Shown one piece after another: positions 1 through 64,000 of a DNA stretch of 64,000 nt. Origin of the DNA: Luteibacter jiangsuensis (GTDB lineage: Bacteria > Pseudomonadota > Gammaproteobacteria > Xanthomonadales > Rhodanobacteraceae); contig NZ_JAUSSK010000005.1 of NCBI RefSeq assembly GCF_030812295.1, forward strand, positions 248,001 to 312,000, given 5' to 3'. Position numbers and translations under genes: made by a program. How positions within the stretch are numbered: position 1 is the first letter of the stretch; each line of letters starts with the position of its first letter. The notes beneath the pieces are model-generated. The model had not been told where the DNA came from. It worked only from the letters and a program-made list of their open reading frames with translations, and searched no databases.

Positions 1-4
1 CTCC

Positions 5-946
5 ATGCCGCTCTCCGTCGCCGTCCTGATGGACCCGATCCGCGCCATCAAGATCGCCAAGGACACCACCTTCGCCATGCTGCTGGAGGCCTCCCGCCGC
101 GGGCACGCCCTGCTGTACATGGAACAGGGAGACCTCGCGCTGCACGACGGCGAGGCATGGGCGCGGCTGCGCCCGCTCACCGTGAAGGAAGATCCGGCCG
201 GCTGGTTCACTCTGGGCGAGCCACGGTGGCGCCCCCTCGGCGAGGTCGACGTGGTCCTGGCCCGCAAGGATCCCCCCGTGGACGCCCAGTTCCTCTACGA
301 CACCATGGTGCTTGAGCGGGCCCAGCGGGCCGGCTGCAAGGTGGTGAACGACCCGAGGTCGTTGCGGGACTGCAACGAGAAACTGTTCTCCCTGGACTTC
401 CCCCAGTGCATCGTACCGGCCCTGGTCTCGCGCGACCGCGCCGAACTGAGGCGGTTCGTCGCCGAACATGGCGAAGTCGTGCTCAAGCCGCTGGATGGAA
501 TGGGCGGGCGCGGCATTTTCCGGGTGAAGGCGGGGGACAGCAATCTCAATTCGATGCTCGAAACACTGCTGGACGGAAACCGCAACTTTACCGTCGTGCA
601 GAAATACATCCCGGAAATCACGGCCGGCGACAAGCGTATTCTGGTCATCGATGGCGAGCCGGTACCCTATGCCCTCGCCCGCATCCCGCAGGGCGACGAG
701 TTCCGTGGCAACCTCGCGGCCGGTGGCCGGGGGGTGGGCATTCCACTGTCGGACCGCGATCGCTGGATCGTCGCGCAGGTGGCCCCCGAGCTGGTCCGCC
801 GCGGGCTTCGCTTCGTCGGCCTGGACGTGATCGGCGACTACCTGACCGAGATCAACGTCACATCTCCGACAGGCGTTCGCGAACTGGACGCCCAGTTCGG
901 CATTAACATCGCCGGGCTGATGTTCGACGCGATCGAGGCCCGATGA
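5..946 (+). CDS. gshB: Glutathione synthetase
   Basis: Joins gamma-glutamylcysteine and glycine with ATP to make glutathione in the cytoplasm. The 313-residue length is normal for the proteobacterial GshB family. Visible hallmarks are the N-terminal MDPIRAIKIAKDTTFAML stretch, the ATP-grasp segment KPLDGMGGRGIFRV and the metal/substrate segment EINVTSPTG near the C-terminus. The ATG at position 5 fits the family N-terminus, so the gene looks complete although it begins at the window edge. Its last four bases overlap the start of the tonB-like gene, so the two are probably translated together. Confidence 0.95.
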   Translation: MPLSVAVLMDPIRAIKIAKDTTFAMLLEASRRGHALLYMEQGDLALHDGEAWARLRPLTVKEDPAGWFTLGEPRWRPLGEVDVVLARKDPPVDAQFLYDTMVLERAQRAGCKVVNDPRSLRDCNEKLFSLDFPQCIVPALVSRDRAELRRFVAEHGEVVLKPLDGMGGRGIFRVKAGDSNLNSMLETLLDGNRNFTVVQKYIPEITAGDKRILVIDGEPVPYALARIPQGDEFRGNLAAGGRGVGIPLSDRDRWIVAQVAPELVRRGLRFVGLDVIGDYLTEINVTSPTGVRELDAQFGINIAGLMFDAIEAR

Positions 947-1803
947 CGACCCGCACCACCGGCGCCGACCTGTTCGGCGCGACCCTGCTGTTCTCGCTGC
1001 TGCTGCACGGTGTCGTCATCCTCGGCATCACCTTCGAGGCGGAGAAGCCCAAACCGAGCGTGCCCACGCTCGATGTCACCCTCGTGGATGTCGCCAACCA
1101 GGAAGCGCCGGACAAGGCGGACTTCCTCGCCCAGGCCAGCAATTCGGGCGGTGGCGACCAGGACAAGGCCGCACGCCCGTCGGAACGCGCGTCCGGCCCC
1201 CTGCCCACGCGCAACCCGGGCGATGCGGCCGAACCCACCGAGGCCCGTGCGCCCACGCCACGCGAGGCCACGCCAGACCCACTCCTCACCACCTCGGGCG
1301 AGACGGCTTTCGCGGTCGATACCAAGCACGAGCAGACCGAGCAAAAGGAACGGCCCCTGCCTGTCTCCGACGACGAGGTGCAGCGCAAGCTGGAAATGGC
1401 GAAGCTGGCGGCCGAGGTCCGCGACCAGTCGCAGGCATATGCGAAGCGCCCGAAGAAGAAATTCATCTCCTCGAACACGCGCGAGTATGTCTATGCCGCC
1501 TACATGAAGGGCTGGGTCGGTCGCGTGGAACGCGTGGGCAACCTCAACTATCCCGACGAGGCGCGGCGCCAGGGGCTGCATGGCGAACTGGTGCTCACCG
1601 TGGGCCTGAACCGAGATGGATCGATCAAGAGCATGGATGTGATCAAGAGTTCCGGGCAGAAGCTGCTCGACGACGCCGCCCAACGTATTGTCCGTCTCTC
1701 CGCGCCCTTCCCCGCCCTGCCCTCGGACAAGAACCGGGTGGACGAGTTGTACATCACGCGAACCTGGCAGTTCCTGCCAGGGAATGTGCTGCGCAACTAC
1801 TGA
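943..1803 (+). CDS. TonB-family energy transducer
   Basis: A 286-residue inner-membrane-anchored periplasmic protein of the TonB family. These proteins carry proton-motive-force energy from ExbB/ExbD to outer-membrane receptors. One membrane segment lies near residues 12-27, followed by a long Pro/Ala/Glu/Lys-rich spacer and a C-terminal TonB domain (roughly 190-280) with the typical NYPDEARRQGLHGELVLTV and later FPALP segments. ATG overlaps the end of gshB (ATGA). No exbB/exbD is adjacent. In related genomes a TonB-like gene commonly follows gshB; whether it serves a receptor or has another envelope role cannot be told here. Confidence 0.88.
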   Translation: MTTRTTGADLFGATLLFSLLLHGVVILGITFEAEKPKPSVPTLDVTLVDVANQEAPDKADFLAQASNSGGGDQDKAARPSERASGPLPTRNPGDAAEPTEARAPTPREATPDPLLTTSGETAFAVDTKHEQTEQKERPLPVSDDEVQRKLEMAKLAAEVRDQSQAYAKRPKKKFISSNTREYVYAAYMKGWVGRVERVGNLNYPDEARRQGLHGELVLTVGLNRDGSIKSMDVIKSSGQKLLDDAAQRIVRLSAPFPALPSDKNRVDELYITRTWQFLPGNVLRNY

Positions 1804-2129
1804 CCCATCGCCGGCAACAGCTGGTCCGCCTCGCTCACATACGCTCTCCCCGCCTTCCGGTCCCATACGCACAACTCCCGCCCCGGCCGGTTGTTCATAT
1901 GCTTCTGTGGGTAACGCCCGGCCAGCACCAGCGCCGTGACCGGCACCCGGTCGTCGTACCGGATCGGACCGCCCACCGGCTTCGCGCCCTTCAAGCCACT
2001 GGCCGCGATGCAGGCCCTGGTCAGCCGTTGGTCGTAGTCCTTCCAGGCGCCAGGCGTGGAGGCTGGCGAAGCCCCCGCGAAGCCGAGGGAAATCAGCACA
2101 AAACCCTTGATAAACATTACTTTCCGCAC
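1797..2129 (-). CDS. Small secreted protein of unknown function
   Basis: A 110-residue protein I do not recognise. The start is placed at a GTG (2129) because a strong AAGGAG lies 8 bases upstream (2138-2143); longer or shorter ATG starts (2159, 2117) lack this. The N-terminus (VRKVMFIKGFVLISLGFAGASPAS) looks like a Sec signal peptide, leaving a mature part of about 85 residues with two cysteines (RACIAAS and RELCVWD) that could form a disulfide. It converges with the tonB-like gene and overlaps its last 7 bases. No domain can be named. Confidence 0.6.
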   Translation of the reverse strand: MRKVMFIKGFVLISLGFAGASPASTPGAWKDYDQRLTRACIAASGLKGAKPVGGPIRYDDRVPVTALVLAGRYPQKHMNNRPGRELCVWDRKAGRAYVSEADQLLPAMGQ

Positions 2130-2209
2130 GATGCCATCTCCTTGTGATCGTGCGCACACGATAAGCGCGAAGCACTGAACGTTCGCACACGGCTCATGCT
2201 CGTAGCGGC

Positions 2210-2215
2210 TACAAT
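2210..2215 (+). promoter_or_regulatory. Candidate -10 box for yqgE, possibly leaderless
   Basis: TACAAT ends 6 bases before the yqgE ATG (2222). If used, transcription would start at or next to the A of the start codon. No Shine-Dalgarno sequence is visible before yqgE, which fits. No clear -35 box is seen at 17 bp. Inference only. Confidence 0.35.
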
Positions 2216-2221
2216 GCAGCC

Positions 2222-2788
2222 ATGACGATCGCCAACACCTTCGCGGGGCAATTCCTCATCGCCATGCCCACGCTGGCCGAGCCGCCCTTCGCGCGCGGCG
2301 TCGCCTTCCTCTGCCAGCATGGCGAAGACGGCGCGGTCGGCCTGTTGATCAACCAGATATCCGAGTACCGGCTGGGCGACGTCCTCGCCCAGATGAAACT
2401 CCAGTGCGACGATCCGGAGATCGCCGACTATCCCGTCCTCATCGGCGGCCCTGTCCAACAGGAACGCGGTTTCGTTCTTCATCGCGAACCCGGCAACTGG
2501 GACTCCAGCTATCGCGTGAACGACGACTGGTCGGTCACCACCTCGCGCGACATCCTGGTGGCCATGGCCGCGGGCGAAGGCCCGCGCCGCGCCGTCGTCA
2601 CGCTCGGCTACGCCGGCTGGGACGCCGGCCAGCTCGAGCAGGAAGTGATGGACAACGCGTGGCTCACCACGCGCGCGGACGAACACATCATCTTCGACAC
2701 CCCCATCGACGAACGTTGGGTCGCCGCCGCACGCAAGCTTGGCGTGCAAGATCCCTCCCAGTTGGCCGGCTACGCCGGTCACGCCTGA
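2222..2788 (+). CDS. yqgE: YqgE/AlgH family protein (DUF179)
   Basis: A 188-residue cytoplasmic protein of the YqgE/AlgH family. Typical features are the N-terminal GQFLIAMPTL, the segment HGEDGAVGLLINQ, the VLIGGPVQ turn and a late LGYAGWDAGQLEQE motif. The biochemical role of the family is not settled. It sits 12 bases upstream of ruvX, the conserved partner across gammaproteobacteria, and is followed by pyrB, so yqgE-ruvX-pyrB is likely one operon. ATG at 2222 gives the family N-terminus without an obvious ribosome binding site. Confidence 0.92.
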   Translation: MTIANTFAGQFLIAMPTLAEPPFARGVAFLCQHGEDGAVGLLINQISEYRLGDVLAQMKLQCDDPEIADYPVLIGGPVQQERGFVLHREPGNWDSSYRVNDDWSVTTSRDILVAMAAGEGPRRAVVTLGYAGWDAGQLEQEVMDNAWLTTRADEHIIFDTPIDERWVAAARKLGVQDPSQLAGYAGHA

Positions 2789-2800
2789 GCCAAGGGCACG

Positions 2801-3232
2801 ATGAGCTGCCTGTTCGGCTTCGATGTCGGAACGAAGATCGTGGGTGTCGCCGTCGGCAATCGCCTGACCGGCACCGCCCGTGCGTTGGCGGCCCTGCCCG
2901 TGCGCGACGGCGAACCCGATTGGCACGCGCTGGACACCTTGCGTCGCGAGTGGTTGCCGGCGGAACTGGTCGTGGGGCTGCCGCTCGACAACGACGGCAA
3001 GGAGCAGCCGATGACCCGCACGGCGCGGCGCTTCGCCGAACGGATCGGCCAGCGGTACGCCCTCCCGGTGGTGTTCGCCGACGAACGCATGAGTTCGCAG
3101 GAGGCCGCCCGGCGCTTCGCCGCCGGCCGCGCCGCGGGCACCCGCAAACGCTCGGATGCGAAGTCGATCGATGCCGAGGCGGCGGCGGTCATCCTCGAGT
3201 CCTACCTTTTAACCTCCTTGGGGACGTCATGA
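2801..3232 (+). CDS. ruvX: Putative pre-16S rRNA / Holliday-junction nuclease RuvX (YqgF)
   Basis: A 143-residue RNase H-fold protein of the YqgF family, implicated in 5' maturation of 16S rRNA and originally proposed as an alternative Holliday-junction resolvase. The first acidic residue sits in GFDVGTKIVGVAVGN, followed by LVVGLPLDNDG and FADERMSSQEA, with a late acidic residue in KSIDAEAAAVILESYL. The length matches the family. Its TGA overlaps the pyrB ATG (ATGA at 3229-3232), which indicates translational coupling. Confidence 0.93.
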   Translation: MSCLFGFDVGTKIVGVAVGNRLTGTARALAALPVRDGEPDWHALDTLRREWLPAELVVGLPLDNDGKEQPMTRTARRFAERIGQRYALPVVFADERMSSQEAARRFAAGRAAGTRKRSDAKSIDAEAAAVILESYLLTSLGTS

Positions 3233-4155
3233 CACAACGCCTGCGCCACCTGACCACCCTCGAGAACATGCCGCGCGAAAACATCGAGCGCATCCTCGAC
3301 CGCGCCAACAGCATGCGCGAAGCCACCGCGCATGGAACGCGAAAACTCGACCTGCTCGCGGGCCGGACCGTGCTCAATCTCTTCTTCGAGCCATCCACGC
3401 GCACGCGCACGTCGTTCGAACTCGCGGCGCGCCGCCTCGGCGCCGACGTGATCAATTTCGACATCGGATTCTCGTCGACCGCCAAGGGCGAAGAGTTGTT
3501 CGACACGTTGCATACGCTCGAGGCCATGCATCTGGACACGATCATCGTCAGGCACAAGGAGTCAGGTACGCCCGAATCCCTGGTCCGCCACGCGATGAGC
3601 GGCGTCGCCGTGGTCAACGCCGGTGACGGCAACCGTGCCCATCCCACCCAGGGACTGCTCGACGCGCTGACCATCCGCAACCATCACCCGGACTTCCGCA
3701 AGCTGCGCATCGCCATCTGCGGCGACGTCCGCCATTCGCGCGTGGCGCGATCCGACGTGCATGCGTTCACGGCCCTGGGCGCGAAGGAGATACGCCTCGT
3801 CGGACCGTCCTCACTGCTGCCCACCGAGGGCGAACTGGACAACGTCACCTACCACGAGGACTTCGACGAGGCCATCGAAGGGGCGAACGTCATCATCATG
3901 CTTCGCCTCCAGAAAGAGCGCATGGCCGCGACCGACCTGCCCGACGAGGCCGCCTATTTCGAGCGCTTCGGCCTCGACACCCGACGCCTCGCCCTCGCCG
4001 CCAAGGGCTGTCTGGTCATGCACCCGGGCCCGATCAACCGCGGGATAGAGATCGCACCGGAAGTCGCCGACGGGGCGCAGTCGCGCATCCTCGAGCAGGT
4101 CGGCAACGGGGTGTTCGTGCGGATGGCGGTGCTGGCCGAGGTCATGGGCCGGTAA
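3229..4155 (+). CDS. pyrB: Aspartate carbamoyltransferase catalytic subunit
   Basis: Condenses carbamoyl phosphate with aspartate in the committed step of pyrimidine synthesis. The 308 residues show the carbamoyl-phosphate site FEPSTRTRTSFE, the GDGNRAHPTQGLLD segment, GDVRHSRVARSD and HPGPINRGIE. An open frame extends far upstream, but the ATG at 3229 overlaps the ruvX stop and gives the usual N-terminus (MTQRLRHLTTLENM). No pyrI or pyrC follows; the next gene is an unrelated lipoprotein with its own leader. Confidence 0.96.
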   Translation: MTQRLRHLTTLENMPRENIERILDRANSMREATAHGTRKLDLLAGRTVLNLFFEPSTRTRTSFELAARRLGADVINFDIGFSSTAKGEELFDTLHTLEAMHLDTIIVRHKESGTPESLVRHAMSGVAVVNAGDGNRAHPTQGLLDALTIRNHHPDFRKLRIAICGDVRHSRVARSDVHAFTALGAKEIRLVGPSSLLPTEGELDNVTYHEDFDEAIEGANVIIMLRLQKERMAATDLPDEAAYFERFGLDTRRLALAAKGCLVMHPGPINRGIEIAPEVADGAQSRILEQVGNGVFVRMAVLAEVMGR

Positions 4156-4214
4156 ACCCGTAGGAATTTGCACCCGCCCCGCCGCGGGAGCACGTGGCGG
4201 CGCCGCGGTTCCGG

Positions 4215-4220
4215 CATAAT
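4215..4220 (+). promoter_or_regulatory. Candidate -10 box upstream of lipoprotein gene
   Basis: CATAAT lies 24 bases before the chosen ATG (4245) in the short gap after pyrB. No good -35 match is visible. It suggests the lipoprotein is transcribed separately from pyrB. Confidence 0.3.
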
Positions 4221-4244
4221 GGCCGGACCAAGGGAAACCAAACA

Positions 4245-6005
4245 ATGGGATATAAAATGCGACCGACGAAGCGACTCATCGCGCTCGGCGTCGCCAGCGT
4301 GCTGCTGGCGGCCTGCGGCCACAAGGACAAGGACGCCCCGCTGGCCTTCGTGCCGGCCGATACACCCTACGTGCTGTCGAACCTCGACAAGCTCGACGAC
4401 GATGCCTACGAGGCCATGATCTCGCAGGCCAATAGCGAGCTGCCGACCCAGGTCGCGCAGATGAAATCCGTCGCGCAGGATCTCGAAACCAAGGGCAACG
4501 CCGAAGCTGCCCGCCTGCTCAAGGCCTTCGCCGCCGAGTTCGACGGCAAGACCGCCGAGGCGGCGCTGAAGAATATGGGTCTGGACGTAAAGACGGGCTC
4601 GGCCATCTATGGCCTCGGCCTCAGCCCCGTGGCGCGCGTGGCGCTGGCCGATCCGGCAGCCTGGGAAGCTTTCGTGGGCCGCCTCGAAACCGCCTACGGC
4701 AAGAAGCTGGAAACCGCCGACGCGGGTGGTCAGGCCTACCGCCATGTGACCCTGTCCGATTCCGGCGTGCAACTGGTGATCGCGACCGTGGGCAAGCAGG
4801 CCGTCGTCTCCCTGCTACCCGCCGATGCCGCACAGCCGCTGGTCCGCCAGGCGCTGGGCGTCGATCGCCCGCAAAAGAGCCTGCAGGATGATGGCCGCCT
4901 CGCCGACCTCGCCAAGGACAAGGGTTATAAGGACTATGCCGTCGGCCAGGTCGACCTCGTCCGCCTGTTGCCGCTGGTGGCCGCGGGCAAGGATCCCCTG
5001 TTCGCCTCGTTCCTGAAACACCAGTCCGCCAAGACCGGCGAGCCCGTACCCGAACTGCCACCCAGCTGTCAGGCCGAAGCCGCACGCATCGCGGCGCGCG
5101 TGCCATCGCTCAGCTTCGGCTATACGCGGCTGGACCTGCACCATCAGGAGCAGCGCGTGGACGTGGCACTGGCCGACGACATCGCCAAGGCCTTCTCGGG
5201 CCTGAAGGTGGAATTGCCGGGTCTGGGCAAGGACGCCAGCGCGCCGTTCGACATCAGCCTCGCGCTTCCGGTCGAGCAGATCCGAACGTTCTTCACCGCA
5301 CAGTCCGAGGCCGTGGCGGCCAAGCCGTTCGAATGCCCCGCCTTCGTCAACATGAACGACAGTTTCGCCAAGCTGGGCTCGACCATGCAGCAGGCGGCGA
5401 TTCCCCCGTTCGGCGACATCCGTGGCGTGCGCATCGTGCTGGATTCGTTCAAGCCGGCCGCGGCGGGTCAGCAGATGCCGACCTTCACTGGTCGCGTCCT
5501 GCTCGCCACGCGCAACCCCGCCGGCCTGCTGGCGATGGGCCAGGCGATGCTCGGTGGCGACTTCAAGCTCGCTGGCGACGGCAAGCCGGCACCGCTGCCG
5601 CCGAACATCGGCACCATGCTCGGCATGCCGGGCTGGGCGGCGATGAACGGACAGGCGATCGTGGTGGGCCTGGGCGAAGGTGAAGACGCCAAGCTCGACG
5701 ACATGCTGATGGGCCCGATCGGCGACGCCGGCCGGCTCAATCGCCTGCACCTCAACGGCGACATGTATCGCGCATGGGTCGACGTGATGGCTGAGAAAGC
5801 GACCGCCTACGCCAAGGCGATGGACGATGCCTCCGGCGCCGATGGCGCTCCGGACGACCAGGCGACGCAGACCGCGGCCGCCCAGCGCTCCAAAGTCCAG
5901 TTCGACGCGATGAAAGCACAGGCGGCGCGCATCGTGCAGGTCGGCGGCGAAGCGCACATGGGTGAGAAGGGCCTGGTGATCTCAGGCGCCGTCGAATACA
6001 AGTAA
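4245..6005 (+). CDS. Predicted lipoprotein of unknown function
   Basis: A 586-residue protein with a lipoprotein signal: positively charged start, hydrophobic run and the lipobox LLAAC about 24 residues in. It is therefore expected to be lipid-anchored in the periplasm. The ATG at 4245 has AGGGA upstream; an in-frame ATG at 4257 would give a tidier signal peptide and is equally possible. The mature part is Ala/Lys/Asp-rich, soluble, and contains a PADTPYVLSNLDKLDDDAY segment near the start. It recalls large periplasmic proteins of unknown function in xanthomonads, but I cannot name a domain. It ends at a strong terminator. Confidence 0.75.
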   Translation: MGYKMRPTKRLIALGVASVLLAACGHKDKDAPLAFVPADTPYVLSNLDKLDDDAYEAMISQANSELPTQVAQMKSVAQDLETKGNAEAARLLKAFAAEFDGKTAEAALKNMGLDVKTGSAIYGLGLSPVARVALADPAAWEAFVGRLETAYGKKLETADAGGQAYRHVTLSDSGVQLVIATVGKQAVVSLLPADAAQPLVRQALGVDRPQKSLQDDGRLADLAKDKGYKDYAVGQVDLVRLLPLVAAGKDPLFASFLKHQSAKTGEPVPELPPSCQAEAARIAARVPSLSFGYTRLDLHHQEQRVDVALADDIAKAFSGLKVELPGLGKDASAPFDISLALPVEQIRTFFTAQSEAVAAKPFECPAFVNMNDSFAKLGSTMQQAAIPPFGDIRGVRIVLDSFKPAAAGQQMPTFTGRVLLATRNPAGLLAMGQAMLGGDFKLAGDGKPAPLPPNIGTMLGMPGWAAMNGQAIVVGLGEGEDAKLDDMLMGPIGDAGRLNRLHLNGDMYRAWVDVMAEKATAYAKAMDDASGADGAPDDQATQTAAAQRSKVQFDAMKAQAARIVQVGGEAHMGEKGLVISGAVEYK

Positions 6006-6029
6006 GCGATCGTCACCGTGCAAGAAACG

Positions 6030-6058
6030 AGCGCCCCCTGGTGGGGCGCTTTTTTTTG
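6030..6058 (+). terminator. Rho-independent terminator after lipoprotein gene
   Basis: A GCGCCCC/GGGGCGC stem (6031-6037 with 6043-6049), extended by one A-T pair, closes a 5-base loop and is followed by a run of eight T (6050-6057). Confidence 0.9.
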
Positions 6059-6218
6059 ATTCTTCGCGCGTGTTCGGGTTTCGTTCGGCTCGGCTTCGCC
6101 CTCGCGTTCGTTGTGTGTGCGGCGAGGGGAGCTGCCGGGCGACAAGGCCCGTCAGGGGGCCGGCCTGGACGGCCGGCCGTTTCCGCTGAGCCACGGAGGG
6201 CGAATCGGAAACCCCGTT

Positions 6219-6240
6219 GTGGGAGCCGACAAGCCGATAG
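6219..6240 (+). repeat. REP-like remnant
   Basis: GTGGGAGCCGACAAGCCGATAG resembles the REP arm at 10742-10767 but its second half has diverged. It is single, not paired. Confidence 0.45.
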
Positions 6241-6385
6241 TGGGGAACTTTCTTAACCTGAACGCCCCGATTTCCCCGGCACGAATCGTTCACGGATGCG
6301 CTGTTTCCATAGGCCACGCGAAACGGCAGCCACAGTGCGTGGCGCCATCGCCAGCCCCATTCAGTGCGAGATGAAGGAGTCACCC

Positions 6386-6754
6386 ATGAACCACGCCCCC
6401 CTCCGTAAGGCCCTGTTCGCCGCCGCCCTTGTTGCCGGTCTCGGCACGGTCCCGTTCGCACAGGTGTATGCCCAGGACTCCGCCGCGGCCTCCTCGAAGG
6501 GCGACAACCAGACCGTCGCCGGCAAGGTCGACGACACGTGGATCACCACGAAGGTCAAGTCCGAGTTCGCCGCCAGCAAGGGCGTGAAGGCCACCGATAT
6601 CTCGGTGAGCACCAGCGACGGCGTCGTCACCCTGACCGGCACGGTCGCCACGGCGAAGGAAAAGAGCCACGCCGAGAAGATCGCCAAGGGCATCAAGGGC
6701 GTGAAGAGCGTCGACGCCAGCAGCCTGACCGTTTCCTCGTCCGCGGCCAAGTAA
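6386..6754 (+). CDS. Periplasmic BON-domain protein
   Basis: A 122-residue secreted protein. The ATG at 6386 is chosen because AAGGAG lies 7 bases upstream and it begins a clear signal peptide (MNHAPLRKALFAAALVAG..., cleavage likely after QVYAQ). One BON domain follows (about residues 47-115), with WITTKVKSEF, the turn VSTSDGVVTLTGTV and the late AKGIKGVKSVD segment. BON domains are thought to bind membranes and occur in OsmY-type osmotic or envelope-stress proteins. The gene stands alone and ends at a terminator shared with pilU. The stress role is inferred from the family. Confidence 0.85.
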   Translation: MNHAPLRKALFAAALVAGLGTVPFAQVYAQDSAAASSKGDNQTVAGKVDDTWITTKVKSEFAASKGVKATDISVSTSDGVVTLTGTVATAKEKSHAEKIAKGIKGVKSVDASSLTVSSSAAK

Positions 6755-6781
6755 CCGCACACGAGGCCACGTGGAAACGAA

Positions 6782-6812
6782 GAGGGAGCCGCAAGGCTCC
6801 CTCATTTTTTTG
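6782..6812. terminator. Rho-independent terminator between BON gene and pilU
   Basis: A perfect 9-bp stem GAGGGAGCC/GGCTCCCTC (6782-6790 with 6795-6803) has a GCAA loop and is followed by ATTTTTTT. It clearly serves the plus-strand BON gene. It lies just beyond the minus-strand pilU stop, but few T residues follow on that strand, so use by pilU is less sure. Confidence 0.88.
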
Positions 6813-6827
6813 CCGATACCTCTGTGT

Positions 6828-7991
6828 TCAGCGGTGCAGCATGCCACCAAAGGTATTGCGATCGTTGCCCTTGTCGATCTCGACCCCTTCCAGGCCCTGC
6901 GACAGGGTATGTGCATCGCCGCCCTGGGCGAGCTTGATGCGCAGGCGCACTTCGTTGGAACTGTCGGCGTGGCGCAATGCGTCCTCGTACGAGATCTCGC
7001 CGGCGTGGTAGAGCTCGACCAGGCTCTGGTCGAAGGTTCGCATGCCCAACTGATTGGAGTCGCGCATGAGTTCCTTGAGCTTGTGCACCTCGCCCTGGCG
7101 GATGTAATCCTGCGCCAGCGGCGTGCCCAGCAGCACTTCCACCGCGACGCGGCGGGCCTTGCCGTCGGGCGTGGGGATGAGCTGCTGGGCGACGATGCCC
7201 TTCAGGTTCAGCGAGAGGTCCATGAAGAGCTGCTGGCGGCGGTCCTCGGGGAAGAAGTGCAAGATGCGGTCGAGCGCCTGGTTGGCGTTGTTCGCGTGCA
7301 GCGTACACAGGCACAGGTGGCCCGTTTCCGAGAAGTTGATCGCGTGTTCCATCGTCTCGCGCGTACGCACTTCGCCGATCATGATCACGTCCGGCGCCTG
7401 GCGCAGCGTGTTCTTCAGGGCATTTTCCCAGCTATCGGTATCGATGCCGAGTTCGCGCTGCGTGATGATGCAACCCTCGTGCTTGTGCACGTATTCGATC
7501 GGGTCTTCGATGGTGATGATGTGGCCGGTCGAGTTCTGGTTGCGGTAGCCGATCATCGACGCGAGCGAGGTCGACTTACCCGTACCCGTGCCGCCGACGA
7601 AGATGATGATGCCGCGCTTGGTCATTGCCAATTGCTTGATGACCGGCGGCAGGTTGAGTTCCTCGGGCGTCGGGATCTTCGATTCGATCCGGCGCAAGAC
7701 CATGCCCACGCAGTTGCGCTGGTAGAAGCAGGAGACGCGAAAACGGCCGATGCCCGACGCGCTGATCGCGAACTGGCACTCATGCGTCTTCTCGAACTCC
7801 TCGCGCTGGGCCGGGGTCATCACGTTGAGCACCATGTCGCGCGACTGCTGTGCCGAGAGGGGGCTCTGGGTGATCGGGACGATGCGCCCCTGCACCTTCA
7901 TGGAAGGCGCGACGCCAGCGGTGATGAACAGGTCGGAGGCCTGCTTGTGCACCATCAGCTTGAGGAAGGAGGTGAAATCGAAGTCGCTCAT
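6828..7991 (-). CDS. pilU: Type IV pilus accessory ATPase PilU
   Basis: A 387-residue PilT-like retraction ATPase that works with PilT at the inner membrane base of the type IV pilus during twitching. It shows Walker A (GGTGTGKSTS), the Asp box (TIEDPIEYVHKH), Walker B (DVIMIGEVRTRETM) and the His box (HLCLCTLHANNANQALDR). The HECQFAISASGIGRFRVS segment, GGTGTGKS in place of PilT's GPTGSGKS, the greater length and the C-terminal extension identify PilU. It lies downstream of pilT, separated by 142 bp with a small CGGCTC/GAGCCG hairpin at 8086-8103. Confidence 0.95.
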   Translation of the reverse strand: MSDFDFTSFLKLMVHKQASDLFITAGVAPSMKVQGRIVPITQSPLSAQQSRDMVLNVMTPAQREEFEKTHECQFAISASGIGRFRVSCFYQRNCVGMVLRRIESKIPTPEELNLPPVIKQLAMTKRGIIIFVGGTGTGKSTSLASMIGYRNQNSTGHIITIEDPIEYVHKHEGCIITQRELGIDTDSWENALKNTLRQAPDVIMIGEVRTRETMEHAINFSETGHLCLCTLHANNANQALDRILHFFPEDRRQQLFMDLSLNLKGIVAQQLIPTPDGKARRVAVEVLLGTPLAQDYIRQGEVHKLKELMRDSNQLGMRTFDQSLVELYHAGEISYEDALRHADSSNEVRLRIKLAQGGDAHTLSQGLEGVEIDKGNDRNTFGGMLHR

Positions 7992-8133
7992 GGCCTGGTA
8001 TTCCCATTGCCGGACCGGGCCGGCGCCCCTGTCAGCCGATCATATACCCGTACCGGGGCGGCTACAGGGACTTCCTTCACGATCCCGGCTCTCGCTGGAG
8101 CCGCCCTCCACGGGGCCGGCGCCGGGCATCCGG

Positions 8134-9171
8134 CTAGCGGAAGCCTTCCTTGTTCTTCGCGTAGGTCGAGGCTTCCTGGCGAGTGACGAGTCCGCGCTTG
8201 ACCAGGTCCGCCAGGTTCTGGTCCAGGGTCTGCATGCCGTACTGCTGGCCGGTCTGGATGGACGAGTACATCTGGGCCACCTTGTCCTCGCGGATGAGGT
8301 TACGGATGGCCGGAATGCCCACCATGATCTCGTGGGCGGCGATGCGCCCGCCGCCGACCTTCTTCAGCAGGGACTGCGAGATGACCGCGCGCAGCGATTC
8401 GGACAGCATCGAACGGACCATGGGTTTCTCGCCCGCGGGGAACACGTCGATGATGCGGTCGATGGTCTTGGCCGCCGAGGACGTATGCAGCGTGCCAAAG
8501 ACCAAATGGCCGGTTTCCGCGGCGGTAAGCGCCAGGCGGATGGTTTCCAGGTCGCGCAACTCGCCCACCAGGATGTAGTCCGGATCCTCGCGCAGTGCCG
8601 AACGCAATGCCTCGTTGAAGCCATGCGTGTCGCGGTGCACCTCGCGCTGGTTGATAAGACACTTTTGCGAGGTGTGCACGAATTCGATCGGGTCCTCGAC
8701 GGTGAGGATATGGCCGTATTCGTTCTTGTTGACGTGGTCGACCATCGCCGCCAGCGTCGTCGACTTGCCGGAGCCCGTGGGACCGGTGACCAGGATCAGG
8801 CCCTGCGGTTGCTCGATCAACTCCCGGAAGATCTTCGGTGCGCCGAGGTCTTCCAGGGTGAGCACCTCGGAAGGAATGGTACGGAACACGCCGCCGGCGC
8901 CACGGTTGTGGTTGAAGGCGTTGACGCGGAAGCGTGCCAGTCCCGGGATCTCGAAGGAGAAGTCGACTTCAAGGAATTCCTCATAATCGCGGCGCTGCTT
9001 GTCCGACATGATGTCGTAGATCAGCGAGTGGACCTGCTTGTGCTCCAGCGCCGGAATGTTGATTCGCCGGACGTCGCCGTCGACACGGATCATCGGCGGA
9101 AGACCCGCGGAAAGGTGCAGGTCGGAGGCCTTGTTCTTCACGGAGAAGGCAAGGAGTTCGGCGATATCCAT
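8134..9171 (-). CDS. pilT: Type IV pilus retraction ATPase PilT
   Basis: A 345-residue hexameric ATPase that depolymerises type IV pili. Visible motifs are Walker A (GPTGSGKSTT), the Asp box (TVEDPIEFVH), Walker B (DYILVGELRDLETI), the His box (GHLVFGTLHTSSAAKT) and the C-terminal AIRNLIRE segment, which is the AIRNLIRE retraction motif of PilT. It is divergent from proC with 116 bp between starts, which must hold both promoters. In many gammaproteobacteria yggS lies in this gap; here it does not. Confidence 0.97.
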   Translation of the reverse strand: MDIAELLAFSVKNKASDLHLSAGLPPMIRVDGDVRRINIPALEHKQVHSLIYDIMSDKQRRDYEEFLEVDFSFEIPGLARFRVNAFNHNRGAGGVFRTIPSEVLTLEDLGAPKIFRELIEQPQGLILVTGPTGSGKSTTLAAMVDHVNKNEYGHILTVEDPIEFVHTSQKCLINQREVHRDTHGFNEALRSALREDPDYILVGELRDLETIRLALTAAETGHLVFGTLHTSSAAKTIDRIIDVFPAGEKPMVRSMLSESLRAVISQSLLKKVGGGRIAAHEIMVGIPAIRNLIREDKVAQMYSSIQTGQQYGMQTLDQNLADLVKRGLVTRQEASTYAKNKEGFR

Positions 9172-9287
9172 TGAGGTCCCCTATCTTGGTCGGCATAGGT
9201 AACCATGCCCGGGGGTCGGCGGCAAGGCGCGGCACCGTATATGCTTCGGTGTATGTGATCCTCGTCGCCAACGGAGCGAATACCCCC

Positions 9288-10112
9288 ATGAATCGGATCG
9301 CCTTCATCGGCGGCGGCAACATGGCCACCGCGTTGATCGCCGGAATGATCCGCCACGGCGCCCAGCCCGGTGGAATCGCCGTGGCCGAGCCCCGTGCCGA
9401 GGCCCTGCACGAGCTGTCCCGCGAGTATGGCGTGGCCACCTACACCGACAACCGCGATGCCGCCGAAGGGGCCTCGATCCTGGTGCTGGCGGTAAAACCG
9501 CAGATGATGGCCGAGGTGTGCCGCAACCTGCGCGCCGTGGTGCAGAAGTATCGCCCGGTGGTGATCTCCATCGCGGCCGGTATCCGCATCCAGCAGATCG
9601 AACGCTGGCTCGACGCCGCCCTGCCCGTCGTCCGCTGCATGCCCAACACCCCGGCCATGATCGGCGCCGGAGCCTCGGCGTTGTTCGCCAATGCCCGGGT
9701 AAGCGCCCCGCAACGGGCCGAGGCACAGCACGTGCTCGACGCCGCGGGCCTGACCGTCTGGGTGCCCGACGAGGGCCAGCTGGACATCGTCACCGCTCTC
9801 TCGGGCTCCGGACCGGCGTATTTCTTCCTGCTGGTGGAGGCGCTGGAAAACGCCGCGTATTCGCAGGGACTCTCCCGCGAAACGGCACGGGCGCTGGCGG
9901 CACAGACCGCTCTGGGCGCGGGACGCATGCTGATCGAAAGCGGCGAAAGCGCCGCCACCCTCCGCCAGCGCGTCACCTCGCCCAACGGCACCACCCAGGC
10001 GGCGCTGGAAAGTTTCCAGGCCGACCATTTCCCCGCCATCGTGGCGCGCGCGGTCGACGCGGCGCGGCGCCGTGGCATCGAACTTTCAGAAGACATGGAA
10101 TCGAAGACGTGA
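9288..10112 (+). CDS. proC: Pyrroline-5-carboxylate reductase
   Basis: Reduces pyrroline-5-carboxylate to proline using NAD(P)H, the last step of proline synthesis. The 274 residues start with the Rossmann motif IAFIGGGNMATALIAGM. Later come CMPNTPAMIGAGASAL and the C-terminal LSGSGPAYFFLLVEAL and TSPNGTTQAAL segments typical of ProC. An upstream extension of the frame is discarded because the ATG at 9288 gives the family start with a GGAG-like site before it. Its stop overlaps the GTG start of yggT. Confidence 0.96.
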   Translation: MNRIAFIGGGNMATALIAGMIRHGAQPGGIAVAEPRAEALHELSREYGVATYTDNRDAAEGASILVLAVKPQMMAEVCRNLRAVVQKYRPVVISIAAGIRIQQIERWLDAALPVVRCMPNTPAMIGAGASALFANARVSAPQRAEAQHVLDAAGLTVWVPDEGQLDIVTALSGSGPAYFFLLVEALENAAYSQGLSRETARALAAQTALGAGRMLIESGESAATLRQRVTSPNGTTQAALESFQADHFPAIVARAVDAARRRGIELSEDMESKT

Positions 10113-10684
10113 ACTACCTGACCAACGCAGGCGCCCTGATCCTCCAGTTCGCCTTCGGCGCCCTCGTCACCCTGTTCGTCCTGCGACTGCTGGCCGAGGC
10201 GCACCGGGCGGATTTCCACAATCCCATCTGCCAGTTCCTCTATCGCTTCACCAATCCAGTGGTGCGCCCGCTGCGCAAGGTGCTGCCGCCCGTGCGCCGG
10301 ATCAACACCGCGGCGCTGGCCATCGTGCTGGTGCTGGAATGCCTGAAGGTGGTGCTGATTGTCGCGCTGGCGGGAATCGCCCCGGCGCCGCTGGGCATCC
10401 TCGTGGCCGGCGTGGCCGAGACCCTCGATTTCTTCCTGCTGACCTGGATCGTCCTGGTGTTCGTGTGGTCGCTGATGAGCATGCTCTCGACCGACCGCTA
10501 CCACCCGGTGGCACGGCTGGTGTCGAGCCTGGCGGAGCCGCTGGTGCGACCGTTCCGCGGCAAGCTGACCATCGGCGGGCTGGATTTTTCGCCCACGGCG
10601 GTGCTGCTGGGGCTCTTCCTGGCGCGCATCCTCATCGCCCAGCCGCTCTCGGATTGGGGTACGCGGTTGCTGCTGGGAGGCTGA
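10109..10684 (+). CDS. yggT: YggT family integral membrane protein
   Basis: A 191-residue inner-membrane protein with two YggT repeats. Each has paired membrane helices followed by an amphipathic segment rich in F, N, P and R: FHNPICQFLYRFTNPVVRP in the first half, YHPVARLVSSLAEPLVRP in the second. The GTG at 10109 overlaps the proC stop (GTGA). YggT proteins have been linked to osmotic tolerance and to cell-division or envelope functions, but the molecular role is unclear. The gene ends at a REP hairpin. Confidence 0.9.
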   Translation: MNYLTNAGALILQFAFGALVTLFVLRLLAEAHRADFHNPICQFLYRFTNPVVRPLRKVLPPVRRINTAALAIVLVLECLKVVLIVALAGIAPAPLGILVAGVAETLDFFLLTWIVLVFVWSLMSMLSTDRYHPVARLVSSLAEPLVRPFRGKLTIGGLDFSPTAVLLGLFLARILIAQPLSDWGTRLLLGG

Positions 10685-10693
10685 GCCCCCCCT

Positions 10694-10767
10694 ATCGCCG
10701 ACAAGGTCGGCTCCCACCGAGCGGGGCCTGCGCTACCGGGCCGGTGGGAGCCGACCCTGTCGGCGAT
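10694..10767. repeat. Paired REP elements (26-bp inverted repeat)
   Basis: The arms 10694-10719 and 10742-10767 are inverted copies that differ at one base, separated by 22 bases. Each contains the core GTGGGAGCCGAC...GTCGGCGAT and can also fold on its own. They fill the gap between convergent yggT and relA, so they probably stop or stabilise both transcripts. Confidence 0.9.
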
Positions 10768-10783
10768 GGGTGTTCGCGAAACC

Positions 10784-12889
10784 TTACCTGCCCCCCAGCC
10801 GCCGGGCGTCCGTCACGTTCGCCAACGCCCCCAACCGGCCGAGCAAGGTCGACAGTTGCTCGTAATCCTTCACGCGTAGCGTGAAGCGCATCTCGACCTC
10901 GCCCGTGCGTACGTGCACACGGCTGGAGGAAGCCACGATGTGCGGCCCCACGTTGTTGATCGTCGTGGCGACATCCTTTTGCAAACCCTTGCGATCGTAG
11001 CCACGCAGTTCCACGTCGACTTCGTAGTTCTGCACGTCGACCCTGCCCCAGCTCACGTCGATCACACGCTCCGGGTTGCGACGCGCCAACCGGGCCAGCG
11101 AGGCGCAATCGGAGCGATGCACCGACACGCCACGGCCCCGCGTGATGAAACCACGTACGGGATCGCCCGGCAGCGGCTGGCAGCAACGCGCCAGCGTGGT
11201 CAGCAAATTGCCCACGCCCTCGATCGACAAGGCACCACGATCGTGCTGCGCGCCACGGGAAGCGACCGGGTTGCCGGACTGCGTGATCTCCGTCTCGACG
11301 GGCTCCTGCAGCGAGCGCGCGACCTGGCCGAGGGTGACCTCGCCCAGGGCCACCGTCACGTAGAGTTCTTCCACGTTCTTCAGGCGGAAATGCGCCGCCA
11401 GCTTCGACAGGTCGACATCGTCCAGGGCAAGGCGGCGCAACTCCTTTTCCAGGTTCGCCTTGCCAGCCAGGATGTTCGCCTCGTGCGCTTCGCGGCGAAA
11501 CCACGCCCGCACCTTCTCCTTCGCACGCGAGGTGTTGAGGTAACCGTGGTGCACGGAGAGCCAGTCGCGACTCGGTTCGGATACCTTCGTCGTGAGGATT
11601 TCCACCCGGTCGCCACTACGCGGCTGGGAGGTCAAGGGCACGATGCGACCGTTGACCTTCGCGCCGCGGCAACGATGGCCGACCTCGGTATGGATGTGGT
11701 ACGCGAAATCGAGCACCGTCGCGCCACGAGGCATGTCGATGACCTCGCCCTTGGGCGAAAGCACATACACGCGATCTTCCATCAACTCGGTTTCGAATCC
11801 GGCGGCCAGTTCGGCCTCGTCCTCGCCCCGCGGCTCGAGCAGCTTGCGCATCCAGGCGATCTTCGCCTCGAACTCGGAATCGGCGCTGCCGCCCTCCTTG
11901 TAGCGCCAGTGGGCAGCCACGCCAAGTTCGTTGGCCCGGTGCATCTCGTGCGTACGGATCTGCACCTCGAGCGTCTTGCCCTCGGGACCGAGCACGGCGG
12001 TATGCAGGGAGCGATAACCGTTGCCCTTCGGACGCGCGACGTAGTCGTCGAACTCGCCGGGCAGGTGCGGCCACAGGCTGTGCACGAGCCCGAGCGCGGC
12101 ATAGCAATCGGCTACGCTGTCGACCAGGATGCGCACCGCGCGGATGTCGTAGAGGTCCGAGAACTCGAGCCCCTTCTTCTTCATCTTCTTCCAGATCGAG
12201 AAGATGTGTTTCGGGCGCCCAGCCAGGTCGGCCTTGATACCGGCACCCTCCAACACCGCGCGCAACTGCGCCAGGCTCTCCGCGATGAAGTGCTCACGGT
12301 CGGCGCGGCGCTCGTCGAGCAGGCGCGCGATGCGCCGGTAGGTATCCGGTTCGAGATAGCGGAAGGCGAGGTCTTCCAACTCCCATTTCAGCTGCCAGAT
12401 GCCCAGGCGGTTGGCCAGCGGGGCATGGATGTCCGAGGTGAGCTGGGCCAGCTCGCGCCGTTCGTGGTCGGGCAAGGCCATGGCGGTGCGCATCGCCGCC
12501 AGTTGGCGTGCCAGCAGGACGAAGACGACGCGCAGGTCGCGGATGATCGCGAGGAGCAGCCGGCGCAATCCCTCGGCGCCACTCGCCGGCCCGCGTTGTG
12601 CGTGCAGCGCCCAGACCTTCTCCGCTTCGCCCTGGCCATCGACGAGGCGGCGCAGCGCCGGCGCCCAATGCTTCGCCGCTTCGCCGACGGCGTCCGGGCT
12701 GGCCTTGAGCAGCGAGAACCACAACGCCGATGCGCAGGTCTCGTCGTCGCACCCCAACTGGCGGAGCAACTCGATCACCGTTTCGCCCTCGGCTCGGATC
12801 GACGCGGGCAGCGCGGCGCAGGCTTCGCGCGCACGCTCGGTCAGCGGCATCGCGTTGGCTTTCGCCTCGGGGGAGCGTATGTCGCTCAT
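10784..12889 (-). CDS. relA: GTP pyrophosphokinase RelA ((p)ppGpp synthetase)
   Basis: A 701-residue long RelA/SpoT homologue that makes the alarmone (p)ppGpp on starved ribosomes. The N-terminal HD region is degenerate: no HD dyad is seen, and LLLAIIRDLRVVFVLLARQ replaces the hydrolase helices. The synthetase domain has YDIRAVRILV and the acidic motif E279-F-D-D282, which marks RelA rather than SpoT (RxKD in SpoT), then PKGNGYRSLHTAV. TGS (PKGEVIDMPRGATVLDFAYHIH) and C-terminal ACT domains follow. It lies 19 bases downstream of hrpA and may be co-transcribed. Confidence 0.94.
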   Translation of the reverse strand: MSDIRSPEAKANAMPLTERAREACAALPASIRAEGETVIELLRQLGCDDETCASALWFSLLKASPDAVGEAAKHWAPALRRLVDGQGEAEKVWALHAQRGPASGAEGLRRLLLAIIRDLRVVFVLLARQLAAMRTAMALPDHERRELAQLTSDIHAPLANRLGIWQLKWELEDLAFRYLEPDTYRRIARLLDERRADREHFIAESLAQLRAVLEGAGIKADLAGRPKHIFSIWKKMKKKGLEFSDLYDIRAVRILVDSVADCYAALGLVHSLWPHLPGEFDDYVARPKGNGYRSLHTAVLGPEGKTLEVQIRTHEMHRANELGVAAHWRYKEGGSADSEFEAKIAWMRKLLEPRGEDEAELAAGFETELMEDRVYVLSPKGEVIDMPRGATVLDFAYHIHTEVGHRCRGAKVNGRIVPLTSQPRSGDRVEILTTKVSEPSRDWLSVHHGYLNTSRAKEKVRAWFRREAHEANILAGKANLEKELRRLALDDVDLSKLAAHFRLKNVEELYVTVALGEVTLGQVARSLQEPVETEITQSGNPVASRGAQHDRGALSIEGVGNLLTTLARCCQPLPGDPVRGFITRGRGVSVHRSDCASLARLARRNPERVIDVSWGRVDVQNYEVDVELRGYDRKGLQKDVATTINNVGPHIVASSSRVHVRTGEVEMRFTLRVKDYEQLSTLLGRLGALANVTDARRLGGR

Positions 12890-12908
12890 CGCCTGTCCTC
12901 AGGGTTCC

Positions 12909-15900
12909 TCATCGTGTGGCGGCCTGTGCGGTTTCCAGCGCGCGGGCCAGTCGCTTGGCCGACACCGGCTCCGCCGTCTTCAATTCCTGGGCGAACAGCG
13001 AAACCCGCCATTCCTCCAGCAACCAGCGCAGTTCGTCCCAGGTCCTGTCGTTCAACGCGGTCCCGCCCGCGTTGAGCAGCGCGCGCCAGTACGGCAGCAC
13101 CTGCAGCATACGCGACTGGTCGCGCGCCGGGTCCTGGCGAAGGCGCTCGCCGCGCAACCGCATGGCCTTGAGGTAACGCGGGTAATGACCCAGCCGTGCC
13201 AGCGGCAACTCACGGAGGAAGCCCGGCTGCAACAAGGCGGCCAGTTGTTCGCGCAGGTCGTCGTAGCTGGCCTTCGCGAAACCCATTAGCGGCGGGTCCA
13301 TCCATGGCTTGAGTTCGGCCTGTGCCTCGATGATCGGCTCGGCCAGCTTCTGTCGCGCCATGGCCGCGCCGAACAACTCGCGCCCAAGCTCCACACGCAA
13401 GGCCTCGAACTCCCCCTGTGTTCGCGCATCCAGCCGACGGTCCGCGACGAGATCCTCGAATCCCCCCTCGACCAGGTCCTCGCGCAAGCCATCGATACTG
13501 CCCAGGGGGGCGTACTTCAACGATAACGCGTTGGCGATCGGCAGTTGCCGCCGCGCACGCTTGAACTCGGGCGCGAGGGCCTGCCGGAGCAGTCGCTCCA
13601 CGCCGGCCAGGTGCGCCTCGGCGGCCTCGTCCGCGCGTTCGAACACGCGCAAGGCCACGGCCTCGCCCAGGTCGACGAGCGCGGGATAAGCTTTCAGGCC
13701 CGCTTCCGAGCGGACCTCCCTCGGGATCGTCTCGAAGTCCCAGGCAACGATATCCTCGCGGGTCAGCTCGACATCGGTCTTGCGCGAGAAGGCTTCGCGC
13801 GCCTTGCCTTCCCAGCGGGCACGGATCTCGGCCAGGTCGCGTCCTTCGGCCACCGTGCGGCCATCCTCGTCGTGCACCCGGTACCGCATGAGCAGGTGGG
13901 GCGGCAGTTCGGCATCGGCGAACGCGGCGGCATCCACCTCCACGCCCGTGGTGCGCTTGAGGAAGGCCGCCAAGGCCCTGGCCAGTGGCTCGTCGCGAGG
14001 GCCCTCCGCCTCGGCGAAGGCACGCGCGAAATCGGGTGCGGGAACGAAGTTGCGGCGCAACGCCTTGGGCAAGGAACGAATGAGCTCCGCCACCTTGTCG
14101 GCCAGGAGCCCAGCCACCAGCCATTCGCCCCGTGCCGCCGGCAAGGCGTTGAGGAAGGCCAACGGCACCTGGATCGTGACGCCGTCGGCGGGATCGCCCG
14201 GCACGAAGCGGTATTCGAGACGGTAGCGATGCTGGCCGATGTCGAGCGAAGCCGGAAAAGCCTTCGGATCGAGGCCGGCGCCATTGTCCATCACATCGGC
14301 GAGGGTCCAGCGCAACGCCGCCTGCTCGCCTGGCGAGGCCTTGCGATACCAGGCGTCCAGCGCCCGCGCATCGGCGATCTCCTCCGGCAATTTACCGTCG
14401 AAGAAGGCGGCCAATGCCTCGTCCGCGCGCAACAGACCGGCGCGGCGCTGCTTCGCCTCGATGTCGTGGGCCTGTTCCAGCACGCGCGCGTTGGCACGGA
14501 CGAAATCGGCACGACTGTCGATATCCGCGCGTACGAGCGCCTCGCGCACGAAGATCTCGTGGGCCAGCCGCGGATCCTGCTTGTGAAAGGTCACCGGCCG
14601 GCGCTCGACCAGTACGAGGCCGAACAGGGTGACCTGTTCATACGCGATCACGGTGCCGCGCTTACGCGACCAGTGGGCATTGCGCGCGGTCGCCCTCACC
14701 AGATGGGCCGCTTGCGTCTCGACCCACGCAGGGTCGATACGCGCGCACATCATGGCCCAGATGCGGCCACCGATATCGATGATCTGCGCGGCGAACACCC
14801 AGGCCGGGGGAGCCTTGGCCAGAGCCGATCCCGGAAAGACCTGGAAACGCCGCTCGCGCGTGCCGCGGAACACGCCCTTCTCGTCCTTGTGCCCGATCTG
14901 GGTAGGCATGCCGGCGAGCAGGCTGCGGTGGACGGCTTCGAACAAGGCGTCACCCTGGGGGGGCGACGCGGGGGCACGTTTTCCGTTTTCTGGCTTGCCA
15001 GCCTCGTGGGAACGGACCCTGTCCGCGATCCGGGCGGGGCGGCGGCCCCCATCGCGGACAGGATCCGCTCCCACCGAGCCGGATTCTTCCGCCGGGGTGG
15101 GCTCGGCTTGCGCGGAGACGGTCGACCAACCGAGGTCGCGGATGACGAGCACCAGCTGGCGATGCAGTTCCCGCCATTCGCGCATGCGCATGAAACTCAG
15201 GAAGTGCCGCGAACACCAGTCGCGCAGCTTGGACGAGGTGAGTTCCTCGGCGCTGTCGAGATAACCCTTCCACAGGTTCAGCACGCCGACGAAGTCCGAC
15301 TTTGGATCGGCGAACTGCGCATGCGCCGCGTCGGCCTGCCCACGCGCCTCCGGCGGTCGTTCGCGCGGGTCCTGAATGCTCAGGAACGCCACGATGGTCG
15401 TGATCTCGGCGAGGCTGCCCAGACGCCGCGCCTCGACCAGCATCCGAGCGAGCTGGACGTCGATCGGCAAGCGCGCCACGGTACGTCCCACCCCGGTCAG
15501 GCGGCGGCCGTCGTCGATGGCGCCGATCTCCGCGAGACGACGGTAGCCATCGGCCACGACGCGCGGATCGGGTGCGTCGAGGAACGGAAAATCCTCCACC
15601 TCGCCCAGGTCGAGCGCGAGCATGCGCAGGATGACGTTGGCGAGCGAGGAACGCAGCAGCTCCGGATCGGTGTATTCGGGCCGCAGGGTGAACTCCGCCT
15701 CATCGTACAGGCGGTAGCAGATGCCGGGGCCGACACGTCCGCAGCGGCCTTTGCGCTGGTTGGCCGCGGCTTGCGAGATCGGTTCGACGTGCAGGCGCTC
15801 AAGCTGCCCGCGCTGGCTGTAGCGCTTCACGCGCGCCGTGCCCGAATCGACGACATAGCGGATGCGCGGCACCGTGAGCGAGGTTTCCGCCACGTTGGTG

Positions 15901-16946
15901 GCCAGCACGATGCGCCGCTTCGTTCCCGGCCGGAACACCCGGTCTTGCTCGTTCGCCGACAGCCTCGCGTACAGCGCGAGTACCTCGGTCTCTCGATACG
16001 TCTTGCGCGACAGCAACAAGTGCGTGTCGCGGATCTCGCGTTCGCCGGGAAGGAACACGAGCACGTCTCCGCGCGGGTCTTCCCGGGTGATCTCGTCCAT
16101 CGCATCGGCGATCTGCTGCGAGATGTTGCCCTCGCCGCGTTCACCCGGCGGACGGTAGCGGACCTCGACCGGGTACGTGCGTCCTTCGACCGTCACGATC
16201 GGTGCGCCCTCAAAATGCGCCGCGAAGCGTTCCGTGTCGATCGTCGCCGAGGTGACGATGATCTTCAGTTCGGGCCGGCGCGCGGCGAGGCGCTTGAGGT
16301 AGCCGAGCAGGAAATCGATGTTGAGGCTGCGCTCGTGCGCCTCGTCGATGATGATGGTGTCGTAGGCGGACAACCAGGGGTCGGACTGCGTCTCGGCGAG
16401 CAGGATGCCGTCGGTCATGAACTTGACCAAGGCCTGGTCGGAGACCTTCTCCGTGAACCGGACCTGGAAGCCCACCTTGTCGCCGATCGGCGTGCCCAGT
16501 TCCTCGGCCACGCGCACGGCCACCGAACGGGCGGCGAGGCGGCGTGGCTGCGTGCAACCGATCAGCCCCGCCTCGCCGCGGCCGGCGGCGAGGCACAGCT
16601 TCGGCAACTGGGTGGTCTTGCCCGAACCGGTCTCGCCCGCGATCACCACCACCTGGTGCTCGCGGATCAACTTGACGATGTCGTCGGCGCGCGCGGCGAT
16701 CGGTAGCGAGGCATCCACCGTGACCGGCGGCTTGGAGGCCGCCCGGGCGGTCCGGCGGGCTGTCGAATTCGCGATGTCGGCCGCCAGCGCCTCGACCCGG
16801 GCCGGATCGGGCTTGCGCGACAGTGCGCGCCAACGGCCGAGCAGGCGGCCGAAGTCGCGGCTGGTCACCTGCGCCAGCGCGGCGCGCAGCTCTCGCAGGC
16901 GCGGATCGGGAGAAGAAGGGCGTGCGGGGCGTGTGGAGGTGCTCAT
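12909..16946 (-). CDS. hrpA: ATP-dependent RNA helicase HrpA
   Basis: A 1345-residue DEAH-box RNA helicase, the size expected for HrpA. Motifs in order: GETGSGKTTQLPK (Walker A), TQPRRLAARS, IIIDEAHERSLN (DEAH), VTSATIDTERF, VLVFLPGEREI, LATNVAETSLT and QRKGRCGRVGPG. Helicase-associated domains and the long HrpA C-terminal region follow. Residues about 624-648 are encoded by a complete REP palindrome pair (15005-15076), an in-frame insertion between LGWSTVSAQAE and ALFEAVHRSLLAG. The insert lies in a linker, so the enzyme is probably still functional. HrpA has been linked to rescue of stalled ribosomes and mRNA processing. Confidence 0.95.
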   Translation of the reverse strand: MSTSTRPARPSSPDPRLRELRAALAQVTSRDFGRLLGRWRALSRKPDPARVEALAADIANSTARRTARAASKPPVTVDASLPIAARADDIVKLIREHQVVVIAGETGSGKTTQLPKLCLAAGRGEAGLIGCTQPRRLAARSVAVRVAEELGTPIGDKVGFQVRFTEKVSDQALVKFMTDGILLAETQSDPWLSAYDTIIIDEAHERSLNIDFLLGYLKRLAARRPELKIIVTSATIDTERFAAHFEGAPIVTVEGRTYPVEVRYRPPGERGEGNISQQIADAMDEITREDPRGDVLVFLPGEREIRDTHLLLSRKTYRETEVLALYARLSANEQDRVFRPGTKRRIVLATNVAETSLTVPRIRYVVDSGTARVKRYSQRGQLERLHVEPISQAAANQRKGRCGRVGPGICYRLYDEAEFTLRPEYTDPELLRSSLANVILRMLALDLGEVEDFPFLDAPDPRVVADGYRRLAEIGAIDDGRRLTGVGRTVARLPIDVQLARMLVEARRLGSLAEITTIVAFLSIQDPRERPPEARGQADAAHAQFADPKSDFVGVLNLWKGYLDSAEELTSSKLRDWCSRHFLSFMRMREWRELHRQLVLVIRDLGWSTVSAQAEPTPAEESGSVGADPVRDGGRRPARIADRVRSHEAGKPENGKRAPASPPQGDALFEAVHRSLLAGMPTQIGHKDEKGVFRGTRERRFQVFPGSALAKAPPAWVFAAQIIDIGGRIWAMMCARIDPAWVETQAAHLVRATARNAHWSRKRGTVIAYEQVTLFGLVLVERRPVTFHKQDPRLAHEIFVREALVRADIDSRADFVRANARVLEQAHDIEAKQRRAGLLRADEALAAFFDGKLPEEIADARALDAWYRKASPGEQAALRWTLADVMDNGAGLDPKAFPASLDIGQHRYRLEYRFVPGDPADGVTIQVPLAFLNALPAARGEWLVAGLLADKVAELIRSLPKALRRNFVPAPDFARAFAEAEGPRDEPLARALAAFLKRTTGVEVDAAAFADAELPPHLLMRYRVHDEDGRTVAEGRDLAEIRARWEGKAREAFSRKTDVELTREDIVAWDFETIPREVRSEAGLKAYPALVDLGEAVALRVFERADEAAEAHLAGVERLLRQALAPEFKRARRQLPIANALSLKYAPLGSIDGLREDLVEGGFEDLVADRRLDARTQGEFEALRVELGRELFGAAMARQKLAEPIIEAQAELKPWMDPPLMGFAKASYDDLREQLAALLQPGFLRELPLARLGHYPRYLKAMRLRGERLRQDPARDQSRMLQVLPYWRALLNAGGTALNDRTWDELRWLLEEWRVSLFAQELKTAEPVSAKRLARALETAQAATR
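15005..15076. repeat. REP pair inside hrpA
   Basis: The arms 15005-15029 and 15051-15076 form an imperfect inverted repeat of about 25 bp with the core GTGGGA(A/G)CGGA(C/T)CCTGTCCGCGAT and a 21-base spacer. The element is 72 bp, exactly 24 codons, and has no stop in the hrpA frame. Confidence 0.88.
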
Positions 16947-17019
16947 GGGAACGCCAATGATAGCGTGGGCCTATCAACGACATCGGAAGCTTTCATTTCA
17001 CGTGCACCTGGGGGGCCGT

Positions 17020-17025
17020 TAAAAT
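17020..17025 (+). promoter_or_regulatory. Candidate -10 box for dps
   Basis: TAAAAT lies 40 bases before the dps ATG, with only a weak TTCACG at about -35 spacing. A sigma-70 or sigma-S type promoter is plausible for a Dps gene. Confidence 0.35.
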
Positions 17026-17064
17026 TCCGCTCCAACGATCGAAGAACCCAAGGAGAGTCGCGAC

Positions 17065-17532
17065 ATGGCCATCGATATCGGTATCGCCAAGAAAGACCGC
17101 GAAGCGGTCGCCAAGCACCTTTCAAAGCTCCTGGCGGACACTTATTCGCTCTACCTGAAGACCCACAACTTCCACTGGAACGTCACGGGCCCCCAGTTCA
17201 ACAGCCTGCACGCCATGTTCGAGGTCCAGTACAACGCCCTGTGGCTGGCCGCCGACGAGGTCGCGGAACGCATCCGCATCCTCGATGTCTTCGCCCCGGG
17301 CTCCTACAGCCAGTTCTCCAAGCTCACCTCGATCAAGGAAGAGGCTGGCGTGCCGGAGTGGAAGGACATGGTCGCCCAGCTGGTGGATGGTCACGAGATC
17401 GCCGCCGCCACCTCCCGCGACACCATCAAGGCCGCCGAGGCCGTGGGTGACGAAGGCACCGCCGACATGGTCACCGGACGCCTGAAGGACCACGAGAAGA
17501 CGGCCTGGATGCTGCGCTCGCTGCTGAAGTAA
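17065..17532 (+). CDS. dps: Dps-family DNA-binding ferritin-like protein
   Basis: A 155-residue miniferritin that forms a dodecamer, oxidises Fe(II) with peroxide and protects DNA in stress and stationary phase. The inter-subunit ferroxidase residues align as H37, H49, E53 (Asp in E. coli Dps), D64 and E68, in [18 protein letters not shown] and AADEVAERI. The N-terminus is short with a few lysines (KK at 9-10), so direct DNA binding is uncertain. AAGGAG lies 7 bases before the ATG. It is monocistronic and is followed by a REP-like element. Confidence 0.94.
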
Positions 17533-17551
17533 GCATCGGCATCCACCGGCG

Positions 17552-17580
17552 GGTGGGGAGCGCGCTTCCGCGCGAATGGG
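17552..17580 (+). repeat. Single REP-like element after dps
   Basis: GTGGGGAGCGCGC-TTC-CGCGCGAAT is a compact variant of the REP family (GTGGGAGC, GC-rich stem, GAT). It lies about 20 bases past the dps stop and could protect the transcript end. Confidence 0.55.
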
Positions 17581-17715
17581 GTCACCGCAAGGTCCGTTCG
17601 CTGCCAAGGCCGCTTCCCGCCCGGGGATTTCCGATCGTTCCGGGCCATCCGGCCCATGCGCCAAGCCCCCGCCACAGCCCCTACTCTGAGTTCAGCCTGA
17701 CCGGTCGACCCACGA

Positions 17716-17734
17716 TGCGTTGAGCCGCAACGCA
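17716..17734. repeat. Inverted repeat upstream of glucan synthase gene
   Basis: TGCGTTG and CAACGCA flank a 5-base spacer, 67 bases before the TTG start of the GH17-GT2 gene. It may be an operator or a leader hairpin; nothing more can be said. Confidence 0.35.
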
Positions 17735-17801
17735 CCGTTCGTTAAGCTCCCCGGGTTACCTCATTGATACCACTCGGGGGCCAGCCGGTCCGGGGATTGT
17801 T

Positions 17802-20402
17802 TTGAGCGCTGCCACGACGACCGAACGAAGCCACCCGATCCTTGCCGCGCTGATCCTCGCGATCCTTGTGGCAGCCCTGAATTTCGGGCTGTGGCTCGTC
17901 GCCAACCTGCCGAACGGTCCCAGTGACTGGCACGGTCCCATTCCCGGTTTCGCGTTCACCGCCTACCAGCGCTACCAGAACCCCATCAAGGGCGACGTCT
18001 CCACCGATGCGGAAATCGATTCGGACCTGCGCCTGATCAAGCGCTATTCGCCGCGCATCCGTACCTACTCGATGATGGAAAACCCCCAGGTGATACGCCT
18101 GGCGGACAAGGAAGGCCTCGACGTGATGGCCGGCGCGTTGATCGATGCCCGCCTCGAGAACAACGAGCGCGAGATCGAGGCCCTCATCGCGCAGGCGCAC
18201 CGCTTCCCGAAGACCATCTCCCGGGTCATCGTCGGCAACGAGGTGCTCTTCCGTGGCGACCTCAAGCCCGACCAGGTGATGTCCTACCTCGACCGCGTGC
18301 GCGCCGCCGTGCACCAGCCGGTTTCCGTGGCCGAGCCGTTCCATATCTGGCTGCAAAACCCGGAGCTGGCCGACCACGTCGACTTCATCACCGTGCACCT
18401 GTTCCCCTACTGGAACGGTATCGAGGCACGCGCCGGCGTCACCGATTCCATTGAAAGCTACAAGGCCCTGCGCGCGCAGTTCCCGGGCAAGCACATCGTC
18501 ATCGGCGAGATCGGCTGGCCTTCCAATGGCGATCGCTACAAGTACGCCTATCCGAGCGTCTCGAACGAGGCGATCTTCCTGCGTACCTTCTTCAACGCCG
18601 CGAAAGCCGACGGCATCGACGACTATTACGTTCTCGAGGCCATCGACCAGCCCTGGAAGGAAAACCTCGGCGAAGGGCGCACCGGCGCGTACTGGGGCAT
18701 GTTCAACGCCGACCGCCAGCTGAAGTTCCCCTTCACCGGTCCCGTCACCGAGGACGTGGGCTGGCCGTGGAAGGCGCTGGCCGCTTCCGTCCTGGCATTT
18801 TTCCCGATGCTCTGGTTCGGCATCCGCTTCAACCGCTTCAAGCTGATGGGCCGCCTGTTCTTCATGGCGCTGATCCAGCTCGCCTGCGGCCTGATCGTCT
18901 GGTCGGCGACCCTACCCTTCAATTTCTACCTCAGCCCGTTCGACTGGGCGATGCTGATCCTGCTGTTCCCCGCGCAGATCGCGATCCTGGGCATCCTGCT
19001 GATCAACGGCTTCGAATTCACCGAAGTGCTATGGCGGCGCAGCTGGGTGCGTCACGCCGGCATGCTGCCGCACGATCCGGTGGAGAAGCAGCCGTTCGTC
19101 TCCATCCACCTGGCTTGCCACAACGAGCCACCGGAGATGGTCCAGATCACGCTCGATTCGCTGGCTGCGCTGAACTACGAGAATTTCGAAGTCCTCGTCC
19201 TCGACAACAACACCAAGGATCCTGCCGTATGGCAGCCGGTCGAGGAATACTGCAAGAAGCTGGGGCCCAGGTTCCGCTTCTTCCACCTGGAGCCATGGCC
19301 GGGATACAAGGCGGGCGCGCTGAACTTCGGCCTCACCGCCACGGACGAGCGTGCCGAGGTGGTGGCCGTGATCGACGCCGACTATGTCGTGCGCGAGGAC
19401 TGGCTGGCTTCCCTCACCGGCTACTTCCACGATTCGAAGGTGGCCGTGGTGCAGTGCCCACAGGCGCACCGCGACTTCGAGAAGAACCGTTTCCGCCGGA
19501 TGACGGCCTGGGAATACGACGGCTTCTTCCGTATCGGCATGCACCATCGCAACGAGCGCAACGCGATCATCCAGCATGGCACCATGACGATGGTCCGCCG
19601 CTCCGCGCTGGAAGGCACCGGTGGATGGTCCGAGTGGACCATCTGCGAGGATGCCGAGCTCGGCCTGCGCCTGATGCATGCGGGCTACGAACTGGTCTAC
19701 GTCGACGAACTGATGGGCAAGGGCCTCACTCCGGCCGACTTCAAGGCATACAAGAGCCAGCGCTATCGCTGGGCCTTCGGCGCCATGCAGATCCTCAAGG
19801 GCCGCTGGAGCTGGATGACCCGGAAGGGCCCGCTCTCGGCCGGCCAGCGCTTCCATTTCCTCACCGGCTGGTTCAGCTGGTTCGCCGATGCCCTGCACTT
19901 CGTCTTCACGATGATGGGCCTGCTCTGGACCGCGGGCATGATCTACGCGCCCGAATACTTCAATCTGCCGATGCAGCTGTTCCTGATCCCCGTGATCGGT
20001 TTCTTCTTCGCGAAAGCCATCTTCGGTATCGTGCTGTATCGTGCGCGCGTGCCATGCGGCTGGTACGACACCCTGATGGCCTCGGTGGCCAGCATGGGCC
20101 TGTCGCATGCCATCGCCCGCGGCATCCTGCACGGCCTCACGCGCGAAAAGACGGCCTTCGTCGTTACCGCGAAGAGCCGGCGCATGGGCGGCAGCAGCTT
20201 CGCGGCCTTCGCACCGGTACGTGAGGAAGGCCTCATGGCCATTGCCCTTCTACTGGCGGTGATCGGCATGGGCTTGCATTACGGCACCAGCTATGTCGAA
20301 AGCGTCCTGTGGATGTTCATCCTCGGCGCACAGTCCATTCCTTACGTATCGGCACTGGCGGGTGCGTGGATCGCGCATCGCGCGGGCGACGAAGCAGGTT
20401 GA
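17802..20402 (+). CDS. ndvB: GH17-GT2 fusion beta-glucan synthase (NdvB type)
   Basis: An 866-residue membrane enzyme. An N-terminal membrane segment (about 12-34) precedes a GH17 domain (about 45-310) with the likely acid E147 (VGNEVLFRGD) and nucleophile E236 (GEIGWPSNG). Three membrane helices follow, then a cytoplasmic GT2 domain with DAD (525-527), ED (616-617, CEDAELGLR) and QRYRW (653-657), then C-terminal helices. The layout matches Pseudomonas NdvB and Bradyrhizobium-type beta-(1,3)(1,6)-glucan synthases, where the GH17 part rearranges or branches the new glucan. The start is a TTG with GGGG six bases upstream. It could alternatively make a linear glucan. Confidence 0.85.
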   Translation: MSAATTTERSHPILAALILAILVAALNFGLWLVANLPNGPSDWHGPIPGFAFTAYQRYQNPIKGDVSTDAEIDSDLRLIKRYSPRIRTYSMMENPQVIRLADKEGLDVMAGALIDARLENNEREIEALIAQAHRFPKTISRVIVGNEVLFRGDLKPDQVMSYLDRVRAAVHQPVSVAEPFHIWLQNPELADHVDFITVHLFPYWNGIEARAGVTDSIESYKALRAQFPGKHIVIGEIGWPSNGDRYKYAYPSVSNEAIFLRTFFNAAKADGIDDYYVLEAIDQPWKENLGEGRTGAYWGMFNADRQLKFPFTGPVTEDVGWPWKALAASVLAFFPMLWFGIRFNRFKLMGRLFFMALIQLACGLIVWSATLPFNFYLSPFDWAMLILLFPAQIAILGILLINGFEFTEVLWRRSWVRHAGMLPHDPVEKQPFVSIHLACHNEPPEMVQITLDSLAALNYENFEVLVLDNNTKDPAVWQPVEEYCKKLGPRFRFFHLEPWPGYKAGALNFGLTATDERAEVVAVIDADYVVREDWLASLTGYFHDSKVAVVQCPQAHRDFEKNRFRRMTAWEYDGFFRIGMHHRNERNAIIQHGTMTMVRRSALEGTGGWSEWTICEDAELGLRLMHAGYELVYVDELMGKGLTPADFKAYKSQRYRWAFGAMQILKGRWSWMTRKGPLSAGQRFHFLTGWFSWFADALHFVFTMMGLLWTAGMIYAPEYFNLPMQLFLIPVIGFFFAKAIFGIVLYRARVPCGWYDTLMASVASMGLSHAIARGILHGLTREKTAFVVTAKSRRMGGSSFAAFAPVREEGLMAIALLLAVIGMGLHYGTSYVESVLWMFILGAQSIPYVSALAGAWIAHRAGDEAG

Positions 20403-20466
20403 GCCGGGCCGTCGTTCACGTTTGCATATCGACGTTGCACGCCTCGCGAGGTAAGTTACGCCAAGA

Positions 20467-20520
20467 CCTGACGTCAGGGGGTGCTGGACGCATCCCCGCT
20501 AGCGGCCGTGTCACACGGCC
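20467..20520. repeat. Palindromes between ndvB and tamA
   Basis: CCTGACGTCAGG (20467-20478) is a perfect 12-bp palindrome. GGCCGTG-TCA-CACGGCC (20504-20520) is a perfect 7-bp stem ending just before tamA. No T-run follows the hairpin, so it is at best a weak terminator for ndvB. Confidence 0.4.
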
Positions 20521-20547
20521 TTGGATCACGACCGGAACGGGACGCTC

Positions 20548-22314
20548 ATGCGCCTTACCAGACGCCATGGACTGCTGCTTCTGCCGTGGTTCCTCATGCC
20601 CTCGATCGCCCATGCCGGCATCGTGCTCCATGTCGACGGAGTCGACGAGAACCTCAGGGGCGCGATCGTCGCCGGCGTCGAGTTGAGCCAGTACGCCAAG
20701 CGCGACGTCACCGCGGCGCAAGTGCGCCGGCTCTACGAAAAAGCACCTGACGAAGTCCAGGCGGCCCTGCGGCCCTACGGCTACTACGAAGCCACGGCCA
20801 CCGGCGATCTGAAGCAAATCGGCAACGACTGGCAGGTGACCTTGCATGTGGTGACCGGCACGCCCGTGCAGGTCACCGCGGTAAACGTCGAGGTCGACCC
20901 GGACGTGGCAAAGATACCGGCCATCCGCCGCGCCCTGCGCGGGGTGGAAAACCTGAAGGGCACGCCGCTCAACGATGGCACCTATGACGGCGCACGCGAT
21001 ACGGTCAGCGGCGCACTCACCGCCACCGGCTTCCTCGACGCACGCCTGGTCACCCGTAGGGTGGAAGTGAACCGCGCCGAACATTCGGCCGCGGTGAACC
21101 TCAAGTGGGACGCGGGCCGGCGTTATCGCTACGGCCACATCGCGTTCAAGAACTCGCAATTCCGCGAAGGCTTCCTCGACCGCTACGTGCCCTTCAAGAG
21201 CGGTGACTACTTCTCGCAAAACCAGCTGCTCGAACTGCAGCAGGCGTTGAACGGCGCCGACTACTTCGCCGTGGTCAACGTCATACCCGATACCGACAAC
21301 GCGAAGGACGGCACGATCGACATTGCCGTGGAACTGGCGCCGGCCAAACGGACGATCTACACGGGAGGCCCCTTCTTCGGTACCGACACGGGCGCAGGGC
21401 TGCGCGGTGGCATCGAGAAGCGCTGGATCAACGACCGCGGACACAAGTGGAAGAACGAGCTGGTGCTCGCACAACGCCTGAAGACGCTTTCCACGCTGTA
21501 CCAGATCCCGATGCCCGGCCCCAACCAGCGCAGCTTCAACTTCGGCGCCAACTTCCGCGATGCCGATACTGTCACCTCGCAGTCGCGCACGCTGCAACTG
21601 GTCGCGAACGAAACCCGCCTGTGGCATGGCTGGCAGCGCACCATCGGCATCAATGCATTGTCGGGCACGTTCACCGTCGGCAAGCGCGGCGGTGAGGGCG
21701 ACAACGCCGAGGGCCTCGAGCGCGGCCGCAGCACCCTCCTGTATCCCGAGATCACGCTCAGCCGGAAGAGAGGCGACAACCCCACCTTTGTCCGCAGCGG
21801 CTGGTCCCTCACGCTCACCGCACGCAGTACCGCGGGACCGCTCCTGTCCGATGCCAGCTTCTCCCAGGTGATCGGCGACGTGAAATGGATCCAGTCGTTC
21901 TGGGGCAGCAACCGCCTGATCCTTCGCGGCAGCGCCGGCAAGCTGTGGACGAACAACTTCAGCGACCTGCCCCCGCAGCTGCGCTTCTTCGCCGGTGGCG
22001 ACCGCTCCGTGCGCGGCTACGACTACCAGAGCATCGGCCCGCGCAACGCCTACGACCGCGTGATCGGCGGCGAGGGCCTGCTGGTCGGCAGCAGCGAGGT
22101 CGAACACTACTTCACGCGCAACTGGGGCATGGCCGCCTTCATCGACGCGGGCAACGCGTTCACAGGAACCGACTACAGCCCGCGCGTCGGCGCAGGCCTT
22201 GGCGTACGCTGGTTGTCGCCCGTCGGGATGATACGCGCCGATATCGCCGTCCCCGTCGGCGACAAGAACGAGCACGGCATTCACCTGCATGTCGTCATCG
22301 GGCCCGACCTGTGA
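20548..22314 (+). CDS. tamA: Translocation and assembly module outer-membrane protein TamA
   Basis: A 588-residue Omp85-family outer-membrane protein. The ATG at 20548 gives a signal peptide (MRLTRRHGLLLLPWFLMPSIAHA) that an upstream TTG start would spoil. Three POTRA domains occupy roughly residues 25-270. A 16-strand barrel follows, with the typical late FFAGGDRSVRGYDYQSIGPR segment and the C-terminal GVRWLSPVGMIRADIA and HLHVVIGPDL. With TamB it helps insert proteins and transport phospholipids across the envelope. tamB begins 11 bases downstream. Confidence 0.95.
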   Translation: MRLTRRHGLLLLPWFLMPSIAHAGIVLHVDGVDENLRGAIVAGVELSQYAKRDVTAAQVRRLYEKAPDEVQAALRPYGYYEATATGDLKQIGNDWQVTLHVVTGTPVQVTAVNVEVDPDVAKIPAIRRALRGVENLKGTPLNDGTYDGARDTVSGALTATGFLDARLVTRRVEVNRAEHSAAVNLKWDAGRRYRYGHIAFKNSQFREGFLDRYVPFKSGDYFSQNQLLELQQALNGADYFAVVNVIPDTDNAKDGTIDIAVELAPAKRTIYTGGPFFGTDTGAGLRGGIEKRWINDRGHKWKNELVLAQRLKTLSTLYQIPMPGPNQRSFNFGANFRDADTVTSQSRTLQLVANETRLWHGWQRTIGINALSGTFTVGKRGGEGDNAEGLERGRSTLLYPEITLSRKRGDNPTFVRSGWSLTLTARSTAGPLLSDASFSQVIGDVKWIQSFWGSNRLILRGSAGKLWTNNFSDLPPQLRFFAGGDRSVRGYDYQSIGPRNAYDRVIGGEGLLVGSSEVEHYFTRNWGMAAFIDAGNAFTGTDYSPRVGAGLGVRWLSPVGMIRADIAVPVGDKNEHGIHLHVVIGPDL

Positions 22315-22325
22315 GGAGCACCGGC

Positions 22326-25300
22326 ATGAAATGGTTGATCCGCATCGGCGGCGCGCTGGGCGTCCTGCTCGTGGTCGTCCTGCTCGGCGTATGGTGGCTG
22401 GTCGGCAGTGCATCGGGGCTTCGCTTCGCACTCGCCCGTGCCCAGGCCTTCACCGGTAACGCGCTCACGGTGGAGAAGGCCGAAGGCCGGCTCGCCGGGC
22501 CGCTGGATATCTCCGGGCTTCGCTATCGCGACGGCAAGGGCATGGACGTTCGCGTCGCCGCGGCACATCTGGACTTTTCCTTCGGCGCCTTGCTGCGCAA
22601 GCGCGCCCATGTCCACGAATTGCGCGCCGACGGTATCGATGTCGTGCTCGGCCCCGCGGAGCCGGAACCGGATACGCCGTCGGAGCCGTTCTCCCTGAAG
22701 CCGCCACTGGATATCGTGCTGGACAAGGTGAAGGTCGGCCACGTGCGTGTCACGCAGGAAGGCAAGCCCTTGTTCGAGTCCAACTCACTCGATCTCGCCG
22801 GTTCGTGGACCGCCAACGGCATCGCGCTGAAGTCCCTCGCCTTGCGCGCGCCCGATGGCCAGGCCGACCTGGGCGGCACGCTCGCCGTCGGCGACGGTTA
22901 CAAGGGCGATGGGAAGGCCTCCTTCGCATGGAAGGTCGGCGACGTGGACTATGCGGGGGAGATCGAGGCGCATAGCGATGGCGCAAAAGCCCACGCGATC
23001 GTGAAACTGCGGTTGCCTTTCGTGGCCGAGGTCGATGCCAACCTGGTGCAAGGCGGCGATTACGCCTGGACGGCGAAGATCGACGCGCCGCGCTTCGACC
23101 CCAAGCCGCTCCTCGGCGACGACAGCCTGGCATCGCTCGGTCTGGCGCTACAAGGAACGGGCGACCGGTACGGCGCCCGGTTTGTCGGCGACGTCGACCT
23201 CGGCGATTACCGGGTGCGGCTCGCGCCGATCAAGGCGGCGTTCGACCACGAGTACAAGCGCCTGACACTCGACGAGCTGACGATCGCATCGCCCCAGGTC
23301 AAGGGATCGCTCTCCGTCAGGGGGACGGTCGAGATCGCCGCGCAACCGCTGTCGGCGGACCTTGCCCTCGATTGGAAGGACGTGCTCGTCCCCGCCACCG
23401 TCGCCGGCCAGGATCTCGCGAGCACCGGCCGCCTCACCTTCAAGGGCAGCTCCGAGTCTTATCACGCGGAAGGCGATGTCGACATCGGGCCACCCGACCG
23501 TATCGGCAAGTTCACCCTCGATGTCGACGGCACGCCGGATCGGGTGACCCTCCGCTCCGTGCAGCTGAAACAGCGCACCGGCAGCCTCACCGCGAGTGGC
23601 GCGCTCACGCTGCGCCCCACCCTGGCGTGGAAGCTCGACATCAAGGGCGATCGCTTCGATCCGGGGCAGATCCTCGCTGAATGGCCAGGCGCCCTGGATC
23701 TCGATCTCTCGACCGAAGGGCGTCTCGATAACGACAAGCCGCTGGGCTCGCTCGAACTGCGCAAGCTCGACGGCACGCTCCGCAAGCGCCCACTGCGAGG
23801 CAGTGGCACGCTGACGCTGAAGCCCGGCGAGGTGGTCAACGGCAACCTCGATCTCGCATCCGGCGGCAGCACCATCCGCCTGGACGCCAAGGGCGACACC
23901 GCCAACGACGCCACGCTGAAGCTCGCCATCGCCTCGCTGGGTGACTGGTTGCCCGATGCGGGTGGTCGGGTCGCCGGTGACATCTCGGCCAAGGGCAACC
24001 TGCCGAAGCTGGCGGTGAAGGCGAAGTTGCACGGCAGCACCATCGTCTACGCCGACCAGAAGATCGAGGCGATTTCCGTCGACGCGGATATCCCGGATAT
24101 CAGTACACCGGGCGGCAAGCTCGACGTCGTCGGCACGGGCTTGGTCAGCGGAGGGCTGGTCTTCAGCCGCGTCGATGTCGCCGCCCAGGGCAGCCAGGAT
24201 CGCCACCAGCTCAGCGTCGACGCGAAGGGCCGGCCGCTCGCCGCCAGCCTGCTGCTCTCCGGATCGCTGAAGGACGGCGGATGGAACGGCACGCTGTCCA
24301 CGTTGAACATCGACTACCAGGGGTTGCCGCCCTGGCACCTGCAAAACCCCAGCGCGATAGCTTGGAAGGACGGCGCGGCGAGCGTGAGCGACCTCTGCCT
24401 CACGGCCGGTGATCCCCTTCTCTGTGTCGCAGCCAAACAGGACAAGGGCGGCAACCTCGATGCGAGCTATCGCCTGCGTCGCGTGCCCCTCGCGTTGTTG
24501 ATGACGGTGGCCGAGGCTTCGAACAGCCCCATGCGCGCCGAGGGCATCATCGAAGGCGACGGCAACATCCGGCGCACGGCGGGTGGAGCACTATCGGGCC
24601 AGGCGAACGTCACGTCCGCCCATGGTTCGGTGGCCTATGCCGATCGAAGCGACCGTCCACTGCTCGTCTACGACAACCTTTCCGCCAACGCCCAGCTCGC
24701 GCCCGACAACCAGCGTGTGACCTTGCATGCCTCGTTGAACGGTGGTGGATCGCTCGACGGCAACGTATCGCTCAGCGGGGCGCAGCAGGCACTCGGCGGC
24801 ACGGTCGCCTTGCATCTGAAGGACCTCTCTGTCATCGAGCTGTTCACCGCCGAGCTCGCCGACGTGAAAGGCGCCCTCGACGCCAACTTCAATCTTGGCG
24901 GCACCGTCGCCGCGCCCGCCATCACCGGCCAGGCCATCGTCGGCGGATTCGCCGCGGAAGTGCCCAGCGCGGGACTCAAGCTCAAGGACGGACGGATCAG
25001 CATCGACACCACCGATGCGAAGAACTACCTCGTCGAAGGCACGATCCGCTCCGGAGACGGCACATTGTCGATCAAGGGCAACGCGACCCTCGGCACCGGC
25101 GCACAGATGCGCCTCGGCATCGAGGGATCGAAGTTCACCGCCGTGGATATTCCGGCCGCGAAGGCCGTCATCTCACCCGCCCTGACGATCGTGCAGGACG
25201 CCAAGGGCATGACTGTCAGCGGCAAGCTCAACGTCGACATGGCCGACGTCGATGTCGAACGGCTGCCTGGCGCTGGCGCGACCAAGGCCTCGCCCGACAT

Positions 25301-26075
25301 CGTCGTGATCGATGACAAGCAGCGCGAAGCGGCGGAGGAATCGGCACCGATTACAGCCGACATCCGCGTCGACCTCGGCAACAAGGTACACCTCGTCGGC
25401 TTCGGCATCGATGGCCGTATCACCGGCCAGCTCGATGTTCGCGAACGCCCCGGGCGTGCCACGACGGGCCAGGGCCAGATCGGCGTGGACGGTACCTACA
25501 AGGCCTACGGGCAGGATCTGCGTATCGAACAGGGCCAGCTGCTGTTCGCCAGCACGCCGATCGACAACCCCGGCCTGAACATCCGTGCCGCACGTACGTT
25601 GAATCCCAACGCCACCGTCGACGAAGGCCAGAAAGTGGGTCTCTACGTTTCCGGTACGGCGCGCCGCCCCATTCTCACCGTCTTCTCGAATCCGGTGATG
25701 GAACAGTCCGACGCCCTCTCCTACCTCGTCACTGGCAAGCCGCTGTCGCAGGTGAAGGGTGGCGAAGGCAACATGGTCGGCGCCGCGGCCCAGGCCCTCG
25801 GCTCGGCGGCAGGCGACCTGCTGGCGAAGAGCGTGGGCTCGAAGATCGGTATCGACGACATCGGCGTCAGCAACAACGACGCCCTCGGTGGCACCTCCGC
25901 CTTCACCGTCGGCAAGTACCTGTCGCCGCGCCTGTACCTCAGCTATGGCGTCGGGCTGTTCGATCCCGGCCAGGTCATCACGCTGCGCTATCTGTTCAGC
26001 CGCAAATGGAACTTCGAAGCGCAGAACGCCACGGATTTCAGCCGGGCGAGCTTCAATTACCGGTTGGAGAGGTAG
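22326..26075 (+). CDS. tamB: Translocation and assembly module inner-membrane protein TamB
   Basis: A 1249-residue AsmA-like/TamB protein that spans the periplasm from an inner-membrane anchor (residues about 5-27) and contacts TamA. The long middle is a repetitive beta-rich groove typical of bridge-like lipid transfer proteins. The C-terminal DUF490 region includes GLNIRAARTLNP, SGTARRPILTVFSNPVM, SYLVTGKPLSQ and the terminal YLSPRLYLSYGVGLFDPG. GAGGAG precedes the ATG. It forms an operon with tamA and converges with the chemotaxis cluster without an obvious terminator. Confidence 0.95.
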   Translation: MKWLIRIGGALGVLLVVVLLGVWWLVGSASGLRFALARAQAFTGNALTVEKAEGRLAGPLDISGLRYRDGKGMDVRVAAAHLDFSFGALLRKRAHVHELRADGIDVVLGPAEPEPDTPSEPFSLKPPLDIVLDKVKVGHVRVTQEGKPLFESNSLDLAGSWTANGIALKSLALRAPDGQADLGGTLAVGDGYKGDGKASFAWKVGDVDYAGEIEAHSDGAKAHAIVKLRLPFVAEVDANLVQGGDYAWTAKIDAPRFDPKPLLGDDSLASLGLALQGTGDRYGARFVGDVDLGDYRVRLAPIKAAFDHEYKRLTLDELTIASPQVKGSLSVRGTVEIAAQPLSADLALDWKDVLVPATVAGQDLASTGRLTFKGSSESYHAEGDVDIGPPDRIGKFTLDVDGTPDRVTLRSVQLKQRTGSLTASGALTLRPTLAWKLDIKGDRFDPGQILAEWPGALDLDLSTEGRLDNDKPLGSLELRKLDGTLRKRPLRGSGTLTLKPGEVVNGNLDLASGGSTIRLDAKGDTANDATLKLAIASLGDWLPDAGGRVAGDISAKGNLPKLAVKAKLHGSTIVYADQKIEAISVDADIPDISTPGGKLDVVGTGLVSGGLVFSRVDVAAQGSQDRHQLSVDAKGRPLAASLLLSGSLKDGGWNGTLSTLNIDYQGLPPWHLQNPSAIAWKDGAASVSDLCLTAGDPLLCVAAKQDKGGNLDASYRLRRVPLALLMTVAEASNSPMRAEGIIEGDGNIRRTAGGALSGQANVTSAHGSVAYADRSDRPLLVYDNLSANAQLAPDNQRVTLHASLNGGGSLDGNVSLSGAQQALGGTVALHLKDLSVIELFTAELADVKGALDANFNLGGTVAAPAITGQAIVGGFAAEVPSAGLKLKDGRISIDTTDAKNYLVEGTIRSGDGTLSIKGNATLGTGAQMRLGIEGSKFTAVDIPAAKAVISPALTIVQDAKGMTVSGKLNVDMADVDVERLPGAGATKASPDIVVIDDKQREAAEESAPITADIRVDLGNKVHLVGFGIDGRITGQLDVRERPGRATTGQGQIGVDGTYKAYGQDLRIEQGQLLFASTPIDNPGLNIRAARTLNPNATVDEGQKVGLYVSGTARRPILTVFSNPVMEQSDALSYLVTGKPLSQVKGGEGNMVGAAAQALGSAAGDLLAKSVGSKIGIDDIGVSNNDALGGTSAFTVGKYLSPRLYLSYGVGLFDPGQVITLRYLFSRKWNFEAQNATDFSRASFNYRLER

Positions 26076-26101
26076 GCAGCGGCATGGCAGCGGCTAATGC
26101 G

Positions 26102-26521
26102 TCATCCGCGAGCGGCGTGCAGTCGGTGGAGCAGCTCCGCTTCGGCAAGCGAAATACCGCAGGTCTCCGCGATGTCCTTGGCCGATGCCCCTTGGCGGGC
26201 GAGTCGCTGCGCCAACGCAAGCGCGCGATCCGTGTTGCCGCCCGGCTCGTTCGGCATCGTCACCGTCGGGCCACGGCGGACCTGGTCCTCGATGTCACCC
26301 AGCCGGTTTTCGAGGCGACGGAGCATGCTGGCAAGCGCTTCGCTCGGGATGGCCGGCTCGGACGATGCAGCCGGTGAAGGCTGCGTTACCTCGGTGACGG
26401 GGACGGAAACCTGCTGCTTCGGTGCCTTCGGCGCCGCACCGAAACGGCGAAACAGGAACAGGAGGCCAGCCAGGTTGAGGATGGCCAAGGCGATCAGCAC
26501 GTATCCGATGGCGGCGTTCAT
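26102..26521 (-). CDS. DUF2802 domain protein at the end of the chemotaxis operon
   Basis: A 139-residue protein. The ATG at 26521 begins one membrane helix (IGYVLIALAILNLAGLLFLFRR). A Pro/Val-rich linker, a short coiled coil (ALASMLRRLENRLGDIEDQV) and a C-terminal helix-turn-helix-like segment (RLARQGASAKDIAETCGIS) follow. The latter is the DUF2802 signature found in proteins coded right after cheW in polar flagellar clusters of Pseudomonas and Vibrio. Function is unknown. Being the last gene of the che/mot operon suggests a polar array or membrane-linked accessory role. Confidence 0.78.
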   Translation of the reverse strand: MNAAIGYVLIALAILNLAGLLFLFRRFGAAPKAPKQQVSVPVTEVTQPSPAASSEPAIPSEALASMLRRLENRLGDIEDQVRRGPTVTMPNEPGGNTDRALALAQRLARQGASAKDIAETCGISLAEAELLHRLHAARG

Positions 26522-26663
26522 GCGGGCGGGACTCCGTGGATTCGCGCTACACGGTAGCGGCGATGGATGGTCGCGGCAAGCGCGCCCGTGGCGCGGGATC
26601 GCGGCTGAAGCGGTTCCCACATGTCTTCGGGTTCCTCCCGGTTGCCCGTCCGACGCCAGGAGT

Positions 26664-27113
26664 TCAGGCGCGGCAGAGCTTCTGCACGTCGACCAGGGCG
26701 ATGAATCCGTCCTCGCGGGTGATCACGCCGCTGACGGGATCGTCGCGGCGTTCGGCACGGCCAGGGGGCGGAGGGTCGACCTCGTCGGGGTTGAAGGTGA
26801 GCATGTCGCCGATGACGTCGATGCGCATGCCCACCACCGTGCCGCCGTCGTCGAAGACGATGACACGCTGCGCATCTTCCTCGTCGGCGCTGGCGACGCC
26901 GTCGAGGCCGAAGCGGCGGCGGCCATCCAGTACGGGAACGATCTGCCCGCGCAGGTTGACGATTCCCAGGACATCGTCCGGAGCGCCGGGCACCGGCGTG
27001 ATGTCGCCGGGGCGGATCACTTCGCGCACGCTGGTGAGCGATAGCGCGTAGCGCTGACCCTTCAATGAAAAGCCGAGCCAGGCGCCTCGCCCGTCGCGGG
27101 GGGTATCGGTCAT
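26664..27113 (-). CDS. cheW: Chemotaxis coupling protein CheW
   Basis: A 149-residue CheW that joins chemoreceptors to CheA in the signalling array. It shows FSLKGQRYALSLTSVREVIRP, the conserved GIVNLRGQIVPVLDGRRRFG and a later GMRIDVIGDML. The ATG at 27113 overlaps the stop of the preceding CheW-like gene (ATGA), so the two are translationally coupled. An upstream extension of the frame is discarded for that reason. It is followed after 142 bp by the DUF2802 gene. Confidence 0.92.
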   Translation of the reverse strand: MTDTPRDGRGAWLGFSLKGQRYALSLTSVREVIRPGDITPVPGAPDDVLGIVNLRGQIVPVLDGRRRFGLDGVASADEEDAQRVIVFDDGGTVVGMRIDVIGDMLTFNPDEVDPPPPGRAERRDDPVSGVITREDGFIALVDVQKLCRA

Positions 27114-27685
27114 GTGCCCAGTTCCTTTTCCAGCCATTCGATCAGTGCCGTGGTGCCTACCACGCCACATTTGGGTTCAAGCGACATGCCGGCCAGCCAC
27201 GGACGTGTCGCGGCGCCCGTGCGCCATTGGATCGCCTCCGCCTGAAGCTCGACCGGCTCCTCGTCGACCACGCAAGCGAGTGCCCAGGTACGGTCACGCA
27301 GGATGACCAGGGTAGTGGTCGTCGCGCCGGCCATGTCGGGCGAGAGGATCGCGGCAAGATCGGCCACGCGCGCCTCGCCGCTGGGGTGGCGCCAGCGGCC
27401 GAGGCAGATTGGGTTGCTCGTATTCGGGGGAGTCAGCGGGGGCATCGGCAGCACGTGGGTGACATCGGCCATGGGCACGGCCAGCCTCACGCCAGCGGCC
27501 ACGCACAGCAGGTAGCGAAGATCGCGCGCACGCGCCGCCTCGGAGGCAGGCATGGTGCGCCAGGGCTCGAAAGCCACGACCTGGACTGCGCCCGCCGGCG
27601 CCTCCGCGCTGGTGGGCGCGGGTGTCAGCAGGTCCGCGAGATAGTCCGCGACGATCTGCTCCGCTTCCTGCATGGCCCGGATCAT
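27110..27685 (-). CDS. parP: ParP-like CheW-domain protein (polar array partner)
   Basis: A 191-residue divergent CheW-like protein between parC and cheW. The N-terminal helix (MIRAMQEAEQIVADYLADLL) leads through a short linker to a CheW-like fold (about 60-185) with LRYLLCVAAGVRLAVPMADVTHVLP and WLAGMSLEPKCGVV. In Vibrio the same gene position holds ParP, whose AIF domain binds CheA and the ParC anchor and keeps arrays at the pole; that role is inferred here from position and fold. It lacks the long proline-rich region of Vibrio ParP. It overlaps both neighbours by ATGA. Confidence 0.75.
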   Translation of the reverse strand: MIRAMQEAEQIVADYLADLLTPAPTSAEAPAGAVQVVAFEPWRTMPASEAARARDLRYLLCVAAGVRLAVPMADVTHVLPMPPLTPPNTSNPICLGRWRHPSGEARVADLAAILSPDMAGATTTTLVILRDRTWALACVVDEEPVELQAEAIQWRTGAATRPWLAGMSLEPKCGVVGTTALIEWLEKELGT

Positions 27686-28473
27686 GCCGCGGCACCCGTC
27701 ATCGACGACACCGGCAGCGCCAGCAACTCGTCGAGCAACCGGCGGTAGGCCAGCCCGCCACGCCGTGCCGCCGGCCACGACGCCAGCGGGACGCCGGCTG
27801 CGCTGGCCTCGCGAATCTGCGTGTCGGTCGGAATCACGGCCTCGCTCACGGCGTCGCCGTACTGCTCGCGCAACTGTGCAAGGCAAGCGCGTGAGGCATG
27901 CGTGCGCGCGTCGTACAGTGTCGGCACGATCGTGCGCAACATGGGCTTCCCACGCGAGCGCTCGATCATCGACAGGCTGCGCAGCATGCGCTCCAGGCCG
28001 GCGAGCGCCAGTGCCTCGGTCTGTGTCGGCACGAGCAGGCGATCGCTGGCCGCCAACGCGTTGACCATCAACACGCCGAGTGTCGGCGGGCAATCGAGCA
28101 GTACGTGGTCGAAATCAGGGGCGAGCTCGGCCAGTGCGTGGGTGAGGACCAGGCCCATGCCGGGACGCGTGCCGATCTGCCGGTCGAGGGTGATCATCGC
28201 GGCCGACGCGGGCAATACGCTGAGACGATCCCACTGTGTCGCATGCACCAGCGTGCGTACAGGGAGTGGATTGCCACCGATGCCGAAGAGATCGTACACG
28301 CTGCCGTGTGCCGCGCTCTCGACGCCGATGTATCCCGACAGCGATGCATGCGGGTCCATGTCGATCAGCAGCGTGCGCTTGCCGGATTCAGCCATCAGGC
28401 TGCCCAACGCGACGGTGGTGGTCGTCTTGCCGACACCGCCTTTCTGGTTGGATATGGCCCAGACGCGCATCAT
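27682..28473 (-). CDS. parC: ParA-family ATPase for chemotaxis array placement (ParC)
   Basis: A 263-residue Soj/ParA-type Walker ATPase with the deviant Walker A KGGVGKTTTT (residues about 11-20), the DMDPHASLS switch and LLDCPPTLGVLMVNAL. Its place between motD and parP in a polar flagellar cluster marks it as the ParC of Vibrio and its Pseudomonas relatives. These localise chemotaxis arrays at the cell pole and pass them on at division. Plasmid or chromosome partition is less likely since no parB or parS is near. Its ATG overlaps the motD stop. Confidence 0.85.
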   Translation of the reverse strand: MMRVWAISNQKGGVGKTTTTVALGSLMAESGKRTLLIDMDPHASLSGYIGVESAAHGSVYDLFGIGGNPLPVRTLVHATQWDRLSVLPASAAMITLDRQIGTRPGMGLVLTHALAELAPDFDHVLLDCPPTLGVLMVNALAASDRLLVPTQTEALALAGLERMLRSLSMIERSRGKPMLRTIVPTLYDARTHASRACLAQLREQYGDAVSEAVIPTDTQIREASAAGVPLASWPAARRGGLAYRRLLDELLALPVSSMTGAAA

Positions 28474-29384
28474 CGGGCTCCCGCGGCGGAGAGGTCGACA
28501 CGGTCTGCGTCGCTATAGAAGCGTGCCGGCGCGGCCTTGTCGCTCATCACCACGATAAGTACGCGGCGATTGCGATTGCGCCCCTCATCCGTCGCGTTGT
28601 CGGCCGTGGGACGGAATTCGCCCCAGCCGATGATGCCGACACGATGCGGGTCGACGCCGGTCGTGGTGAGCAGGCGCGCCACGGTGGCCGCGCGGGCGGC
28701 CGACAGCTCCCAGTTGGAGGGAAACGTGGCCGTCGCGATCGGGGTGTTGTCCGTATAGCCTTCCACGCGCATGGCGTTCGGGAAAGGCGAGAGGATGCCG
28801 GCGAGCTTGCGCAGCACATCCTCCGCGGGAGCCTGCAACTTCGCCACGCCGACAGGGAACAGGATGTCCGTGCGTACTTCGATCTCGAGCCAGTCCGGGG
28901 TCTTGCGTACGCTGACCATGTTCTTGTCGATCAGCGGCTTCATGGCACGCTGCACTTCATCGGCGATCTGACTGAGGCTTGCGGCCTCGGTCTTGCCGAT
29001 GGCCGTGTTGGCCGCCGTGGCCGTGTTGACGCTCGCCGCCGCTTCCTGGCGTTCCGGCGCCGCTCCCTCGTGGCCGGGAAGTGGCAGGTTGCGTGGCGGG
29101 ATGGGCACGTCGATCTTGGCGATCGGCGCGGCCGCGGGTGCGCGCGACTGGTTCGGCAATGGCACCTGCGCGGCGGGCGTGGCTTCGCGAATCGGCTCGA
29201 TGACCTTGCCGGTACCATTGAATGCTTCGTTGATCGACTGCGCCATCACCCGGAACTTGGTCTCGTTCACAGCGGAGACGGCGTACATCACCACGAACAG
29301 CGCGAGCAGCAAGGTGATCAGGTCGCCGTACGGTATCGCCCAGCGTTCGTGATTGATGTGCTCCTCGTGATGCCGCCGCTTCAC
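28470..29384 (-). CDS. motD: Flagellar motor stator protein MotD (MotB family)
   Basis: A 304-residue MotB-type stator subunit. The single membrane helix carries the proton-binding D21 (PYGDLITLLLALFVVMYAVS). A long periplasmic linker of about 100 residues, rich in Ala/Pro, leads to an OmpA/MotB peptidoglycan-binding domain with EGYTDNTPIAT, SNWELSAARAATVARLL and GRNRNRRVLIVV. Gene order motC-motD after cheA matches the second stator set of Pseudomonas. No motAB pair is in the window. Overlaps motC by four bases. Confidence 0.92.
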   Translation of the reverse strand: MKRRHHEEHINHERWAIPYGDLITLLLALFVVMYAVSAVNETKFRVMAQSINEAFNGTGKVIEPIREATPAAQVPLPNQSRAPAAAPIAKIDVPIPPRNLPLPGHEGAAPERQEAAASVNTATAANTAIGKTEAASLSQIADEVQRAMKPLIDKNMVSVRKTPDWLEIEVRTDILFPVGVAKLQAPAEDVLRKLAGILSPFPNAMRVEGYTDNTPIATATFPSNWELSAARAATVARLLTTTGVDPHRVGIIGWGEFRPTADNATDEGRNRNRRVLIVVMSDKAAPARFYSDADRVDLSAAGAR

Positions 29385-30121
29385 GACAGGAACCCCTGCA
29401 GCTTGCTTTCGATGTGCCGCGGGTTGTCGCCCTGGGCGATCGAGACGAGGCCTTCCACCAGGATCTCGCGCATCTGCGAGCGGCGGCGGGCCAGGCCCTT
29501 CAGGCGCGATGCCATCGGCAGCGCCAGCAGGTTGGCCAGGCCGATGCCGTAGATCGTCGCGACGAAGGCCGCGGCGATGCCATGGCCCAGCTTGCTCGGC
29601 TCGGCGAGGTTCTGCATCACGGACATCAGGCCCATCACGGCGCCGATGATGCCCATGGTCGGCGAATAGGCGCCGGCGTTCTCGAATACCTTGGCTGCCT
29701 CGATATCGGTGTGCTCACGGGCCAGCACTTCCACTTCGAGCACCGAGCGCATCGCGTCCGGCTCGGTGCCGTCCACCAACAGTTGCAGCCCCTTGCGGAT
29801 GAACGGATCGGATTCGCGTTCGATCGCCGGTTCCAACCCGAGTAAGCCGGTGCGGCGGGAGATTTCACTCCAGCCGACGATGCGGCTGACGAGGTTTTCC
29901 GATTCGATGTCCGGCGGACGGTAGACCCAGGGCAACATGCTCAAGGCGCGCTTCAACACGGCGCCGGGTGTCTGCACCAGCAAGGCGGCGAAGGTACCGA
30001 GGAAAACGATGACGAACGCGGCCGGGTTCCACAGGGCATCGAGGCTCGAGCCCTTCAGGATGGTTCCAACGATGATGACCACGAAGGCCAGGATCGTTCC
30101 GACGACGCTCACGATATCCAT
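29381..30121 (-). CDS. motC: Flagellar motor stator protein MotC (MotA family)
   Basis: A 246-residue four-helix MotA/ExbB-type protein that with MotD forms the proton channel turning the flagellum. Helices lie at about 5-22, 33-51, 147-168 and 179-200. The cytoplasmic loop has the basic and acidic residues expected to touch FliG, and ENAGAYSPTMGIIGAVMGLM carries the conserved Pro. It starts one base after the cheA stop, at the place where cheB lies in Pseudomonas. Confidence 0.93.
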   Translation of the reverse strand: MDIVSVVGTILAFVVIIVGTILKGSSLDALWNPAAFVIVFLGTFAALLVQTPGAVLKRALSMLPWVYRPPDIESENLVSRIVGWSEISRRTGLLGLEPAIERESDPFIRKGLQLLVDGTEPDAMRSVLEVEVLAREHTDIEAAKVFENAGAYSPTMGIIGAVMGLMSVMQNLAEPSKLGHGIAAAFVATIYGIGLANLLALPMASRLKGLARRRSQMREILVEGLVSIAQGDNPRHIESKLQGFLS

Positions 30122-30122
30122 G

Positions 30123-32234
30123 TCAGACCGCCATCCTCAGTGTAGGCAACACCTGCCCGCTGTCGTCGGCAAGTCCGGCGAGGTCGAGCACGAGCGAGAT
30201 CCGCCCGTCGCCGGTGATCGTGGCGCCCGCCACGCCCGGAACATCCTTCAGGAAAGGCCCGAGCGGCTTGGCCATGACGTCTTCACGGCCCAGCACTTCG
30301 TCGACGAGGCAACCAAGTGTCTGATGGCCGATTTGCACCACGACCACATGACCGCCCTTCCCCGCCGTGCCGGCCCAGCGGCCGAGATCGACCAGTGGCA
30401 GCGCGCGCTGGCGATGCGCCGCGACGACACGGCCGTCGAGTTCCTGGACCTGGCCGGGAATGAGTTCGAAAACCTCGGCCACGTTGGAGAGCGGTAGCGA
30501 CAGCAGACGATTGCCCACGCGCACCATCAACACGCGCAGGATGGCCAGCGTCAATGGCACCGACAGGCGTACGGTGCTGCCATGACCCACCTGCGAATCG
30601 ATCGACAGCGTGCCGCCGAGTTCGACGATCTTGGTTTTCACCACGTCCATGCCGACGCCACGGCCGGAAATGTCCGAGACCTGGCTGGCGGTAGAGAAAC
30701 CCGGGCGGAACACGATCTCGTAGCATTCGCGCTCGTCGAGGCGCGCGGCCTGATCCTCGTCCATCAGGCCCTTCTCCACGGCCTTGCGACGCAGGACCTC
30801 GGGATCCATGCCCTTGCCATCGTCGGTGACGGTGATGACGATGCGGTCGCCGTACTGGCCGGCCGCCAGGCGCACGGTGCCCGCGCGGGACTTGCCTTCG
30901 CCAGCGCGGACATCGGGCATCTCGATGCCATGGTCCACCGCGTTGCGCAGCAGGTGCACCAGCGGATCGGCCAGGGCTTCCACCACCGTACGGTCGATAT
31001 CGGTTTCCTCGCCCTCGGTGACCAGCTCGATCTCCTTGCCTAGTTGCCGGGCCAGGTCGCGGACGATGCGCGGAAACCGCGAGAACAGCTTGCCTACCGG
31101 CTGCATGCGCATGCGCAGCACGGCGTTCTGCAGATCCTCCGCCACGCGCTCGAGTTCGCCGATGGCACGTTCCATCGGGTCGTTCGTGCCACGCGGGGCG
31201 AGGCTGGTGAGACGGTTGCGCACGAGCACCAGCTCGCCCGCGGCATCGACCAGGCCATCGAGGCGGTGGGTATCGACGCGGACCGTGGTGTCGGCGGTGG
31301 AAGCGGCGCGTTTTTCGGTGGCTGCCGGAGCTGGCTTCGCCGCGGTTTGCGCAGCGGGAGCAAGCTCGGGCGAGGCGGTGGACGGTGCGACTGGTGCGGC
31401 GATGGGCGCGACCGGCGCGGACGACGTCGAGCCCGCCGCCACAGCGGGACCACTCGCGGCACCAGGGGCGGCCGTGCCATGGAGGCTGTCGAGCAGCGCT
31501 TCGAATTCGTCGTCGCTGATCGCGTTTCCAGCGGCGGGCGGGGCGACTGCCTGGGCCACGACCGGTGCAGGACCCATGGTGGCAGGTGCGGCCAGATCGG
31601 AAACCGGCGGGGCGTCGGCCGTCGTGTCGGCACCGGGAGCACCCGTGCCATAGAGTGAATCGAGCAGTGCTTCGAACTCGTCGTCGGAAATCGTGCCCGA
31701 CGATGCGGGGGCGGGCTCGCGGTCGCTGCGCGCGGCGTCGAGCATCGCTTCGAATTCGTCTTCGATCGGGTCGTACGGCCGCGCCTGCGCGGGCGCAGCG
31801 GTCGGCGCGACGGCCGGCATGGTCAAGGCCACCGGCGGCGCGGAGACCGCGCGGCCGGGAATCAGCAGGCGGTCGAGCAACGAACGGGGCGCCGCCTCGA
31901 TCGGCAAGCCGCCGTCGGCGGCGCGCATCATGTCGTTGAGGAGATCGAGCGACTCCAGCAGCGCGTCCATGAAGCCTGCGTTGAGCACGATCGAGCCGTT
32001 ACGGGCCTCATTGAGGAGGTCTTCACCCCGATGGCAAAGCTCGACCATCGGATTGAGGCCAAGGAAGCCCGCGCCGCCCTTCACGGTGTGGAACGCGCGG
32101 AAGACCGCGTTCAACAGCTCCATGTCGTTCGGCGACGCCTCGAGGTCCACGAGCTGTTCGCCCAGGCTCTCGAGCAACTCCCGCGCCTCGATCAGGAAGA
32201 CGTTGAGCAGCTCGTTGTCCAACTCCACGCTCAT
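30123..32234 (-). CDS. cheA: Chemotaxis histidine kinase CheA
   Basis: A 703-residue CheA. The P1 domain has phospho-acceptor H49 (AFHTVKGGAGFLG). A 200-residue Ala/Pro-rich linker replaces an evident P2. P3 dimerisation, the P4 kinase boxes (LLRNAVDHGIEMPD, VTDDGKGMDPE, GRGVGMDVVKTKI) and P5 CheW-like domain (VGNRLLSLPLSNVAEVFEL) follow. The linker carries an acidic motif three times: EDEFEAMLD at 158-166, DDEFEALLD at 184-192 and at 241-249; the last two sit in nearly identical 20-residue blocks. These may be docking sites for CheY or the ParP/ParC system. Confidence 0.96.
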   Translation of the reverse strand: MSVELDNELLNVFLIEARELLESLGEQLVDLEASPNDMELLNAVFRAFHTVKGGAGFLGLNPMVELCHRGEDLLNEARNGSIVLNAGFMDALLESLDLLNDMMRAADGGLPIEAAPRSLLDRLLIPGRAVSAPPVALTMPAVAPTAAPAQARPYDPIEDEFEAMLDAARSDREPAPASSGTISDDEFEALLDSLYGTGAPGADTTADAPPVSDLAAPATMGPAPVVAQAVAPPAAGNAISDDEFEALLDSLHGTAAPGAASGPAVAAGSTSSAPVAPIAAPVAPSTASPELAPAAQTAAKPAPAATEKRAASTADTTVRVDTHRLDGLVDAAGELVLVRNRLTSLAPRGTNDPMERAIGELERVAEDLQNAVLRMRMQPVGKLFSRFPRIVRDLARQLGKEIELVTEGEETDIDRTVVEALADPLVHLLRNAVDHGIEMPDVRAGEGKSRAGTVRLAAGQYGDRIVITVTDDGKGMDPEVLRRKAVEKGLMDEDQAARLDERECYEIVFRPGFSTASQVSDISGRGVGMDVVKTKIVELGGTLSIDSQVGHGSTVRLSVPLTLAILRVLMVRVGNRLLSLPLSNVAEVFELIPGQVQELDGRVVAAHRQRALPLVDLGRWAGTAGKGGHVVVVQIGHQTLGCLVDEVLGREDVMAKPLGPFLKDVPGVAGATITGDGRISLVLDLAGLADDSGQVLPTLRMAV

Positions 32235-32241
32235 ACGGCGC

Positions 32242-32883
32242 TCAGAACCCGAACTCGCTGAGGAGGCGATCCACTTCGTCCTGGCTGACCTTGTCGGCGG
32301 TCGGCGCGGCGCCGCCCGCCAGCGAACCGGTCAGGCGAACCAGTTCCACCAGCGAGGACTCGACCTTGGCCATGAAGGCCTCGACCTGGGCCACGCGCTG
32401 GCCGGAAAGATCCTGCCAGGACTGCGCCTCCACCATCTCGCCGAAGCCGATATCGCAACTCTGCGCGAAATCGCCCACGCGCACGGCCAGCGCGGTGGCA
32501 TGGGTGGCGAAGGCCGGATCGGCGTGTTCGAGCACCAGCACCTCGTCCGCCTGGCGGGCAAGGGCCTGCGCCTGCGGACGCAGCTTCTCGCTGAAATCGA
32601 GCGTGCGGTGCGCGGCCTGCGAACTCATTTCGAGCACGTCGCGCAGGTGCTTGCGCGCATCGCTCATGTTGCCCGGCACGCCGTCGTGAGAAATGTCGGC
32701 GGCGAGGCGGCGGGCGGACTCGTGCAGGTCGCGCGCGAGGTGGCCGAGCGCCATGAACAGGTGTTGCTCGCGGGTACGCAGCAGTTGGTCGAGCGCCTGC
32801 TCGAAGGAGACGCTGTCGTCGGCGTCGAGCAGTGCGCGCAGTTCGGGGGCCACGTCGTGGCCGCTGGAAAGCATGGTGTTCAT
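32242..32883 (-). CDS. cheZ: CheY-P phosphatase CheZ
   Basis: A 213-residue, mostly helical phosphatase that ends the chemotaxis signal by dephosphorylating CheY. The long four-helix region includes the active-site segment WQDLSGQRVAQVEAFM, whose glutamine matches the catalytic one. A short acidic C-terminal helix (SQDEVDRLLSEFGF) is the expected CheY-docking tail. It lies between cheY and cheA with gaps of 9 and 7 bases, so it is in one operon with them. Confidence 0.93.
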   Translation of the reverse strand: MNTMLSSGHDVAPELRALLDADDSVSFEQALDQLLRTREQHLFMALGHLARDLHESARRLAADISHDGVPGNMSDARKHLRDVLEMSSQAAHRTLDFSEKLRPQAQALARQADEVLVLEHADPAFATHATALAVRVGDFAQSCDIGFGEMVEAQSWQDLSGQRVAQVEAFMAKVESSLVELVRLTGSLAGGAAPTADKVSQDEVDRLLSEFGF

Positions 32884-32892
32884 GGTCGTTCC

Positions 32893-33294
32893 TTAGCCCG
32901 CGGCCGCGGCGAGTCGTTCGAAGATCTTGTCGAGTTTTTCCTTCAGCGTGACCGCCGTGAATGGCTTGACGACATAGCCGTTCACGCCACTCTGCGCCGC
33001 CGCGATGATCTGGTCACGGTTGTTCTCCGCCGTGACCATCAATACCGGCATGGCCTTCAGCGCCGCGTCGGCACGGATCGCCCGGAGCAGGTCGATGCCG
33101 GTCATGTTCGGCATGTTCCAGTCCGTCACGACGAGGTCGAACGGCTGCGCGCGCAGCAGCGCCAGCGCCGCGTTGCCGTCCTCGGCCTCCTGGATGAGGG
33201 TGTTGGTGAATCCCAACTCCACCAGGAGGTTCCTCACGATGCGTCGCATGGTGGAGAAATCGTCCACCACGAGGATCTTCATGTTCTTGTCCAA
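32893..33294 (-). CDS. cheY: Chemotaxis response regulator CheY
   Basis: A 133-residue single receiver domain. Key residues are D11-D12, the phospho-acceptor D58 ([12 protein letters not shown]), T88, Y107 and K110 (YVVKPF). Phosphorylated by CheA, it binds FliM/FliN and changes flagellar rotation. It is the first che gene, 31 bases after fliA, so the che genes may be read from the fliA transcript or from an internal promoter not seen here. Confidence 0.96.
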
Positions 33295-33325
33295 AACTCG
33301 TCTCCGCCTTGCTACCGCGCGTTCG

Positions 33326-34057
33326 TCAATGCTTGTCTTTCCAACCCGACATGCGTGCGCGGAGTCGAATGAGGGCCTGGCCGTGGATCTGGCACACCCG
33401 CGATTCGCTCACCCCCAGCACCGCACCGATTTCCTTCAGGTTGAGCTCTTCATCGTAGTACAGCGACATGACCAGCTTCTCCCGCTCGGGCAATCCGTCG
33501 ATGGACTGCGCCAGCGCGTCACGCAGGCCTTGCTGCTCGAACAGTCCGTCCGGCCCCGTGGCATCCGGGTCGACCACGTCGATCGCGGCGCCCTCGTCGC
33601 CCTCTGGCGCCGTTAGGCTCAGCAACCGCGCACTCGCCGCGTCGGCCAGGATCTGGTTGTACTCCATGGCGTCGATACCCAGCCGCTTCATCACTTCCGC
33701 GTCTTCGGCGTCGCCACCCGTCTCGTTCTCGATCTGCCTCGTCACCTCCGCGACCTCGCGCAGCTTCCGGTGGACGGAGCGCGGGGTCCAGTCCGTCTTG
33801 CGCAGTTCGTCCAGCATGGCGCCACGAATGCGGATGCCCGCATAGGTTTCGAAGCTGGCCGCGCGAGTCGGCGAATAATTCCTTGCCGCCTCGAGCAGTC
33901 CGATCATTCCGGCCTGCATGAGGTCGTTCGCATCCACGCTTGGCGGGAGCCGGCCCATCAGGTGATAGGCGATTCGGCGCACCAGCGGCGCGTGGTTCTT
34001 GACTAGTTGATCCGCCGGGATACGCGTGATCTCGAGATATTCGGTCGCGACGCTCAC
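33326..34057 (-). CDS. fliA: Flagellar sigma factor sigma-28 (FliA)
   Basis: A 243-residue sigma-70 family factor without region 1. Region 2 ([29 protein letters not shown]), region 3 and the region 4 helix-turn-helix ([21 protein letters not shown]) are visible. It directs late flagellar genes; a matching promoter is found upstream of fliC. The GTG start overlaps the fleN stop (GTGA), so its synthesis is coupled to FleN. The anti-sigma factor FlgM is not in the window. Confidence 0.96.
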
Positions 34058-34929
34058 AGTGGCAGTCCTCCCCCCAGATGGGACCGTTCGGCGAAAAAGC
34101 CGATGCGTCCCTGTGCCCGGGGTTCGGGCTCACCCCATGTATCGACCGACCTGGCCAGATTCTTGAATCCGACCGCCGACCGGCTGCTCGGCCAGGCATC
34201 GACCACCGCCGACTGGCGGCGGATGGCCTGGCGCAGGTACTCGTCGTGCGGAACCATGCCCATGAAGTCCAGGGACACGTCGAGGAAGCGGTTCGTCACC
34301 CGTGACAGCTTCTCGAACAGCTGGCGGCCCTCCTGGGCATGCCGGACCATGTTGGCGACGATACGAAAACGGTTTACCGCGAACTCGCGGCTCATGACCT
34401 TGATCAACGCGTAGGCGTCGGTCAGCGAGGCCGGCTCGTCGCAGACCACGACCACGACCTCGTCCGAGGCGGCGGCGAACATCGACACGCTGTCCGAGAT
34501 CCCGGCGGCCGTATCGACGATCAGGTATTCCGGCGGCAACGGATATTCGTCGAAGGCGCGGATCACGGCCGCGTGCTCGATGTTCGGCAGCTGCGCCATC
34601 CGGCGCGTGCCGGAGGTGGCGGGGATCACCTTGAGGCCGTGGGCGGCCTGGAGGATCAGGTCCTCGATGCCGCACTCGCCCTCCAGCATGTGGCCGAGGT
34701 GCCGGGTCGGCTGGAGGCCGAGAAGGACGTCGATGTTCGCCATGGCGAGGTCGGCGTCGAGGAGGACGACGTCACGGCCGCCCATCGCGAGCGCCATGCC
34801 GAGATTGACCGCCACCGTGGTCTTGCCCACGCCACCCTTCCCGCCCGCGACGGCGATGCTCCGGGTGGGGCGGCGATCGGCGAGCCAGTTGAGTCCGGCG
34901 GCCTGAGTGGAATCGACGTGTGTGCTCAT
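34054..34929 (-). CDS. fleN: Flagellar number regulator FleN/FlhG (MinD-like ATPase)
   Basis: A 291-residue MinD-type ATPase that limits polar flagella number by restraining FleQ and stimulating the FlhF GTPase. The deviant Walker A GGKGGVGKTT spans residues 29-38, then LLDADLAMANIDVLLGL and YLIVDTAAGISDSV. Residues 6-16 (DSTQAAGLNWL) resemble the DQAxxLR motif that activates FlhF, which supports the ATG at 34929. An upstream extension of the frame is discarded. It lies between flhF and fliA as in Pseudomonas. Confidence 0.93.
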   Translation of the reverse strand: MSTHVDSTQAAGLNWLADRRPTRSIAVAGGKGGVGKTTVAVNLGMALAMGGRDVVLLDADLAMANIDVLLGLQPTRHLGHMLEGECGIEDLILQAAHGLKVIPATSGTRRMAQLPNIEHAAVIRAFDEYPLPPEYLIVDTAAGISDSVSMFAAASDEVVVVVCDEPASLTDAYALIKVMSREFAVNRFRIVANMVRHAQEGRQLFEKLSRVTNRFLDVSLDFMGMVPHDEYLRQAIRRQSAVVDAWPSSRSAVGFKNLARSVDTWGEPEPRAQGRIGFFAERSHLGGGLPL

Positions 34930-34987
34930 GAAGGAAGTCACTGCCGTAAGTGTTTGCGGTTGCGGTTGCCGGGAAGGTTTCGTGCGG

Positions 34988-36319
34988 TCAGGCCAGGGCC
35001 GGCGCCGCGATGCCGAAGCGCTCGGCAAGCAGGGCGTCGTCCGGTTCGTCGTTACGCTGCTTGAGCAACTGGGCGGCGAGGCAGACCAGCTTGCGCGCAT
35101 CGGCCGAGGCGATGTCCTCGGGCACGCGCTGCCCATCCGTGGTGTAGTCCAGCGGCATCCGGTGCCGGATAAGGGCCGAGAGCGCGCCGCCGATCAGCGG
35201 TGCCTCGTCGAGCTTGGTGAGGATCGCGCTCTGCGGCGCCAGCGGGGCGTAGGCGCGGATCGCGTTGTCGATGGCCTGGGCTTGCGCGTTGGCGGCCAGC
35301 ACCAGGCACACACGCACGTCCGAGGTGGCGCGCAGCGTCTCGAACTGTTGCTGCAGCTTCGGGTCGTTGCCGGCGAGGCCGGCCGTGTCGACCAGCACGG
35401 TGTGCTTGCCACGCAACTGGAGCAGTACGTTGCGCAGGCTGGTCGCGTCATGGGCATTGAACACGCGCACGCCGAGCAGGCGGCCGTAATGTTCCAGCTG
35501 CGCCCCGGCGCCGATGCGGTACTGGTCGGCGCTGATCAACGCGACGTTCGACGCCCCGTGGCGCAGCACGGCGCGGGCGGCGAGCTTGGCGATGGTGGTG
35601 GTCTTGCCCACGCCCGTGGTGCCGACCAGGGCGGTGGTGCCGCCGCCGACCGTGTCGAAATTCCGTCCGCTGGTGCGGATGTTGCGCGAGAGCATGCCCA
35701 GCGGCAGGTAGCGCGCCTGCTCGGCGTTCATGTCAACGGGCAGTTCCGCGCACAATGCGCGTGCCACGTCGCCGTCGATGCCCAGCCGGGTCATCTCGCG
35801 CAGAACGCGGGCACGCAGTGGCTGCTCGCGGTCCATCTGGTTCCATGCGAGGGTCGAAAGCTGTACTTCGAGCATCTCACGCAGATTGTTGATCTCGGCG
35901 CGCACACCGTTCACGGCGGCGTCGTTGGCCGGCGACGCCGTGGCGGCGCGGACCACGTCGGCAACGCTGGCGGCGAGCGCGGCGCTCGACTGGCGCTGCG
36001 GCGCGTTCGTGTTCAACGGCGTGCCCGGCTTCGCCGCGCGTTCCACCGCGGCGGCGGTGGCGGCGCGTGCCTGGTCGATGCGGGCCGCGCGCTCGGCTTC
36101 ATCGCGCGTGGCGCGGATCGGCGCTTCCTCGCGGGCCGGGGCGTCGAAACCGAAACCGGCCTCGCGCACCAACGCTTCGTCGTAATCGAGCGCGGCGATG
36201 ATCTCGATACCGTCGTCCAGCCGGCGCGTGGACAGGATCACGGCGTCCGGCCCCTGTTCGTCGCGGACCTGGCGCATGGCCTGGCGCATATCGGGAGCAA
36301 CGAATCGTTTGATTTTCAT
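34988..36319 (-). CDS. flhF: Flagellar placement GTPase FlhF
   Basis: A 443-residue SRP-type GTPase that recruits the first flagellar parts to the cell pole. The ATG at 36319 gives the family start MKIKRFVAPDMRQAMRQV. The B domain is Ala/Arg-rich. The NG domain has GTTGVGKTTTIAKLAAR (G1), LISADQYRIGA, LVDTAGLAGND (G3) and ILTKLDEAPLIGG (G4). It lies between flhA and fleN; the 62-base gap from flhA has no recognised promoter. Confidence 0.94.
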   Translation of the reverse strand: MKIKRFVAPDMRQAMRQVRDEQGPDAVILSTRRLDDGIEIIAALDYDEALVREAGFGFDAPAREEAPIRATRDEAERAARIDQARAATAAAVERAAKPGTPLNTNAPQRQSSAALAASVADVVRAATASPANDAAVNGVRAEINNLREMLEVQLSTLAWNQMDREQPLRARVLREMTRLGIDGDVARALCAELPVDMNAEQARYLPLGMLSRNIRTSGRNFDTVGGGTTALVGTTGVGKTTTIAKLAARAVLRHGASNVALISADQYRIGAGAQLEHYGRLLGVRVFNAHDATSLRNVLLQLRGKHTVLVDTAGLAGNDPKLQQQFETLRATSDVRVCLVLAANAQAQAIDNAIRAYAPLAPQSAILTKLDEAPLIGGALSALIRHRMPLDYTTDGQRVPEDIASADARKLVCLAAQLLKQRNDEPDDALLAERFGIAAPALA

Positions 36320-36381
36320 GCGTTCGATCCTGTCTTCGTTCGTTCGGCCCGCTCGGCGATTCCCCGCGCGGTATCTCGTTC

Positions 36382-38487
36382 CTATCGCCCGAGGGCCGTC
36401 ACCAGCTTGACGCGTCGGTTGTCCGGAACCTCGTTGTACGCAAGTACATGCAGGTTTTGGGCCACATGCCGGGTGAAGCGCGAAAGCCACGGACGAAGTG
36501 CCGGCGACACCAGCAGGACGGCCGGTTCACCCGCCGCTTCCTGGCGGCGCGCCGCATCGGCGACGCTCTGCTGGAGGCGATCCGCGAGACCCGGCTCGAC
36601 CGCCGCGCCGGCGGGACCGCCACCTTGCAGGGACTGCAGCAGGATCTGCTCGAGCTCCGGCGCCAAAGTAATGACAGGCACTTCCGTACCGAGGCCGGCA
36701 ATCTCCTGCACGATCTGCCTGCCGAGGGTGACGCGCACCGCGGCGGCGAGGACGCCGGGATCCTGGCTCTGGCCCGCGTGCTCAGCCAGCGATTCGACGA
36801 TGCCCCGGAAGTTGCGGATGGGCACGCGCTCGGCGAGCAGGTTCTGCAGGACCTTGACCACCACACCCAGCGAGAGACGCTTGGGCACCAGGTCCTCGAC
36901 GAGCTTGGGTGTCTGCTGGGCGAGACGATCGAGCAACTGCTGCACGTCCTGGTGGCCGATGAGCTCGTGGGCGTGGTTCTGCAGGATGTGCGACAGATGG
37001 GTGGCGATCACCGTGGCCGGATCGACCACGGTGTAGCCAAGCGTCTGTGCGTGTTCACGCATACCCGGCTCGATCCAGACCGCATCCAGGCCGAACGCGG
37101 GATCGCGCGTGGCGATACCGTTGATCGTGCCGTGCACGCGGCCCGGATCGATCGCCAGCATGCGCTCGGTGTGGATCTCCGCCTCGCCCATCGGCACGCC
37201 CATCAGGGAGATGCGATAGCCGTGCGGGGCCAGGTCCAGGTTGTCGCGAATATGTACCGAGGGAACCAGGAAACCGAGTTCCTGCGAGAGCTTGCGGCGC
37301 ACGGACTTGATCCGCGCCATCAATTCGCCGCCCTGCGCCTTGTCCACCAGAGGAATGAGCCGGTACCCCACTTCCAGGCCGATCGTGTCGACCTGGGCCA
37401 CGTCTTCCCAGGACAATTCCAGCCGTTCCGCGGGCGGCGCCGATTCCAGCGCCAGTTCCGTACCGGGCGCGCCCGTGCCGGCGGCGGTGGCGGCGCGCTC
37501 CTGTTTGACCTGGCTCAATTTCCATGCGGCGAAGCCGGCAAGCGCAGCCAGGATGAGGAACGGGATGTTCGGCATGCCGGGGATCAGGCCCATCGTGCCG
37601 AGCACGGCCGCCGCGACGCCGAGCGCCTTCGGTTGACCGAACAGCTGCCCCATCACGTGCTTGCCCATTTCCTGGGACTTCGACACACGGGTGACGATCA
37701 CCGCCGTGGCGATCGAGAGCATCAGGCCCGGCACCTGGGCGACCAGGCCGTCGCCGATGGTCAGCAGCGTGTAGGTGCGCGCGGCTTCGGCAGCGGAAAG
37801 CCCGTGCTGCAACATGCCGATGAAGAAGCCACCGATGATGTTGATCGCGAGGATCAGCATGCCGGCGGTGGCGTCGCCACGGACGAACTTCGAGGCACCG
37901 TCCATGGAACCGTAGAAGTCCGCTTCCTCGCGCACTTCCTGGCGCCGCTCGCGGGCTTGCTCCTGCGTCAGCAAGCCGGCGTTGAGGTCGGCGTCGATCG
38001 CCATCTGCTTACCGGGCATGGCATCGAGGGTGAAGCGGGCGGTCACCTCGGACACACGCGTCGCACCCTTGGTCACCACCACGAAGTTGATGATGGTGAG
38101 GATGGCGAACACGACGAAGCCGACCGCGAAATTGCCCCCGATGACGAACTCGCCAAAGGCCTCGATCACCTTGCCGGCGGCGCCCGGCCCGTTGTGCCCA
38201 TGCAGCAGAACCACGCGCGTGGACGCGATGTTCAGGGCCAGGCGGAGCAAGGTGGCGAACAGCACCACGGTGGGGAACGACGCCAGTTCCAGCGGTCGCA
38301 TGACATACATCGTGGCAAGCAGGATCACCAGCGACAACGCGATGTTGAAGGTGAACAGCAGGTCCAGCATGAACGGCGGCAAGGGCAGCATCATCATGCC
38401 GAGCATGATCAGCATCGCGACCGGGGCTGCGATGCCCCGGCGGCCGATCTGCCGGAACGTGCCCATGAGGTTGGAGGAAGCTGCCAT
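36382..38487 (-). CDS. flhA: Flagellar export gate protein FlhA
   Basis: A 701-residue inner-membrane component of the flagellar type III export gate. Eight membrane helices fill the first 330 residues, including the FHIPEP-type cytoplasmic loop (GKQMAIDADLNAGLLTQEQARERR). The large cytoplasmic domain binds chaperone-substrate complexes and forms the export ring. The length is normal. It starts two bases after the flhB stop and shows no sign of its own promoter. Confidence 0.96.
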   Translation of the reverse strand: MAASSNLMGTFRQIGRRGIAAPVAMLIMLGMMMLPLPPFMLDLLFTFNIALSLVILLATMYVMRPLELASFPTVVLFATLLRLALNIASTRVVLLHGHNGPGAAGKVIEAFGEFVIGGNFAVGFVVFAILTIINFVVVTKGATRVSEVTARFTLDAMPGKQMAIDADLNAGLLTQEQARERRQEVREEADFYGSMDGASKFVRGDATAGMLILAINIIGGFFIGMLQHGLSAAEAARTYTLLTIGDGLVAQVPGLMLSIATAVIVTRVSKSQEMGKHVMGQLFGQPKALGVAAAVLGTMGLIPGMPNIPFLILAALAGFAAWKLSQVKQERAATAAGTGAPGTELALESAPPAERLELSWEDVAQVDTIGLEVGYRLIPLVDKAQGGELMARIKSVRRKLSQELGFLVPSVHIRDNLDLAPHGYRISLMGVPMGEAEIHTERMLAIDPGRVHGTINGIATRDPAFGLDAVWIEPGMREHAQTLGYTVVDPATVIATHLSHILQNHAHELIGHQDVQQLLDRLAQQTPKLVEDLVPKRLSLGVVVKVLQNLLAERVPIRNFRGIVESLAEHAGQSQDPGVLAAAVRVTLGRQIVQEIAGLGTEVPVITLAPELEQILLQSLQGGGPAGAAVEPGLADRLQQSVADAARRQEAAGEPAVLLVSPALRPWLSRFTRHVAQNLHVLAYNEVPDNRRVKLVTALGR

Positions 38488-38489
38488 CG

Positions 38490-39632
38490 TCAGTTATCCA
38501 TGCGGTAAGGGCCGAGCAAATCCGGATCGATATCCTGCTCGGGTAGATCGGGCGGGAGATCGCCCACGGCGATCGCCTGCTTCAGCCGGAACACGTAGGC
38601 CAGGATCTGGGCCACCGCGATATACAGCGCGGCGGGAATCTCGCGTCCGATTTCCGTCGTGTGATACAAGGCGCGTGCCAACGGCGGCGCTTCCACCACC
38701 GGTACCTTCGCCCCACCCGCCACGTCGCGAATCTGCTGGGCGATCACATCCACGCCCTTGGCCACCACGCGCGGCGCTCCCATGCGGTTCTCGTCGTATT
38801 TCAGGGCGACGGCGAAATGGGTCGGATTGGTCACGATCACGTCCGCCGCCGGGACGTCTTCCATCATCCGCCGGCGCGCCATCTGGTGCTGCATCTGACG
38901 GATTTTCGACTTCAGTTCGGGGCTGCCCTCGCTTTCCTTGTGCTCGTCCTTCACTTCCTGCTTGCTCATCTTCATCTTCTTGGTGAAGCTGAATTTCTGC
39001 CACGGCGCATCGACCAGCGCGATGGCACCGAGCGCGCAAGCGAAGACGAGCGAGGCCTGGCCGAAGATGGCGAAGGCCTGCGCGATGCCGACGCTGACGG
39101 GACCGGTGCCCACCGTGTACATGTCCCTCGTCGAGCGGAGCAGGAACCAGACCAGCGCACCGCCGATAAGCATGAGCTTGAGCAGCGATTTGCCCAGCTC
39201 CACCAAGCCGTTCACCGAGACCAGGCGCGAAAATCCCTTGATCGGATCGAGCCGGTCGAACTTCGGAGCGAGCGCCTGAGCGGAAAAATTCAATCCGCCC
39301 ATGAGGGTCGGCGCGGCGACCGCGGCGACCGCGGTCACCGCGAACACGGGACCGAGCAGCTTGAGCCCTTCCAGGGCGGCCGTGGCCAGTGCGCGATACA
39401 CGCCATTGGCGGCGAACAGGTCGCCGCGGCTGTAGCGCAGGCCCACGTGCATGATGTTGGCCGCGTGCACGGACATCTGGTCGCGTGCGGCGATCAGGGT
39501 GATCACGCCCGCAAGCACCACCACGGCGGTGGAGAGATCGCGCGAACGCGGCAGGTCGCCTTTCTCGCGCGCTTCGCGAAGGCGCTTTTCACTAGGCGCC
39601 TCGGTGCGGTCTTCCTTGTCGGTCTCGCTCAT
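38490..39632 (-). CDS. flhB: Flagellar export switch protein FlhB
   Basis: A 380-residue export gate protein that switches substrate class from rod/hook to filament. Four membrane helices precede a cytoplasmic domain with the self-cleavage site N269-P-T-H272 (VIVTNPTHFAVALKYDE). The N-terminus (DRTEAPSEKRLREAREKG) is the family type. fliR lies 7 bases upstream. The C-terminal tail past the PLARALY segment is of ordinary length. Confidence 0.96.
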   Translation of the reverse strand: MSETDKEDRTEAPSEKRLREAREKGDLPRSRDLSTAVVVLAGVITLIAARDQMSVHAANIMHVGLRYSRGDLFAANGVYRALATAALEGLKLLGPVFAVTAVAAVAAPTLMGGLNFSAQALAPKFDRLDPIKGFSRLVSVNGLVELGKSLLKLMLIGGALVWFLLRSTRDMYTVGTGPVSVGIAQAFAIFGQASLVFACALGAIALVDAPWQKFSFTKKMKMSKQEVKDEHKESEGSPELKSKIRQMQHQMARRRMMEDVPAADVIVTNPTHFAVALKYDENRMGAPRVVAKGVDVIAQQIRDVAGGAKVPVVEAPPLARALYHTTEIGREIPAALYIAVAQILAYVFRLKQAIAVGDLPPDLPEQDIDPDLLGPYRMDN

Positions 39633-39639
39633 GGGCGTG

Positions 39640-40407
39640 TCACCTCCCCATGAGCTGGCGCATGGTGTCCCACGCGGCCGTTTGCAGCGAATCGAACGCG
39701 CCCGGCAGGGCGCGCAGCGCGAGCCATACGGCCAGGAGGCCGAGGCAGATCGTGATGGGGAATCCCACCGCGAAGAGGTTCATCGACGGTGCCGAGCGGC
39801 TGATCGCGCCGAAACCGAGGTTCACCACGAGCGTCGCGGTGAGCGCGGGCAGCGCCACGCGCACGGCGCCGCCGAAAAGGTGGCTGGCGAAGGTGAGCAC
39901 GCCCCAGATACCGTTCGCGCCGATGCCCTGCTCGCCCACCGGCAGCGTGCGGAAGCTGTCGGCCAGCAGCGAAATGAGTTGCAGGTGGCCGTTCATCACC
40001 AGGAACAGCAAGGTCACGAGCATCGTGTAGAACTGGCTGAGCACCGGCGTGGTGCCGCCGACGCCCGGGTTCACCGTCTCGGCGAAACCCAGGCTCATCG
40101 CCTGCGACACGAGCTGTCCGCCGAACGACACCGCCTCGAACACCAGCTTGAGGACGAAGCCCAACGAGGCCCCCACCAGGATCTGCTGCGCCAGCGTGGC
40201 CACGCCCTGTGCGGAAATCGGGCGGATGTCCAACGGTGCCAACGGGGCCAGGACCATGGTCAGCAGCAGCGCCAGACCAAGACGGATGCGCACCGGGATC
40301 ATCGTCGCGCTCAGAACGGGCGCGACGAGCAGGAGGCCCGAGACGCGGGCGAGCGCCCAAGACGCTCCTCCGACCCATGCTTCGAGCTGGCCGAAGTCGA
40401 TCGGCAT
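39640..40407 (-). CDS. fliR: Flagellar export gate protein FliR
   Basis: A 255-residue polytopic protein of the FliPQR export pore. The ATG at 40407 overlaps the fliQ stop, and a longer upstream frame is discarded. About six hydrophobic segments are visible, with the family patterns RIRLGLALLLTMVLAPL and GQLVSQAMSLGFAETVNP. Together with FliP and FliQ it forms the helical channel through which flagellar parts pass. Confidence 0.94.
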   Translation of the reverse strand: MPIDFGQLEAWVGGASWALARVSGLLLVAPVLSATMIPVRIRLGLALLLTMVLAPLAPLDIRPISAQGVATLAQQILVGASLGFVLKLVFEAVSFGGQLVSQAMSLGFAETVNPGVGGTTPVLSQFYTMLVTLLFLVMNGHLQLISLLADSFRTLPVGEQGIGANGIWGVLTFASHLFGGAVRVALPALTATLVVNLGFGAISRSAPSMNLFAVGFPITICLGLLAVWLALRALPGAFDSLQTAAWDTMRQLMGR

Positions 40408-40676
40408 CAACGCACCGCCTGGGGAAGGTTCTCGATCAGCGTGCGCGTGAACTGCACGAGGGTGCGCAACATCCAGGGCCCGGCGATGATCATCACCAGC
40501 GCCATGGAGATGAGCTTCGGGATGAAGCTGAGCGTCTGCTCGTTGATCTGCGTGGCCGCTTGGATCATGCCGATGAGGAGGCCCACCGCCAACGCGGTGA
40601 GCAAGAGCGGCGCGCCGATCAGCATCGCGATGTGCAGGGCCTGCTGGCCGAAGCCGATGACCGTTTCCGGAGTCAT
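40407..40676 (-). CDS. fliQ: Flagellar export gate protein FliQ
   Basis: An 89-residue protein with two membrane helices (about 16-40 and 54-75) and the family segments LLIGMIQAATQINEQTLSFIPK and IIAGPWML. It is part of the FliPQR pore. The ATG at 40676 overlaps the fliP stop and the stop overlaps the fliR start, so fliP-Q-R are tightly coupled. Confidence 0.95.
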   Translation of the reverse strand: MTPETVIGFGQQALHIAMLIGAPLLLTALAVGLLIGMIQAATQINEQTLSFIPKLISMALVMIIAGPWMLRTLVQFTRTLIENLPQAVR

Positions 40677-41509
40677 GGGAAAAAGCTCCCCGCAAGCGTC
40701 CCCAGCAGCAGTGTCCAACCGTCGACCAGCACGAACAGCATGATCTTGAATGGCAGCGAGATGATCATCGGCGAGACCATCATCATGCCCATCGACATCA
40801 GCACGGAGGCGACGACGAGGTCGATGATGAGGAACGGGATGAACAGCAGGAAGCCCATCTGGAAAGCCGTCTTCAGTTCGCTCGTCACGAACGCCGGCAG
40901 CGCCACGCGGTAGGGCACGGCATCCTTGTCGGCATACGGCTGCTCGCCGGCCAGCTTGGTGAACAGCTGCAGGTCCGGGTCGCGGGTCTGCTCGAGCATG
41001 AAATGACGGAACGGCGCGGCGGCGAGCGGCAGCGCTTCCTGCACGCTCATCTGGCCGTCCATGTACGGTTTGATCCCGGCGTCATAGGCCTTGTTGATGA
41101 CAGGCGTCATCACGAAAAGCGTGAGGAACAGCGACAGGCCGAGGATCACCTGGTTGGGTGGCGTGCTGTTCGTGCCCAGCGCCTGGCGCAAGAACCCAAG
41201 CACGATGATGATGCGGGTGAACGAGGTCATCATCAGCAAGATGGCTGGCAAGGCGGTCAAGGCCGTCATCAGCGCCAGCATCTGGATCGACAGCGACCAG
41301 GTTTGTGAGCCGTTGGCACCCGGCTGCACATTCAGCAACTGGATACCGGGCGGCTCGGTGGCGAACGCCGCGGCGGGCACGAACAACAAGAAAAGCACCA
41401 CCAGCCACGACCAACGTCGCGCCCGCCCGGCAAGGTGGGAGCACCGCCCGTCAGCCCCTCGTCCTGCTCGGTGGGAGCGGACCCCGTCCGCGATAGCCAC
41501 GGCCTTCAT
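40673..41509 (-). CDS. fliP: Flagellar export gate protein FliP with REP-coded leader
   Basis: A 278-residue FliP. The core is typical: IQMLALMTALTALPAILLMMTSF, GTNSTPPNQVILGLSLFLT and the C-terminal FKIMLFVLVDGWTLLLGTLAGSF. A signal-peptide-like hydrophobic segment (WLVVLFLLFVPAAAFA) precedes it. The ATG at 41509 overlaps the fliO stop. Residues about 6-26 (ADGVRSHRAGRGADGRCSHL) are encoded by a REP element (41434-41494) and give an unusually long, Arg-rich n-region. A start just before WLVVL would remove it, but no good one is visible. Confidence 0.93.
   Translation of the reverse strand: MKAVAIADGVRSHRAGRGADGRCSHLAGRARRWSWLVVLFLLFVPAAAFATEPPGIQLLNVQPGANGSQTWSLSIQMLALMTALTALPAILLMMTSFTRIIIVLGFLRQALGTNSTPPNQVILGLSLFLTLFVMTPVINKAYDAGIKPYMDGQMSVQEALPLAAAPFRHFMLEQTRDPDLQLFTKLAGEQPYADKDAVPYRVALPAFVTSELKTAFQMGFLLFIPFLIIDLVVASVLMSMGMMMVSPMIISLPFKIMLFVLVDGWTLLLGTLAGSFFP
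41434..41494. repeat. REP element inside the 5' end of fliP
   Basis: The sequence 41469-41494 (CGGTGGGAGCGGACCCCGTC plus CGCGAT) is a full REP arm whose GCGGAC/GTCCGC can pair. A degenerate GTGGGAGC copy in the same orientation begins at 41434. The whole stretch lies in the fliP reading frame without a stop. Confidence 0.8.
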
Positions 41510-41928
41510 GGGTGCTTCCACTGTGCAAGAACGTCACGGAAACCACGCGCCACCGGCGTCGCCGGCGGCGGCGCATCGTCCTGCACCGGCGTGGCCAGGA
41601 CGTGCAACGTACGCAGGCCGCCCGTGGGCGAAGCCCCGACCAGGAGTTGCGTACCGCCGACTTCCAGCAGCATGACCTTTTCCTTGATCCCGACCGGCAT
41701 CGATTCGATGACCCGGATCTTCCGGCCGCCGGGGCGCACGCGCGCCTGCGCGCGGCGGCCGAACCAGCCGACGAAGAAGATGAGCGCCACGACGCCGAGC
41801 AGGCTGACCAGCACGCGAAGCCATTCGGCGCCCGAGTCGACCGCCGGGGCGGCGGCCGGGGCCGCCATCAGGGCGCGGGGAAGGAAGCCACCGGCGAAGG
41901 CGGCGACGGTACGACGCATGGGGATCAC
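41506..41928 (-). CDS. fliO: Flagellar biosynthesis protein FliO
   Basis: A 140-residue protein with one membrane helix (about residues 36-56, LRVLVSLLGVVALIFFVGWF) and a small cytoplasmic SH3-like region (IRVIESMPVGIKEKVMLLEVGGTQLLVG). FliO helps assemble the FliP ring. The GTG at 41928 overlaps the fliN stop (GTGA); an ATG at 41919 is the alternative start. The stop overlaps the fliP start. Confidence 0.88.
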   Translation of the reverse strand: MIPMRRTVAAFAGGFLPRALMAAPAAAPAVDSGAEWLRVLVSLLGVVALIFFVGWFGRRAQARVRPGGRKIRVIESMPVGIKEKVMLLEVGGTQLLVGASPTGGLRTLHVLATPVQDDAPPPATPVARGFRDVLAQWKHP

Positions 41929-42257
41929 CGAAGCTTGCGGACGCGTTCGGCCGGGCTGATCACGTCGGTCAGCCGGATACCGAACTTCTCGTTGATGACG
42001 ACGACTTCGCCATGGGCGACGAGGGTGCCGTTGACGAACACGTCGAGCGGTTCACCGGCGGCGCGGTCGAGTTCCACGACGGAACCCTGGTTGAGCTGGA
42101 GGAGGTTGCGGATGCTGATCTTGGTCCGGCCCACTTCCATGGCCATGGTGACCGGGACGTCGAGGATGACGTCGAGGTTCACTTCGTTGCCGAGTCCAAT
42201 GGACGAGGCCAGCGTGGCGTCATTGGCGTTTTCGATTTCGTCGAGCGTGGCGTTCAT
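41925..42257 (-). CDS. fliN: Flagellar switch protein FliN
   Basis: A 110-residue C-ring protein with the SpoA domain: NLDVILDVPVTMAMEVGRTKISIRNLL, GSVVELDRAAGEPLDVFVNG and the end EKFGIRLTDVISPAERV. It binds CheY-P and FliH. Unlike the usual fliLMN arrangement, 215 bases separate it from fliM, and a strong sigma-54 promoter lies in that gap. It therefore heads its own operon with fliO-P-Q-R-flhB. Confidence 0.95.
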   Translation of the reverse strand: MNATLDEIENANDATLASSIGLGNEVNLDVILDVPVTMAMEVGRTKISIRNLLQLNQGSVVELDRAAGEPLDVFVNGTLVAHGEVVVINEKFGIRLTDVISPAERVRKLR

Positions 42258-42302
42258 GTCGTTCCAGTGTTTGCGTTGCCGAGGGGTTCGAAACCCTATG
42301 AA

Positions 42303-42317
42303 GCAAGCGGCGTGCCA
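42303..42317 (-). promoter_or_regulatory. Sigma-54 promoter of fliN operon
   Basis: On the minus strand the sequence is TGGCAC-GCCGC-TTGC, a perfect -24/-12 match. The expected start near 42291 gives a leader of about 34 bases before fliN. A near-palindrome AGGG-GTTCGAAA-CCCT (42282-42297) overlaps the start point. Confidence 0.85.
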
Positions 42318-42423
42318 TGGGGCGAACGCCTGTGGAACGGTGATGTTGCCCAGATGGATCAGATACTTAGTGACTCGCCGGGGACCGCCCTGAGTAGGTG
42401 ACCTGTAGCGGCAGACGGAAACC

Positions 42424-42435
42424 TGACGCTCGACG
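42424..42435 (-). promoter_or_regulatory. Shared 12-mer upstream of fliN promoter, possible activator site
   Basis: TGACGCTCGACG (plus-strand reading) occurs here and again at 44170-44181 upstream of fliL, in both cases about 85-107 bases from the sigma-54 promoter. Near fliL it adjoins a FleQ-box-like sequence. It may be an enhancer for FleQ; this is inference. Confidence 0.4.
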
Positions 42436-42472
42436 GCAGTTAGTCACCGTGACGGACCATTGGCGGCATGCG

Positions 42473-43489
42473 TCAGGCCGGTTCGGTAGTCGGCTGGGCA
42501 GGGACCGTGGACGCACGAGGGGCCGTGCGGCGGAGTAGCGATTCGAACTGGATCGCCTTATTGCCGCTGGAATTGGCCATGCGGCCACGGAAAATCGGCA
42601 CGTCCTCGGCGAACACCGTGGCCGTCTCGGGCAGGTTGATCGGGATGATGTCGCCCTTGCGCAGATGCAGGAAGTCGCCAATGGTCAGGCGTGCCTCGGC
42701 GAGCATGGCCGTGACCTCCACTTCCGCGTCGAGGAGTTCCTCGTGCAGGTTCTGGATCCAGCGGTCGTCGCGTTCGGCGCGGTCGCTCTGCACGCCCGCG
42801 TCGAGTAGCTCGCGAATCGGCTCGACCATCGAATACGGCAGGGTCAGGTGCACTTCGCCACCACCGCCGTCGAGTTCGATATGGAAGCGCGATACCACCA
42901 CCGTCTCGGTGGGGCTCACGATATTGGCGAACTGGGGGTTGATCTCCGAGTTCAGGAACTCGAAGTGCATCTTCAATACCGGTGCCCAGGCCTCGGCCAT
43001 GGCGCCGAATGCCTCCTGGAGCACGATCTGGATCACCCGGTTCTCGGTCGGCGTGAAGTCGCGACCCTCGATGCGGGCGTGATAGCGGCCGTCACCACCG
43101 AAGAAGTTGTCGATGACGGTGAAGACCAGGCGCGGCTCGAACACCATCAGGGCGGTGCCACGCAGGGGCTTGATGCGGATGAGGTTGAGGTTGCTCGGTA
43201 CCGCCAGCGAATGCACGTACTCGTTGAACTTGGTCATCCTCACGCCGAGGACCGACACCTCGCACGACTTGCGCAGCACGTTGAACAGGTTGGCGCGGAA
43301 GTAGCGGGCGAAACGGTCGTTGACCATTTCCAGCGTGGGCAGGCGACCGCGGACGATGCGGTCCTGCTGGGTGAAATCGTAGTCGAGGATGCCACCGGGC
43401 GGGGGAAGATCGACCTCGGTCTCGACCGCGCCGCCTTCCACGCCCGCCAGGAGGGCATCGATTTCGTCCTGGGTAAGGATGTCCGTCAT
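42473..43489 (-). CDS. fliM: Flagellar switch protein FliM
   Basis: A 338-residue C-ring protein. The N-terminal CheY-P binding motif is LTQDEIDALL-like (ILTQDEIDALLAGVEG). A CheC-like middle domain (about 50-230) and a C-terminal SpoA domain (about 255-320, AEARLTIGDFLHLRKGDIIPIN) follow. It controls rotation direction. It starts 16 bases after fliL and is followed by the fliN promoter region. Confidence 0.96.
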   Translation of the reverse strand: MTDILTQDEIDALLAGVEGGAVETEVDLPPPGGILDYDFTQQDRIVRGRLPTLEMVNDRFARYFRANLFNVLRKSCEVSVLGVRMTKFNEYVHSLAVPSNLNLIRIKPLRGTALMVFEPRLVFTVIDNFFGGDGRYHARIEGRDFTPTENRVIQIVLQEAFGAMAEAWAPVLKMHFEFLNSEINPQFANIVSPTETVVVSRFHIELDGGGGEVHLTLPYSMVEPIRELLDAGVQSDRAERDDRWIQNLHEELLDAEVEVTAMLAEARLTIGDFLHLRKGDIIPINLPETATVFAEDVPIFRGRMANSSGNKAIQFESLLRRTAPRASTVPAQPTTEPA

Positions 43490-43505
43490 GGCTGCGGGGT
43501 TCCCA

Positions 43506-43997
43506 TCACTGCATGATGAAGCTGGTGAAGTAGACCGCGTCCACGCCCGGGCGGCCGATCTTTTCCTTCAGCACGCGCTGGATCTCGGCCAGGGCGGCGG
43601 CCTGCAGCTTCTGCTTGCCTTTCACGTCGGACAGCGACTTCATGTCCTGGGCCGAGAACAGCATCAGCAAAGCGTTACGGATCTCCGGGTCGGCCTGCTT
43701 GGCGGCGGCGATCGCTTCCGGATCGTGCGACATCACGTTCACGCCCACCTGGAGGAAGCGCAGCGCCGCCTCGTCCTGGAAGTTGACCACGAAGGCGGGG
43801 TCGAGCTGGAGATAGACCGCCGGCTTCGACCTCGCCGCCTCGGCGGCTTCCTCACCCGGCTTGCCGTGGCCGCCTTTCAGCATCAACCAGCCGCCGGCGC
43901 CACCGGCGGCCAGGACGACGAGCGCGCCGATGACGAGCAGGCCGCCCTTCTTCTTTTTGCTGGGGGCCCCTTCGGTTTCTTTCGGTGCTGCGGCCAT
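43506..43997 (-). CDS. fliL: Flagellar basal body-associated protein FliL
   Basis: A 163-residue inner-membrane protein that surrounds and supports the stators. A lysine-rich cytoplasmic start (SKKKKGG) is followed by one helix (about 19-41) and a periplasmic stomatin-like domain with YLQLDPAFVVNFQDEAALRFLQVGV and a C-terminal GVDAVYFTSFIMQ. It is the first gene of fliLM, with a sigma-54 promoter and a FleQ-box-like sequence upstream. Confidence 0.93.
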   Translation of the reverse strand: MAAAPKETEGAPSKKKKGGLLVIGALVVLAAGGAGGWLMLKGGHGKPGEEAAEAARSKPAVYLQLDPAFVVNFQDEAALRFLQVGVNVMSHDPEAIAAAKQADPEIRNALLMLFSAQDMKSLSDVKGKQKLQAAALAEIQRVLKEKIGRPGVDAVYFTSFIMQ

Positions 43998-44070
43998 GCG
44001 TGAAAAACCTCTCGATACGGAATGCTATGACGATAACGCCCGGGGACGTAACGCTGATGATGCGAGTGTT

Positions 44071-44085
44071 GCAAACGGCGTGCCA
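44071..44085 (-). promoter_or_regulatory. Sigma-54 promoter of fliLM
   Basis: Minus-strand TGGCAC-GCCGT-TTGC is a perfect -24/-12 match. The expected start near 44059 gives a leader of about 60 bases before fliL. Confidence 0.85.
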
Positions 44086-44126
44086 TCCGGACGAGCCGTC
44101 TTTCAACCCGATACAAGGCGGCGTGG

Positions 44127-44149
44127 CGCGATTCGCGGGGCTACGCCCC
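44127..44149. repeat. Two small hairpins downstream of fliK
   Basis: CGCGATTCGCG (44127-44137) and GGGGC-TAC-GCCCC (44137-44149) lie between the FleQ-box-like site and the fliL promoter. No T-run follows on the minus strand, so they are weak candidates for the fliK terminator. Confidence 0.35.
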
Positions 44150-44159
44150 TCAGACTCGG

Positions 44160-44173
44160 GTCGACAAATTGAC
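44160..44173 (-). promoter_or_regulatory. FleQ-box-like site upstream of fliL
   Basis: GTCGACAAATTGAC matches the Pseudomonas FleQ box GTCAATAAATTGAC at 12 of 14 positions. It lies about 75 bases upstream of the fliL sigma-54 promoter, a suitable enhancer distance, with the fleQ gene in the same cluster. Confidence 0.55.
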
Positions 44174-44200
44174 GCTCGACGACTTTACGTCGACAGCGCG

Positions 44201-45298
44201 TCAGGCGACTTCGTCGACCAGCCCACGGGAAACACGCGACGTCGCCGCCGTGGCGGCGATACCGCTCGCCTCGGTGTCGCCGCCCTGGCCAGTCGTGGCC
44301 TGCCCGCCATGCTCGCCACCGTGCTCCGCCTGGCGCTGGCCGACATCGGCTTGTCCCAGCGAAAGACCGTGATGAGCGAGCATGCTGTCCAATTGCGACA
44401 GCGTCTGCTGGACAGCGTGCACCGCCGCCGGGTGCTGCGCCAGGATCGCGACGTTGACCTTGCCTCCCTCCAGGTTGACACGCACATCCATGCTGCCGAG
44501 TTCTTCGGGGTGAAGCTTGATCCGGGCCTCCTTGACCTGGCCGGAGCCCATCCATGCGATCTGCTCGCCCAGCTCCTGGGCGAACTGCGGCGAGGTGGCC
44601 GGCTGCGTGGCCTGTACCTGCAAGACCGGTGCGCCACCCTGGCCAAGCCCTTGCACATGCGCGAGCGGCATGGGATTCGCGGCATCGGCGCCCGGCGACG
44701 CATCGTCCTTCACTGCCGGGGCATCACCCGATGCGGCCAGCAACGAGGTGAACGGCGAGGCGATGGCGGCGGCCATGCCGCTACCGAGGGAACCCGCCGG
44801 ACCGGCGGCACCGAGCGGGGCCTGGGCGCCATCCTTCAGCGCGGCCGCTTCATCCACCGCTGCTTCCGTTCCCGGCAAGGCACCCGCCAATGCGGCAGCC
44901 GAACCGAGCGCTTCGCCTGCGCCGGCCTCCCCATCCTTCAGTGCACCGGATGCCTTCGCGGCCAGATCGGCCACCTTCGGCGGTACGCCGATCAGCGACA
45001 GCATGGTGGCGGCGATCGACGCGTCGTCCGCGGGCTTGTCGTCCTTCTTCGTCGGCGGCTCGTCCGTGGCGCGTGCGGTGTCCTTGGTGGTCGCGGCCTT
45101 CGCCACCGGTGCGGCATCGTCGGTTGCCGCGGATGCCTTCGCCTGCTTGTGTGGATCGCGCGCATCGGCGTGCGCGGCATCCAGCGCGGCGTCGAAGCGC
45201 TTCGACGGAGGCGTGCCGTCCGCGTCGCGGCCCGTTGCCGGCGGAACGGCCGGGGCGGCGGGACGGGAAACGTTGAGGGCGAGCGTGGCGTTGTTCAT
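44201..45298 (-). CDS. fliK: Flagellar hook-length control protein FliK
   Basis: A 365-residue secreted ruler protein. The N-terminal two thirds are low-complexity, rich in Ala, Asp, Pro and Lys as usual. The C-terminal FliK domain (about 230-320) contains QFAQELGEQIAWMGSGQ, KEARIKLHPEELGSMDVRV and VNVAILAQHPAAVHAV, the conserved switch module that acts on FlhB. It is the last gene of the fliE-K operon. Confidence 0.9.
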   Translation of the reverse strand: MNNATLALNVSRPAAPAVPPATGRDADGTPPSKRFDAALDAAHADARDPHKQAKASAATDDAAPVAKAATTKDTARATDEPPTKKDDKPADDASIAATMLSLIGVPPKVADLAAKASGALKDGEAGAGEALGSAAALAGALPGTEAAVDEAAALKDGAQAPLGAAGPAGSLGSGMAAAIASPFTSLLAASGDAPAVKDDASPGADAANPMPLAHVQGLGQGGAPVLQVQATQPATSPQFAQELGEQIAWMGSGQVKEARIKLHPEELGSMDVRVNLEGGKVNVAILAQHPAAVHAVQQTLSQLDSMLAHHGLSLGQADVGQRQAEHGGEHGGQATTGQGGDTEASGIAATAATSRVSRGLVDEVA

Positions 45299-45302
45299 AC
45301 GG

Positions 45303-45755
45303 TTACTCGTTCACATCGGTCGGCGTGGATGGACGTGGCTGGCGTCGATATTGCGAGCGTTCGTCGGCTTGTTCCTGCTCGCGGCGGTCCTGCGTCTTGC
45401 GTTCCTGCTCGCGATATTTCGTGGTGACCGAGTCCAGCGCCTTGGCGCGGCCACGCGCCTCGGTCCAGTCCTGGCGCGCCCGTTCGAGCGCGCGCTCACG
45501 GCGCTGCACCTCACCCAGTTGCTGCACGATGGCCATGTCGATCTTCTGCAGGAACTGTTGCCGGTTGAGCAATGCGCTCACGCCGATGCCATTGGGCATC
45601 TCGGCGTACTCGTTCCTGTAGCGGCGCAGTTCCGTCAACTGGTGCTCCGCGTCGGCGAGCGCGCGCTGCTGCACGGCCAGCGCGCGCGTGGCGTCCTCGG
45701 CCCGCTCGGTAGCCAGGTCGACGACGGGCTGGAGGCGGTCGGCGCGCGAGGGCAT
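45303..45755 (-). CDS. fliJ: Flagellar export chaperone FliJ
   Basis: A 150-residue coiled-coil protein with the family pattern: RADRLQPVVDLATERAEDA at the start, a long charged helix pair and ALERARQDWTEARGRAKALD near residue 110. It works as the central stalk of the FliI ATPase. The ATG overlaps the fliI stop. The C-terminal tail is highly charged (EQERKTQDRREQEQ). Confidence 0.9.
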   Translation of the reverse strand: MPSRADRLQPVVDLATERAEDATRALAVQQRALADAEHQLTELRRYRNEYAEMPNGIGVSALLNRQQFLQKIDMAIVQQLGEVQRRERALERARQDWTEARGRAKALDSVTTKYREQERKTQDRREQEQADERSQYRRQPRPSTPTDVNE

Positions 45756-47116
45756 CAGCCGGCCGCCGTGGTTTCGGCGAGGCCGGCTTCGGCCTCCTGG
45801 AGGTTCACCGGCACCTCGGTCTCCTGCTGCAGGAAGGCCGAGAGCCGCGGATAGAGCGCGATGGCTTCGTCGGTACGCGGATCGCTACCCTTCTGGTAGG
45901 CGCCCACGGCGATCAGGTCACGCTGCTGGCGATACGCCGAATACACCTGGCGAAAGCGCTGTGCCGACCGCATGTGCTCCTTGCTGACCACGGCGGGCAT
46001 GACGCGGCTGATCGATGCCTCGATATCGATCGCGGGATAGTGTCCGGCCTCGGCCAGGTCGCGCGACAGCACGATGTGGCCATCCAGGATGGCTCGCGCG
46101 GAATCGGCGATCGGATCGTGGCGATAATCGTCGCCCTCCGTGAGCACGGTATAGAACGCGGTGATCGAGCCACGGCCATCGGCGTCGTTACCTGCCCGCT
46201 CGACCAGCGCGGGCAACATCGCGAACACCGAAGGCGGGTAGCCCTTCGTGGCCGGAGGTTCGCCGATGGCCAGCGCGATCTCACGCTGCGCCTGGGCGTA
46301 ACGGGTGAGCGAATCCATGAGCAGCAGCACGCGCTTGCCCTGGTCGCGGAAGTGCTCCGCGACGGCGGTGGCCACCTGCGCGCCGCGCAGGCGCGACAGC
46401 GGCGGTGCGTCCGCCGGTGCGGCGACGACGACGGCGCGGCGACGGCCTTCCTCGCCCAGCGTATGGTCGACGAACTCCTTTACCTCGCGGCCGCGTTCGC
46501 CGATCAGGCCCACCACGACGACATCGGCGTTGGTGAAGCGGGTCATCATCCCCATCAAGGTCGACTTGCCGACGCCCGAGCCGGCGAACAGGCCGATGCG
46601 CTGGCCGCGGCCCACGGTGAGCAGGGCATTGATCGCCCGCACGCCGGTATCCAGGGGGGTGTCGATCGGCTGGCGGAGCATGGGATTGATCGGATCGCGA
46701 CGCAAGGGCGCGCGTTCGCGCGCGAGCAAGGGGCCCTGTCCATCCAGTGGTACGCCGTCCGGGCCGATGACCCGGCCAAGCAACGAATCGCCCACGGGGA
46801 TACCGGACACCGACGCGACCGGGATGACCCTCGCGTTCGGCAACACGCCATGCATTTCACCCGTGGGCATCAATAAGAGGCGCCCATCCGAAAAACCGAC
46901 CACCTCGGTTTCCAGTTGCTTGCCGTCGGCGCCCGCGACCATGCAACGGGCACCGACGGGTGCCTCGCAACCCACCGCCTCGAGCGTCAGCCCGACGACA
47001 CGGCGCAGCTTGCCTTCGGCCTGCAACGGACGCACATGCTCGGCGCTGGCACGCTGCGCGGCGAGCGACTCGCGCCAATGCGAGTTCCGGGCGGCGACAT
47101 GGTCGGTCGTGCTCAT
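45755..47116 (-). CDS. fliI: Flagellar export ATPase FliI
   Basis: A 453-residue hexameric ATPase of the F1-beta type that powers flagellar export. It has the type III Walker [32 protein letters not shown], Walker [26 protein letters not shown] and [15 protein letters not shown]. The ATG overlaps the fliH stop by four bases, and the stop overlaps fliJ. Confidence 0.97.
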
Positions 47117-47778
47117 GCCGTGCCCGCTTCGTCATCGATGGATATATCGATACGTCCCTGCAGCACGCTGTCGACCACGGCGGCAAGACGGGTGCGCACG
47201 CGGGCGTCCAGGCGCGAATGCTCGCTTTCCAGGCGCACGTCACCACGCTCCAGCGACGCGTCGTCGACCACCGTGCCTTCGTGATCCAGGGACGACCGGT
47301 GCTCGCGTACGATCGCGGCGTCGGCCGGATTCAGGTGGATCTTCAGATGACGCGTGGCGGCCGGCAGTGCGTCGACCGCCTGGCGCACCACGTCGAGGAT
47401 TTTTTCCGGCCGCGTGGCGATCTCGTAGCCCAGCACGCGCTCCGCGATGACCGTGGCCAACATGGCCAGATCACCGGCCACCTCATTGTCCAGTTCGGCG
47501 AACGGCCGTTCCACTGCCGCGAACAAGGCGTCGAGTCGCGCTACTTGTGCGGCCAGTTCGCGCTTCGCCATCGCGCGGCCCTCGTTCAGCCCCGCATTGA
47601 AACCTTCCTCCCGAGCCTGCCTTTCTATCGCCTCGATCTCGGCGACAGTCGGCCGCTGCGGGCCCTCGTCCATCGCTTCGTCGCGCGCATCCGGTGCATC
47701 GGTTGCACCGACGACAGGAAGCTCCCAGCGCTCGAACTGGCCGACACGCTCGCGTGCGAGGATGGAGGTAAGGCTCAT
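47113..47778 (-). CDS. fliH: Flagellar export apparatus regulator FliH
   Basis: A 221-residue FliI-binding protein. The N-terminus has the short aromatic motif FERWELP, used to anchor FliH to FliN or FlhA. A coiled-coil centre ([26 protein letters not shown], with small-residue repeats) and a C-terminal V/F-type E-subunit-like domain ([18 protein letters not shown]) follow. Start and stop overlap fliG and fliI. Confidence 0.9.
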
Positions 47779-48791
47779 CAGACGAATTCTTCGCCGCCAC
47801 CGGCAAGGTTGATCTGGCCCGCGTCAGCAAGACGCCGCGCCGTGGCCAGCACTTCCTTCTGCGCCGCATCCACCTCGGAAAGGCGCACGGGACCCTTGAC
47901 CTCGAGGTCGTCGCGCAGCATGTCGGCGGCGCGCTTGGACATGTTGGAAAAGATCTTTTCGCGGATCGCCGATTCCGCGCCCTTGAGCGCGGTGATGAGG
48001 CGTGCCGACGGCACCTCGCGCAACAGCGTCTGCATGCTGCGGTCGTCCAGTTCGGCGAGGTCGTCGAACACGAACATCAGTTCCTCGATGCGTTCGCCCA
48101 GACCCGAGTCGATGCCGCGGATGGAGGCCATCAGCTCGGCTTCACGCGAGGTTTCCATCGCATTGAGAATATCGGCCGCCGCCTTGAGGCCACCCACGCT
48201 CGCCGACTTCAGCTTGTTCGAGTTCCCGGAGAACTGGCGCTCCATGATTTCGTCCAGTTCGTTCAGGGCATGTGGCTGCACGCCATCGAGCGTTGCGATG
48301 CGCATCACCACGTCGCTCCGTGTGCGCACGGGGAGGTAACCGATCACTTCCGCCGCCTGGTCGGACTCGAGGTGGGCCAGCACCAGCGCGATGATCTGCG
48401 GATGCTCCTGGCCGATCATCTCGGCGATAGCCCGGCTTTCCATCCACTTCAGCGATTCCAGGCCCTTGCTGCTTCGGCCCAGGAGGATACGGTCGATGAG
48501 GCCACCGGCCTTGTTTTCACCCAATGCGTTGACCAGGATGCGGCGGATGTATTCCTCGGTGCCGACACCGATCGACGTGTGCTGGCCGACGTCTTCCTGG
48601 AGTTTCGTGAGGACCAGGTCCACCTGCTCCTTGGTCACGTTCTTCAACGCGGCCATGGCCGTGCCCACGGCCTGCACGTCGCGTGCGCCAAGGTGCTTCA
48701 GGATGGACGCCGCGTCTTCCTCACCCAGGGTGAGGAGCAGGATCGCCGCCTTCTGTGCGCCCGTCAGGGCCTCTTTCTGTTCAGCCGCCAT
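47778..48791 (-). CDS. fliG: Flagellar motor switch protein FliG
   Basis: A 337-residue rotor protein linking the MS ring to the stators. The N-terminal domain (LTGAQKAAILLLTLGEEDAASILKHL) binds FliF. The middle has the EHPQIIALVLAHL segment. The C-terminal domain (FDDLAELDDRSMQTLLREV) carries the charged torque helix that meets MotC. The ATG lies inside the fliF 3' end (11-base overlap). Confidence 0.97.
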   Translation of the reverse strand: MAAEQKEALTGAQKAAILLLTLGEEDAASILKHLGARDVQAVGTAMAALKNVTKEQVDLVLTKLQEDVGQHTSIGVGTEEYIRRILVNALGENKAGGLIDRILLGRSSKGLESLKWMESRAIAEMIGQEHPQIIALVLAHLESDQAAEVIGYLPVRTRSDVVMRIATLDGVQPHALNELDEIMERQFSGNSNKLKSASVGGLKAAADILNAMETSREAELMASIRGIDSGLGERIEELMFVFDDLAELDDRSMQTLLREVPSARLITALKGAESAIREKIFSNMSKRAADMLRDDLEVKGPVRLSEVDAAQKEVLATARRLADAGQINLAGGGEEFV

Positions 48792-50490
48792 CGTCGGACA
48801 CCCAGCTCTTCACGACTTGCGCCACCTGTTTCGGATTTTCGGCGGCCATGCGCTTGGCAAGGCCCACCTTCTGTTCGTAGGCCAGCAACGCGGGCGAGCC
48901 GAGTTGGGCCTGGGACGTGCTGACACGGTCGGGCGTCATGTCGTCGTCATCGACCATCACCGAAACACTCGGCATCGGTCCCGCCAGCGCGACGTTGTTC
49001 ATCGCCAGCGGAGCGGGCTTCAACAACCCCTTGAGGATCGGACGCAGGACGAAGAATCCCACCAGCAGCGCGATCATCACGCCCAGGCCCTGCTTGATCA
49101 GGTCGAGCATGCCCGGGCGTTCCCAGAAGGGCGCGCTGACCGGCGCTTCTTCCGCGGTGGCGCCATGGAACGGTTCGTTGATCACGCTGACACTGTCGCC
49201 ACGCTCGGCGCTGAAGCCCACGGCGTTCTTGGTGAGTTCGGTCAGGCGCGACAGTTCCTCCGGCGTGAACGGCACGCTCTTGGTCTTGCCGTCCTTGTCG
49301 GGCATCTGTTTGTTGTCGACCACCACGGCCACCGAGAGACGGGCGACCTTGCCCGCGGGGTCGGTGACATGGCTTACCGTGCGGTCGAGCTCGTAGTTGC
49401 GCGTGGCGCTCTGCGTCTGCTGGGTAGGCGTCTGCGCCGCCTGCGTGGCGGCCGCCTGTGCGCCGGGCTTGGCGGCACCCGCGGCGGGATTGGCCGCCGT
49501 CGCGTTCGCGCCCGTGTTCGGGGGCTGGTTGCTCAACGCGCCGGGCACGCCGCCATTGTTCGCCGGCTCGGTGCGCGTATCGCTATTGGTCTGCTCGCTG
49601 CGCAGCGCCGGGTTGTCGTGGTTGAAGGTTTCGCTGGCTTTCTCTGTCTGCGAGAAGTCGAGGTCGGCGAAGACCTGGGCACGTACCTTGCCGGCGCCCA
49701 CGAGCGGCGTGAGCAGATCCTCGACGCGCTGCGTATAGGTGGCTTCGATGCGGTTGGACAGGCGAAGGCGGCTGTCGCCGATGGCCGAGGCGCTGTCCGG
49801 ATCGCTCACGGTGAGAAGGTTGCCACCCTGGTCGATCACCGAGACCTGGCGGGTATCGAGGTCGGGCACGCTGGCGGCGATGAGGTGGACGATGGCGGCC
49901 ACCTGGCCCTGGTCGAGTTGCCGGCCCGGATACAAGGTGACGACCACCGAGGCGCTGGCCGGCTTGTTGTCGCGAATGAACGCCGACGGCTTGGGCAAGG
50001 CCAGGTGCACGCGTGCCGCACGCACGGATTGCAGACCGGCGATCGTATTGGACAGGTCGTTCTCGAGCAGCGACTGGTAGCGCGAACGCTCGGCCATGTC
50101 GCTCATGCCGAACGGCGAATCGGCCTGCGGGATGGCACTGGCGGCGCTGCCCTGCGGCAGCCCCTGGCCTGCGAGCTTGAGACGGACACCAGCGACATCC
50201 GCGGCGGGCACGAAAATCGAGCTACCGTCCGAACTCAGCGTATAGGGCGTGTTGCCCGCCTGCAGCGCCTGGGTGACGGCGGCGGCATCCTTCTGCTCCA
50301 GGCCGCCATAAAGCAGCCCGTAGTTCGGCGCACGGGACCACATCACCGCGGCGATGCCGATAGCGACGGCACCGGCGATACCGGCCAGCATGAAGATCTG
50401 CCGCGCCGCGGGCGTCTGCGCCAGCGACTTCAGCGAGTCCATGCGTGACGCGTTATTGCTGTCCGTGGTGGCTACGCCGTTATCTGCCAT
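48781..50490 (-). CDS. fliF: Flagellar MS-ring protein FliF
   Basis: A 569-residue inner-membrane ring protein. Membrane helices lie at about 32-50 and 448-466. Between them are the ring-building motifs (RVHLALPKPSAFIRDNKPASASVVV) and a disordered Ala/Gln/Thr-rich stretch (about 300-360). The C-terminal cytoplasmic tail ends in LAKRMAAENPKQVAQVVKSWV, the FliG-binding helix. Confidence 0.96.
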   Translation of the reverse strand: MADNGVATTDSNNASRMDSLKSLAQTPAARQIFMLAGIAGAVAIGIAAVMWSRAPNYGLLYGGLEQKDAAAVTQALQAGNTPYTLSSDGSSIFVPAADVAGVRLKLAGQGLPQGSAASAIPQADSPFGMSDMAERSRYQSLLENDLSNTIAGLQSVRAARVHLALPKPSAFIRDNKPASASVVVTLYPGRQLDQGQVAAIVHLIAASVPDLDTRQVSVIDQGGNLLTVSDPDSASAIGDSRLRLSNRIEATYTQRVEDLLTPLVGAGKVRAQVFADLDFSQTEKASETFNHDNPALRSEQTNSDTRTEPANNGGVPGALSNQPPNTGANATAANPAAGAAKPGAQAAATQAAQTPTQQTQSATRNYELDRTVSHVTDPAGKVARLSVAVVVDNKQMPDKDGKTKSVPFTPEELSRLTELTKNAVGFSAERGDSVSVINEPFHGATAEEAPVSAPFWERPGMLDLIKQGLGVMIALLVGFFVLRPILKGLLKPAPLAMNNVALAGPMPSVSVMVDDDDMTPDRVSTSQAQLGSPALLAYEQKVGLAKRMAAENPKQVAQVVKSWVSDDGG

Positions 50491-50527
50491 GGTTCGACTC
50501 GAATCCTGTCATTGCGCTCATGCCCAA

Positions 50528-50857
50528 TCAGATCGACATGTTCATGATTTCTTTGTAGGCATCGACCATCTTGTTGCGCACTTCGGTCATCGCGCGAAAC
50601 GAGAGATCGGCTTTCTGCCCCTGGATCATCACCTGGGCGAGATCGACGCCGGGATCACCGCGCTCGAATGCCGTCGCCATTTTTCTGGCTTTGTCCTGGC
50701 TCTGCGCCACGCCATCGATCGATTGCTTGAGCAAGTCGCCGAACGAACCCTTCGCCGCTGGGGTGGCTTCGCCTACGCCACGCAGGGCGGGCATCTCGGT
50801 CTGCGCACTGATACGGCGCATCTGGAGCAGGAGGCTGTTGACGTCGATCGTGGTCAT
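50528..50857 (-). CDS. fliE: Flagellar hook-basal body protein FliE
   Basis: A 109-residue protein joining the MS ring to the rod. The C-terminal half holds the family pattern (SFGDLLKQSIDGVAQSQDKARKM, then DLAQVMIQGQKADLSFRAMTEVRNKMVDAYKEIMNM). It heads the fliEFGHIJK operon, with a sigma-54 promoter 41 bases upstream in the short gap after fleQ. Confidence 0.94.
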   Translation of the reverse strand: MTTIDVNSLLLQMRRISAQTEMPALRGVGEATPAAKGSFGDLLKQSIDGVAQSQDKARKMATAFERGDPGVDLAQVMIQGQKADLSFRAMTEVRNKMVDAYKEIMNMSI

Positions 50858-50897
50858 GACGGTTTTCCAACGCGTTATCGGCTTTGCGTCACCCGAT

Positions 50898-50912
50898 GCA
50901 CGACCTGTGCCA
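50898..50912 (-). promoter_or_regulatory. Sigma-54 promoter of fliE operon
   Basis: Minus-strand TTGGCAC-AGGTC-GTGC keeps the essential GG (-24) and GC (-12), with one mismatch in the -12 box. The expected start near 50886 gives a leader of about 29 bases before fliE. Confidence 0.7.
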
Positions 50913-50924
50913 AGCGTCGGATCA

Positions 50925-52343
50925 TCAGCCCGCCTGGACCGTCTCGGACAAACCGTACTTACGCAGCTTCTCGACCAGCGTGGTGCGCTGGACGCGGAGC
51001 AGCTTGGCGGCGTGGGCGACGACGCCGTTGGCGGAGTCCAATGCCTGACGGATCAGACCGATCTCGATGCCGGCAAGGTGATCCTTGAGGTCCAGGCCAC
51101 CCTGGGGCAGGACCGACGGGTCGCCTTCGCCGGCGTAGCCGAAGGTCTCGGTGATTTCCGGTCCGGCTTCCATCATCGCGATGAGCGCCGCACCCGATAC
51201 TTCCTCGACCGGCAGGACACCCCGGTACTTCTCCGGAAGGTCGGCCGCGCGCACTTCGCCGTGCGGCATGAGGATGGCCATCCGCTCGACCAGGTTCGAC
51301 AACTCGCGCACGTTGCCCGGCCAGCCGTAGCGGCACAGGGCGCCCATGGCGCTCGGCGAGAAGCGGATCGACGACAGCCCGCGATGGACCAGGCGCTGGT
51401 TGAATTCGGAGATCAGTGCCGGCAGGTCTTCGAGACGCTGGCGCAGCGGCGGCATCTCCAGCGGGAACACGCTCAGGCGATAGAATAGGTCTTCGCGGAA
51501 GCCGCCGCGCTCGATGGCGTCCTCGAGGTCACGGTGGGTGGCGGCGATGATGCGCACGTCGCAACGCTGCGGACGGTTCCCGCCCACCCGCTCGAACACG
51601 CGCTCCTGCAACACGCGCAGCAGCTTCACCTGCATCGGCAGGCTCATGTCGCCGATCTCGTCCAGGAACAGCGTGCCGCCCTCGGCCATCTCGAAACGGC
51701 CCTTGCGGGTGCTGATCGCACCGGTGAAGGCGCCCTTCTCGTGGCCGAACAGTTCACTTTCGAGCAGCTCGGCGGGAATCGCACCGCAGTTGATCGCGAC
51801 GAAGGGCTTGTCGCGGCGCGGCGAACAGTCGTGGATGGTGCGGGCAACCAGTTCCTTGCCGCTGCCGGACTCACCCAGCACCAGCACGCTGGAATCGAAC
51901 GGCGCAACCTGGCGGATCAGCGCGTTTACGCGCTGCATCGGTCCGGACTGGCCGACGAAGCGGCGGCTGGACGGCACCGGCTCCATGCGCGACTGCAAGG
52001 CACGCAGGGCTTCGGACAGCCGTTCGTAACGCAACGGCATGTCCACCAGCTCCACGTGCTGGCTGCGCACGTCATCGGCGATCAACGAAGTGGCCAGCGG
52101 AGAATCCGCCGCGACCAGCAGCGGCAGTTGGCGACCGCCGCGGCCGAGAGAGGAAAGGTAGCCTTCCAGTTCGTTCTCGTCGTCCACCATGCCGACATAG
52201 GCACCGCGCCAGTTTTCCGATGCTTCGGCCAACGGCATCTGCTTGGCCAGCACCGGACGGTAACCGAGGAAGGTCAGCGCGGAAACGATGCTGTCGGCAC
52301 GGGTGGTGTCGGATTCGACAACGAGAAAATTGGAAGACTTCAC
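50925..52343 (-). CDS. fleQ: Flagellar master regulator FleQ (sigma-54 activator)
   Basis: A 472-residue enhancer-binding protein. An atypical receiver (FleQ domain, about 1-115) lacks the usual phosphorylation motif. The AAA+ domain has GESGSGKE, the sigma-54 contact GAFTGA, DEIGDMSLPMQVKLLRVLQE and RYGWPGNVRELSNLVER. The C-terminal Fis-type helix-turn-helix (KLLRVQRTTLVEKLRKYGLS) follows. Arginines in SSRRFVG and SPRRDKP align with c-di-GMP-binding arginines of Pseudomonas FleQ, so c-di-GMP control is plausible. The GTG at 52343 is chosen for the GAGG 8 bases before it. Confidence 0.93.
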   Translation of the reverse strand: MKSSNFLVVESDTTRADSIVSALTFLGYRPVLAKQMPLAEASENWRGAYVGMVDDENELEGYLSSLGRGGRQLPLLVAADSPLATSLIADDVRSQHVELVDMPLRYERLSEALRALQSRMEPVPSSRRFVGQSGPMQRVNALIRQVAPFDSSVLVLGESGSGKELVARTIHDCSPRRDKPFVAINCGAIPAELLESELFGHEKGAFTGAISTRKGRFEMAEGGTLFLDEIGDMSLPMQVKLLRVLQERVFERVGGNRPQRCDVRIIAATHRDLEDAIERGGFREDLFYRLSVFPLEMPPLRQRLEDLPALISEFNQRLVHRGLSSIRFSPSAMGALCRYGWPGNVRELSNLVERMAILMPHGEVRAADLPEKYRGVLPVEEVSGAALIAMMEAGPEITETFGYAGEGDPSVLPQGGLDLKDHLAGIEIGLIRQALDSANGVVAHAAKLLRVQRTTLVEKLRKYGLSETVQAG

Positions 52344-52558
52344 CTGGGATACCTCGCATGACGTGGGGTCGAAGTCCTGGGAACGGTTCCGCGATGGAAT
52401 CCCGTCGACCTCGTTGCAAGGTATCAATCAAAGAGCGTGCCAACGTCGGAATTCCGGCGCGCGATGGCTGAAATGCATGTGCTATCGCGGCTCTTGAGGT
52501 TGTGCGCGGAATCCCTTTCGATGGCTGCCGGACGAGCCGGAAGGCGCCCGGTGTCAAT

Positions 52559-52622
52559 CGTGACGACAGGCGTCACGAATGTGACGCGGGACGCCACGCG
52601 ACGTTCCGACGTCACGTGACGT
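52559..52622. promoter_or_regulatory. GTGACG inverted-repeat array upstream of fleQ
   Basis: Within 64 bases there are CGTGACG-ACAGG-CGTCACG (52559-52577), a further GTGACG (52581-52586) and the perfect 14-bp palindrome ACGTCACGTGACGT (52609-52622). They lie between the PilZ-protein stop (52629) and fleQ, about 215-280 bases from the fleQ start. They look like operator sites for a dimeric regulator, or strong RNA hairpins. Confidence 0.5.
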
Positions 52623-52628
52623 AAAAGG

Positions 52629-53210
52629 TCACATCGCGTCCGGGACGCCTTCCGCAGGGCGGGCCTGGGCCCGTGCTTCGGCGACCTGCCGCCTGTGCTG
52701 GCGGAAAACCAATCGTTCCAGGCCATCCCGCACGGCTTCGGACAAGCCCTCGAAACCGATGAATCCCTTGCCATCCTGCGGGCCGACAAGGCGCACGCCG
52801 GGCAGTTCCAGAGGCAGCGCGCGACATACGTCGAAATGGACCTTGAGCAGGACGGGCTGGCCTACGGGTGGCAAGCCATGCCAGGGCAGTACGGCACCGG
52901 CCGCGTTGAAACGCAGCGGCATGCGCGGCGGCAAGCCCGACTGGGGAAGCAGGAGCCGGTTCACGATCTCCATCAGGACATTGAGCTTGGCGTCGAGCCG
53001 GGCCACTTCCTGGGAAAGCGGGCTGTCATCCTCGACGGGATCGCTGCGGCGATCCATGAGTGCCGACACCGCGACCAGGACGCTGGCATTGCGGTCGTTG
53101 ATGAGGGACAGCGCGGCGGCGTCCGGCCGCTCGACGGCGTCGCAAGTGGCATGGAATGCCGCGTCCCAGGCAACGCGATCGGAGAATGCCTGCCAGTCCT
53201 CGCCGCTCAT
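52629..53210 (-). CDS. Atypical PilZ-type protein of the flagellar cluster
   Basis: A 193-residue protein with an N-terminal helical region, a heptad-rich helix (LSQEVARLDAKLNVLMEIVNRLL, about residues 65-88) and a C-terminal beta-rich PilZ-like domain (LPPRMPLRFNAAGAVLPWHG, VLLKVHFDVCRALPLELPG). It matches the atypical tetramer-forming PilZ proteins known from Xanthomonas flagellar clusters. The classical c-di-GMP motif RxxxR...DxSxxG is not intact, so binding is uncertain. It is the last gene after fliD-fliS-fliT and precedes fleQ; a role in linking c-di-GMP to motility is inferred. Confidence 0.7.
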   Translation of the reverse strand: MSGEDWQAFSDRVAWDAAFHATCDAVERPDAAALSLINDRNASVLVAVSALMDRRSDPVEDDSPLSQEVARLDAKLNVLMEIVNRLLLPQSGLPPRMPLRFNAAGAVLPWHGLPPVGQPVLLKVHFDVCRALPLELPGVRLVGPQDGKGFIGFEGLSEAVRDGLERLVFRQHRRQVAEARAQARPAEGVPDAM

Positions 53211-53239
53211 CCGCCCTACCCCCTGCCGAAGATCAACGT

Positions 53240-53536
53240 TCAGAAGGAACTATACGCGGCCACGGCCCGGCGTACCCGGCGGGAAGCGTCCCACGCGACC
53301 GAAACCTCGTCGCGGGCCACGGAGACGAGATCCTTGATGAGGCCATCGAGCAACATGATGGACTTCAACGACTCCAGGGTTTCCGGCGCGGGACGCATGC
53401 TGCCGCTCCTGAGGACCGGCTCGCGCTCGGCCTCCAGTTCCGCCAGCTCGTCCCAACGTCCTTCGCTGGCCGCGGCATGCATGGCCTCGGTCAGGCCAAG
53501 GACGCGGTCGAGATCGCACCAGACGACGTCGTTCAC
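53240..53536 (-). CDS. fliT: FliT-like flagellar chaperone
   Basis: A 98-residue helical protein directly after fliS, with a GTG start overlapping the fliS stop (GTGA). It has the short helices and charged pattern of FliT (VLGLTEAMHAAASEGRWDELAELEAEREPVL, then KSIMLLDGLIKDLVSVAR). FliT is the export chaperone for FliD and can act on gene control in enteric bacteria. Identity rests on position, size and pattern. Confidence 0.65.
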   Translation of the reverse strand: MNDVVWCDLDRVLGLTEAMHAAASEGRWDELAELEAEREPVLRSGSMRPAPETLESLKSIMLLDGLIKDLVSVARDEVSVAWDASRRVRRAVAAYSSF

Positions 53537-53949
53537 GCGCCCGCTCCGGCAGGTTGACGGGCCTCGACGGGAATCGCGACCCAGCTCTCGCGGATTTGCC
53601 CGAGCAGGCGGGTCACCTCGTCCAGGGCATCCGCATCGTTGTGCAGGTTGGCGTGCAAGAGACGACGGCTCATGTAGTCGTACAGGCTATCCAGTTGCCC
53701 CACCAGCGGCGCCTTGACCTCGTGGTTCAAGGCGGACTGCAACGCGCCGACGATTTCGATAGCCTTCGAGATGGCCTCGCCTTTCCCGGCCACATTCCCG
53801 GTCACCATGTGACCGAGGGCGAAACGGATCCTCTCGAGCGCACCGTCCATCAGCATGGTGATAAGGCCATGCGGATCGGCGGTTTCGATGCCGCCTTGCG
53901 TACGGACCTGCTTGTAGGCGCCTGCGCCCTGGGAATATCCGAGTGCCAT
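53533..53949 (-). CDS. fliS: Flagellin export chaperone FliS
   Basis: A 138-residue four-helix chaperone that holds the flagellin C-terminus before export. The family marks are visible: AYKQVRTQGGIETADPHGLITMLMDGALERIRFA at the start, then LQSALNHEV and LYDYMSRRLLHANLHND. It lies 22 bases after fliD, the usual order. Confidence 0.94.
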   Translation of the reverse strand: MALGYSQGAGAYKQVRTQGGIETADPHGLITMLMDGALERIRFALGHMVTGNVAGKGEAISKAIEIVGALQSALNHEVKAPLVGQLDSLYDYMSRRLLHANLHNDADALDEVTRLLGQIRESWVAIPVEARQPAGAGA

Positions 53950-53971
53950 GAGTTTTTTCCTGAGGAGACCG

Positions 53972-55330
53972 TCAGCTCTTGCTGGTGGTCAACGCGTCGA
54001 ACTGTTGCTGGAGGAAGCTGCTGGTATTGCTGAGCTTGGTCATCATCGTGTCGAGCGCCGTGTACTGCTTGGTCAGGCGGTCGGAATAGGCCTTCATCGT
54101 GACGTCGAAGTCCGTTTGCTGCTGGGTGAGATCCTTGGCCTTCTTGTTCAGGTTGGCCGTACGCTGGGTCAGGATGCCGCTGGACGAGGTCCAGCTGGTG
54201 ATCAGCTTGTCCAGCTTGGGTGCGATGCCATCGCTGCCGCTGAGCAGGCCCTGGGTTTCCTTGGGATTGGTCGCGAGCGCCTTGGTCAGCTTGGTCGAAT
54301 CGAACTTCAACGTGCCGTCGATCTGGAACGCCACACCCAGATCGCTCAGCGATTTCGGGCCGGCACCGGTACCCGTGGACTGCGAGCCGACCAACGAGGT
54401 GATCTGGCTCTTGATCGAGGTCAGCGTGGCGTCGCCGATGAGGGCGCCGACCTGCTGGTTGGTCGCGTCGTACTTGGTCAGCGTCTGGTAGGTGGAAACG
54501 AAGGCGTTGTAGGCCGCGACGAACGAGGTCACCGCCGACGACACCGCGGTGGGATCGTTGGCGATGGTGACGGTGCTGGTACCCGTCTTGGACAGGGCGA
54601 GGGTGACGCCGTCGATGGCGGTGGCCACGGTGTTCGACGGGCTCGTGGCGGGAAGGCCGTCGATGGTGAACTCGGCGTCCTGGGCCTTCACCGTCGCGGA
54701 ATCGGTCGCCGGATCGAAATCGAGTTGCGACAGGTTGCCATCGCCGCCGCTGGAACTCACCGTGAACGCGTTGGCCGCGCCGGTGGAGGTCGACGTCAGC
54801 ACGAGATGCGCGCCGTCGGTACCCGTGACGATGCTGGCGGTAACGCCCGGATTGTCCGACGCCTTGTTGATGGAGTCGCGGATGTTCTCGAGCGAGTTGG
54901 CGCCGGATGCGACGTTCAGGCTCATCGACTTGCCACCGATGGCGATCGTGAGCGTGCCGGTGCCCACCTGGGTCTTGCTGGTGGCGAAAGCCGTCGAGGT
55001 GGTTTTCTGCGAGGTGGCCAGCTTGCCGACGACGATGTTGTACGTGTTCGGCTGGGCATCCGCGTCCGCCGTGGCGGAAAGGATCGTCGAATCACCGACG
55101 GAGGTCTTCTGCGTCGTGAACGCGCTACCGTCCGTCAGTGCCTTCATCGCGTTCTGCAAGCTCGTCAGCGACGAGGTGAAGTTGCCGATCGCGGAAATCT
55201 GGGTGGTGTTCGCGCTGACCTGGGCAGCCAGGGAGCTGTCCGTCGCCGCGCGCTTGTTGTTCGTCAGGTTGGTGACGATGCTCGCGACGTCGATGGAACT
55301 GGAACCGAGGGTGATGGGATTCGTGGCCAT
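53972..55330 (-). CDS. fliD: Flagellar filament cap protein FliD
   Basis: A 452-residue cap protein (HAP2). The N-terminal domain begins ITLGSSSIDVASIVTNL with the D0 helix. The middle is beta-rich and Thr/Ser/Ala-rich. The C-terminal FliD_C region ends with QTDFDVTMKAYSDRLTKQYTALDTMMTKL and the terminal SSFLQQQFDAL helix. A sigma-54 type promoter lies upstream, in the gap after fliC. Confidence 0.94.
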   Translation of the reverse strand: MATNPITLGSSSIDVASIVTNLTNNKRAATDSSLAAQVSANTTQISAIGNFTSSLTSLQNAMKALTDGSAFTTQKTSVGDSTILSATADADAQPNTYNIVVGKLATSQKTTSTAFATSKTQVGTGTLTIAIGGKSMSLNVASGANSLENIRDSINKASDNPGVTASIVTGTDGAHLVLTSTSTGAANAFTVSSSGGDGNLSQLDFDPATDSATVKAQDAEFTIDGLPATSPSNTVATAIDGVTLALSKTGTSTVTIANDPTAVSSAVTSFVAAYNAFVSTYQTLTKYDATNQQVGALIGDATLTSIKSQITSLVGSQSTGTGAGPKSLSDLGVAFQIDGTLKFDSTKLTKALATNPKETQGLLSGSDGIAPKLDKLITSWTSSSGILTQRTANLNKKAKDLTQQQTDFDVTMKAYSDRLTKQYTALDTMMTKLSNTSSFLQQQFDALTTSKS

Positions 55331-55371
55331 GAAGCTCTCCTGGAGGACGCCTCACTGCCCTGGGCGCCAAT

Positions 55372-55413
55372 TTGTCGGCGGCTGGCTCCCTTTCGAGTGC
55401 CAACCGCCGACAA
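55372..55413. repeat. 15-bp hairpin in the fliD leader
   Basis: The arms 55372-55386 and 55399-55413 pair over 15 bases with a single G-T wobble and a 12-base loop. It starts 5 bases downstream of the fliD -12 box, so it overlaps the expected transcript start. No T-run follows, so it is not a normal terminator for fliC. Confidence 0.7.
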
Positions 55414-55417
55414 CTAA

Positions 55418-55432
55418 GCAATTACCCTGCCA
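55418..55432 (-). promoter_or_regulatory. Sigma-54 promoter of fliD-fliS-fliT
   Basis: Minus-strand TGGCAG-GGTAA-TTGC keeps GG at -24 and TTGC at -12, with one mismatch in the -24 box. The expected start is near 55406, about 76 bases before fliD. Confidence 0.7.
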
Positions 55433-55469
55433 ATCCCAGCCTTGGCCGGGACTGGCGGTGTGACGCCTG

Positions 55470-56912
55470 TTACTGGAGCAGCTTCGAGACGATCTGCTGG
55501 GCCTGGTTCGCCTGGGCGAGGACCGAGACGCCGGCCTGCTGCAGGATCTGGGCCGAGGACATGTTCGCCGTTTCCTGGGCGAAGTCGGCGTCCGTGATGG
55601 CGGACTTCGACGAGGTCAGGTTCTGCGAGATGTTCTGCAGGTTGGAGATGGTCGATTCGAAGCGGTTCTGCACCGCACCGAGGTCCGAACGGAGGTCCGA
55701 GACCGACTGCAGGGCCGCGTCGATGCGGTTGATCGTCTGGTTGGCGCCGTCGACCGTCTTGACCGAGGAATTGGCCAGGGTATCGGTCGTGGAGACCGCC
55801 AGCGTACCGGCGGTCAGGCCAGCGTCGGCCGGAGCCGTGCCGCCCACCGTGATCGCCTTCGCCGAAGCGAACTTCACCGCGCCATCGGAACCGACATAGG
55901 CGTTGATGCCCTGGCCCGACTTGGCGTTGATCGCATCGGCCAGGTCCTGCGCCGAGTTGTACGTACCGGCGAGGTCGAACGAGGCGTTGTCACCAACCTG
56001 CAGGGTGACGGCGCCGGCGGCGAGCGTGACCGGGGTCTTGTCGCCGATGCTGACGCCAGCGGTCGTAGAAGTGGTGCCGAAGATCGACGCATTGGCGCCG
56101 CCGATGACCGGAGCCGTCGCGGTGTTGCCCGTGGCCGTGCTGGTGAACTCGATGCGGCCGGTCGTGGCGTTGACCGAAGCCGTGGCCGTGGCGCCGGCGC
56201 CCAGCTGCGTGTTGATTTCGGCGGCGACGCCGGCGGCGTCCGTCAGGTTCGTGGTCAGGCTGACCGCGGTGCCGTTGACGGTGAAGTTGGCATTGGTGGT
56301 CGAGAAGTCGGCGGTGGCCAGGGCCTGGCCGGCCGTGGTGACGGCGCCCGAGGCGGCGGTGGCCGCGAACGCCAGCGAGGCGGAACCGGAGGCCAGCTGA
56401 CCGACCTGGTTGGCCTTCATGCCCTGGTTCAGGCCGACGGTGATCACTTCACCCACGTTGGCACCGACCTGGAAGCTCAGCTGGTTGGCCGAACCGTCGA
56501 GGACCTTCATGCCGTTGAAGTTGGTCTGCGTGGCGATACGCGTGACTTCCGCCAGGCGCTGCTGGACTTCGGCGTCGAGCGCGGCGCGGTCGCTGTCCGA
56601 GTTCGAGGCGTTGGTCGACTGGACGGCCAGTTCGCGGATGCGCTGCAGGTTGTTCGTGACTTCGTCCAGCGCCGATTCGGTCGTCTGCGACAGCGAGATA
56701 CCGTCGTTGGCGTTCTGCACGGCGCGGTTCAGGCCGTTGATCTGCGTGGTGAAGCGGGTGGAGATGGCGAGGCCGGCGGCGTCGTCCTTCGCGCTGTTGA
56801 TGCGCATACCGGAAGACAGGCGCTCGATGGCCGAGGACAGCTTCGTCTGCGAGGTGCTCAGGTTACGCTGAGCATTCAGCGACATGATGTTGGTGTTGAT
56901 GGTCAGAGCCAT
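55470..56912 (-). CDS. fliC: Flagellin
   Basis: A 480-residue flagellin, the filament subunit, and the only one in the window. The ATG at 56912 starts the conserved MALTINTNIMSLNAQRNLS; the longer upstream frame is discarded. The D0/D1 ends (1-170 and about 400-480, closing LAQANQAQQIVSKLLQ) are typical. The middle (170-400) is a variable Ala/Thr-rich D2/D3 domain. The innate-immune-recognised D1 segment (QRIRELAVQSTNASNSD) is of the beta/gammaproteobacterial type. Transcription is from a sigma-28 promoter. Confidence 0.97.
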   Translation of the reverse strand: MALTINTNIMSLNAQRNLSTSQTKLSSAIERLSSGMRINSAKDDAAGLAISTRFTTQINGLNRAVQNANDGISLSQTTESALDEVTNNLQRIRELAVQSTNASNSDSDRAALDAEVQQRLAEVTRIATQTNFNGMKVLDGSANQLSFQVGANVGEVITVGLNQGMKANQVGQLASGSASLAFAATAASGAVTTAGQALATADFSTTNANFTVNGTAVSLTTNLTDAAGVAAEINTQLGAGATATASVNATTGRIEFTSTATGNTATAPVIGGANASIFGTTSTTAGVSIGDKTPVTLAAGAVTLQVGDNASFDLAGTYNSAQDLADAINAKSGQGINAYVGSDGAVKFASAKAITVGGTAPADAGLTAGTLAVSTTDTLANSSVKTVDGANQTINRIDAALQSVSDLRSDLGAVQNRFESTISNLQNISQNLTSSKSAITDADFAQETANMSSAQILQQAGVSVLAQANQAQQIVSKLLQ

Positions 56913-57006
56913 GGGATTGATCCTTTGTAAGCGGAACCGAAATGCCGGAGGTTGTGCGGCGTAGTCCGGCGGGGTTCCGTTAGGGAAGCCTTCCGCCTCA
57001 GAGAGG

Positions 57007-57033
57007 TTTACGGCACGCCGGGAAGAAACTTGA
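57007..57033 (-). promoter_or_regulatory. Sigma-28 (FliA) promoter of fliC
   Basis: Minus-strand TCAAGTTT-N11-GCCGTAAA compares with the sigma-28 consensus TAAAGTTT-N11-GCCGATAA, with exact spacing. The expected start near 57000 gives a leader of about 88 bases. Confidence 0.8.
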
Positions 57034-57149
57034 GAACTTTTTCTACCTGTCAACCACTTTTTTGATCAGCACCCGCCAATGACGTCTCGCCGGCCGCTGT
57101 CAGGGTTCCTTATCGGCACGTCCGGCCCGGGATTTAGGCCTCGTTGCAA

Positions 57150-57176
57150 GAAAATAAGGCGGCCTCGCGGCCGCCT
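57150..57176 (-). terminator. Rho-independent terminator after flgL
   Basis: On the minus strand AGGCGGCC-GCGA-GGCCGCCT is followed by TATTTTC. It closes the flg operon about 30 bases past flgL and insulates fliC. Confidence 0.85.
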
Positions 57177-57207
57177 CGAATGCACTGCAAAGAGAAATGC
57201 GCGTTTC

Positions 57208-58404
57208 TTACTTGAGGTAGTTGAACAAGCTCAGGTTCTGCATCTTCACGTACGACTGCTGCGCGGCGTCGAGCGCGGATTGCTGCTGGGTGAACTTGCT
57301 GATGGCGCTGGCGTAGTCGAGGTCCTGCAGGTCGGAGAGCGTGCTGGCGTACTGCAACTTCACATCCGCACCGATCTGCGTCTGCTGATCGAGCGTGTTC
57401 ATGCGCGCGCCGATCTTCGTGCGTGTATCGAGGAAGCTGGTGGCGGCCTGGTCGAGGTTCTGCAGCTGCGCGTTGATCTGATTATTCATCGCCGCGCCAC
57501 CGCCGGGCGCCTCGAAGGCATTGATGATGCCGGCCACCGAGGAAAAAACGTCTTGCGACGACGAGGGACCCACGGCGAAGGTGTCGCCTGTCGCTGGGTT
57601 GCCCGTGAGATTGAGCTGCGTGCCCTTGAACGCGATGGTGCCGGTGTCGCCCGTGTACGTCCCCGTGGAGATGACCGTATTGGTGGGGTCGTTGACGTCG
57701 CGGATCTCGTAGTCGGTGGGCGAAGTGAAGGTGATGCTGTAGCTGCCGCCATCCCAGGCGCTTGCATCGGTGACCGACGTGGCCCCGACCACGGCCGTCC
57801 CCGTATTGGTGGCACCCGCGCTGGTGACGAAGGTGCCGTTGCCGCCGCGGATCGACATGAAGACGTCGGCACCGTTGTCGCCGGTGGCGACCTGCAGGCC
57901 CGCCGCCGCGGCGACCATGCGCTGGCCCTGGTCACCGCCATAGTTCACGTTCAGGCCGTCGATGGTGAAGGGCTGGGTGGTGGTACGGCTGCCCGCGAAG
58001 ATGTATTCGCCCTGCCCGTCCTTCGTATTGCCCAACGCGACCAGCTGCTGCAACGTCTGCCGCAACTCCGTCGCGATCGATTGCCTCGATTCGTCCGTCT
58101 GCGTGCCATTCATGCCTTCGAGCGTGAGCGAGCGGATGCGATCGAGGATGTCGCCCGCCGAAGAAAGCGCCTGCTCTTCGACGGACAGGCGGGTGGTGGC
58201 GGATTGGATGTTGCGTGTGTACTGGTCGTTCTGCGCGCTGGCGGAACTGGTGTCGACGGCGCGCGCGGCGGCCGCGGGGTTGTCCGCGGGGGTCTGGATC
58301 GCCTTGCCGTTGCCCAGCGAAAGCTGGGTCTGCGACATCTGGTATTGCCTGTCGAGCATCGAGTCGACGGCTTGCTGTTGGCCCCAGGAAGTGGAAATAC
58401 GCAT
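57208..58404 (-). CDS. flgL: Flagellar hook-filament junction protein FlgL
   Basis: A 398-residue flagellin-like junction protein (HAP3). The N-terminus (MRISTSWGQQQAVDSMLDRQYQMS) and C-terminus (STLSDLQDLDYASAISKFTQQQSALDAAQQSYVKMQNLSLFNYL) match the family. The middle is variable. It follows flgK by 5 bases and ends the flg operon at a terminator. Confidence 0.94.
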   Translation of the reverse strand: MRISTSWGQQQAVDSMLDRQYQMSQTQLSLGNGKAIQTPADNPAAAARAVDTSSASAQNDQYTRNIQSATTRLSVEEQALSSAGDILDRIRSLTLEGMNGTQTDESRQSIATELRQTLQQLVALGNTKDGQGEYIFAGSRTTTQPFTIDGLNVNYGGDQGQRMVAAAAGLQVATGDNGADVFMSIRGGNGTFVTSAGATNTGTAVVGATSVTDASAWDGGSYSITFTSPTDYEIRDVNDPTNTVISTGTYTGDTGTIAFKGTQLNLTGNPATGDTFAVGPSSSQDVFSSVAGIINAFEAPGGGAAMNNQINAQLQNLDQAATSFLDTRTKIGARMNTLDQQTQIGADVKLQYASTLSDLQDLDYASAISKFTQQQSALDAAQQSYVKMQNLSLFNYLK

Positions 58405-58409
58405 GGTCG

Positions 58410-60284
58410 TCAGCCCCGCACGGCGGTCATAAGAGAGTCGAAGATGGTGTTCGCCGCGTTGATCACCTGGGCGGATGCCGCATACGCCTGCTGGAACCGC
58501 AGGAGGTTGGCCGCTTCTTCATCCATGTTCACTCCGGAAAGGCTCTGCTGCGATGCCATGGCCTGGTCGAGGATGCTCTGCTGGGCGTCGAGTGCGGTGT
58601 TCGCCTGCGCGCCCGCCGTGCCCACCTGGGCGATCAGCTGGCTATAGGACTTGCCCACCGTGGTGGCGCCGTTGTCGAGGACGCCCTTGTTGGCGACGTT
58701 CGCGAGCGCAAGCGCATTGCCGTTGTCACCGCTGGCCGAACCCGCCGGCTTCACGGTGAACGTATCGTTAGCGGCAGGGACACCGGAAAGCTTGAGCGTC
58801 CACCCGTTGCCGGTGATGGTGTCGCCATCCGCATAGGTTTGCGGAGCCCCCCCGTTGACGGTGTAGGTGGTCGGCGAGGTGAAGACGATATTGACCGGGG
58901 TGTTGAACGCCGGATCGGCGACATTGGTGACCGTGAGGGCGCCCAGGGTGGCCTTGCCGGTGTTGCCGGAAGCCTTGGTCGCGGCCAACGGACCCGATGC
59001 GGCGATCTTGCTGGTATCGCTGATCGCCACGCTCATGGTGGAGGCGGCATTGCGCGTCGGCTGGATCTGGAAGCTGTCACCGGCCTGAGGCGTGCCGCTC
59101 GGTACCGAGATCGCGAGCCCGTCGATGAGGATGGGATCTCCCGCGGCGCCCGTGCCCGTCGAAGGCACGGTGACGCCAGCCGCCGTCGTCACCGACCAGT
59201 TGGTTCCGTTGTAACGCATGATGTAGTCGGCGCTGCCGAGCTTGCCCACGTCGGTCACGGTTGCCGTAACCTGGGCGTTGCCCGTGTTGCCCGTGCTGTT
59301 GAACACCGCCGGATCGCCGATGGTGAAGAAATCGCCACCCGCATCGCCGTTGAGGTCGATGCCCTGCGCATGCTGCTGGTTGAACGCGTCGGTGAGGGCT
59401 ATGGCCGCACGGCCAAGCTGGTTGCGCGCCGGATCGAGCACGTTGGTGCGGAAATCGAAGGTCGCCCCGAGCGAGCCGGAGCCGAGCTGGCCGCTGATGA
59501 CGGAACCGCCAGGGCCGACGACTTCCAGGCGCGACGAATCGTACTGGTTGGCCGCGGTGCTCAACGTGGTCGCGTCGGTGCCATTGACCAGGGGCTGGCC
59601 GTTGCCCACCGACACGGTGACCATGTGGTCGCTGCCCTGGGTGACGTTCACCCCGACCACCTGCGACAGCTGCGAGATCGCCTGGTCGCGCGCGTCGAGC
59701 AAGTCGTTGGGCGCGGCGCCGCCCGCATAGGCTTTCTGGATCTGCCCGTTGAGGTCGGCGATGCTCCGCGCCAGGCTGTTGATGCTGTCGACCGAGTTGC
59801 TGATTTCCTGGTTGGTCTGCTGGTCGATCTGCTGGAACTGCGACGACAGCGAGCGGAAGGTCGAAACCAGGGTGCTTGCCTTGCCGATCAGGGCCTGGCG
59901 GCTCGCCGTGTCGACCGGCGCGTTGGCGAGGTCGCTCACCGCGCCGAAGAAGCCGTCGAGGGCCGTTTGCAGGTTGGCCGAGCCACTGACGGCGTTGTTG
60001 ACCGACGCGGTGAGGCTGGCATATTGCGTGGCGCGGCTCTGGCCGGAATTCGCCGACCACACCGACTGGGTGAGGAACTGGCTATACGCGCGCTGGACGC
60101 TTACCGCATCCGCACCCTGCCCCACGTAGTAGCCGCCGTTGTACTGCGGCGCACGCGCATTGAACGTGGTCGTCTGCCGGGTATAGCCCGCCGTGTTGAC
60201 GTTGCTGATGTTGTGGCCGACGGTGGAGAGGCCGACTTGCGATGCAAGCAGCCCGGAGACGCCGGTGGAGAGCAGGTCGGCCAT
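58410..60284 (-). CDS. flgK: Flagellar hook-associated protein FlgK
   Basis: A 624-residue junction protein (HAP1). The N-terminal region LLSTGVSGLLASQVGLSTVGHNISNVNTAGYTRQ is diagnostic. The C-terminal SGVNMDEEAANLLRFQQAYAASAQVI is the shared rod/hook motif. The longer than usual centre (about 300-520) is Thr/Gly-rich and beta-rich. It lies 37 bases after flgJ. Confidence 0.96.
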   Translation of the reverse strand: MADLLSTGVSGLLASQVGLSTVGHNISNVNTAGYTRQTTTFNARAPQYNGGYYVGQGADAVSVQRAYSQFLTQSVWSANSGQSRATQYASLTASVNNAVSGSANLQTALDGFFGAVSDLANAPVDTASRQALIGKASTLVSTFRSLSSQFQQIDQQTNQEISNSVDSINSLARSIADLNGQIQKAYAGGAAPNDLLDARDQAISQLSQVVGVNVTQGSDHMVTVSVGNGQPLVNGTDATTLSTAANQYDSSRLEVVGPGGSVISGQLGSGSLGATFDFRTNVLDPARNQLGRAAIALTDAFNQQHAQGIDLNGDAGGDFFTIGDPAVFNSTGNTGNAQVTATVTDVGKLGSADYIMRYNGTNWSVTTAAGVTVPSTGTGAAGDPILIDGLAISVPSGTPQAGDSFQIQPTRNAASTMSVAISDTSKIAASGPLAATKASGNTGKATLGALTVTNVADPAFNTPVNIVFTSPTTYTVNGGAPQTYADGDTITGNGWTLKLSGVPAANDTFTVKPAGSASGDNGNALALANVANKGVLDNGATTVGKSYSQLIAQVGTAGAQANTALDAQQSILDQAMASQQSLSGVNMDEEAANLLRFQQAYAASAQVINAANTIFDSLMTAVRG

Positions 60285-60321
60285 CGCTGTTATTCCTTGT
60301 GATCTTTCATGGGCCCGTGTC

Positions 60322-61323
60322 TTACAGGTCCGCGGCGATGTGCTTCAGCGCGGCGAGCGCCTGCTTCATCACCGGACCGTTGGCGATATCGGTGAGCTTC
60401 TGCGCATAGCTGGGGTCGGTGGCGTAACCGCCCTTGACGAGGGCATGCGCGAAGCCGGACACATCGTCGCCACGTCCCACGGCCGCCGCATAGCGCGGAC
60501 TGTTGGTAACCAGGTCGGCGTAGTCCTTGAACGAGTCGGACGGTGAATCGTATGCGCGGAAACTGTCTTTCCGACGTACGGCCACGCCGTCCTCGTATTC
60601 GAGCGTCGGCACGTTCACCCGCTTGCCATCCCAGCTGCTGCCCGCCTTGATGCCGAACATGTTGAAACTCGTGGTGCCACCCTGTGCCGGCAGATGCTTG
60701 CCCCAGCCTGTTTCCAGGGCGGCTTGTGCCAGCAGCGCGCGCACGGACACACCGAGTTTCTTCGCCGCCTCGATGGCATGCGGCGCAAGCTTCTGTACGA
60801 AGTCCTCCGGACCGGAGATGGATAGCTTGCCAACCGTGCCCGCCACCGCGTTCGCTCCATCGCCCACGGCCTTACCCGCGCGGCCGAGCATGCGCTCGAG
60901 CGAATCCATGAGGCCGCTGTCCTGGTCGGAAGGCGACGAGACGGCGGCGGCGGTGCTGGCGTCGCCGGTGACGCCGGCGAACAGGTCGTTCGAGGATGCG
61001 TCCTTCGCCGGGCTGCCACCGAGCTGGCGGATAAGCATGTCGGCGATGCCGATACCCTTGCCCTGCGACAGCGTGAGCGACAACTGGTGATCGAACATGT
61101 CTCGATAGGCGTCGGCCGCCTGTGAGCCCATGATGTCGTCGCCCATCGCGGCGCTGGCGTCACGCATGGACTTCAGCATCATCTGGGTGAAGATGGACTC
61201 GAACTGCTTGGCGACGGTCGGCAGGGCCGCCTTGGAATCCTTCTGCGCGGCCGCCCGCAGTCCGGCGAACGCGGACATGTCCGTGTAGGTGCCGAGCCTC
61301 TGGGTGTCGACGGCGGCGGCCAT
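60322..61323 (-). CDS. flgJ: Flagellar rod assembly muramidase FlgJ
   Basis: A 333-residue two-domain protein. The N-terminal rod-capping domain (about 30-110) has VAKQFESIFTQMMLKSMRDA and MFDHQLSLTLSQGKGIGIADML. A linker follows, then a C-terminal glucosaminidase/muramidase domain (about 170-330) with likely catalytic E204 (AALETGWGKHLP) and NMFGIKAG. It opens peptidoglycan for the rod. The stop of flgI lies just upstream (1-base gap). Confidence 0.95.
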   Translation of the reverse strand: MAAAVDTQRLGTYTDMSAFAGLRAAAQKDSKAALPTVAKQFESIFTQMMLKSMRDASAAMGDDIMGSQAADAYRDMFDHQLSLTLSQGKGIGIADMLIRQLGGSPAKDASSNDLFAGVTGDASTAAAVSSPSDQDSGLMDSLERMLGRAGKAVGDGANAVAGTVGKLSISGPEDFVQKLAPHAIEAAKKLGVSVRALLAQAALETGWGKHLPAQGGTTSFNMFGIKAGSSWDGKRVNVPTLEYEDGVAVRRKDSFRAYDSPSDSFKDYADLVTNSPRYAAAVGRGDDVSGFAHALVKGGYATDPSYAQKLTDIANGPVMKQALAALKHIAADL

Positions 61324-61324
61324 G

Positions 61325-62449
61325 TCAGATCACCACCAGTTCCGCATGCAGCGCGCCGGACTGTTTCAGCGCCTGCAGGATCGAAATGAGGTCGCTCGGC
61401 GAGGCACCCACCTGGTTCACGGCACGCACGATGGCATCCAGGCTGGTACCCGGCCCGAACTTGAACATGTGGCCACCTTCCTCGCTCACGGCCACCTGGC
61501 TGCTCGGCACCACGGCCGTCTGGCCCCGGCTGAACGCGCCGGGCTGGCTGACCTGCGGTTGCTCGCTGATGGTGACCTGGATGGAACCATGCGCCACGGC
61601 GGCCGCGCCCACTTTCACGTCGGAGCCGATCACGACCGTGCCGGTACGCGAGTTCACGATGATCCGCGCCGGAGCGTCGCCCGGGGTGACTTCCAGCGCC
61701 TGGATGGTGGACAACCACGACACGCGTTGCGACGGATCCAGCGGCGCGCGTACGGCGACCGAAGCCGAATCGATGGCGTTGGCCGTCCCCGCGCCGAAGC
61801 TTTGATTCACCGCCTGGGCGATGCGGGCGGCGGTCGTGAAGTCGGCCGTGTTGAGGTTGAGCATGAGGTCGCCGCCCTTGTCGAAAGACGAGGCGACGCT
61901 GCGCTCGATACTTCCGCCACCGGGAATGCGGCCGCTGGCCGAGATATTCACCTGTACGCTGGAGCCGCTCTTGCCTTGGGCACTGACGCCGCCCACGACG
62001 ACGCTGCCCTGTGCGATGGCATACACCTGGCCGTCCGCGCCCTTCAGCGGTGACATGAGCAGTTCGCCACCGCGGATGCTCTTGGCGTTGCCGATCGAGG
62101 CCACCGTCACGTCGATGCGCTGGCCGGGCTTGGCGAATGGCGGCAGTTCGGCCGTGATCGTCACGGCCGCGGCGTTCTTCAGCTGCGGACGGACGTTGGA
62201 CGGTACGTTGACGCCGAACTGCTGCAACATGTTCTCGAGGCTTTGCGTCGTGAACGGCGCCTGGCTGGTCTGGTCGCCACTACCGTCGAGGCCGACGACG
62301 AGCCCGTAACCGATCAACTGGTTGCTGCGCACGCCGCCCACCTGCACGAGGTCGCGAATGCGATCGGCCTGCACGGGCAGCACGATGCCCAGGGCCAGCA
62401 CGGCGGCGGCGCCGCGAACGAGCATGCGGAGGCGCTGCGCGGTCTTCAT
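61325..62449 (-). CDS. flgI: Flagellar P-ring protein FlgI
   Basis: A 374-residue periplasmic ring protein. The ATG at 62449 starts a signal peptide ([20 protein letters not shown]..., cleavage near VQA); the longer upstream frame overlaps flgH and is discarded. Hallmarks: [42 protein letters not shown] and the end [24 protein letters not shown]. Its start shares one base with the flgH stop. Confidence 0.96.
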
Positions 62450-63129
62450 CAGAACGGCATCCACTTCGAATCGAAGAAACGTGACAGCCAGCCGCGCGTA
62501 TTCGCATCGGCCAGCGTGCCCTTGCCCACGTATTCGATGCGCGCGTCGGCGACACGGCTGGACGCGACGATGTTGTCGTTGCCGATGTCCTGTGGACGGA
62601 CAATGCCGGAGATGCGCACCAGTTCCTCGCCCTGGTTGATCGTCAGCCACTTCTCGCCACGGACCACCAGCGCACCATTGGACAGGCGCTGAGCCACCGT
62701 GACGGTGATCTCGCCGGTGAGTTGGTTGCTCTGCTCGCTGGAGCCGTCGCCGGCAAACGCGTTGCTGCTGGACAAGGAACTGTCGGCGGCCTTGCCACCG
62801 ATCCGCAGACCCTGGCCGAGCAGGGTCGGAGAAGAGATGGTATTGCCGTTCTTCTTGTTCGTGCTGGTCGCGGCCTTCTTGCTGGCCTGCGTGGACTCGA
62901 CGAGGGTGATGGTCAGGATATCGCCGATACGGTGCGCACGCGGGTCGGCGAACAATTCCATCGACTGCTGGTCGGCGTAGATGGACCCCGTGGCCTGCGG
63001 CTGTGCCGCCGGCTCGACGGGAAGCGTCGCCGTGTACATCGGCTTGGGCGTGGGCGGAACGATGGCGCAGCCTCCGAGCGCGGCAAGTGGCAACGCGGCG
63101 ACGAGAAGGCGGACGAGGGAACGGTTCAT
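62449..63129 (-). CDS. flgH: Flagellar L-ring lipoprotein FlgH
   Basis: A 226-residue outer-membrane lipoprotein with the lipobox LGGC (residues 18-21). The family segments are [47 protein letters not shown] and [28 protein letters not shown]. The end [13 protein letters not shown] is typical. It makes the outer-membrane bushing of the rod with FlgI. Confidence 0.96.
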
Positions 63130-63137
63130 GTCGTTTC

Positions 63138-63923
63138 TCAGGTCTTGTTGGAGATGAACTGGAGCATCTGGTCGGCGGCGGAGATCGCCTTCGAGTTCAT
63201 CTCGTAGGCGCGCTGCGTCTCGATCATGTTCACCATTTCCTCGACCACGTTGACGTTCGAGGTTTCCAGGGAGTTCTGTTCGATGGTCCCGAGACCGTTG
63301 AGGCCCGCCGTACCCGTCTGCGGCGCGCCACTGGCGGCCGTCTCCAGGTAGAGGTTGTCGCCACGCGGCTCGAGGCCGGCCGGATTGACGAAATCGGCGA
63401 GCTGGATCGTGCCGATCTGCTGCGATGTGGCGTTGGCGGCCGTGGTCACGCTGACCGTGCCATCCGTGCCGATGCTGATGGTCTTCGCGTTGGCGGGAAT
63501 GGTGATCGCCGGCTCGAGCGGATACCCGTCGTTGGTGACGATCTGGCCGTCCTGGTCCTGCTTGAGCGCACCGTCCCGCGTATAGCCGACGGTGCCATCG
63601 GGCAGGGTCACCTGCAGGAACCCGCGCCCCTCGACGCGCATGTCCAGTGGATTGTCCGACTGCTGCACGCCGCCCTGCTCGAACATCTTCTGCGTGCCTA
63701 CCACGCGCACGCCCGTGCCGAGCATGAAGCCGGTGGGGGACTGGGTCTGTTCGGTCGTCTGCGCACCGGCCTGGCCGCGGTTCTGGTAGGACAGGTCCTC
63801 GAACTCGGCACGCGAACGCTTGAACGCGGTCGTGTTGGTGTTGGCCAGGTTGTTCGATACGACATCCATGCGCGTCTGCTGCGCATCGAGGCCGGTCTTG
63901 GCGATCCAGAGGGACGTGAACAT
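63138..63923 (-). CDS. flgG: Flagellar distal rod protein FlgG
   Basis: A 261-residue distal rod protein, normal length. Start: [20 protein letters not shown], then [24 protein letters not shown]. The end [32 protein letters not shown] is the rod/hook C-motif. It is the first complete flg gene in the window, and the operon continues to the right. Confidence 0.97.
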
Positions 63924-63954
63924 CGTTGACTCCTGCGCGCGGGCGCTTTACATG

Positions 63955-63980
63955 CCGGCGACGGTTTTGCGTCGCCCGGC
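63955..63980. repeat. Hairpin upstream of flgG
   Basis: GCCGGCGACG and CGTCGCCCGGC pair over 10 bases with one bulged G around a short loop, about 32 bases before flgG. It may be a processing or attenuation element between flgF and flgG. Confidence 0.4.
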
Positions 63981-63985
63981 GGTGG

Positions 63986-64000
63986 TTACCCCACCTGTAG
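63986..64000 (-). CDS. Possible last codons of flgF (partial)
   Basis: Reading the minus strand from the window edge, one frame gives Leu-Gln-Val-Gly and a TAA (63986-63988). This would suit the end of flgF, the gene expected upstream of flgG. Too short to prove; another frame stays open until 63948. Confidence 0.25.
   Translation of the reverse strand, partial: LQVG

Follow-up and report, generated by a model that had tools for sequence, protein, structure and literature searches.

Results

A REP pair translated in the HA2-OB joint of HrpA

The stretch of Luteibacter jiangsuensis DNA that we analyzed (64,000 nucleotides, hereafter the window; its own genome is denoted G000, and the other genomes and loci carry G and L labels) contains hrpA, the gene of a helicase that belongs to the world of RNA and ribosomes (Table 1). 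Within this gene, two GTGG-tagged palindromes with their heads pointing outward form a REP pair at 15006-15074, which is translated in frame as residues 625-647 of the protein (VGADPVRDGGRRPARIADRVRSH). An earlier note on this DNA had recognized that a REP pair is read here in an open frame and had assigned it 72 bp or 24 codons (15005..15076); measured from GTGG head to GTGG head, the element is 69 bp or 23 codons long. None of the six frames of these 69 bp contains a stop.

The inverted-repeat arms (15006-15035 and 15045-15074, 30 nt) are 87% complementary with 9 nt between them, and among the 7 inverted repeats listed for the 64-kb window, a similar strength is reached only by the pair at 10691-10770. 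The hairpin is indeed very stable, as had been predicted: the hrpA strand has a folding energy of −74.8 kcal/mol (z −5.1) as RNA (121 nt) and of −32.5 (z −5.75) as DNA (75 nt), with 0 of 200 shuffles folding as well in either case. The unit in sense orientation, GTGGGAGCGGATCCTGTCCGCGAT, has the makeup of a REP, that is, a palindrome of 20-50 nt after a GTAG-like tetranucleotide, with the stem GCGGAT/GTCCGC including one G-U-type pair. GTGG also heads the antisense unit; the commonest tag is not GTGG but GTAG. Two inverted REPs with a short spacer, here 21 bp, constitute a BIME. By definition, REPs are extragenic, and in this respect the copy in hrpA, lying within a gene, departs from the type.

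Table 1. Positions of the features of hrpA, of its REP pair and of the comparison pair
Feature	Position in window	HrpA residues	Strand	Position in genome	Basis or remark
hrpA, DEAH RNA helicase, 1345 aa	12909..16946		minus		ORF, Pfam, matches to solved E. coli-type HrpA chains
DEAD domain		90-237			Pfam
Site A, loop at start of RecA2	16122..16145	268-275	minus		
Helicase_C domain		282-406			Pfam
HA2_C domain		496-552			Pfam
Site B, entire variable HA2-OB linker	14952..15125	608-665	minus		
OB_NTP_bind domain		672-745			Pfam
DUF3418 domain		762-1338			Pfam
First REP, sense to hrpA, GTGGGAGCGGATCCTGTCCGCGAT	15051..15074		minus	G000:C5:263051-263074 minus	read VGADPVRD
Spacer, 21 bp, separating the two 24-base REP words	15030..15050				
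Second REP, antisense to hrpA, GTGGGAACGGACCCTGTCCGCGAT	15006..15029		plus	G000:C5:263006-263029 plus	read IADRVRSH on the hrpA strand
GCCGAC-type (main subfamily) REP pair flanked by two convergent ORFs	10695..10766				comparison pair

According to the Pfam assignments, the insert lies in the HA2-OB joint and not in the RecA core, so that the earlier view of an insertion in the middle of the core helicase does not hold. That the joint is variable is borne out by the congeners read, in which the linker across reference positions 595-668 spans 25 to 86 aa. In solved HrpA, the two matching segments meet at chain residue 617, leaving almost no linker, and the window protein is about 50 residues longer there. 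The joint is presumably disordered; because the predicted structure is weak (mean pLDDT 56.7), this view derives mainly from the variation in length and the lack of alignment, with which the low values for a coil at residues 611-664 (block means 30-36) weakly agree. A clean empty site was not found, since the linker minus the 23 residues is still longer than in the short-linker species, and accordingly neither a junction nor a target duplication can be defined. Antisense to hrpA, an open frame of 1053 aa extends over 13545-16706 (plus) and is probably a by-product of high GC content.

The pair in hrpA belongs to a minor REP subfamily

A search of G000 for the REP consensus, as the earlier note had proposed, yielded 268 matches of the general word GTGGGAGCSGAYNNTGTCSGCGAT (125 + 143) and 0 of its reversed control, which makes the repeat multicopy in its own genome. 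We further compared 131 distinct REP units from the part of G000 that was read, comprising the listed REP places, further stretches of the genome and the window. The stem starts with GCCGA in 120 of these units and with GCGGA in the other 11, among which are both hrpA units and a single REP at 41471. The pair in hrpA belongs to a minor subfamily of G000. Its supposed match to the intergenic pair at 10694-10767 therefore holds as a general likeness only: the stems differ at one compensated position (GCGGAC/GTCCGC in hrpA, GCCGAC/GTCGGC in the other pair), placing the two in separate subfamilies, and the stem class (GCGGA 11/131 vs GCCGA 120/131) rules out the main subfamily as the source of the hrpA pair. 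The single GCGGAC-stem REP of the window (41471-41493, plus) is located near the overlapping ORFs 40673-41521 (minus) and 41512-42393 (plus).

A narrower word of 24 bases had 6 matches in G000, two of which are the hrpA pair, and 118 in the genome of the close relative G002; its reversed control had 0. To regard the hrpA subfamily as a near-extinct relic on the strength of the six matches would be too strong, given that 11/131 units share the stem, some with another last base. The same counts bear on the question of whether an ordinary GC-rich, low-complexity linker might resemble a REP by chance. The linkers of the congeners vary and abound in Arg, Ala and Pro, as such a resemblance would have it, but both arms fit the 24-base word and no shuffle folds as well; the 118 matches in G002 against 0 for the reversed control refute the coincidence, and its probability is negligible.

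The hrpA gene of G002 also contains a REP pair, of a GCGGCC variant, with orientation and 45-bp register identical to those in G000. This variant is found in at least 6 other places in G002, where the pairs elsewhere, among the matches listed, are mostly minus-plus and about 52 bp, unlike the 45-bp register of the hrpA pairs. We infer common descent of the two hrpA pairs, and their shared orientation and register suggest that the insertion probably predates the split of the two species, that is, was inherited. With a matching pair in a close relative, the pair in hrpA probably did not jump recently.

The search for a RAYT gene turned up a single Y1 transposase gene in G000, and it is of the RAYT type, with a PDHWH motif and a REP pair behind it, but that pair is of the main (GCCGAC) kind. 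In a REPtron, the RAYT gene stands beside the REPs of its own type; the RAYT of G000 adjoins the GCCGAC-type pair instead of the hrpA subfamily and, with another subfamily behind it, is unsupported as the mover of the latter. A RAYT was presumably the enzyme that mobilized the pair now in hrpA. In G002, the REPs near the RAYT (Y1 transposase locus L282) have a GCCGAT stem, although of the two words examined in that genome, it is GCGGAC that abounds.

The linker in Luteibacter congeners

HrpA was present in 23 of the 23 genomes compared, and the linker was readable in 22 (G011 is cut). A paired REP with a stem score of at least 16 was detected in six of the 22 (G000, G002, G007, G014, G004, G001), and a single or decayed REP in four (G018, G015, G006, G020), judged by eye and, for G020, by a score of 15.0. 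Another five linkers are long without a recognizable REP (G021, G019, G012, G010, G016), and seven are short and lack a REP (G009, G017, G013, G005, G003, G008, G022). According to the earlier note, an ancient linker would have been indicated had all related HrpA proteins shared the segment with conserved residues; because relatives without it exist, the comparison did not refute an insertion.

The linkers of G004, G014, G006 and G015 resemble a GTAG GCGC family that has 591, 43, 95 and 27 matches in the respective genomes and 0 in G000 or G002. Those of G018 and G001 are also similar to this family, with one genome match each, and G007 has 83 matches, yet its linker contains another stem. Y1 transposases were identified in 22 of the 23 genomes (two in G020, three in G022, one in each of the other 20). 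REP words occur close to 12 of the 25 Y1 loci, and in G004 and G007, GTAG GCGC REPs flank the Y1 locus on either side.

These differences between species could go back to a single ancient insertion in Luteibacter that conversion between copies later replaced, species by species, with the current REP family. The first arm is in the same frame (..GA..) in 6/6 REP rows at site B, and the Luteibacter that bear REPs are partly grouped in the order of the HrpA tree. The widely differing distances between the arms, at 9, 21, 69, 65, 93 and 4 nt in L031, L032, L035, L038, L034 and L041, speak against such a history, as does the existence of short-linker congeners, and we consider it rather unlikely.

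Two joints of HrpA host different palindromes across the order

We scored ungapped inverted repeats (match +1, mismatch −1.5, span <260 nt) in hrpA orthologs from the order, for which 182 fetched loci were reduced to 147 distinct ones by removal of duplicates; in a first pass of 87 orthologs, 11 named duplicates were excluded, and 5 loci without both anchors were excluded from the reading of the linker. A HrpA match exists in 145/147 genomes of the family and 184/200 of the order, of which only part was fetched, mostly best matches first, so that the shares given here are not population estimates. At a score of at least 18, the 147 orthologs contain 59 inverted repeats compared to 0 in one codon-shuffled copy per gene, and at a score of at least 16, 68 compared to 3. 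The 59 strong repeats comprise 45 at site B (in 44 orthologs), 10 at site A (residues 268-275) and 4 elsewhere, two of the latter being tight hairpins at the OB edge. At least one site is filled in 49/147 orthologs and both in five; site A, which has no repeat in the window species, is palindrome-filled in 10/147.

By arm sequence (score of at least 16), site B holds 32 repeats of a CTC type (CCCTCTCCCC..GGGGAGAGGG), 7 of a GGGATTC type, 6 REPs and 5 of a GGGGTCAG type, and site A holds 6 REPs, 3 of the GGGGTCAG type and 1 of the GGGATTC type. With four different core words at these sites, the HA2-OB joint and the loop at the start of RecA2 are repeated docking sites for different palindromes across the order. 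By the appearance of their translations, the linkers of L148 and L150 seem to contain ATTCCC-type repeats, which we take to be like known repeats of that kind. The hrpA gene of L132 seems to combine three palindrome families: its linker has a GGGAAC-type pair as well as a CTC-like stretch, and its site A is occupied by paired GTAG REPs. In G169 (L235), GGGGTCAGAGTC occurs at both sites (C1:1381092 and C1:1382307-1382379).

Three of the repeat families were shown to be multicopy in carrier genomes, one of them, the GGGGTCAGAGTC family, in two genomes only. The CTC palindrome is found at 11 to 175 places in 7/7 tested carriers, forward and reverse matches being the same places because the word is its own complement, and nowhere in 3 Luteibacter. 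A GGGATTC triple has matches in each of 5 genomes tested (4 to 119, numbers that overlapping tandem matches inflate) and none in 2 Luteibacter; two of these five genomes, G038 and G316, were picked on the appearance of the linker or loop and not on a scored stem. For GGGGTCAGAGTC, the matches in five tested carriers number 29 in G169, 11 in G288, 2 in G296, and 0 in G300 and G284; 2 Luteibacter also have 0.

In 89 loci, with stems within 60 nt of an ORF end excluded, ten genes around hrpA (302 orthologs, 334,623 nt) contain 0 repeats of score 18, compared to 37 strong repeats in hrpA itself (89 genes, 358,956 nt). Thus, hrpA is unusual among its neighbors as a host of palindromes; that it is unique does not follow because the neighbors may lack comparable linkers. 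On a FastTree tree of HrpA with the two sites removed (146 rows; L053, which is without the linker, was dropped), site A requires 9 changes, and the number for site B is 36 when all states are considered or 6 among the element-bearing rows, gains and losses being counted alike. The six REPs at residues 268-271 in site A could represent repeated insertions, losses or exchange of hrpA.

Discussion

Tolerance, targeting or a selected hairpin

Very likely, a REP pair inserted into a tolerant joint of HrpA, one of two places in the protein that recurrently take up palindromes. Under this model, a pair of the GTGG/GCGGAC subfamily would have entered the HA2-OB joint, most likely in the common ancestor of the window Luteibacter and G002. 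The insert would have survived because the frame was kept and because the joint, similarly to one other loop, can bear 20 to 60 extra residues, and would now be translated as a hydrophilic, Arg/Asp-rich spacer in a genome where a different REP subfamily prevails today. Across the order, the joint and the RecA2-start loop would take up whichever palindromic family the genome carries. The insert is presumably harmless to HrpA, and its being borne at the joint is the simplest account.

The contrast with the neighboring genes, 37 strong repeats against 0, might suggest instead that hrpA is a hot spot for the mobilizing enzymes, for example through exposed single strands, and not a mere bearer. The GTAG REPs at residues 268-271 of six Rhodanobacter-like orthologs, with 5 changes on the HrpA tree, point in the same direction. 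We nevertheless regard such targeting as improbable: the two joints are shared by families that differ in core word and were probably moved by different enzymes, and each of these joints is a variable protein loop, as tolerance predicts, and the neighbors may simply lack such loops. Moreover, the FtsK and a PKS-like protein of the window's genome also carry a REP outside their domains.

Another possibility is that the fold of the mRNA, rather than the family of the repeat, is what matters, and that it is kept by selection because it slows ribosomes or stabilizes or regulates the hrpA mRNA. In favor of this reading are the great stability of the fold and the fact that strong inverted repeats occupy the same two places although their core words are of four different kinds. 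However, 96/146 orthologs have no site-B stem with a score of at least 16, many of their linkers being long or decayed. In the 20 pairs of the CTC palindrome (660 cells), the consensus pair is kept in 557 cells, 17 are unpaired and unchanged, and 86 are changed; among the changed cells, 56 are broken, 21 are G-U, 6 are paired via changes on both sides and 3 via a change on one side. These are raw counts on rows preselected for pairing, which should favor compensation, and even so few changes are compensated. The CTC repeats look like two arms drifting, and so little compensation fits tolerance better than selection for the hairpin, which we therefore consider very improbable.

A variant of this idea makes the hairpins a device by which the helicase senses itself, in that a shortage of HrpA would cause ribosomes to stall at the two places. 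Any palindrome family would serve, which would explain the recruitment of different repeats to these two joints. Compensation between the arms being scarce, the data oppose this reading too; the hairpins may have such a role in some lineages, but we give the reading only a slender chance.

Relation to known intragenic repeats

REPs in frame within genes are already known. Intragenic GTAG/CGTC REPs, of which dimers or grouped repeats encode 20 to 30 residues, have been described (PMC3733652, BMC Genomics 2013). Their host genes include RNA helicases of O. terrae as well as recB, in which X. campestris and X. oryzae have different REPs at approximately one position; the authors note that flexible linkers or loops may accommodate the inserts. 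The main text of that paper does not contain the word "hrpA". The recB case described there involves two species, one site and two REP superfamilies; the present one involves four core words and two joints across a whole order. The palindromic elements of Rickettsia (RPE), also described there, are palindromic repeats inserted in frame within protein genes; they share the mode of insertion and belong to another host group.

In the REPtrons known from S. maltophilia, Marinomonas and E. coli, TnpA-REP (RAYT) recognizes GTAG REPs, and cleavage is reported to be altered upon a change from GTAG to GTGG (PMC8266576). The resemblance to the elements studied here consists in a GTAG-type tetranucleotide before a near-perfect palindrome and in the gene of an HUH transposase beside REPs. 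The tag in hrpA is GTGG and, unlike in the REPtrons, no RAYT was found beside the hrpA subfamily in the window's genome. In the literature searched, beyond which lie most subscription papers and supplements, we found no description of different palindromes docking recurrently at two joints of HrpA, and a search pairing hrpA with "REP elements" gave no match.

REPs and their kin have mostly been treated as extragenic, and here a conserved helicase gene acts as their standing host. The two joints of HrpA record the palindrome families that a lineage carries or carried and allow insertion, decay and turnover to be followed against a conserved gene. This makes hrpA a natural test of whether repeats in genes are merely borne or sometimes used.

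Other REPs within genes of the same genome

When 73 REP places of G000, taken from the listed part of 269 matches plus the window and including hrpA and the pair at 10700, were classified with a crude gene caller, 25 were "inside" genes (hrpA included), 17 overlapped genes and 31 were intergenic. We inspected 18 of the 24 "inside" cases other than hrpA, one of them (L021) as a translation only, leaving out 6 short ORFs (L017, L023, L025, L218, one in L227, and L232). Two are clearly internal (L013, L258), one is ambiguous (L015), and the remaining cases either sit close to the 5' end of their ORF or lack a Pfam match; hence, besides hrpA, at least 2 of 72 sampled places sit inside conserved proteins. 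In L258, the REP is located at about residue 243 of the ORF, before the FtsK_alpha domain of FtsK and outside the Pfam domains. In L013, whose ORF encodes a PKS-like acyltransferase-carrier-aminotransferase protein, it falls at about residue 505, in the stretch that separates the carrier domain from the aminotransferase domain.
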